Virus record (IMG/VR): IMGVR_UViG_3300013099_000008
Coordinates: 1 to 30,496 of that record
Direction: 5' to 3' (one strand)
From: a virus
Length of the DNA: 30,496 nucleotides
A model generated the notes under the pieces. That model made no database searches. It saw only the letters and a list, made by a program, of their open reading frames with translations, and was not told the origin of the DNA. Positions 1 to 30,496 of this stretch are shown in pieces; the stretch's first letter is position 1; each line of letters opens with the position of its first letter. A program made the translations under genes and the position numbers.

Positions 1-123
1 GTAACAATACCATATACAAGCGCATTACCAAATGCGCCAGATTATACAGAACCAAGTAAAGTTATTTATTGGACTACATCTCAGAACTGGGATATAGCAG
101 TAGAGGATTTTCAAGTTGAGCAA
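1..123. repeat. Left copy of 123-bp terminal direct repeat
   Basis: Bases 1-123 are identical to 30374-30496. The repeat lies inside the tail-fibre gene and keeps its reading frame when the ends are joined. This shows a circular or circularly permuted molecule with an assembly overlap, giving a unit genome of 30,373 bp. A genuine short terminal repeat is less likely because it would cut a gene. Confidence 0.95.
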
Positions 124-1347
124 AACCTAGTTATCGATGCTATGAATGCTGCAGGAATACAAATAGAAGCAGATGCTGATAGAGCTGAAGCAGGTTCAAA
201 CTATAAAGGAGTTTGGGATGCTGCATTCGATACTCCAAATGGTTATATGACTGGTGCTTCGGTATCTTATCCATTATCAACTTCTATAGGTTATTACTTA
301 TCACAATATGATAATAATACAACTGAACCAGTAGCAAGTACTTCAGATGCTAACTGGAAGTTCGCAGACCTAAGTGATAAAGTATCAAAAATAGATACCG
401 TAAATCAAACTATCGTTAGTAACTTAGATGCTCCGAGTTTATCTATAGGCGGTGTTGATGTTGCTACTACAATAACTGATATTATTAATGACGTATCAAA
501 AAATGGTGTTCCAGCAAGTAGAATGCTATTAGGTGATGTTAATCTTAATGTTAATACATTAGAAATCGATAATAGACAAATGATATTCAGTACAGGTTAT
601 ATTGATGGTCAAGCTATGAATGTAAGTGAAGTATCAACTTCTGTAGAAGCCCTAGCAATAACAGGATTAGTTGCATTATCAAATCTTTATGTATATAAAG
701 AATATGGTGGATTATGGTATGCTACAGTTGACAAACCTACTTTCGGAGCTAAATCAACAACTGGTGATTATTTCTTAGATGGTTTATGGTATGATAAAAC
801 AAATGCTCCATTACCGTATATAACATTTATTGATGGAACTGTAGAGACTGATGGTGCTGGAGATATTATTGCTTATACAGATTATTTTCAAGTTCCACTA
901 ATGCCAGAGAGTACATTGGTATTTCCAGCAGGTATTAGTATTGCTCATGCAGGTACAACTGCCCCAGATGGATTTATAATCAGAGATGGTTCTGAGTTAG
1001 ATAAGTTCGCATATGTAGATTTATATGCTGCTATCGGAGATACTTGGAACAATACAGGTGGAGCTGCTAATCCAGCTGCAGGTTTCTTTAGATTACCACC
1101 ACAAGATATAAGTGGTATTGGTCTTTATGATAGAGGTGTTGGTGCTGTTGCAGTAGGTGATTATCAAAGTGATGTTTTCAAATCACACGTTCACTCACAA
1201 ACAATACCAGCAAGTAAAACATCAGGTGCTTATGGTTCAGATTATACACCATATTACAACTCAGGTGGTGCTAGTACAGGTGCAACTGGTGATGTAGATG
1301 AAACAAGACCAAGATCAATCACAATGCTAATGTGTATAAAATACTAA
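1..1347 (+). CDS. Tail fibre protein with tail-collar domain (3' part; start at 30368 across the junction)
   Basis: Joined to 30368-30496 this gene encodes about 450 aa. The frame is open from base 1, so the ATG at 142 is internal. The C-terminal third looks like a phage tail-collar domain: a segment around window residues 310-330 (AGTTAPDGFIIRDGSELDKF) matches the usual APxGWxxxDG pattern. It is followed by a DLYAAIGDTW-like stretch and a FRLPPQD motif, and the protein ends ETRPRSITMLMCIKY, close to the ending of many T4-like and P2-like fibres. The N-terminus (starting MAVTIPYTSA) presumably attaches to the tail. It likely forms a trimeric receptor-binding fibre. The next gene follows after 9 nt and looks like its assembly factor. 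Confidence 0.85.
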   Translation, partial: VTIPYTSALPNAPDYTEPSKVIYWTTSQNWDIAVEDFQVEQNLVIDAMNAAGIQIEADADRAEAGSNYKGVWDAAFDTPNGYMTGASVSYPLSTSIGYYLSQYDNNTTEPVASTSDANWKFADLSDKVSKIDTVNQTIVSNLDAPSLSIGGVDVATTITDIINDVSKNGVPASRMLLGDVNLNVNTLEIDNRQMIFSTGYIDGQAMNVSEVSTSVEALAITGLVALSNLYVYKEYGGLWYATVDKPTFGAKSTTGDYFLDGLWYDKTNAPLPYITFIDGTVETDGAGDIIAYTDYFQVPLMPESTLVFPAGISIAHAGTTAPDGFIIRDGSELDKFAYVDLYAAIGDTWNNTGGAANPAAGFFRLPPQDISGIGLYDRGVGAVAVGDYQSDVFKSHVHSQTIPASKTSGAYGSDYTPYYNSGGASTGATGDVDETRPRSITMLMCIKY

Positions 1348-1356
1348 GGAGAATAA

Positions 1357-1950
1357 ATGTTCTACATATATACAAATGATACAAATGAGTATCTAAAAAC
1401 AACTGAGGGTCAAGTAGATCCTAAGAATCCAGGTAGTCATCTGACTCCTGCATTTTCAACTACATTACCACCATTAGCCCCAGTTCCTAATAAGGTAGCT
1501 ATTTTCAATGGAGTAATATGGGTTTATGGAGATGACTACAGAAATGAGCTAATATATAATGAGACTACAAGAGAAGAGAAAACTCAAGAAACATTAGGTG
1601 ATTTAGAAGTAGGTTACAAACTGAAAAGTCACTATCAACTTGATTCTTGGGGTCGTTATTGGTATTTCTACAATCCAGATGGATCACCAGATCATGCCGC
1701 TATTGATGCTCATGATGCAACTCTAGAGTTAGCTGAAAAGAAAAGACAAGCTATTACAAATATCAAAGACACCAATATGTGTATGATCGATACATTCATC
1801 ACATTGATGAGTAACCCTCAAGAATCAGCAATGAGAACTTATAGAGAAGAAAGTCTTGCTATATTACAAGATACCTCTACAACATTACCAGTTGTTCAAG
1901 GTAATACTAAGCTTATGGAAGCATTTGATATATTTGGCTTAGAATACTAA
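1357..1950 (+). CDS. Putative tail fibre assembly protein
   Basis: This 197-aa protein starts 9 nt after the tail fibre stop behind a good AAGGAG site. The N-terminal half has a proline-rich PPLAPVPNKVAIFNG segment followed by VIWVYGDDYRNELIY. That resembles the W-x-V-x-D-x-R-G-x-x-x-Y signature of Tfa-type fibre-assembly chaperones. A second aromatic segment (SWGRYWYFYNPDG) lies near residue 105. The C-terminal part is helical and charged. Position directly downstream of a collar-domain fibre supports a chaperone or fibre-tip role. The family match is by motif only, and a structural fibre-tip protein is the alternative. Confidence 0.55.
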   Translation: MFYIYTNDTNEYLKTTEGQVDPKNPGSHLTPAFSTTLPPLAPVPNKVAIFNGVIWVYGDDYRNELIYNETTREEKTQETLGDLEVGYKLKSHYQLDSWGRYWYFYNPDGSPDHAAIDAHDATLELAEKKRQAITNIKDTNMCMIDTFITLMSNPQESAMRTYREESLAILQDTSTTLPVVQGNTKLMEAFDIFGLEY

Positions 1951-1951
1951 A

Positions 1952-1959
1952 TATAAATA
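1952..1959 (+). promoter_or_regulatory. TATAAATA late-promoter-like motif
   Basis: Exact TATAAATA directly after the stop at 1950, upstream of the small gene and methyltransferase half. It is one of ten such motifs in the genome, almost all at gene boundaries. The sequence equals the T4 late promoter core; recognition by such a sigma factor is inference. Confidence 0.5.
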
Positions 1960-1964
1960 ATATA

Positions 1965-2044
1965 CATCACGGTTCATTTTTTGACATTTGACATTTATTT
2001 CCTATCGTGATGAATGTCCTGGTTTACATGCCATTTTCCAGGAC
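1965..2044 (+). other. Two tandem hairpins in leader of small gene
   Basis: The first stem pairs 1965-1971 (CATCACG) with 2006-2012 (CGTGATG), extendable inward by a G-U and a T-A pair. The second pairs GTCCTGG (2016-2022) with CCAGGAC (2038-2044) perfectly. The first loop contains TTGACA twice, at 1981-1986 and 1988-1993. The pair lies between the TATAAATA motif at 1952 and the ATG at 2063, so it would be transcribed as a structured 5' leader. No T-tract follows, so it is not a typical terminator. Confidence 0.5.
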
Positions 2045-2062
2045 ACTTATGAGGATCATAAC

Positions 2063-2200
2063 ATGACACGAGACATCCCCTACAGAATAAAACAATCAGA
2101 ACTCTTCAATTACCCAATAAAACTCAAATACAGAACAGTATATATAAAAGATACAGATAAACTCCACTATCTTTATAGAAAAAACCTACACAATCTATAA
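2063..2200 (+). CDS. Small hypothetical protein (45 aa)
   Basis: The start at 2063 is chosen because GAGG lies about 8 nt upstream and the ATG follows the leader hairpins. An in-frame TTG at 1988 would give 70 aa, but its coding sequence would run through the second hairpin and it has no obvious ribosome binding site. The 45-aa product is basic and rich in tyrosine and lysine, with no membrane segment. It ends 2 nt before the downstream methyltransferase half, so the two may be translationally coupled. I do not recognise the family. Confidence 0.45.
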   Translation: MTRDIPYRIKQSELFNYPIKLKYRTVYIKDTDKLHYLYRKNLHNL

Positions 2201-2202
2201 CC

Positions 2203-3084
2203 ATGAAATTTGATTATATAATAGGCAATCCGCCATATCAATACCCAAAGGGTGTTAGTACTAATAAGAAATTGTATATTGATGTTACTAAAAGATGTAT
2301 CCCGTTACTTAAAGATGATGGAGAGTTGATATTTATTACACCAGAAGCCATTCTAGATGATGGACAACAAAATACCGTCTATAAAATGATTAAGGATAGA
2401 ATAAAGGTAGTAAATTATGATACTAATGATGATTTTGATATTGGCCAATCTGTTGTTTATTGGTCAATAAACTCGAATAAACGAGAATCTATAGAAATTA
2501 TCGAAAATGGAGAGTCTAGATTTGTCAAGAATATTTCTCTGGTTAGTAGAAAAGATATGATAAATGTCAATTCTATTTTGAACAAAGTATCGTTTAAAAC
2601 TAATGGTAAAAAGAAGATGCAGATGTTTAACACCGATAAAAAACATGGCGTAGAAAATAAGAAACTTACTTTAGAGAAAGTTAACGACGATGATATTGAA
2701 GTATATTGTAACACAAAAAGACAAAGAGTAAAATATTCTTCAATAGAGAACAAACCAACTATAGAGCTTCAATTGATTGTACCATATGTTGGAGGTTGGG
2801 ATGAAGGTTGTCAAATAACCAACAGAATTACCAATAAATTCTTCTACGTTAATAAAACAGAGCAATCCAGAGAAACTTTGGAAAATATGAAAACATATAT
2901 AGAGAGTAAGTTATTAACTTACTCTGTTTTGAATTATCAAAAAATAAAATGTTCTAGTGCTTACAATTTTTTATCTAGATTAACAGAAATCGACTTTAAT
3001 CGTCATTGGGCAGATGAAGAGTTATATGTTGAGTTTGGACTTACAGAAGAAGAGATTAAAGAGATAGAAATATTCTCTCGTTAA
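2203..3084 (+). CDS. Adenine DNA methyltransferase, NPPY catalytic half only
   Basis: This 293-aa protein begins MKFDYIIGNPPYQ, so motif IV of gamma-type N6-adenine methyltransferases sits at residues 8-12. The SAM-binding motif I that normally precedes it is missing. A strand-helix segment with GELIFITPEAIL follows near residues 40-52. The C-terminus DEELYVEFGLTEEEIKEIE is typical of phage Eco57I-type methyltransferases, so the catalytic and target-recognition part looks complete. No upstream frame supplies motif I. It may be a degenerate orphan, or may pair in trans with the motif-I protein at 5765. Start is ATG 2 nt after the previous stop with no clear ribosome binding site, which suggests translational coupling. 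Confidence 0.75.
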   Translation: MKFDYIIGNPPYQYPKGVSTNKKLYIDVTKRCIPLLKDDGELIFITPEAILDDGQQNTVYKMIKDRIKVVNYDTNDDFDIGQSVVYWSINSNKRESIEIIENGESRFVKNISLVSRKDMINVNSILNKVSFKTNGKKKMQMFNTDKKHGVENKKLTLEKVNDDDIEVYCNTKRQRVKYSSIENKPTIELQLIVPYVGGWDEGCQITNRITNKFFYVNKTEQSRETLENMKTYIESKLLTYSVLNYQKIKCSSAYNFLSRLTEIDFNRHWADEELYVEFGLTEEEIKEIEIFSR

Positions 3085-3112
3085 CCTTCTGTTAACTATT
3101 GTATGTTATTAT
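3081..3112 (+). promoter_or_regulatory. TTAAC-N10-TATTAT promoter (double TTAAC box)
   Basis: TTAAC occurs at 3081-3085 and again at 3092-3096, 11 bp apart. The second copy is followed after exactly 10 nt by TATTAT (3107-3112). The same arrangement precedes the HNH gene at 13188, and a single-box version precedes the GIY-YIG gene at 20696. The first box overlaps the methyltransferase stop codon. Confidence 0.6.
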
Positions 3113-3198
3113 ATACTATAACAAATAAATAGGTGTTACTATTCACATTGGGTGGGTAATAACCAATCTAAAAATACAACTTAAAAAGGATTTATATT

Positions 3199-3375
3199 AT
3201 GGCAACTCTAACACAAAACTTAACTAACGAACTTATCTACCAAGCTGATATCATCAATGATTATCAGGATAAATCAACTAAAGAAGACGGTACATTTTAT
3301 ACAGTAACTGAATATAAAGCGGCTAAAGCGAGATGGAATAGAATCAACAATATCTTTATTGGTAGATCTAAATAA
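3199..3375 (+). CDS. Small hypothetical protein (58 aa)
   Basis: An ATG at 3199 follows AAAAAGGA with 8-nt spacing and opens a 58-aa frame to TAA at 3373. The product is hydrophilic and predicted helical by eye, with MATLTQNLTNEL at the start and TEYKAAKARWNRINNIF near the end. It has no membrane segment and no cysteines. It has its own promoter of the TTAAC-N10 class, like the homing endonuclease genes, which suggests expression at a different time from the structural genes. Family not recognised. Confidence 0.6.
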   Translation: MATLTQNLTNELIYQADIINDYQDKSTKEDGTFYTVTEYKAAKARWNRINNIFIGRSK

Positions 3376-3391
3376 CGGGATAACCCGTTAT
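3372..3391 (+). other. 8-bp hairpin over stop codon, adjoining TATAAATA
   Basis: ATAACGGG (3372-3379) pairs perfectly with CCCGTTAT (3384-3391) around an ATAA loop. The left arm includes the stop codon of the 58-aa gene and the right arm overlaps the TATAAATA at 3389. It may act as a short terminator or boundary between two transcripts, although no T-tract follows. Confidence 0.5.
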
Positions 3392-3396
3392 AAATA
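3389..3396 (+). promoter_or_regulatory. TATAAATA late-promoter-like motif
   Basis: Exact TATAAATA about 160 nt before the helicase start. Transcription from here would give a leader carrying the pseudoknot at 3417-3503. Confidence 0.5.
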
Positions 3397-3416
3397 ATAC
3401 AGATACAAATAATTTG

Positions 3417-3503
3417 AATAATGATTGGTACAACCTAAAAACCACTCTGGCTCACCAGTCATTATTGAGATTATTGAGATTATTGTAGAAGAGCCAGAGT
3501 GGT
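3417..3503 (+). ncRNA. Predicted H-type pseudoknot (13 bp + 13 bp) in helicase leader
   Basis: Stem 1 pairs 3417-3429 (AATAATGATTGGT) with 3454-3466 (ACCAGTCATTATT), 13 bp with one G-U. Stem 2 pairs 3441-3453 (ACCACTCTGGCTC) with 3491-3503 (GAGCCAGAGTGGT), 13 perfect pairs. The order is S1, 11-nt loop, S2, no linker, S1', 24-nt loop, S2', a classic H-type topology in which the stems could stack coaxially. The second loop holds ATTATTGAG repeated. No coding frame is evident here. It lies 55 nt upstream of the helicase gene. Confidence 0.65.
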
Positions 3504-3557
3504 ATCCCTCTTCACGAAACTCACAAACAAGATCTAAACTACCAAAGAATAAAACAA

Positions 3558-4910
3558 ATGTCAAAATTATGTAAAAAATGCTCTGAAGAGCTAATCCTAA
3601 CAGATGACAAGAAAACCAGTAATGTTACACCATCTGAATATAAGCGAAGTAATGGAAAATGTAAAGAATGTTCTAGTATTGTTAACTCTTCTCATAGAAA
3701 ACCTAAACGTTCTAAGGATGATAAAATGAAAGATACTCATACAAAGAAAGTTGTTAATGGCACATATAAAAGAATATCTCTAGATGACTTAGAACCAGAT
3801 ATTCATAACTCTATAAGAAGACGCTTTGTATTACAAAATCATAAACATCATATTAAGTTTTATGCTCAGTATATACTACCAGAAAAGGTACAACTAAATA
3901 TTGATATTCCAACAGCTATTCAATCAGTTATGGGAACTGGAAAAACGAAATATGTATTAGAAGCAATCAAACAAGCTAAAGAAGATAATAAGACAATAAC
4001 ATATGTTTGTCCAAATATCAGTACTATAGTTACTACTCAAAAAGAGATTGAGAATGCTGGTTATACTGTTTATAACTATAAAGCGGCTAAACAAGCTATA
4101 AAATACGATATCTCATTAGTTACAGTAGATAGCTACAATAAAATAGATAGTTCAGATATTCTAATAATAGACGAAGTGTTCTCTGTATTTGAAGAGATGG
4201 GAATGAAGTATAATAATATAAACACTATTACTTCAGTATTGAAATATCAGACATATGGAGACTTACTAAGTCATCCTAAAGTTATTATGTTAGATCGATA
4301 CATTCAGCCAGTAATAAACTTATTTGATTGCTTCCAGAAAGATTACATGGTAATTGAGAATACGTATAAGAAAGAAAAGAAGGAGATATCAGTACAAGTA
4401 AATGGTAACCTACAAGATACTCTAAGAGAGATAGTAATAATGTCTAAACAAAAGAAAGTACTAATACAAAGCACTGAGAAAGGACAAGCACAGAAGATAT
4501 CCGAACTATTAGTAGATAACAATATTACACATAACTTGAAAACTGCTGATGATGGTAAAAATATTAGTATTGAAGAGTTCGATCTAAATGACGTCAAAAT
4601 CGCTAATAGTATTATATCAAGAGGTGTGAACTTAACTTCTGATGAAGTATATTTGATTGATAGTGGAAGATCACTAGGAGTTATATCAACTCTTCAAATG
4701 CTAGATAGAGCTAGGAATAGCGTCAATATTCATCTTAAAATAGAGAATGGTAACATCAAAGATAAGGTTGAATTACTAAAAATGTATGAGGGTATTAAGA
4801 GTGAACAGAATAATAGAATAGCCGAGTTTTTAAGAATGGGTAAATTTGTAGAAGAACATCATAAAGAGACGCTTACTTATCTAATCAAAGACACTTACAT
4901 AATCAAATAG
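3558..4910 (+). CDS. SF2 helicase, origin-binding-protein-like
   Basis: This 450-aa protein carries an N-terminal zinc-binding pair, C5-x2-C8 and C35-x2-C38, then a basic linker. Helicase motif I is MGTGKT at residues 125-130, and motif II is LIIDEV near residues 201-206. Motif VI-like QMLDRARN lies near residue 380. The arrangement and the DEV box resemble herpes UL9-type replication-origin-binding helicases found in many phages and mobile elements. It is the only recognisable replication protein here, so it probably opens the phage origin and recruits host polymerase. The non-coding region just downstream (4911-5310) is a candidate site of action. A long structured leader precedes the gene and suggests post-transcriptional control. 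Confidence 0.75.
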   Translation: MSKLCKKCSEELILTDDKKTSNVTPSEYKRSNGKCKECSSIVNSSHRKPKRSKDDKMKDTHTKKVVNGTYKRISLDDLEPDIHNSIRRRFVLQNHKHHIKFYAQYILPEKVQLNIDIPTAIQSVMGTGKTKYVLEAIKQAKEDNKTITYVCPNISTIVTTQKEIENAGYTVYNYKAAKQAIKYDISLVTVDSYNKIDSSDILIIDEVFSVFEEMGMKYNNINTITSVLKYQTYGDLLSHPKVIMLDRYIQPVINLFDCFQKDYMVIENTYKKEKKEISVQVNGNLQDTLREIVIMSKQKKVLIQSTEKGQAQKISELLVDNNITHNLKTADDGKNISIEEFDLNDVKIANSIISRGVNLTSDEVYLIDSGRSLGVISTLQMLDRARNSVNIHLKIENGNIKDKVELLKMYEGIKSEQNNRIAEFLRMGKFVEEHHKETLTYLIKDTYIIK

Positions 4911-4935
4911 CGGGTCAATTCAAATTTTGATTTTT

Positions 4936-4962
4936 AAAAGGTACCTTTTCTTATATAAGAAA
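4936..4962. repeat. Two overlapping perfect palindromes
   Basis: AAAAGGTACCTTTT (4936-4949, 14 bp) overlaps TTTCTTATATAAGAAA (4947-4962, 16 bp) by three bases. Both are perfect dyads, suitable as dimeric protein binding sites or cruciform-prone origin elements. Neither is followed by a T-tract. Confidence 0.7.
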
Positions 4963-4996
4963 TGTTAGATTAAAAAAAACAAAAACACCAATTATA

Positions 4997-5049
4997 AGAG
5001 TAAATTCATCTTTAGATGATGAGAGAATGATTTATCATTCTTTTACTTT
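4997..5049 (+). other. Possible three-way-junction RNA
   Basis: An outer stem of 8 bp (4997-5004 with 5042-5049, one G-U) encloses a 5-bp hairpin (5006-5010 with 5015-5019) and a 6-bp hairpin (GAATGA 5025-5030 with TCATTC 5035-5040). Both inner loops read TTTA. The fold is short and AT-rich, so it could be chance. Confidence 0.35.
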
Positions 5050-5094
5050 ATAGATATTTTTAAGTTGTAGATTAGTTCTTCTTTGGAGTATACA

Positions 5095-5136
5095 TCGGCT
5101 AGTGCCTCTGTATCAGTCTCGTTCGGCTCTGCCTCT
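5095..5136. repeat. TCGGCT-N2/3-GCCTCT direct repeat
   Basis: TCGGCT-AGT-GCCTCT at 5095-5109 is repeated as TCGGCT-CT-GCCTCT at 5123-5136. TGGAGTA also occurs on each side (around 5084 and 5144). The block is noticeably GC-richer than its surroundings. These could be binding iterons for the adjacent helicase. Confidence 0.55.
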
Positions 5137-5270
5137 CATCGACTGGAGTATTTCTTCAATGGTCTTCTCATGAGACTTGTTCTGGAGGAGTCACAGTTCC
5201 ACTGTAGTTCTTTATCTCTATTATGTTTATACACTGGTTTTAGAATAGCTCACAGTCCTTATCTTTATAA

Positions 5271-5298
5271 TAAATAAATAAATAAATAAATAAATAAA
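5271..5298. repeat. TAAA tetranucleotide repeat, seven copies
   Basis: Seven uninterrupted TAAA units run from 5271 to 5298, just before the AAAGGAAAC ribosome binding site of the GIY-YIG gene at 5311. A tract like this can vary in length by slippage and could alter promoter or translation spacing. It may also serve as a DNA-unwinding element. Confidence 0.85.
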
Positions 5299-5310
5299 CA
5301 AAGGAAACAA

Positions 5311-5760
5311 ATGGTAAACACAAACCCAAACGGTCAAGACCGTTCTCTAACACGCTTCAAAGTTTATGCCTTAATACCCAAAGACTCCAAAGACTCCAAA
5401 ATCTACATTGGTAGAACTACACTTACTTTAGAACGTAGACTATCCGATCATAAACGTCAATTCAAGGTTAACGGTTTCCATAAAGCTCATGATAATATAA
5501 AAGCAGATGGACTAACTATTGATGACTTCAATATTCACCTTATAGGTGCTTATAAATCGAAGTCTAAGATGCTCGAAATGGAAAAGCACTTCATAAAACA
5601 ACAGTCTAATCTATATAACTTTAGAGACGGAACTATATGGATAACCGAAGAATCCAAAGATAAAATGCGTAAATCTAAACTTGGTAAATTAAGAGGTCCT
5701 TATAAAGGTAACGCTGAATATTGTGAACAGACTATCAAGTTACATGAACAGAAGGACTAA
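5311..5760 (+). CDS. GIY-YIG homing endonuclease
   Basis: This 149-aa protein has the GIY-YIG core as VYALI (residues 18-22) and YIGRT (32-36). A catalytic-type arginine follows in LERRL, and a glutamate lies in EMEKHFI near residue 90. The C-terminal segment ESKDKMRKSKLGK is a NUMOD3-like DNA-binding motif, usual in freestanding phage homing endonucleases. It sits between the candidate origin and the split methyltransferase, 4 nt before the motif-I half. Such genes move between phages by cutting homologous sites, and their insertion can split neighbouring genes. The ribosome binding site AAAGGAAAC is good, but the promoter is unclear. Confidence 0.85.
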   Translation: MVNTNPNGQDRSLTRFKVYALIPKDSKDSKIYIGRTTLTLERRLSDHKRQFKVNGFHKAHDNIKADGLTIDDFNIHLIGAYKSKSKMLEMEKHFIKQQSNLYNFRDGTIWITEESKDKMRKSKLGKLRGPYKGNAEYCEQTIKLHEQKD

Positions 5761-5764
5761 CATT

Positions 5765-6079
5765 ATGAAGTCAAAGCAAAGAATAAAAGAAACTGGAGAG
5801 GTTTTTACACCTCCTGAACTTGTGCAGAAGATGTTAGACAATTTAGATATTGACTGGAGCAATCCACCTCAAAATAAGACATTCTTAGACCCAACTTGTG
5901 GTGATGGTAACTTCTTAGTTGAACTATATAATAGAGGAATACCTCCAGAGAACATTTACGGTGTTGACTTGATGTTTGATAATATTGAACAATGTAAATA
6001 TAGAATGCCTCTAGTTCCAGAAAAGAACTTAGTACAAGCCAACGCTCTTAATTTTGATTATGGGAGTTTACTTGTTTGA
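5765..6079 (+). CDS. Adenine DNA methyltransferase, SAM-binding half
   Basis: This 104-aa protein contains ETGEVFTPPELV (residues 9-20), the usual N-terminal motif X region, and SAM-binding motif I as LDPTCGDGNF (41-50). The acidic motif II region follows as YGVDLMFD near residue 70. It stops just where motif IV (NPPY) would follow, and NPPY begins in the +1 frame. The two could be a deliberately split enzyme, a programmed +1 shift at GTT-TGA, or a simple frameshift mutation. The ATG at 5765 is chosen because an upstream in-frame start (5723) would overlap the GIY-YIG gene. Confidence 0.75.
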   Translation: MKSKQRIKETGEVFTPPELVQKMLDNLDIDWSNPPQNKTFLDPTCGDGNFLVELYNRGIPPENIYGVDLMFDNIEQCKYRMPLVPEKNLVQANALNFDYGSLLV

Positions 6080-6887
6080 TTATATTGTAGCCAATCCTCC
6101 TTATCAAGGCCTTCTTAATTCGTCACCTATATGGCAAAAAATAACCTTAAAAATGTTTGATTTACTTACAGATGGTCAAATGACTATTGTGCATCCAGGT
6201 AACTGGAAATTAGCCTCAAAAGAATTGAATACTAGAAAAGAATCAATACGGATGAAAGAATTATTATGTACGTACAATGTGACATCATTACAATCTCACT
6301 CTTCAAAAGAAGGTAGTGAAGTATTCGGAGCTACAACAACATTCGATCATTATGTGATTGATAAAACTTTATCAAAAACTCCTGGTTATTTAGAAATTCA
6401 AACTAAAACTGATGGTGTAACTTTAGTAGATCTAAACAAAGTAAAACATATACCATGTGATAGAATAGAAGATTATATGAAGTTAATCAAAAACCCTATT
6501 AAGCTTGATTGTAGATTTAAACCAACAGCTTCAAATACTCCTGGTGAATATAAAATGTTAAAGAAATTAATATTAGATTGGGATAAAAATGTAGGCTATA
6601 CAAATAAACAATCAGAACTTGGTAAAACTCCAAAACTTGTTATAGGTAGAGGTGCGACTTATACTTTCCTAGATGAATTCGGAGAATGGGAAATAAACTT
6701 AGATGGTTTTTATATATTAGGTGATGTTGAACATCTTAAAAAAGTTCAAGAAGCTTTTAAAAACGATTATTTCAAAACTCTTATGAGCGAAGTTACCGGT
6801 TCAACGGATAAAAGAACGATGGACCCTAATAGATTATCACGAAATTACATAACTGAATTATCAGTAGATTTTTATGATGAGCTTTGA
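6060..6887 (+). CDS. Adenine DNA methyltransferase, NPPY catalytic half
   Basis: This frame carries FDYIVANPPYQ at its very start, followed by a catalytic-domain segment with DGQMTIVHPGNWKLA and a target-recognition-like C-terminus. The start is uncertain: ATG at 6060 lacks a ribosome binding site, while TTG at 6072 lies 5 nt after GGGAG and would give MFDYIVANPPY. The gene overlaps the stop of the SAM-binding half, which would favour coupled translation. Together the two halves make a full gamma-type N6-adenine methyltransferase. Its probable role is to protect phage DNA from host restriction. A one-base frameshift of an originally single gene cannot be excluded. Confidence 0.75.
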   Translation: MGVYLFDYIVANPPYQGLLNSSPIWQKITLKMFDLLTDGQMTIVHPGNWKLASKELNTRKESIRMKELLCTYNVTSLQSHSSKEGSEVFGATTTFDHYVIDKTLSKTPGYLEIQTKTDGVTLVDLNKVKHIPCDRIEDYMKLIKNPIKLDCRFKPTASNTPGEYKMLKKLILDWDKNVGYTNKQSELGKTPKLVIGRGATYTFLDEFGEWEINLDGFYILGDVEHLKKVQEAFKNDYFKTLMSEVTGSTDKRTMDPNRLSRNYITELSVDFYDEL

Positions 6888-6987
6888 TTACATAATTGGT
6901 AATCCTCCTTATCAAGACTCAAAAGCTTTAGGATCCAATAAAAACTCATTAAAACACACAAAAACTGTGTATATCTATGTTATTTAG
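6877..6987 (+). pseudogene. Methyltransferase remnant starting at NPPY motif (36 aa)
   Basis: An ATG overlapping the end of the previous gene opens MSFDYIIGNPPYQDSKALGS and the frame stops at TAG 6985 after 36 codons. The first 13 residues closely match the start of the NPPY halves at 2203 and 6060. No coding continuation is visible downstream, so this looks like the truncated start of a third NPPY gene. A functional mini-protein is unlikely but not excluded. Confidence 0.65.
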
Positions 6988-6997
6988 TGTTTTGAAC

Positions 6998-7057
6998 GTC
7001 CCTGGGGACACCCCTGACACCTACGGATTCGTACATTCTGGCCGTTTTACCGTTTTA
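6998..7057. other. GC-richer inverted and direct repeats before terminase (possible packaging site)
   Basis: GTCCC (6998-7002) faces GGGAC (7005-7009), and GGGG-ACA-CCCC overlaps it as an alternative. TACG-GATT-CGTA forms a small hairpin (7022-7033), and CCGTTTTA is repeated in tandem near 7042-7057. The block is GC-richer than its surroundings and lies just before the small terminase gene, where pac or cos sites often occur. Function is inference. Confidence 0.3.
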
Positions 7058-7075
7058 CTATAAATTAGCACTAAA

Positions 7076-7083
7076 TATAAATA
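7076..7083 (+). promoter_or_regulatory. TATAAATA late-promoter-like motif
   Basis: Exact TATAAATA 37 nt before the small terminase ATG, a good distance for a promoter driving the packaging genes. Confidence 0.55.
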
Positions 7084-7120
7084 AACAAACAATCCATATA
7101 TGGATGTATAAGGAATTACA

Positions 7121-7492
7121 ATGGCTACTCAAAGAGAATTAGACTACAATAAAGAGTTTTGTGCAACCTCAACGCACTTCCCCCTAATAACAATAAGTTA
7201 TCAAGCCCATCTAAAAATCATAAAGAAACTAAAAGCTCAAATATCTGTTGAGAATATTGCTCATAAGATGTTTGTAGACTTAGAAGACTTCAAGCAATCA
7301 TTAGAGTTTTATAGAATAGACCCAAAACTTTGGGCTTTGGCAGGTATCAATGACTTGAAATCTCAAGCACTCAAAACAATCCCTCACATATCTGATCCAG
7401 AGAAATCGTTCAATGCATCAATGAAGTTCCTCCAACAATATGATGAAGACGGTATAATGACCGATAACTCGGTTTCTCTCAAGATAATCTAA
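7121..7492 (+). CDS. Putative terminase small subunit
   Basis: This 123-aa, largely helical protein lies immediately before the large terminase. Residues 30-60 (KIIKKLKAQISVENIAHKMF and what follows) look like a helix-turn-helix segment suited to packaging-site recognition. No strong family signature is visible, so the call rests mainly on position and size. The ribosome binding site AAGGAATTAC is clear, and a TATAAATA motif lies upstream. It would bind the packaging site and recruit the ATPase/nuclease encoded next. Confidence 0.55.
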   Translation: MATQRELDYNKEFCATSTHFPLITISYQAHLKIIKKLKAQISVENIAHKMFVDLEDFKQSLEFYRIDPKLWALAGINDLKSQALKTIPHISDPEKSFNASMKFLQQYDEDGIMTDNSVSLKII

Positions 7493-7539
7493 AAATAACA
7501 AATTATAACAAAAAATAATGGAAATAAGGAAACTCAAAC

Positions 7540-8829
7540 TTGGATATAACATTTGACAGACAAAAACTACTAAGACCACCACAAATAGAGATATTTGATT
7601 CTAAAGCAAGATTCAGAGTGATTGCCGCAGGGGTTTAGAGGTCTTTGAATAAACTCTTAGACCTCTAAACCTCTAACATTTGACGCAGATTTGGGAAGTC
7701 AGTCTTAGGCTGTTACATCCTCATCACTAAAGCTCTCCAAAAACCAAATCAAATATTATTCTTTGCCGCACCAACTGCTTCTCAAGCTAGGATGATTCTT
7801 TGGTCTATCTTATTAGAGAAGACTCACAATATTGCAAAGAAAGTAAATCAAAGTAATCTATCAGTAGAACTCATGAATGGTTCCGTGATTTATCTAAAAT
7901 CATTAGATTCACCTGAACGACTTCGTGGGGTTTCACTTGATGCTATTGTAATAGACGAGTGCGGGAGTGTTAGAAATTTAGAAGAGATATTTGTAAAGAT
8001 TATCAGACCCAGTTTAGCGGATAAGCTCGGTACTGCTGATTTTATTTCAAGCCCTTCCGGTCGTAACTATTTTTTCAAATTATGGAGTAATGGTAAAAAT
8101 AAAGCTGATTGGGAATCATTTCAATATACAACTATCCAGGGAATGAATGTTACTGAAGAAGAGATAGAAGCAGCAAGAGAAGATATGGATGATAAATCTT
8201 TCAATCAAGAGTTCAATGGAGAATTCATAAGTTTTGACGGATTAGTAGTTCCCGATTTCTGTCAAATCAAAAACAATAGTAATGAGACCGTACAAGATGA
8301 TGATACTCTTCTAATAGGTGTTGACTTCAACATAAATAAAAATCCTGCATCAGTTTGGGTACTAAGAAATGGATTATTACATATGGTGGACGCATTCTAC
8401 GGAAGTTTTGATACTGAACAGATGATGCTAGCTATTCAAAATAGATATCCAAAACATAAAATCATATTCACTACAGATGCTTCAGGATCGGCTAGAAAGA
8501 CTTCTGCTGGAGGTAAAACGGATGTTAGCATCATTGAAAGTTTTGGATATACGGTAAAGAATCTAAGTAAGAATCCCGGAATTATTGATAGAGTAAATTC
8601 CTTCAATAGTATGATATGTAATAGTAAAGGTGAAAGAAAACTATTCTTTGTTCAAAATAAAAGAACTGAAAAGTTTATTGAAGCTTTATTAGAACATTAT
8701 TTTGATGATAACGGAATGCCTAATAAGAAACACTTATATCACGATGATTGTGTAGATTCCATGCAGTATTTAGTATGGAGATTCAGTTCATTTGGAAGAG
8801 TAAAACCTACAAGGACAGGGAGAAGATGA
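7540..8829 (+). CDS. terL: Terminase large subunit, interrupted in Walker A by 51 nt
   Basis: The start is TTG at 7540 behind AAGGA. Residues 1-31 end in RVIAAG at 7632; then 51 nt (7633-7683) with three in-frame stops intervene; coding resumes in the same frame at 7684 with RRFGKSVLG. Removing the 51 nt gives a 412-aa protein with an ordinary terminase Walker A (AGRRFGKS), Walker B (AIVIDECG), and RNase-H-like nuclease motifs GVDFN, TTDASG and HDDCVDSM. There is no start codon or ribosome binding site near 7684; the first ATG is at 7792, well inside the ATPase. All conserved motifs after the gap are intact, which argues for a functional gene read by translational bypass, by removal of the RNA segment, or by an unusual DNA event. 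Recent inactivation is the dull alternative. Confidence 0.85.
7633..7683 (+). other. 51-nt stop-containing hairpin insert in terminase Walker A (bypass-like)
   Basis: The insert begins directly after the glycine codon GGG (7630-7632). GTTTAGAGGTCT (7633-7644) pairs perfectly with AGACCTCTAAAC (7659-7670), a 12-bp stem with a 14-nt loop. In frame it reads TAG at 7636, TAA at 7666 and TGA at 7681. CCTCTAA occurs twice (7662-7668, 7670-7676), so the 5' arm has an alternative partner. Its length is a multiple of three. T4 gene 60 has a 50-nt untranslated gap with a stop and hairpin right after the take-off glycine codon, so the likeness is close. A matching glycine landing codon is not seen. Confidence 0.85.
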
Positions 8830-8993
8830 GACTATTACTAACATTTCTAATACTAACAATGCTTTATGGTTGTTCGTTAGATCACAAATACAAATATCTA
8901 AAACATAAAGTAACATGTGATAACAACACAACTGTTGAATTCATAATAGATTATAAAGAAGAACACAAAGAATTAAAACCACCAGGAATATAA
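8826..8993 (+). CDS. Small lipoprotein (possible outer spanin)
   Basis: ATG at 8826 overlaps the terminase stop (ATGA). The 55-aa product starts MRLLLTFLILTMLYGC, a lipoprotein signal peptide with lipobox LYGC and cysteine at residue 16. About 40 hydrophilic residues follow, ending near a PPG. It would be lipid-anchored to the outer membrane. Small phage lipoproteins of this size are often outer spanins (Rz1 type) or superinfection-exclusion proteins. No inner-membrane spanin partner is visible, so the exact role is open. The frame also extends upstream to 8748, but that would overlap the terminase by 82 nt and lacks a signal start. Confidence 0.65.
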   Translation: MRLLLTFLILTMLYGCSLDHKYKYLKHKVTCDNNTTVEFIIDYKEEHKELKPPGI

Positions 8994-8996
8994 ATA
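8989..8996 (+). promoter_or_regulatory. TATAAATA late-promoter-like motif
   Basis: Exact TATAAATA overlapping the lipoprotein stop codon, 18 nt before the portal ATG. A transcript from here would have a very short leader carrying only the AAGGAAC ribosome binding site. Confidence 0.5.
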
Positions 8997-9014
8997 TTTC
9001 TATAAGGAACCTAA

Positions 9015-10352
9015 ATGACACCTAACGTAACCTGGAAAATACCAGAATATAAAGCACATCAACACCAATGGGAGATATGTAATTCTGTCTATGATGGAAT
9101 AGATACTGCCATTGCATATCTGACTCAAAAATCATATGAGTACAATGATATCTTTGCTACAAGGCAAGATAACGCAACTCTAAATAACTTTATAGAGAGA
9201 ATCAATACATCTATGACTGGGGAAATATTTAGAAAGCCTCTTACGGCTGAAAAAGTACCTGCAAATACCTTAGAGAAACTAAAGACTATTGCAGGGACTA
9301 AGAACTTAGATCAGTTCACTAAAATAGTTACTAATAGTGCTATATTGAACGGTAAAGCGTATATATTAGTTGATGCCCCTACAAATGGTGGCGATCCTTA
9401 CATGTCTCTAATAACCAGAGAACAACTTATCAATTATAAAAAAGATGAGCAAGGTAACTTCACATTTGCTGTAATAGCTGAAAGTTATACTGAATCATTA
9501 GACGAATTTAGTTATGAAGTAAAACCTCAATATAGAGTTATCGATGCTAATGGTAATGTTAGAATATTCAGATCAGGAGATGGCAAATCCGCTTGGTATG
9601 TATTCGAAGAGATCAATACAACTTATAACTTCTGTCCATTATATGAACTAAAGATATCAGATATTCCACCACTTTATGATATTGCTAAAGTAAATGTTCA
9701 ACATATGAATTATACATCTAATCAGAGTGATTACGTTACAGAAGCTATGTGTCCTATTCTGTTTGGTAAAGCATTAGGTGTAGAAGGTGAGGACAATGTA
9801 TTAGGCGAAGGAGAATCTCCAGAACCTCAAATCGTATTAGGAATTAGAAATGCTAGCTTTGCTGAGAACCCAGAAGCTGATTTATCATGGATAGAGTTAC
9901 AAGCTCAAGGTAACTATGAAATCAGTGCTAAACATATAGATAAACTAGAAAAAGATATGACTTCAAGAGCACTATCATTACAAGAATCATCTGAATCTAA
10001 ATCAGCTACTCAAGTAAGTTCTGAAGATGTTGAAGCAGATTCAAGACTTACTGATATCGCTGCTAATACTGAAAATGTTATCAATAACGCTTTAGAAGGT
10101 TGGGCAGCTATTGGTAATACTACTTTCCCAGGAAAAATGATTGTAAACAGAGATTTCAATGAGATTACAGTAGGTGATATAACAGGACTCAATACACTTC
10201 AAGTATCTGGTAACTTATCTAGAGAAACATTACTGAAGTCACTTGTAAAGAATGAGGTCATTGACCTTGATTCTGTTGATGAGGAATTAAAAAGAATAGA
10301 AGAAGAAAATGTAAATAGTTTATCATTAGAGACTGAAGATGCTGGAGTATAA
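9015..10352 (+). CDS. Portal protein (DUF4055-like)
   Basis: This 445-aa protein sits in the usual place between terminase and head morphogenesis genes. The N-terminal region (VYDGIDTAIAYL, then an AT-rich-phage-type Y-x-x-R segment and a TGEIFRKPL motif near residue 75) resembles DUF4055 portal proteins. A long alpha-rich C-terminal part near residues 300-350 (MTSRALSLQESSESKSATQ) matches the stem/clip helices with the typical SATQ-like segment. Twelve copies would form the DNA channel at the capsid vertex. It overlaps the next gene by 14 nt, indicating coupled expression. Confidence 0.75.
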   Translation: MTPNVTWKIPEYKAHQHQWEICNSVYDGIDTAIAYLTQKSYEYNDIFATRQDNATLNNFIERINTSMTGEIFRKPLTAEKVPANTLEKLKTIAGTKNLDQFTKIVTNSAILNGKAYILVDAPTNGGDPYMSLITREQLINYKKDEQGNFTFAVIAESYTESLDEFSYEVKPQYRVIDANGNVRIFRSGDGKSAWYVFEEINTTYNFCPLYELKISDIPPLYDIAKVNVQHMNYTSNQSDYVTEAMCPILFGKALGVEGEDNVLGEGESPEPQIVLGIRNASFAENPEADLSWIELQAQGNYEISAKHIDKLEKDMTSRALSLQESSESKSATQVSSEDVEADSRLTDIAANTENVINNALEGWAAIGNTTFPGKMIVNRDFNEITVGDITGLNTLQVSGNLSRETLLKSLVKNEVIDLDSVDEELKRIEEENVNSLSLETEDAGV

Positions 10353-11313
10353 TCAACATTTATTATCTGTTGTAGTCCCCGATAGTGAGGTGGCTTATAG
10401 AGATGCTCTAATAAAATCTTATAACGAAGTCTCTGTAAAAATTATAAATGCTAACTTGAATACTAAAACTAGACTCAATAGTATGTTAGATCAAATATCA
10501 AAAGAACTAAATAAACTCAATGTTACATTTGCAACTAATTTCAAGATGGAGACTATCCCATTAACTCAGGCTAATAACTATGCTTTTATAACAGAAGAGA
10601 ATGAAATAAATGCTGTATTCGATATTGATAAAACTTTATACGTGTTACCAAAATCTACAATAAAGGAGGTGATCCTGTCTCAAGACAATCTTATCTTTAG
10701 AAATGAAAAAGGTTCATCAAGTATTGGTATAAACTCAATGATGATGAATCCATCTACGAATGCTATAAAACAAGTTAGGTCTATTATGACTGCTGGGGTA
10801 GTTCAGGGTCATAGTAATGAGAGAATAGTAAAAGATATAAGGAGACAATATGTGGATGTAAATCTCAGTAACGCCAGAACATCTGTTAGAACTCTATTAG
10901 GACAAGCAAGTGCTAACGTTCAAAAAGAGACTCTTGATAAATACCCTCCAAGATACTATGAATACGTATCTACCCTCGATACAAGAACAAGTGGTATCTG
11001 TGCATCATTAGATGGTAGAAGATGGTTAGAAGAACCTTCAGCCATGTATCAACCAATGTTACATCCAAATTGTCGATCAGTAATTACAGGTTATAGTACA
11101 GCATCAAGACCTATCAATATAATGACTCCTAAAGATAAAGAGAAAGCATCAAGAATGAAAGGTCAAGAGAAAGAAGAGTTTATGAAATCTAAGATATTCT
11201 TGGTTGGCCCTAACTTCAGTTATAAAGATGCTGTTGAGTACTATCCAGAGTTAGACTCTAAGAAGCTCATAGATACTGATGCTTATTTCAAGAAGCTCGG
11301 TTATAGTTTATAA
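10339..11313 (+). CDS. Head morphogenesis protein (Mu F / SPP1 gp7-like)
   Basis: This 324-aa protein carries the minor-head domain signature in its C-terminal half: STLDTRTSGICASLDGR near residues 213-229, followed by MLHPNCRSVITGY near residues 243-255. The spacing of the two halves is typical of the Mu gpF / SPP1 gp7 family. In relatives this minor protein enters the procapsid with the portal and helps DNA ejection. The start overlaps the portal end by 14 nt, with the ribosome binding site inside the portal gene. Confidence 0.8.
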   Translation: MLEYNQHLLSVVVPDSEVAYRDALIKSYNEVSVKIINANLNTKTRLNSMLDQISKELNKLNVTFATNFKMETIPLTQANNYAFITEENEINAVFDIDKTLYVLPKSTIKEVILSQDNLIFRNEKGSSSIGINSMMMNPSTNAIKQVRSIMTAGVVQGHSNERIVKDIRRQYVDVNLSNARTSVRTLLGQASANVQKETLDKYPPRYYEYVSTLDTRTSGICASLDGRRWLEEPSAMYQPMLHPNCRSVITGYSTASRPINIMTPKDKEKASRMKGQEKEEFMKSKIFLVGPNFSYKDAVEYYPELDSKKLIDTDAYFKKLGYSL

Positions 11314-11316
11314 ATA
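11309..11316 (+). promoter_or_regulatory. TATAAATA late-promoter-like motif
   Basis: Exact TATAAATA overlapping the stop codon of the head morphogenesis gene, 50 nt before the scaffold gene. Confidence 0.5.
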
Positions 11317-11322
11317 AAACAG

Positions 11323-11364
11323 ATACGAACGGAGTTTGTATAAATTAGATATACTGGAAGTATA
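11323..11364 (+). promoter_or_regulatory. Two hairpins with GGA loops over the scaffold ribosome binding site
   Basis: ATACGAAC-GGA-GTTTGTAT (11323-11341, 8 bp with one G-U) is followed by TATACT-GGA-AGTATA (11350-11364, 6 bp). Both display GGA in a triloop. The second GGA is the apparent Shine-Dalgarno of the gene at 11367. Paired GGA-loop hairpins covering a ribosome binding site are the hallmark of CsrA/RsmA targets, although CsrA involvement here is inference. Confidence 0.5.
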
Positions 11365-11366
11365 AA

Positions 11367-12077
11367 ATGTCAATAGAAAGAATAATTACAGCACTAGGAA
11401 ACGACGAGTCCCTTATAGCAGAAGTTCAAGAGGCCTTCAACTCTAAACAGACTAATAGTCAAAATGTAGAGAGAATAACTCAACTTGAATTAGCTAAGGC
11501 AGAAGTCGTTCAGAAACGCGATTCACTAAAAGCTATGGTGAGAAATGTAACAGGATTAGATGAATTATCTGAAGCTAACCTAAAGGGAGCTTTCGGAGAT
11601 CAAAATGAATCTTATCGAGCATTACAGAGTGATAACGAAGTGTTACAGACAAAGGTCGGAGACCTAAGTTCTGAGTTAGATGGCCTATCAGGTAAGCATG
11701 AAAGTCAAATATCAAATATGATGATGTTGGAGACACTAAGAGGATTAGATATAGACAAACAGGTTTATAATACTAATGCATTACAAGATCTCGCTAAAGA
11801 CTTACTGAAAGGAGCAACAAGAGAAGGATATAACTTTTCTTTCAAAAATGAAGACGGTACAAGTATTTTCAATAGTAGAGGTGAAGAGGCTAATATTCAA
11901 GATAGAATAGAAGAATTACGCGAAAATGAAAATACGTATTATTTCAAGCAAACACAAGGTGCTGGAGGTGGCAACAAAGAAGTTGTATTATCACCATCGG
12001 CTAAGTCAGATCAAGAAATTGCTGACTATTTCAATAAACATGGTCGTCTTCCAGATGATTATGGTAAATCAAACTAA
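11367..12077 (+). CDS. Capsid scaffolding protein
   Basis: This 236-aa, charged protein lies directly before the major capsid gene. Residues 35-120 are strongly helical with heptad-like spacing, as in scaffold coiled coils. A GAGGGN linker is near residue 200, and a short C-terminal tail (EIADYFNKHGRLPDDYGKSN) probably binds capsid subunits. No protease signature is present here or next door, so scaffold removal probably does not use a phage-encoded protease. The call rests on position, size and composition. Confidence 0.7.
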   Translation: MSIERIITALGNDESLIAEVQEAFNSKQTNSQNVERITQLELAKAEVVQKRDSLKAMVRNVTGLDELSEANLKGAFGDQNESYRALQSDNEVLQTKVGDLSSELDGLSGKHESQISNMMMLETLRGLDIDKQVYNTNALQDLAKDLLKGATREGYNFSFKNEDGTSIFNSRGEEANIQDRIEELRENENTYYFKQTQGAGGGNKEVVLSPSAKSDQEIADYFNKHGRLPDDYGKSN

Positions 12078-12104
12078 AGACCTCTTAGAGGCAAAGGATC
12101 TATA

Positions 12105-13067
12105 ATGGCTGGAACAAAAAGCGATTTTGTGGTAAACGATGAACTATTCTCAAGTGTATACTTAGAGAGATTAGGACAAATGACAGATGCATTCAATGCT
12201 GCATCAAACGGTGCAATCACACTTACTTCACAAAGTAAATTAGGTGATTTTGAAAAGGTATCATTCTTCAAACAAATGTCTGAAGCACAAATGATCAAAC
12301 ACAGAGACCCAGATTCTCTTTCAGTTCTTACTCCTGAGAAACTAGAGCAACTTGAAAAAGTAAATGTAAAACTAAACAGAACTATTGGTCCCGTTGAGAA
12401 TACTTTAGACTCATTCAAAAAGATTGGTCAATCAGGTGATTTATTCACTATCAAAGTTGCAGAAGCTGCTGCTGAAGCATCTCAAGCTGATCAACTAAAT
12501 ACTGCTATTACTTGTCTAATGGGTTCTATCCAGTCTGAGGCTGGTATGTTATCTGGAGATGGTACAACTGCTATTGCTTATACTGATATTGCTGATCTAT
12601 TAGCAAAATATGGTGATCAATTAGGAAGTATTAAATTACTTGCGATGCACTCTAGTACTTACTACTCATTAATGCAAACTGCAATCGGTGAGAAACTTTG
12701 GAATGTGGCTGGAAATTCCATAAATAATGGAGCTAACCCAACAATGGGTATTCCTACATTAGTTACTGATAGTGATGCTCTAGGTATGACTCTAGGTAAA
12801 GGTGTTCTTGCACTTACAGAAGGTGCTATTAGAGTTGTTGATAGTGAAACAGCTACAGCAGAAGTACAAAGAGTATTAGGTAAAGCTAATATTACTATGT
12901 TATATCAAGGTGAGTCAGCTTACAATATTGATGTTAAAGGTTACTCTTACGATGTAGTAGCTGGTGTATCACCAACTAATACTGTACTTGCTGATCCTAC
13001 TACTTGGAATAAGTCTGCTACAGAACTAAAAGCTACGGCGGGTGCTATCTTTAATTGTAGTATCTAA
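12105..13067 (+). CDS. Major capsid protein
   Basis: This 320-aa protein follows the scaffold gene. It has a mixed N-arm, an alpha-rich central part (KVAEAAAEASQADQLNTAI near residue 117) and an HK97-like P-domain/A-domain pattern including IKLLAMHSSTYYSLM near 177-191 and the loop GIPTLVTDSDAL near 217. These are common in HK97-fold coat proteins of small siphophages. The gene has a clear AAAGGATCTATA ribosome binding site. A short CCTC-TTA-GAGG hairpin lies just before it at 12079-12089. An HNH homing endonuclease gene follows, a common intrusion site. Confidence 0.8.
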   Translation: MAGTKSDFVVNDELFSSVYLERLGQMTDAFNAASNGAITLTSQSKLGDFEKVSFFKQMSEAQMIKHRDPDSLSVLTPEKLEQLEKVNVKLNRTIGPVENTLDSFKKIGQSGDLFTIKVAEAAAEASQADQLNTAITCLMGSIQSEAGMLSGDGTTAIAYTDIADLLAKYGDQLGSIKLLAMHSSTYYSLMQTAIGEKLWNVAGNSINNGANPTMGIPTLVTDSDALGMTLGKGVLALTEGAIRVVDSETATAEVQRVLGKANITMLYQGESAYNIDVKGYSYDVVAGVSPTNTVLADPTTWNKSATELKATAGAIFNCSI

Positions 13068-13076
13068 GTATACTCG

Positions 13077-13108
13077 TTAACCTTGTATTAACTATCTTAG
13101 GATATAAT
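13077..13108 (+). promoter_or_regulatory. TTAAC-N10-TATAAT promoter (double TTAAC box)
   Basis: TTAAC at 13077-13081 and 13088-13092 are 11 bp apart; TATAAT is at 13103-13108, 10 nt after the second box. The layout and much of the sequence (CGTTAACCTT, then TTAACTAT) match the promoter at 3081. Confidence 0.65.
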
Positions 13109-13131
13109 ACATATAAGACCTAGTTTTAGGC

Positions 13132-13166
13132 TACACTATAAAGAGAGTTCAGACTCTCTGGGTGTA
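13132..13166 (+). promoter_or_regulatory. Nested hairpin in HNH gene leader
   Basis: AGAGAGT (13142-13148) pairs with ACTCTCT (13153-13159) around TCAG, enclosed by TACAC (13132-13136) with GTGTA (13162-13166). It lies between the promoter and the TAGGAAC ribosome binding site. T4 homing endonuclease genes are often held back by leader hairpins; a similar role is plausible. Confidence 0.5.
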
Positions 13167-13187
13167 ACTCATAAAATAGGAACTTAA

Positions 13188-13841
13188 ATGTCAACAAAAT
13201 ATATAAAAGCTTATTTCAATATTTGTAATAATGCTAGAAAAGATAATAGAAGTAAAAAAGATGGTATATATTATGAAAATCATCACATAAAACCAACATC
13301 TCTTGGTGGATTAGATATCAATACAAATAAGGTATTGCTTACAGGAAGAGAACATTATATAGTTCATTTCTTATTATATAAGCATTATAAAAGTATTAAC
13401 AAACAACCGGGATTAGCTAAAATGGCTAAGGCTTTTAATATGATGACTTTGACACAAGTTAGAAAAGAGAGATATACATCTAAGACGTTTGAGATAGCAA
13501 GGATTGCAAGTGCTGAAGCTCAATCATATTTTATGAAGGGAAAACCTTCTTGGAATACAGGCTTAGATATGAAAAGTTTAGGATATGTAAGTGCTAATTT
13601 AAATATTCCTATTCCTCAAGAAGTAAAAGACAAAATCTCAAATACTTTAATGGGTAATACTCCTTGGAATAAAGATAGAACAGATTTACCTTCTCACAGT
13701 AGTGAAAGCAATCTACAAAGATCTAAAACTATGAAGGGACAGAATACAGGTAATCAAAAGATTATAACTTGTCCTCATTGTAATAAGTCTGGCGGTAATA
13801 CAATGAAGCGATGGCACTTCGATCACTGTAAATATAAATAA
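13188..13841 (+). CDS. HNH homing endonuclease
   Basis: This 217-aa protein contains the HNH core as ENHHIKPTSLGG (residues 30-41), then an asparagine in INTNKVLLT and REHYIVH (54-60) supplying the final histidines. This is the pattern of phage HNH enzymes. NUMOD3-like segments occur around KPSWNTG and in the C-terminal third (SESNLQRSKTMKG). The C-terminus has a zinc-finger-like C-P-H-C plus H-x-x-H-F-D-H-C. It is freestanding between the major capsid gene and a small structural gene, with its own promoter and leader hairpin, so it can be expressed independently of the head operon. Confidence 0.85.
   Translation: MSTKYIKAYFNICNNARKDNRSKKDGIYYENHHIKPTSLGGLDINTNKVLLTGREHYIVHFLLYKHYKSINKQPGLAKMAKAFNMMTLTQVRKERYTSKTFEIARIASAEAQSYFMKGKPSWNTGLDMKSLGYVSANLNIPIPQEVKDKISNTLMGNTPWNKDRTDLPSHSSESNLQRSKTMKGQNTGNQKIITCPHCNKSGGNTMKRWHFDHCKYK
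13833..13840 (+). promoter_or_regulatory. TATAAATA late-promoter-like motif
   Basis: Exact TATAAATA overlapping the HNH stop codon, 22 nt before the next gene. It would restart structural-gene transcription after the endonuclease insertion. Confidence 0.5.
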
Positions 13842-13862
13842 ATCATAATACAAAGGACCTAA

Positions 13863-14096
13863 ATGTCATTCTTCAACAACAAACATTTCAATAGCAGTTT
13901 TTATGATAGCAAATTCTATGATAACGACTTTTTCAAAAACGATTTCTTCAAAAGTGATACTGTTCCATCAGTACAGATAGACTTAGAAGGTATGTCAGCA
14001 AAAGAACTCAAGGTATATATTGAGCAACTTGGTGGTTCACCAGTAGGTATCAAAGGTAAAGAGAATCTTATAAAAGAAATAGGGAGATTAGTATAA
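13863..14096 (+). CDS. Small putative head-associated protein (77 aa)
   Basis: The N-terminal 30 residues are a phenylalanine/tyrosine-rich repeat (FYDSKFYDNDFFKNDFFKS) in which aromatic residues recur every 3-5 positions. The C-terminal half (MSAKELKVYIEQLGGSPVGI) resembles a short helix-extended-helix domain of the SAP/LEM type. Its stop overlaps the start of the next gene (TAATG). It sits between the capsid gene and the Ig-like surface proteins, suggesting a capsid-attached or anchoring protein. The 353-aa protein at 22063 also begins with short aromatic FNG repeats. Confidence 0.5.
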   Translation: MSFFNNKHFNSSFYDSKFYDNDFFKNDFFKSDTVPSVQIDLEGMSAKELKVYIEQLGGSPVGIKGKENLIKEIGRLV

Positions 14097-15625
14097 TGTA
14101 TGTAGTAAGTCCTAGCCCAGTGGCTAATAGTAATAGTGGAGATGCTGGTAGTTATGTATCTGCAACTAGTATAAGAATCGAACCAGATGATGGAACTTAT
14201 GTGATTGGTGTTACAGGTCAGTATAAAGCTTTCAATCAAGCTAATCAAGATATTACTAGTATAGTAGATTGGTATTCTGATGATGCTGGTATTGTAAATC
14301 TAAATGCTACTGGTTTCGCAACAGCAGTAGGAGCAGGTACATGTAAAATATCAGCTACTCTCAAAACAGATCCATCTATCAACTCATCTACAGATCCAGT
14401 AGTAGTAGTTACAAGTAAAGAGTTTCATGTTCAGATGACGGCTAGTATAACAGGTAAAACTAATATAAAACTTATCACTACTGGTAGTATGGATTTCACA
14501 TATAATCTTGGTGATGGTAGTGGGTGGAAAGACTATCTTGGTTATGTAACAAATACACTTATTGCTGCAGATGTAGTAGCTGGTAATGTTTTCGAAATAA
14601 GAGCATTAGATCAACTGAATAGTGTTATACAACCTCGATTCTCCTCAGGTGGTGCTAGTGGTGGAGATATCTTTTCAGCCATAGATATTATAAAGAGTTC
14701 TAGTATTACAAGCGCTTATGAACTATGTACAACAATGACAGGGATGACTTCTTTCAATATGAGTGATGCTTCTAATATCACTGATTTTCAACATGCTTGG
14801 AATGGATGTTCAGGTCTCACATCGTTCCCTATAATAGATACTTCTAATGCACTAATATTACATAATGCTTGGAATGGATGTTCAGGTCTCACATCGTTCC
14901 CTATATTAGATTATTCTGTTACTACTGGAATTGGTGGTACCTGGAAAAACTGTTCAAGTCTCACATCGTTCCCTGACTTCAATGTCCCAAACGTACTAAC
15001 CCTACCAGAAACTTGGAATGGATGTACAAATATTACCACATTTGGGGATATAATAGTACCTAAATGTACAGATTATTCATCTACTTGGAAAAATTGTACA
15101 AAAATAGACCTATTATTATCTAACACTTACGATTTTGGGGTTCCTACAAACCTGAATAATACTTGGTATGGATGTAATCAGCTAACATCTTTTCCAATGA
15201 TTGATACAGCCTTAGTAACTGATTTCGGGTATACTTGGGGTGGTTGTTCTGGTCTCACAAGCTTCCCATTGATAGATACAAGTTCAGGAACTGATTTCTC
15301 TAGTACTTGGCAAAGTTGTTCAAGTCTCACAAGCTTCCCAAGCATAGATACTAGTTCAGGTACTGGGTTCTTCAGTACTTGGAGTGGTTGTTCAAGTCTC
15401 ACAAGTTTCCCAAGCATAGATACAAGTTCAGGAACTGGGTTCAGTTCACCATTCTCAAATTGTACAAGTCTAGTATGTATTGGGGCCATAGATACTACCA
15501 ATAGTACATGGACTCAATACATATTCTTCGGCTGTACAAGTCTTGTAGCACCTAACAGCACAGAAATAACTCAAATAGAAGCAATACCCGGTATCGAATG
15601 GACTAACCTAAATCCTTGTCCGTAA
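14096..15625 (+). CDS. Ig-like / DUF285-repeat surface protein (509 aa)
   Basis: Residues ~18-110 form a Big_2-type Ig-like domain (IRIEPDDGTYVIG at the start, CKISATL in the core). A beta-rich domain beginning FHVQMTASITGKTNIKL follows. From about residue 200 there are tandem ~24-residue repeats of the DUF285/BspA type, built on W-x-x-C-S-S/G-L-T-S-F-P-x-x-D-T-S. Two repeats share an identical 41-nt stretch (14793-14833, 14865-14905). The C-terminus ends IPGIEWTNLNPCP, a module shared with the two paralogues at 15651 and 22063. Likely a capsid decoration or adhesion fibre that binds host surface or glycans. Confidence 0.7.
   Translation: MYVVSPSPVANSNSGDAGSYVSATSIRIEPDDGTYVIGVTGQYKAFNQANQDITSIVDWYSDDAGIVNLNATGFATAVGAGTCKISATLKTDPSINSSTDPVVVVTSKEFHVQMTASITGKTNIKLITTGSMDFTYNLGDGSGWKDYLGYVTNTLIAADVVAGNVFEIRALDQLNSVIQPRFSSGGASGGDIFSAIDIIKSSSITSAYELCTTMTGMTSFNMSDASNITDFQHAWNGCSGLTSFPIIDTSNALILHNAWNGCSGLTSFPILDYSVTTGIGGTWKNCSSLTSFPDFNVPNVLTLPETWNGCTNITTFGDIIVPKCTDYSSTWKNCTKIDLLLSNTYDFGVPTNLNNTWYGCNQLTSFPMIDTALVTDFGYTWGGCSGLTSFPLIDTSSGTDFSSTWQSCSSLTSFPSIDTSSGTGFFSTWSGCSSLTSFPSIDTSSGTGFSSPFSNCTSLVCIGAIDTTNSTWTQYIFFGCTSLVAPNSTEITQIEAIPGIEWTNLNPCP
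14793..14905 (+). repeat. Exact 41-nt direct repeats within DUF285 array
   Basis: 14793-14833 and 14865-14905 are identical, 72 nt (24 codons) apart. This is one repeat period and indicates recent duplication or gene conversion. Confidence 0.9.
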
Positions 15626-15633
15626 TATAAATA
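15626..15633 (+). promoter_or_regulatory. TATAAATA late-promoter-like motif
   Basis: Exact TATAAATA one base after the stop of the 509-aa gene, 18 nt before the 1521-aa gene. Confidence 0.5.
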
Positions 15634-15650
15634 ACCTATAAAGGAACCAA

Positions 15651-18600
15651 ATGTTCATAGTAAATCAACAAACAGAATCCTCAAGTGCCTCTTCAGGTGC
15701 TGGTGATACTCCCCTCTCAATAACCTCAATACATATATTACCAGATAATGAAGTTTTCAATCTTGGCATCAATGGCAAGTATACTGCTCTCAATCAATAT
15801 AATGTAATGATCAACAAATACGTTTATTGGACTTCAAGTGATCCTACAATAGTAGAAGTAAATGCTATTACAGGTGAAGCAACTTCTAAAGCATTAGGTA
15901 CAGTTACAATAACAGCTACTCTTATAACAGATGGTAGCATTGTTGGAACAACAACTACAGAAATAGTACCAGTAGCTATTATAAATGGTTTTCATGCAGA
16001 GTTATTATGTTCAGTAACTGGTGATACAAATATCAAACTATTTTCTAATGGACCATTAGATATGACTATTGATTTTGGTTCAGGACCAGTTACTTACACA
16101 GGTTATGTTTCAGGTTCTCCAATCACAGCAAATGTAACAGCGGGTGAAACAGTGATTATAGATGTTCCTGATAACTTCAACTATGTTATGAATCCCCAGT
16201 TCACTGGTGGTTCTCAACTAATAGGAGATATATTCAGTGAGGTAGATATTACTAAGAGTTCAAGCGTTACAGATATGAATATGGTATGTTACTATATGAC
16301 AAATCTTACTGCTTTTGCAGTAGATGATAATGCAGGTGTTACTAATATGAAGATGGCTTTTGAAAACTGTTCATCACTTACTGTAATACCAGGTTTCGAT
16401 GTATTGACAGTTACTGATAGTACCTCAATGTTTTCAGGATGTTCAGTATTAGATAATATTCCAACATTCACATTTTCAGCATTACTAACAGCTAAAGAGA
16501 TGTTCAAAGGTTGTGCTAATCTGAAGCAATTCAATGCTCCATCACTAGCAACACTTACAGTAACTAATATGTATGGAACATTTCAAGATTGTAGCTCACT
16601 TGTTACAATACCAACATTTGAAACAAGTTCAGTTACAAATATGGATTATACATTTTCAGGTTGTTCAAGCCTAACAGATATACCATTATTGTCTACTCAA
16701 GAAGCTACTACAATGAATTATACGTTTCAAGGATGTACAAACTTAGCAACATTAGCAACATTGGATACAGGTAAAGTTATTTCTATGACTAATACTTTTC
16801 AAGATTGTAGTTCGTTAGTTGTAATGCCATTACTGAATACAATAAATGTTACTACACTTGCAGATGCTTGGTCAGGTTGTAACACATTGGAATATTTCCC
16901 AGCTATTGATACTTCTAAGGTAACTGATTTCAGTTATGCTTGGAACTTATGTGATAAACTATTGGAGTTTCCAGCATTAGATTTCACTAATGGATTAGAT
17001 TTCACAAGAACATTCAATGAGTGTCTGTTGTTACAAGCAATGCCATTACTTGATACTGTAAAAGGTAATGTTTTCGATTCTATGTTTATGAACTGTGAAG
17101 AACTTGTATGTCTTACAGAACTTGATACAAGAGTAGATACATCAACAGCTGATTTATTCACTAATACTCCGTTACTAACTAGTCCTGATCTTACAGAACA
17201 ACAATTACTAACAGTAGTTCCTGGAGTAAAATATGTGAATCCATCTCCTTGTACAGTTGCTATTACTTCAATAACTATTACTCCAGATGATGGTTCTTTC
17301 ATCGTTGGTGTAGTAGGTGATTACAAGGCTTATTCACAAAGTGGTGTTGACATTACAGATAAAGTTACTTGGTCTTCAGGTAATGTAGCTATTGTTACCA
17401 TAGATAGTGTTACTGGAGAAGCAACAGCAGTATTAGATGGTACTACAACCATAGATTGTTTTCTTATTGCTGACCCATTGATTACTGCTACTACAGATGT
17501 TACCATAACATTGACTAGTATGGCATTTCACGCAGAACTACTAGTTTCTGTTAGTTCTAATACAAACTTCAGACTTTATACAACTGGTAATATTGATTTC
17601 ACTGTTGATTATGGTGATGGAGTAGGACCAGTTGATTACTTAGATTATATTTCAGGTACTATTATTTCTGAACCTATGATTGCTGGTAATACTATGATTA
17701 TTGATGTATTGGATCAGACTTACAGTGTTAGTAATCCTCAGTTCACTGCTTCTTCAAATACAATCGGTTATCATTTCACTACTGTAGATATTACTAAAAG
17801 TAGTTCTGTTACAGATGCTTCTAATATGTGTTATTACTTAGATAAACTAACCTCATTCACAATAGATGATGCTAGTAATATTACTAACTTCACGAACATG
17901 TTCAGCTACTGTTATGATCTAACAACTATACCATTATTCGATACATCTAGTGGTGTTGATTTCATTTATATGTTCGGCTACTGTACAGCACTAACAACTA
18001 TACCATTATTCGATACTTCAAGTGGTACTGATTTCACTCATATGTTTATAGGTTGTAACTTATTAGATAATATTCCAACATTAGATACTTCAAGTGGTAC
18101 TGATTTCGTTGGTATGTTCAGTGATTGTACAAGCTTAGTAGTAACACCTACATTAGATGTTTCAAATGGAACTAGTTTCTATAGGATGTATAATGGTTGT
18201 ACTTCACTAGTAACCGTTGCTGATATGAATACAAGTATTGGTACTACCTTCTATGAGATGTTCCAAGATTGTAGCTCACTAGTATGTCTAACAACATTAG
18301 ATACAAGTTTATCAACTGTTTCAACTGATTTATTCGATGGTTGTATATTACTTACAAGTCCAGATGCTACTGAGCAAATAGACTTAGCAGCTATACCAGG
18401 AACTAACTATATCAATCCAACACCTTGTACAACTACAACTACAAGTATGACAATCAAGCCAGATGATGGTAAATATAATGTAGGAACAACTGGAGATTAT
18501 AAAGCATATAACCAATCTGGAGTAGATATTACTTCTCTTGTTACATGGTCTACAGATGATGCATTGACAGTTGAGATAGATACAGTAACAGGTGCAGCTG

Positions 18601-20216
18601 AAGGTATGAAGGTAGGAACAACTGTTATTAGATGTGAACTTATTTCTGATCCATTGATTATTGCAAATACAGATGTTGAGATTACGATTACAACTATGGC
18701 ATTTCATGCAGAGTTACTATGTAACACAAGTGGTAATACTAACTTTCATCTTGTTACTACTGGAACATTAGATATGACAGTAGATTTTGGATCAGGACCA
18801 GTTGCTTATAATTCTTATAGTAGTTATTCTGTTATATCAGAACCTATTTCAGCTGGTAAGACATTGATTATTGATGTACCAGAACAAATCAACAATGTAG
18901 CTCAAGTAAGATTCACTGCAGCTACAACATCAGGAGATTTATTTAGCTCAGTTGATATTACTAAATCTAGTTCGTTGACATCTGCGTTCGTAATGTGTAG
19001 TGAAATGAGTAAGTTGACATCGTTTAGCATTGCTGATTCTACTAATATTACTAACTTTCAAAATATGTTTGCTAACTGTAACTTATTACCTGCTGTAACA
19101 AATATAGATACAGCTAATGGAACTATTTTCAATAGTATGTTCAAAGGTTGTTCAAGTCTAGAATCAATAGATGCTATTGTTACAAGTACCGGTTCTAACT
19201 TCGATAGTATGTTAGAAGGTTGTAGTTCACTTGTATGTTTATCTTCTATTGATACTACAAATGCTACTACTTCAACAGATATGTTCACTGGATGTACAAG
19301 CCTTGTAGCACCTGATAGTGCAGAACAAACACAAATAACTAATATTCCAGGTATTGATTGGGTAAATGTAAATCCTTGTCCTACTGCTACAACCGCATTT
19401 CATGCTGAGTTATTGTGTTCAGTGAGTGGTAATACTATAGGTATAACATTATATACTACAGGAACAATGGATATAACAATAGATGAAGGTGCTGGTTCAG
19501 GACCTATACCATATACAATAAACAGTGGTAATAATAAATTTATTGATATTATAATTGGTAATACAATAATCATAGATGCACCTGTTCAAACACATCGTGT
19601 TACACATATGAAAAAACTGGATAATAAATATAGTGAAGTAAATATTACTAAAAGTTCAAGTCTTACAAGTTTAGGTAATCTCTGCGAGAATATGACTGAG
19701 CTTACCACTTTCAATATGAATGATAGTTCTAATGTTACTGATTTCAATAGTGCTTGGAAGGATTGTAGTTCACTTACAAGCTTCCCAAGTATAGATACAA
19801 GTTCAGGAACTAATTTCAGAAATACTTGGTTTGCATGTTCAAGTCTCACAAGTTTCCCAAGTATAGATACAAGTTCAGGTACTACTTTTCAAAGTGCTTG
19901 GGCTGGATGTTCAGCCCTCGCAAGTTTCCCATTATTAGATACTAGTTCAGTTACTAGTTTCCACCAGGCTTGGTCTAATTGTTATAGTCTCACAAGTTTC
20001 CCAAGTATAGATACAAGTTCAGGTACTAATTTCGGTAGTACTTGGAGTAATTGTTCAAACTTAGCATGTCTCACAAATGTAGATACAAGACTAAGTATAG
20101 ACTCAGATTATATGTTCGACTACTGTCCAAGTCTCATAGCACCTAACAGCACAGAACAAACTCAAATAGAAGCAATACCAGGTATCAACTGGGTAAATCC
20201 AAATCCATGTCCATAA
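15651..20216 (+). CDS. Giant Ig-like / DUF285-repeat surface protein (1521 aa)
   Basis: This is the largest gene, about 15% of the genome. It contains four related modules beginning near residues 20, 535, 930 and 1248. The first three each have a Big_2 Ig-like domain, then a FHAELL...-type beta domain, then DUF285/BspA repeats (F-x-x-C-S-S-L-x-x-I-P-x-x-D-T-S), then a cap ending in IPG-x-x-W/Y-V/I-N-P-x-PC. The last module lacks the Ig-like domain. Repeats in module 4 nearly match those of the neighbouring 509-aa gene at DNA level. No signal peptide is present, as expected for a virion protein. Its position between capsid and connector genes suggests a head-bound fibre rather than a tail fibre. 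Confidence 0.7.
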   Translation: MFIVNQQTESSSASSGAGDTPLSITSIHILPDNEVFNLGINGKYTALNQYNVMINKYVYWTSSDPTIVEVNAITGEATSKALGTVTITATLITDGSIVGTTTTEIVPVAIINGFHAELLCSVTGDTNIKLFSNGPLDMTIDFGSGPVTYTGYVSGSPITANVTAGETVIIDVPDNFNYVMNPQFTGGSQLIGDIFSEVDITKSSSVTDMNMVCYYMTNLTAFAVDDNAGVTNMKMAFENCSSLTVIPGFDVLTVTDSTSMFSGCSVLDNIPTFTFSALLTAKEMFKGCANLKQFNAPSLATLTVTNMYGTFQDCSSLVTIPTFETSSVTNMDYTFSGCSSLTDIPLLSTQEATTMNYTFQGCTNLATLATLDTGKVISMTNTFQDCSSLVVMPLLNTINVTTLADAWSGCNTLEYFPAIDTSKVTDFSYAWNLCDKLLEFPALDFTNGLDFTRTFNECLLLQAMPLLDTVKGNVFDSMFMNCEELVCLTELDTRVDTSTADLFTNTPLLTSPDLTEQQLLTVVPGVKYVNPSPCTVAITSITITPDDGSFIVGVVGDYKAYSQSGVDITDKVTWSSGNVAIVTIDSVTGEATAVLDGTTTIDCFLIADPLITATTDVTITLTSMAFHAELLVSVSSNTNFRLYTTGNIDFTVDYGDGVGPVDYLDYISGTIISEPMIAGNTMIIDVLDQTYSVSNPQFTASSNTIGYHFTTVDITKSSSVTDASNMCYYLDKLTSFTIDDASNITNFTNMFSYCYDLTTIPLFDTSSGVDFIYMFGYCTALTTIPLFDTSSGTDFTHMFIGCNLLDNIPTLDTSSGTDFVGMFSDCTSLVVTPTLDVSNGTSFYRMYNGCTSLVTVADMNTSIGTTFYEMFQDCSSLVCLTTLDTSLSTVSTDLFDGCILLTSPDATEQIDLAAIPGTNYINPTPCTTTTTSMTIKPDDGKYNVGTTGDYKAYNQSGVDITSLVTWSTDDALTVEIDTVTGAAEGMKVGTTVIRCELISDPLIIANTDVEITITTMAFHAELLCNTSGNTNFHLVTTGTLDMTVDFGSGPVAYNSYSSYSVISEPISAGKTLIIDVPEQINNVAQVRFTAATTSGDLFSSVDITKSSSLTSAFVMCSEMSKLTSFSIADSTNITNFQNMFANCNLLPAVTNIDTANGTIFNSMFKGCSSLESIDAIVTSTGSNFDSMLEGCSSLVCLSSIDTTNATTSTDMFTGCTSLVAPDSAEQTQITNIPGIDWVNVNPCPTATTAFHAELLCSVSGNTIGITLYTTGTMDITIDEGAGSGPIPYTINSGNNKFIDIIIGNTIIIDAPVQTHRVTHMKKLDNKYSEVNITKSSSLTSLGNLCENMTELTTFNMNDSSNVTDFNSAWKDCSSLTSFPSIDTSSGTNFRNTWFACSSLTSFPSIDTSSGTTFQSAWAGCSALASFPLLDTSSVTSFHQAWSNCYSLTSFPSIDTSSGTNFGSTWSNCSNLACLTNVDTRLSIDSDYMFDYCPSLIAPNSTEQTQIEAIPGINWVNPNPCP

Positions 20217-20226
20217 AAGGAAAACA

Positions 20227-20661
20227 ATGGCACTAATAATATATCCAACTGTAGACTACGATAGTTTCACGACTGTTGTAGACAGTACAACTATCATCAC
20301 AGGTTTCGTACAAGATACGAACACAATAGCATATCTTGCATTATCAGATCCTGAAAAGGAATCTGTACTAAAGCAGACAACATTACAAATACGAACATGT
20401 CCTGGTATTCAGTTACCAGACACTAGTACTTCTGATCTTCAGTTAGCACAGTGTTATCTTGCAGTTGCTTCTGGTATTAGTCTAAACTCAGTAGAGGTAA
20501 ACAATATCAAAAGTAATAAAGCAGGTTCAGTAGAGCAATCGTTTTTCGAGAGTAATACAGCTCCCCCTACTATGACACCTATAGTTTATTCTTTACTTAG
20601 TCAATACGGTTGTAAGAACGCTAGTAGTTCTGGTTTTTCCCAGGGATTTATATCAAATTAA
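20227..20661 (+). CDS. Head-tail connector / adaptor protein
   Basis: This 144-aa protein begins MALIIYPTVDYDSFTTVVD, like the short adaptor proteins often annotated as DnaT-like in siphophages. The central helices (SDPEKESVLKQTTLQIRT) and size fit a gp6/gp15-type ring that docks on the portal. It lies at the start of the connector-gene series, interrupted by an endonuclease gene. The call is by start motif, size and order. Confidence 0.55.
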   Translation: MALIIYPTVDYDSFTTVVDSTTIITGFVQDTNTIAYLALSDPEKESVLKQTTLQIRTCPGIQLPDTSTSDLQLAQCYLAVASGISLNSVEVNNIKSNKAGSVEQSFFESNTAPPTMTPIVYSLLSQYGCKNASSSGFSQGFISN

Positions 20662-20678
20662 CATCATTATGATATAAT
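20658..20678 (+). promoter_or_regulatory. TTAAC-N10-TATAAT promoter
   Basis: TTAAC (20658-20662) is followed after 10 nt by TATAAT (20673-20678), 17 nt before the GIY-YIG start. It has the same spacing as the promoters at 3081 and 13077 but only a single TTAAC box, which overlaps the upstream stop codon. Confidence 0.6.
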
Positions 20679-20695
20679 AAGAAAAAGGATTATAA

Positions 20696-21373
20696 ATGAA
20701 AGAATATACAATATATCACATACCAGGAATTAAAGTTGGTTGTACTGCTGACTTTAAGACAAGATGCAATTCTAATAAAAGAAGATATGGTCAAGCCATA
20801 GAAATAGAGATATTAGAGCGATTCCCTGAAGGCATATTAACATTAACGGAAATCTCCGATTTAGAATGGGCTCATGCCGCTAATTATGGATATGCCTTAG
20901 GTCAGAGATATGAAAATAGCATAAAAGCAAGTGAGTCAAGATTAGGAACAAATCATACCGAGGATACAAAAGAAAAGATGAAGATCTCTGCAACAGGTAG
21001 AACTATGAGTGATACTGCTAAAATAAATATGAGTAAAGCATTCACTGGTAGAATAGAAAGCAAAGAGACAAGAGAAAAGTTATCAAAAAGTAATAATGGC
21101 TCAAAACGAACAGATGAACAAAAGAAACATTTCAGCGAAGTACAAAAAGCATTGAATAAGACTCTTTCTCAAGAGACTAAAGATAAAATACGAGATAAAT
21201 TGATTGGTACTACCCTAAGTAACGAGACAAAAATAAAAATAGGTCTTCAAAGTAAAGGAAATGTAAATTGTAGGGATCTTAGAACTGGTGATAAATACCG
21301 GGTATCCAAAGAAGAATTCGATAAACATGATTATCTTGTAGGAACATCATCTAAGAAGGAGAATTACAAATGA
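20696..21373 (+). CDS. GIY-YIG-like homing endonuclease with NUMOD3 repeats
   Basis: The N-terminus YTIYHIPGIKVGCT (residues 4-17) is a compact GIY-YIG core with KVGCT in place of YIG. It is followed by an arginine (KTRC) and an acidic LEWAHA near residue 62. The C-terminal half consists of at least four NUMOD3-like DNA-binding repeats (for example TEDTKEKMKISATG, ESKETREKLSKSNNG, SQETKDKIRDKLIG). It has its own promoter, and its end overlaps the next connector gene by 4 nt (ATGA). It splits the head-tail connector cluster, consistent with a mobile insertion. Its divergent active site may be less active. Confidence 0.75.
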   Translation: MKEYTIYHIPGIKVGCTADFKTRCNSNKRRYGQAIEIEILERFPEGILTLTEISDLEWAHAANYGYALGQRYENSIKASESRLGTNHTEDTKEKMKISATGRTMSDTAKINMSKAFTGRIESKETREKLSKSNNGSKRTDEQKKHFSEVQKALNKTLSQETKDKIRDKLIGTTLSNETKIKIGLQSKGNVNCRDLRTGDKYRVSKEEFDKHDYLVGTSSKKENYK

Positions 21374-21804
21374 GTTTCGGTAATACAATGTATGGGGTTT
21401 CACTAGACCTCATCAACCAATTCGGTAACTCAATAGTATTACAAGAGGTAACTCAAGGTGCTTACGATCCTAATAATGGTATGACCTCTAAAGTTACTAC
21501 TGAGCATTCAACAAAAGGCGTATTCGATGTTTATTCAAGTAATGACTATATCTCTGGTGCTATCAATATTGATGATGTTAGAGTTATGGTCTCAACTCCG
21601 TTAGTAGTTACTAAGTTATGGAATATTATATATCAGAACAATATCTGGAATATTATAAACGTTTCTAAAACAACAGCAACTGATGACTTGATATACTATG
21701 ATTTCCAAATAAGAAATAGTGGTGAACCTTATACTCCGATAGTTTATCTCTATCCAGGTAGTGTATACCCAGGTTCTAACTACCCATCTTACAATACAAT
21801 ATAA
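21370..21804 (+). CDS. Head closure / head-tail joining protein
   Basis: This 144-aa, beta-rich protein begins MSFGNTMYGVSLDLINQFG. It has the pattern of neck proteins that form the stopper below the adaptor: an early VLQEVTQGAYDPNNG loop, a middle GVFDVYSSNDYISG segment, and a W-x-I-I pair near 92-102. Its position after the adaptor and before the tail completion gene supports this. The C-terminal PGSVYPGSNYPSYN tail is proline/tyrosine rich. The gene overlaps the endonuclease end. Confidence 0.55.
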   Translation: MSFGNTMYGVSLDLINQFGNSIVLQEVTQGAYDPNNGMTSKVTTEHSTKGVFDVYSSNDYISGAINIDDVRVMVSTPLVVTKLWNIIYQNNIWNIINVSKTTATDDLIYYDFQIRNSGEPYTPIVYLYPGSVYPGSNYPSYNTI

Positions 21805-21813
21805 GGAGACTAA

Positions 21814-22053
21814 ATGTCTTATACAAAAACAACATGGATCGATGGAAGTGGAGAGATAATCTCTGCTGTTCATCTAAACAATATAGAAGATGGCATATTC
21901 GATAACGATGCTGCCACTACACTATTAGATACAGACAAAATAGAAGAAGATGATTATGCTACTCAAGCACTTGGTGGTACAGTGAAAGCTGTATTAGTAG
22001 GAACAGTATTATATATGTCAAATGATGGGACTGATCCAGTACCAGTACCATAA
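21814..22053 (+). CDS. Small putative head fibre protein (79 aa)
   Basis: The protein starts MSYTKTTWIDGSGEIISAVHLNNIEDGI, of which the W-x-D-G and LNNIEDGI parts recall phage fibre N-termini. Residues 51-67 (ALGGTVKAVLVGTVLYM) resemble the conserved segment of phage head fibre proteins. A PVPVP tail ends the protein. It precedes the 353-aa Ig-like protein by 9 nt. It is probably a small virion decoration; the family call is tentative. Confidence 0.45.
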   Translation: MSYTKTTWIDGSGEIISAVHLNNIEDGIFDNDAATTLLDTDKIEEDDYATQALGGTVKAVLVGTVLYMSNDGTDPVPVP

Positions 22054-22062
22054 GGAGAGATA

Positions 22063-23124
22063 ATGTCTTTTTTATTCAATAGTACTAATCTTACAGGGAT
22101 GTATTTCAATGGTACTGAACTAACTAATATGTTTTTCAACGGAGTCGAGATGGCTTCTAGTACAACTACATCTGTAACTGTATATCCTAAAAATATAACA
22201 TTCGGTAATACACTGAGTGGTTATTATAAAGCATTAGATCAATTCGATAGTGATATCACAGCTTTATGTACTTGGGAATCTGCTGATCCTGCAATAGTAA
22301 GTATAGATAGTACAGCTCTTGCTACTGCGTTATCAACAGGTACAACTCAAATAACAGCATTACTAACTTCTAATCCTGCTATAAAGAATACCACTAACGT
22401 TACGATTGATAACAGTAGTTCAAATAATGCTTTCGAAGCTACACTAACAGTGTCTAAAGCAGGTACAAGTAATATAAGAATACTAACTAATGGAAATGTC
22501 GACTTATCAATAAATTGGGGAGCTGGTCCTATACTATACAATAATGTTACTTCCGGTACAAAGTTCAATGAGGTATTAGCACCTGGTGCTACTGTTCAAA
22601 TAACTTGTCCAAATGCTGTAAATTATATTACAAGTATTGACTTTCAGGGTTCTGTTTATGATTATAGTACAGACTTATATGATACAATAGCAATAACTAA
22701 GAGTTCTGGTCTAACAAGTATGAATGGTATTACAGGTTATAGCAATCAACTAACCTCATTCACAATAGCAGATACTAGCAATGTAACAAGTACTTTATAT
22801 GCTTTCAAAAACTGTTATGAACTTATAACACTTAGCTCAATGGATCTTAGCAGTGTAACCAACTTCACTCAGATGTTCTTTGGAGCTTCTAAAATAAGAC
22901 ATATCAATATGATTACCTCAGATGTTGGTATAAAATATGAGAGACTATTCACAAGTTGTGTAGCATTAGAATGTGTAGGTGGAAACCTAGATACTACTAA
23001 TAACACAAGTTCAGTTGATATGTTTGGTAACACGCCAGCACTTACAACACCAGATAGTGTTGATAGATTAGCAATAACTACAATACCAGGTATCAATTGG
23101 GTAAATCCAGGAAGTTGTCCATGA
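22063..23124 (+). CDS. Ig-like / DUF285-type surface protein (353 aa)
   Basis: The N-terminal 30 residues carry short aromatic repeats (GMYFNGTELTNMFFNGVEM). A Big_2 Ig-like domain follows (residues ~35-120), then the same beta domain found in the two larger paralogues (FEATLTVSKAGTSNIRI). A few degenerate DUF285 repeats follow, and the shared C-terminal cap ends IPGINWVNPGSCP. It is a single-module version of the repeating unit of the 1521-aa protein and so shows what one module looks like. Its stop overlaps the next gene (ATGA). Confidence 0.65.
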   Translation: MSFLFNSTNLTGMYFNGTELTNMFFNGVEMASSTTTSVTVYPKNITFGNTLSGYYKALDQFDSDITALCTWESADPAIVSIDSTALATALSTGTTQITALLTSNPAIKNTTNVTIDNSSSNNAFEATLTVSKAGTSNIRILTNGNVDLSINWGAGPILYNNVTSGTKFNEVLAPGATVQITCPNAVNYITSIDFQGSVYDYSTDLYDTIAITKSSGLTSMNGITGYSNQLTSFTIADTSNVTSTLYAFKNCYELITLSSMDLSSVTNFTQMFFGASKIRHINMITSDVGIKYERLFTSCVALECVGGNLDTTNNTSSVDMFGNTPALTTPDSVDRLAITTIPGINWVNPGSCP

Positions 23125-23438
23125 TCTCAGATGACTTAGATAAACTTATAACAGAAAGTTATAAAGTAATAGATGAAGAGATAGATGAGTTATACTATAC
23201 CTTGATAAAAACTAGCCCTGTTGATACAGGGAAGTTCAAAGGTTCTTGGGGTATAACTAAGATACCATTCAAATGGACTATACATAATCCAATGGAATAT
23301 GCTGAGGAACTTGCTAATGGCCGTAGAAGTATAAGAGGCACAATGTATGGTTCACTACAATGGAAAGATGGTATTACACCTTATCTACAACAATTTGATA
23401 AGACACTAAATAGGAGACTAAATGAACTACAATACTAA
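23121..23438 (+). CDS. Tail completion / HK97 gp10-like protein
   Basis: ATG at 23121 is chosen over the in-frame TTG at 23097 because it overlaps the upstream stop (ATGA) and has AGGAAG 8 nt before it. The 105-aa protein has TSPVDTGKFKGSW, the hallmark of HK97 gp10-type neck/tail-completion proteins, followed by HNPMEYAEELANGRR. It links the head connector to the tail terminator and overlaps the next gene by 17 nt. Confidence 0.75.
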   Translation: MISDDLDKLITESYKVIDEEIDELYYTLIKTSPVDTGKFKGSWGITKIPFKWTIHNPMEYAEELANGRRSIRGTMYGSLQWKDGITPYLQQFDKTLNRRLNELQY

Positions 23439-23787
23439 AAAAGAAATAGAGAAATACTTTATAGATAACTGGACTATTTGCCCAGTAACTTTTGATGGTG
23501 AAGAATTCAAAACATCTAACAAATGGATTACAGTAAAATATATACCATTAGGTAGAACAGCAAGCACTTGCCAGAGAGTTTCTACAAATAGTCAGTTACA
23601 GGTATTCTGCTATGATATTAGCCCTACACTGGTGATAAAGTTGATGGATGAAGTAAATCAGTTCTTCGATTGTAAACAACTGGTATATTCTTATAGTGGA
23701 ATAGGCAGTTCGTTAGTAGGTGTTCAAAACTTAGATAACAATGTATTTGAACAGAACACTATATTCGATATAAATACTCTGATATAA
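23422..23787 (+). CDS. Tail terminator protein
   Basis: This 121-aa protein fits the gpU/tail-terminator fold by size and pattern: an N-terminal helix (EIEKYFIDNW), a central WITVKYIPLGR strand pair, QLQVFCYD, a second long helix, and a final QNTIFDINTLI strand. It lies between the tail completion and tail tube genes as expected. AGGAG lies 7 nt before the ATG. It caps the growing tail tube and sets up head joining. Confidence 0.65.
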   Translation: MNYNTKKEIEKYFIDNWTICPVTFDGEEFKTSNKWITVKYIPLGRTASTCQRVSTNSQLQVFCYDISPTLVIKLMDEVNQFFDCKQLVYSYSGIGSSLVGVQNLDNNVFEQNTIFDINTLI

Positions 23788-23790
23788 ATA
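23783..23790 (+). promoter_or_regulatory. TATAAATA late-promoter-like motif
   Basis: Exact TATAAATA overlapping the tail terminator stop; another exact copy lies 14 bp upstream inside the gene (23769-23776). It is 57 nt before the tail tube gene, with a small TTCTC-GAGTA-GAGAA hairpin between. Confidence 0.55.
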
Positions 23791-23846
23791 AACGCATCTC
23801 ATGAAGAGTAAGTCGGTATTCTCGAGTAGAGAAAAAAGGAAGCCAA

Positions 23847-24836
23847 ATGGCGTTAATTAACACAAAAAAATCAGTCTTATTTTTGAACCCAGGTGGAGCA
23901 ACATTGCCCGTACCTATCACAGGTTTTGTTGAGACTAAAGATGCCGTACTAATCGTACCAGAATTCACAAGTACAGAGATCAATAGAGTATCAGGTAAAC
24001 TGAATACAAAAGATGAAATCGTAGATACTTGTAGAACAAAAACTACTTTTGATGTTCCTCACGTTATGAGAACTAATGCTAAAGATGGTGTTGCTCTTGA
24101 TACTGTTCCTGAATATGGATTACTATTACAAGCTGCTGGTTTTGATGAAGTAATTGATACTGCTACACCAGGTGAAGAAACAGTTACATATACTAATAAC
24201 AGTGATACTATTAAACAATCATCTATGGTTGCTTATCTTGATGGTAATAAATTTGAGATGACTGATAGCTTAGCTTGTGGAATGACTATGGATCTTGTTA
24301 TTGGAGAGACAGCATTACTAACAAATAACTTTCAAGGTTATATGGACTCAGCTATCCCTACACCGGAAGCTAATCCAGTAGTAACATTATCTGATGAGAA
24401 AGCATTAGTTGTAAGTTGTGCTGATATCGTAACTTTTGATGGCGTTTGTTTACCATTAGAGAGAGTTAGTATCAAGATGAATGAAGAAATTCAAGATCTA
24501 TACACTATGGGTGGAGCTTGTGGACTAAAATCTAACTTTGTTGCTGATTATGCGATGACTATTGATTTCGATTTCTACGTTGACTCAGCTACATATGATA
24601 GAGAAGCACTGAATATCGAATCAGGTGATTTCAAAGAGATGATTATCAAAATAGGATTAGATAGTACAAGTACAGAGGTAAATGGTCAATCAGTTGTAAT
24701 GACTATTCCATTCACTAAAACTACGACCTATTCTGATGCTGTTGATAAAGATTTATTGAAAAGAACTACAACTGCTAGAATTTTTGATGATGGTGTAACT
24801 CCAGGATTGAAAATAATGACTGGTTGGTTTAACTAA
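23847..24836 (+). CDS. Major tail tube protein
   Basis: This 329-aa, beta-rich protein lies between the tail terminator and the frameshifted chaperone genes, the standard place for the tube subunit. It is longer than the usual 150-250 aa. The pattern of an N-terminal arm, long beta strands and ending ITGW-like GLKIMTGWFN fits a tube protein with an added domain. Ribosome binding site AAAAAAGGAAG. A strong late-promoter-like motif upstream fits its need for high expression. Confidence 0.65.
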   Translation: MALINTKKSVLFLNPGGATLPVPITGFVETKDAVLIVPEFTSTEINRVSGKLNTKDEIVDTCRTKTTFDVPHVMRTNAKDGVALDTVPEYGLLLQAAGFDEVIDTATPGEETVTYTNNSDTIKQSSMVAYLDGNKFEMTDSLACGMTMDLVIGETALLTNNFQGYMDSAIPTPEANPVVTLSDEKALVVSCADIVTFDGVCLPLERVSIKMNEEIQDLYTMGGACGLKSNFVADYAMTIDFDFYVDSATYDREALNIESGDFKEMIIKIGLDSTSTEVNGQSVVMTIPFTKTTTYSDAVDKDLLKRTTTARIFDDGVTPGLKIMTGWFN

Positions 24837-24839
24837 GAT

Positions 24840-24847
24840 TATAAATA
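24840..24847 (+). promoter_or_regulatory. TATAAATA late-promoter-like motif
   Basis: Exact TATAAATA just after the tail tube stop, 57 nt before the chaperone gene. A stem TTATGT/ACATAA spans part of the following leader. Confidence 0.5.
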
Positions 24848-24904
24848 TTATGTTATCGGGTATCCTCACCTGGTGACATAACCTTAAGAGGAAAAGGAAA
24901 TAGA

Positions 24905-25348
24905 ATGAAATTACAAATAAGTCACGAGTTCGAATTAGAGTTCGAAGACAAATCGTATACTGGTGAATTCTTAGATCTTACTAAGAAAGAGAAAAAACAA
25001 TCAAAACAAATGTTCGAAAAACAATCAAAAATAGCAACTGATCTAAACAATCAAATCAAAAAAGTAGCCAAGTTATCTAGAAAGATAGAGATTGCTGAAA
25101 AGCAAGAAAACTGGGATAATGTAGAGAAACATGAAAAAGAAAAAGATGCAGTTGAAATAAGAGTAAATGAACTTTCTGATAACCTTGATGAAATATCAAA
25201 CTTAGAAGAGGTATATAAAAGAAGATTAGAAGTCTCACTGAAATCAGAAGACAAAGATGAAATACTTGATCTTGGTGAACTTTATGGTTATGAAAGGTTA
25301 CATAATGTTATAGCAGAAGATATAGCAGAGAAGAAAGAGGGAAAGTAA
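24905..25348 (+). CDS. Tail assembly chaperone (gpG-like)
   Basis: This 147-aa, strongly charged and helical protein precedes the tape measure gene. It ends GAG-GGA-AAG-TAA, where the last seven sense bases G-GGA-AAG form the same slippery heptamer used by phage lambda G/T. Slippage by -1 would join it to the 105-codon frame that ends at 25662. The long version would then bind both tape measure and tube protein, as lambda gpGT does. Confidence 0.8.
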   Translation: MKLQISHEFELEFEDKSYTGEFLDLTKKEKKQSKQMFEKQSKIATDLNNQIKKVAKLSRKIEIAEKQENWDNVEKHEKEKDAVEIRVNELSDNLDEISNLEEVYKRRLEVSLKSEDKDEILDLGELYGYERLHNVIAEDIAEKKEGK

Positions 25349-25662
25349 AAGACCTCTTCACTTATTTTGAACAATTAGGTCTAGGTATTGGTGTTGATAG
25401 CTTAGATGATAGAGATAAAGAGTCAGTAACTTCTGATCCTCATTCTAAAATAATACCAAAACCTATTGATCTTTATAGTAGAACAATCATAAGTATATTC
25501 CAATCCACTCCATTCACTTATGGTCAATCTGGTATTACTGGTTTTCATTATGAGGCTCTAAAAGATCAAATAAAATGGAACGGTCTAAAACCTAAATACT
25601 ACATCAATATTATGAATAGTTGTTGTAATGCTTTCACTAAAGGTATCAATGAAAAACGATAA
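24905..25662 (+). CDS. Tail assembly chaperone frameshift product (gpGT-like)
   Basis: A -1 ribosomal shift at GGGAAAG (25339-25345) continues reading at GTA (25345) in the frame VKDLFTYFEQLGLG... to TAA at 25660. The fusion is about 252 aa. The downstream frame has no good start of its own and is clearly coding, with PKPIDLYSRTIISIFQS and GFHYEALKDQIKW segments as in T-domains. This arrangement is standard in long-tailed phages, here with the lambda slippery sequence itself. Confidence 0.85.
25339..25345 (+). promoter_or_regulatory. -1 frameshift slippery heptamer GGGAAAG
   Basis: The heptamer reads G-GGA-AAG in the zero frame, directly followed by the TAA stop. Both tRNAs can re-pair after a -1 slip to GGG-AAA. 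It is identical to the lambda G/T site. Confidence 0.85.
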
Positions 25663-25664
25663 AC

Positions 25665-25672
25665 TATAAATA
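25665..25672 (+). promoter_or_regulatory. TATAAATA late-promoter-like motif
   Basis: Exact TATAAATA 3 nt after the gpGT-like stop and 33 nt before the tape measure gene. Confidence 0.5.
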
Positions 25673-25705
25673 AACTATAAGGCAAGACGCCAATAGGATA
25701 CCCTA

Positions 25706-28700
25706 ATGGGAAGACTCACGATTGAAACCGTTGTTACAGGCAAATCTGATGTTGATCAGCTAAGAGCATCAACAGACAAACTTGACAAATCGGTTGACAC
25801 CCTCGCAAAAGATAACACTAAACTTTCAAAATCAACTAAAGATTATTCCGCAATACTAACAAAGGCCAATGTTGCATTAGTAGCATTTGGTGCTAGTATG
25901 ACTAAAGTTATGAGTGATGGTTTTTCTTTCAACTCTGAAATGGAACAATCTATTGCTGGTCTAAAAGCATTATCAGTTGCTACTCAAGATAAAGCATTAC
26001 CAGTACTAGAACGTTATAATAGAGCTCAAAAAGAAGCAACTTCTACAATGAAAGAGCTACAGAGAATAAACACTCAAACACCTCACACACTAAATCAGAC
26101 AAATCAAATTTATCGGGCCATGTATGTATCAATGAAAGCAGCAGGTGCTTCAACAACTGATATGGTAGAACTAACAAGATCACTATCTATTGCTTCAGGA
26201 GCTGCTGGTATTCAATTTCAATCACTATTAGCAGGTGTTGATGGATTAGCAACAGGTACTGTAATGGCAAATAGTGACTTAGGTAGATTTCTATCTTCGT
26301 TAGGATTAACTAATGAAACACTAAAAGATACTGATGACGTTGTTGGACTAGTAAAAGATGCTATGAAAGATTTCAAAGCAGCTGGCACAATGGCAGAATC
26401 AATATCTAATTTAGAAAATGCATATGATCAGTTAGCAGGAACACTAAGTATTGATATTTTTGAGAATGCTAAAGATGGCGCAAATGGATTTGCAGCTATA
26501 CTAAACAAACTAAATGATGAACTTGTTGATTATAGAGCTAATGTAGAAGATATTAGAGATATTCACAAACTCAATACATTAGGTGATGCAAAAAGAGAAC
26601 TAGGGCAATTACTAGCTGTATATCAAGACCTAATAAATGATGGTGTTGGTCTATTACAAAGCCAAGAAGGTTATAATGCAGAAGTAAAAGAAGCAGAGTT
26701 TCTAATATCATCATTACAAAGAAAAATAGAGAGATTATCAGAAGCTGAAAGAGTTCAAACTGTAGAAGTCAAAAAGAAAACAGCTGCTACTAAAGATGAA
26801 ATAGAAGCTATGGAAGAGGCTATTCAAAAAGCCAAAGAATATCAAAATGCTCTATCATTCGATATGATTATTCAAGGTGATGATGCTCAAAAAAGAAATT
26901 CTACTACCGAAGCAAAGTATGAAAAACTTAGAGATGATAGAATAACAAAAGAACTAAAAGATAAAAAAGCATTAGAAAAAGCAAATAAGAAAGAAGCAGA
27001 TGCTGCTATAAAAGCTGAGAAAGATAAAGCAGATGCTGCAACTAAGAAAGCTAAGAATGATGCATTGATAATGAATACTCAAATAACTGCTTATGCTACC
27101 TTAGCAGGTGCAATGTCAACAATGTTTGATCAAGGTTCAAAAGAGGCTGAAGCATTCGCAGTAGCTCAAGCTACATTAGGTATTGTAAATGCTTATGTTG
27201 CTATTACAACTGCAATGGCAACTCCACCTGCACCAGCAGGTATTGCATTAGGAGCTATGGTAGCAACTCAAGTATTACCGATTATAGCTACTTTATCAAC
27301 TCTTGGAGGTTCAGGAGGCGGTGGAGGAGGTTCAGTAAGTATCCCTTCATCTGCTGAAATGATGCAACAAGAACTTGATTTCACTACAGGTTTTGAGTTA
27401 GAACAACTTGATAGACAAATCGAACTATTAGAAGCTATTAGTGAAAACACTGAAGGTACTGTAGGTAGACTAAGTGTATTACAATCAGGTAAACAGTTAG
27501 ATTATGATATAGAAGGCGTAAGAATATCTTTCAGAGAGATGTTTGAAGAGAATGCTGGAGCTATGGGAATGACAGATGCTGTCAACTATTATGCTCCAAA
27601 TCAGGGACTAACAAATGACGTCATCAAATACTTACAAGGTGGTAGTTCAGGATTAGATCCATTATATAGTAGTGGAATGTTTGATTTCGGTATGGATAAA
27701 TATCAGTTTCAACAACTTATAGGTGAAGCTCAAGATGCTGTTCAAGAGTATGCTATGGGAACTATCGAGGTTGCTAACAATATTATAGATGCAGGAGATG
27801 TACTAAAAGATGCTTATGATAATATAACTCAAAGTGATTATTTTGAATTAGAAAGATTCAAACAAGCTCAAGAAGATATGGATCGTATCAAAGAGAATGG
27901 AACAGTAGAAGATTATCTAATAACACAAATTGAAGCTATTGATGAGTTTGAGAAAAACTTAGATATGTCACTTGTATCATTACTAAGTTCAACAGATGTT
28001 CAATTATTAGATGAGCAAATAGCAGCTGTAGCAGCACTTGGAGTAAAAACAGATCAAGTATTCGAAAATGGAGTTGAAGAAGCTCTAAACTACTTAGATA
28101 GTATCAATATGGTTGCCGATGCAATGGCAAATAGTGTTGAGAATATCAAAGATTGGGAAGACAGTTTCAAAACTGAGGGTGAAATGCTTGGAGACTTGTC
28201 AGAGAAGTTTGGATATGCTATTAGTTCTAGTATGGAAGACTTACATAAACTATTTGAAGTTATGAAAGGAACAGATGGTTTATTGACAGATAATGAACTT
28301 GACTTCTTACAGAAAAATAAAGATTTATTAGATAGTCAAGCTAGTGCATTGAATAATGCTGTAGAAAATATTGGTGGTGCTATTCAAAGATTGGTAGGAT
28401 CAGCTACAGATAATAATGGATTGTCTTCATTTTATGAAAGTATGAATGAGACTATCAAGTTATCAGAGGGAAGTGATATAAAAGCATTCACAACTTCGTT
28501 AGATGATACTATAGGTTTATCAAATACATTACAAGACTCTAAGAACTTTGGGAGTGCTGCGGATCAAAAGTTTGCACAATTAGTTGCTGCTAATCAGTTT
28601 GATCAAATGCAAACAGGTATTTTGAACCAAATAGATTGGCTAGAAAACATAAATACTAATATACAATCAGGTAATGAAATACTTACTGAAGTAAATGAAC

Positions 28701-28771
28701 GATTATATGAAATCGAAAGAATACAAGCTGATACCAGAGATAATACTGATCAACTTGTACAAGGAGCATAA
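25706..28771 (+). CDS. Tail tape measure protein
   Basis: This 1021-aa protein follows the frameshifted chaperone pair. Helical, K/E/A-rich coiled-coil segments lie around residues 340-460. A hydrophobic alanine-rich segment lies near 480-530 (including VAITTAMATPPAPAG), followed by a glycine run GGSGGGGGG near 533. The rest is helical to the end. At roughly 1.5 angstrom per residue it implies a tail near 150 nm, a siphovirus tail. No lysozyme or peptidase motif is visible in it. It ends directly against the next gene with no gap. Confidence 0.85.
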   Translation: MGRLTIETVVTGKSDVDQLRASTDKLDKSVDTLAKDNTKLSKSTKDYSAILTKANVALVAFGASMTKVMSDGFSFNSEMEQSIAGLKALSVATQDKALPVLERYNRAQKEATSTMKELQRINTQTPHTLNQTNQIYRAMYVSMKAAGASTTDMVELTRSLSIASGAAGIQFQSLLAGVDGLATGTVMANSDLGRFLSSLGLTNETLKDTDDVVGLVKDAMKDFKAAGTMAESISNLENAYDQLAGTLSIDIFENAKDGANGFAAILNKLNDELVDYRANVEDIRDIHKLNTLGDAKRELGQLLAVYQDLINDGVGLLQSQEGYNAEVKEAEFLISSLQRKIERLSEAERVQTVEVKKKTAATKDEIEAMEEAIQKAKEYQNALSFDMIIQGDDAQKRNSTTEAKYEKLRDDRITKELKDKKALEKANKKEADAAIKAEKDKADAATKKAKNDALIMNTQITAYATLAGAMSTMFDQGSKEAEAFAVAQATLGIVNAYVAITTAMATPPAPAGIALGAMVATQVLPIIATLSTLGGSGGGGGGSVSIPSSAEMMQQELDFTTGFELEQLDRQIELLEAISENTEGTVGRLSVLQSGKQLDYDIEGVRISFREMFEENAGAMGMTDAVNYYAPNQGLTNDVIKYLQGGSSGLDPLYSSGMFDFGMDKYQFQQLIGEAQDAVQEYAMGTIEVANNIIDAGDVLKDAYDNITQSDYFELERFKQAQEDMDRIKENGTVEDYLITQIEAIDEFEKNLDMSLVSLLSSTDVQLLDEQIAAVAALGVKTDQVFENGVEEALNYLDSINMVADAMANSVENIKDWEDSFKTEGEMLGDLSEKFGYAISSSMEDLHKLFEVMKGTDGLLTDNELDFLQKNKDLLDSQASALNNAVENIGGAIQRLVGSATDNNGLSSFYESMNETIKLSEGSDIKAFTTSLDDTIGLSNTLQDSKNFGSAADQKFAQLVAANQFDQMQTGILNQIDWLENINTNIQSGNEILTEVNERLYEIERIQADTRDNTDQLVQGA

Positions 28772-29416
28772 ATGGCTGAAATAATCCAAGGTCTTCACTT
28801 AGGGACCAAAAGAGTATACCCGGTAAACCCAGACTCTGTAGAACAAAACACTGCTTATAAAGGTAGTGAGTTCTTAGGTAATACTTTATATTTCCCAGAG
28901 GGAGTAAAAGTAGCTATCAATGGGACAGAACAAGTAATGGCAAAAGAGGGTGTTAGTATTTTTATTGCTGATAACTATTATTATAACTTCGATAGAGAGG
29001 TATTAGTATCTCAAGCTATTGTTCAAAATCCTAATCTAGGAGTAAGTGAAGGTACTACAAATCTAGTAGATGTTCCTTGTCCTAAGGGTGTAGAGACAGA
29101 GGTAGTTCAACATACACTATCAGCAGCAATGGGTGAACTTACTACTTCCAATAACTCAAGTATAGAAATAAGTTGTTTAGTAAGAAATGATACTAACAAG
29201 AATGTAAATGTAGATGTTATTCTATATGCAGATGCAGTTGAGATGGGAAGATTAGTAGACTTACCAATATTGAAAAATGAGACTGTTCCATTCTTCTACT
29301 CCTTCAATGTTACAACTACGATACCTGCATTAGCAGTTCTAAGTATTGCTTTTGATGCTAGTGAAGATTGTACTGCATTAGCACCAATAGAATTACTAGT
29401 AAGAAAAGGAAGCTAA
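28772..29416 (+). CDS. Putative distal tail protein (214 aa)
   Basis: It starts directly after the tape measure stop with AAGGAGC as its ribosome binding site. Residues 1-80 are beta-rich with GTKRVYPVNPDS and LYFPEGVKVAING. Residues 100-210 look like a beta-sandwich (IEISCLVRND, VILYADAVEMGRL). The position after the tape measure suggests a distal tail or baseplate-like component. I do not recognise the family. Confidence 0.5.
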   Translation: MAEIIQGLHLGTKRVYPVNPDSVEQNTAYKGSEFLGNTLYFPEGVKVAINGTEQVMAKEGVSIFIADNYYYNFDREVLVSQAIVQNPNLGVSEGTTNLVDVPCPKGVETEVVQHTLSAAMGELTTSNNSSIEISCLVRNDTNKNVNVDVILYADAVEMGRLVDLPILKNETVPFFYSFNVTTTIPALAVLSIAFDASEDCTALAPIELLVRKGS

Positions 29417-30358
29417 ATGATATTTTGTCCACAAGATATAAAGAGGTTCACAGATATCAACATTGTTGAAACATACCCAGATTTTCAAAAGCTAACAGAA
29501 TATCCGATAGGTTCATTTGTTCAAAATGAGAATTTTTATTGGAAAAATGCTGTTCAAATAATGGATACAAATGTTGTTGAGCCTAAAGATGCCCTAACAA
29601 AATGGGTAAAAATAAGACCATCTAATCGTTATGCTTGGATTGATTTATCCTCTACAACTACTACTACAAATCAAAACAATATCAGTGGTGATCCAACAGA
29701 GGGAATAGTTGCTATTTTCGAATCAGAGTTCTACAATGTTATGGCATTCGGTAATGTATTAGCTGATGAAATAAAGATCGAGTTCAGTTTAGATGATTTC
29801 GTAACTATAGATGAAACTATTATATGGGATTATCCATCGTATCTAACGCCTGATAGTCAAACAAACAAGTGGTATTATAGATATGGTGAAAGAAGAGAGG
29901 CTGATATGCCTTATAACAAGTTCTTTCCTATTAGTCCAAGACTAGGTAAAATAAGAGTTACAATAAAACCATCAAGTGTTGATGCAGGATTAGCATCTGT
30001 TGGTTATATGTTATGCGGAATGAGTCAGTATGTTGGTCAAACTCAAGATACTTGTAAAATAAGTTTCAAGGACTACAGTGTTTATGAAACTGATGATTTC
30101 GGTACTCAAGTGATTACTAAAAGAGGTATTCAACAAATAATGGATATTACAACTTATAGTGATAACACTCTTATAATGGATTATACGAAGATTGTGAAGA
30201 AGTTATTAGGGAAATATGTTTTAGCAGTAGGCGATGAAAATGATGATAGTATTTTTGAGAATCTACTAATGTTATGTGTAATCAAAAAGTTTGATACTAA
30301 CTTGAAGAGTTATAAATTCAAAAATATTTCTAATTTTAGATTAGAAGAAACAATATAA
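29417..30358 (+). CDS. Putative tail tip protein (313 aa)
   Basis: It starts directly after the previous stop, behind AAAGGAAGC. The N-terminal 65 residues (YPIGSFVQNENFYWKNA, then TKWVKIRP) look like a short carbohydrate-binding-type beta module. The middle is beta-rich with WYYRYGERREADMPYNKFFP. The C-terminus is mixed. It lies between the distal tail protein and the tail fibre and may form the tip or fibre attachment. Family not recognised. Confidence 0.45.
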   Translation: MIFCPQDIKRFTDINIVETYPDFQKLTEYPIGSFVQNENFYWKNAVQIMDTNVVEPKDALTKWVKIRPSNRYAWIDLSSTTTTTNQNNISGDPTEGIVAIFESEFYNVMAFGNVLADEIKIEFSLDDFVTIDETIIWDYPSYLTPDSQTNKWYYRYGERREADMPYNKFFPISPRLGKIRVTIKPSSVDAGLASVGYMLCGMSQYVGQTQDTCKISFKDYSVYETDDFGTQVITKRGIQQIMDITTYSDNTLIMDYTKIVKKLLGKYVLAVGDENDDSIFENLLMLCVIKKFDTNLKSYKFKNISNFRLEETI

Positions 30359-30367
30359 GGATTAAGA

Positions 30368-30496
30368 ATGGCGGTAACAATACCATATACAAGCGCATTA
30401 CCAAATGCGCCAGATTATACAGAACCAAGTAAAGTTATTTATTGGACTACATCTCAGAACTGGGATATAGCAGTAGAGGATTTTCAAGTTGAGCAA
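30368..30496 (+). CDS. Tail fibre protein, 5' end (continues at position 1)
   Basis: ATG at 30368 follows AAGGATTAAG. The frame MAVTIPYTSALPNAPDY continues to the window end and, through the identical 123-bp overlap, into base 1 in frame. It gives a roughly 450-aa fibre when joined with 1-1347. Confidence 0.85.
   Translation, partial: MAVTIPYTSALPNAPDYTEPSKVIYWTTSQNWDIAVEDFQVEQ
30374..30496. repeat. Right copy of 123-bp terminal direct repeat
   Basis: Identical to 1-123. See the left copy. Confidence 0.95.

Follow-up and report, generated by a model that had tools for sequence, protein, structure and literature searches.

A stop-filled 51-nt hairpin insert in the Walker A motif of a phage terminase gene, a candidate for translational bypassing

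Results

The terminase gene and its interruption

The window, by which we mean the whole stretch of viral DNA that was analysed (30,496 bases, a single record from IMG/VR), contains a terminase gene (terL) followed by genes for a portal-like DUF4055 protein, a Mu F-like protein, a Gp13-like major capsid protein, connectors, tape measure and tail fibre. The TerL frame opens at a TTG with a good ribosome-binding site (Table 1) and, read from the sequence, gives LDITFDRQKLLRPPQIEIFDSKARFRVIAAG-V-stop. The same frame is found again from CGC 7684, where it reads RRFGKSVLG... through to the stop at 8829. Between the two parts lie 51 nt that split the Walker A motif between glycine and arginine (…RVIAAG^RRFGKS…) and contain the in-frame stops TAG 7636, TAA 7666 and TGA 7681. 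The remaining two frames of the insert are also closed, so that all three are blocked.

The first-pass annotation had placed the residues AAG, at 7632, and RRFGKS, at 7684, in one frame on either side of this stop-containing gap, with an intact terminase after it and no usable start before 7792. On re-reading, all of this holds. The RRFGKS frame is open to its end and lacks ATG, GTG and TTG until 7792, while a profile built from other TerLs aligns without a break from 7576 to 8775 (E = 1.3e-103), the only stops within the match being the three of the insert. No second TerL was found in the record with this type of profile. In an alignment with six TerLs the gap falls exactly inside Walker A (G^RRFGK) with zero residues lost or gained, and apart from the insert the gene shows no further damage against its homologues. 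The stop-filled insert is confirmed as a real feature of the sequence, and both coding parts are intact. Two ways of translating through it were rejected: all three stop codons are in frame, so that reassignment of one codon would be insufficient, and every alternative frame is closed.

Table 1. Positions of features in and near the interrupted terL gene
Feature	Position	Strand	Basis or remark
Free-standing homing-endonuclease-like gene, GIY-YIG	5311-5760		
Shine-Dalgarno-like AAGGA, 9 nt before TTG 7540	7526-7530	+	Read directly from the sequence
First part of the TerL coding sequence, from TTG: 31 residues as far as the Walker A glycine, followed by Val and TAG 7636-7638	7540-7638	+	Aligns with homologue N-termini; profile match from 7576
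Glycine codon GGG, putative take-off codon	7630-7632	+	
Non-coding insert of 51 nt, in-frame TAG/TAA/TGA	7633-7683	+	Absent from 162 related TerL loci
5' arm of perfect 13-bp stem	7632-7644	+	
Loop, 14 nt	7645-7658	+	
3' arm of perfect 13-bp stem	7659-7671	+	
Insert tail downstream of the stem; its last triplet, UGA, adjoins the resume codon and is the putative, imperfect landing triplet	7675-7683	+	
TerL second coding part: RRFGKS..., remainder of P-loop, Walker B VIDE, nuclease motifs, stop	7684-8829	+	

The boundary of the insert is ambiguous by two bases, with the protein unchanged in all three versions. Omitting 7633-7683 leaves the glycine codon as GGG, while omitting 7632-7682 or 7631-7681 leaves GGA. 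Among the glycine codons counted in the phage there are 142 GGA and 20 GGG, the latter making up 4.5%. Given this sevenfold excess, GGA is the more likely codon of the uninterrupted gene, and one or two of its bases may survive in the UGA that now precedes CGC. Codons around the junction are atypical and could mark a recombined tract; we give this no weight because codons are atypical at other conserved TerL motifs too.

The hairpin

The insert is largely occupied by a hairpin whose stem, given as 12 bp in the first-pass annotation, is indeed perfect but has 13 bp. In the folded RNA it grows to 16 bp with one G-U pair and starts at A7629, which places the glycine codon GGG within the stem. Folding of a 131-nt segment gave a z of -3.4. 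In the 30.5-kb window, which has 33% GC, this is the sole perfect stem of at least 11 bp with a loop of up to 30 nt, and a 13-bp stem was reached in none of 60 simulated windows and in none of 20,000 simulated 52-nt stretches. A terminator was rejected, as the stem is not followed by a T-run and is not among the terminator-like sites, and so was a fold-back artefact of local sequence, as the arms occur nowhere else in the contig. An 11-nt repeat (TAACATTTGAC, at 7547 and 7674) was also set aside, short matches of similar size being common in this AT-rich window.

Relatives and possible origin of the insert

A search of related terL genes for hairpin inserts, as the first-pass annotation had proposed, covered scans of viral contigs and records of the phage collection. 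All 162 other loci where the site was readable (143 distinct sequences) are uninterrupted. The closest of these relatives, at about 40% identity, are too distant to date the insert. Searches by terL, by capsid, by long DNA and by an exact terL stretch found no close relatives, and the adjoining sequence was not found in another contig, although near-identical records may lie outside the material searched. The case for a function of the interrupted gene draws on a single contig from a virus collection and has no comparative support. One further contig (L016, the same as L135) has an intein-like end (...IPTHN^SYLSMSQ) at its TerL Walker A motif, within 1-3000.

Searches of viral contigs, phages and plasmids turned up no copy of the hairpin. 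Three genome contigs (L088-L090) carry the same arms with different loops; they were rejected as copies, their number being near that expected by chance (a hand estimate) and no intact gene running across the hairpin. If the CGCAG repeat around the insert (7626-7630 and 7684-7688) were a target duplication, the inserted unit would be 58 nt long and would not keep the frame of terL. A MITE or transposon with target duplication was rejected on this misfit and on the lack of copies elsewhere. The earlier suggestion of a mobile element aimed at conserved sites has indirect support, in that there is no target duplication fitting the frame, the motif is one that attracts inteins and the contig has three homing endonuclease genes, but a second copy was not found. 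Because three homing endonuclease-like genes lie in the contig and TerL P-loops attract inteins, spread of the insert by a homing-like process is conceivable. In interrupting a conserved motif the insert resembles the inteins (such as that at Walker A of L016/L135) and group I introns known from TerL; unlike them, with their hundreds of bases of coding or catalytic sequence, 51 nt can be neither.

Besides the GIY-YIG gene of Table 1, free-standing homing-endonuclease-like genes lie at 13188-13841 (phrog_655 homing endonuclease) and 20696-21373 (NUMOD3). Amid the head and connector genes sit three proteins with Big_2 Ig-like domains and long repeats, at 14096-15625 (509 aa), 15651-20216 (1521 aa) and 22063-23124 (353 aa). 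The 1521- and 353-aa proteins also match DUF285, a Mycoplasma-type repeat, in Pfam, and all three are possibly large virion surface or adhesion proteins. Upstream of terL, an adenine methylase is made up of a SAM-binding ORF (5765-6079) and an overlapping NPPY ORF (6060-6887). An apparent methyltransferase frameshift at 6054-6079 is in fact this overlap of two ORFs. A truncated repeat of the NPPY start is seen at about 6880 (6875-6960) and a further NPPY ORF, with an Eco57I match, at 2203-3084, which suggests modular or duplicated parts.

Interrupted terminases of Streptomyces phages

A likely case of bypassing has been described in the terminase of the Streptomyces phage phiHau3 (PMC5009743). 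Reading the gene, we found the codons for KGWG, then TTACTCCGGT, then AAG GAC CCC (KDPLLA). GreenWeasel TerL has the phiHau3 insert with one substitution, TTACCCCGGT, while in the relatives Alsaber and phiScoe10 KGWGKDPLLA is uninterrupted. The 10-nt insert lies at about 540-605 of the GreenWeasel record (L172) and about 2600-2625 of that of phiHau3 (L091); the GreenWeasel terminase region is annotated as three separate ORFs.

In both systems a small non-coding insert sits in TerL Walker A right after a glycine codon (PMC5009743). The phage precedent for bypassing is stronger than the first-pass annotation knew, the phiHau3 terminase being interrupted at nearly the same place. The likeness has limits: the phiHau3/GreenWeasel insert is 10 nt long, has no large hairpin, involves a UUA codon and lies in a different TerL family, and in phiHau3 it ends in the synonymous glycine codon GGT, whereas the present insert offers no glycine to land on. 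phiHau3 and GreenWeasel are isolates that grow. That phages with an interrupted Walker A motif grow raises the chance that the present terL is functional.

Comparison with known bypassing elements

To our knowledge, efficient long bypassing in bacteria and phages has been firmly shown only for gene 60 of T4. There the take-off codon, GGA, lies in a stem and precedes a 50-nt gap whose first codon is UAG and whose last is a matching GGA. Bypassing of gene 60 relies on a KKYK nascent peptide, a 5' stem-loop and an A-site stem-loop (PMC11194080; PMC5009743). The resemblance of the terL insert is in its overall anatomy: a non-coding gap of similar size (51 vs 50 nt) lies between two parts of one protein, the take-off codon would be a glycine codon, here GGG, this codon lies inside a strong stem-loop (PMC11194080), here the 16-bp stem, and a stop comes early in the gap. 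The differences are in the detail. Gene 60 has its stop directly after the take-off codon, whereas terL reads GGG GTT TAG; gene 60 lands on a matching GGA, whereas terL pairs GGG with TGA; and neither the KKYK nascent peptide nor the 5' stem-loop was found in terL, where the 31 residues before the gap hold no KKYK-type peptide and the upstream RNA shows only weak structure. The gap of gene 60 also shifts the frame, which that of terL does not, and the terL stem is longer (16 vs about 10 bp) with a larger loop. Because the immediate stop, the matching landing codon, the nascent peptide and the 5' stem-loop are absent, the terL insert falls outside the T4 type by the rules of gene 60, though it may work in a similar way.

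Several mitochondrial cases of bypassing have take-off and landing codons that are not perfectly matched, and may use two-of-three pairing (PMC5009743), which is what a move from GGG to UGA in terL would need. The mitochondrial byp elements of Magnusiomyces capitatus are likewise short blocks inserted into essential genes for which a full match of take-off and landing codons is unneeded (PMC5009743). They occupy 81 sites in one mitochondrial genome, however, whereas the terL insert is a single copy in a bacterial phage.

Discussion

We consider it possible, with a probability of roughly 0.4, that ribosomes bypass the 51-nt insert and that normal TerL is made, both the hop and the product being inferred from the sequence. 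In this reading a small hairpin element would have entered terL at its Walker A codons. Ribosomes at GGG 7630 would detach ahead of the nearby stop and move across the 51 nt, a slide that the strong hairpin would help to begin or to steer. The final triplet, UGA, would be the landing site, where tRNA-Gly would re-pair imperfectly, by two of three pairs, and translation would resume at CGC 7684 to give normal TerL. Consistent with this, joining the two coding parts neither drops nor adds a residue relative to homologues, the first part keeps its start and ribosome-binding site, the surrounding head and tail genes look intact in a record with no second TerL, and the size and layout are close to those of T4 gene 60.

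Other features speak against bypassing. The weak point already named in the first-pass annotation, the lack of a glycine landing codon, does exist: UGA stands just before the resume codon, which limits re-pairing to two of three bases. The sense codon GUU sits between GGG and the stop, and no second genome has the insert to support it by conservation. A Shine-Dalgarno-like sequence before the landing point at 7684 was not found. The next in-frame GGG is at 7693, and landing there would drop RRFG from the P-loop. The idea of ribosome hopping is thus partly supported, by a T4-like anatomy but not by a matching landing codon, an immediate stop, a KKYK peptide or a landing aid. Bypassing of this insert is a possible but unproven new variant of the process. 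The fuller account, in which a mobile hairpin colonised Walker A of terL and was silenced by hopping with an imperfect landing triplet, under rules looser than those of gene 60, is somewhat less likely.

Nearly as likely as bypassing is that the hairpin element simply inactivated the gene, the phage being defective or a decaying prophage and making no working TerL. Three stops in an essential motif are most simply read in this way, which also agrees with the incomplete T4-type recoding signal and with the lack of any relative that keeps the insert. Against this, the 30.5 kb show no other clear gene damage, nor was an integrase recognised among the ORFs scanned, which were part of all ORFs. The insertion is a clean one, lacking any target duplication that would fit the frame, and a contig assembled from a population would suggest a genome that replicates.

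It seems unlikely that the insert is an assembly artefact or a minority variant, most phage genomes of the sample lacking the 51 nt. There is one record only, and the adjoining sequence recurs in no other contig searched, but the arms are not found elsewhere in the contig as a local fold-back would have them, and both junctions are exact to the codon.

Removal of the segment from the RNA by some unknown small splicing or processing reaction, the other proposal of the first-pass annotation, gained no positive support and is very improbable. Two of the three possible boundaries would restore the common glycine codon GGA. Against this, the window gave no Rfam match up to E = 1, so no conserved core of a group I or II ribozyme, and an intron was rejected on this ground. 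We know of no self-splicing RNA of 51 nt, the insert being far too short for any known self-splicing intron, and splicing machinery is not expected in a bacterial host. Phage group I introns span 173 to 3279 bases in one survey (PMC11878797). Equally hard to credit is a TerL that assembles from two pieces, or whose downstream part uses a non-standard start codon: the upstream ORF retains its start and ribosome-binding site and the downstream frame is open from 7684, but the split falls inside the P-loop, no Shine-Dalgarno-like sequence precedes 7684, and a start at 7792, the first ATG, GTG or TTG, would lose Walker A.

Either ribosomes jump the hairpin in terL or this phage cannot package its DNA. 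If bypassing does occur, phages would have two natural bypasses of about 50 nt, this one in an essential motor protein. Since the gene is unrelated to gene 60, the hairpin differs and the landing codon is unmatched, such a case would reveal which features bypassing truly requires. Taken with phiHau3, it would make the terminase P-loop a recurring site of small inserts tolerated by recoding, and it would serve as a warning that genes interrupted in this way get annotated as broken.
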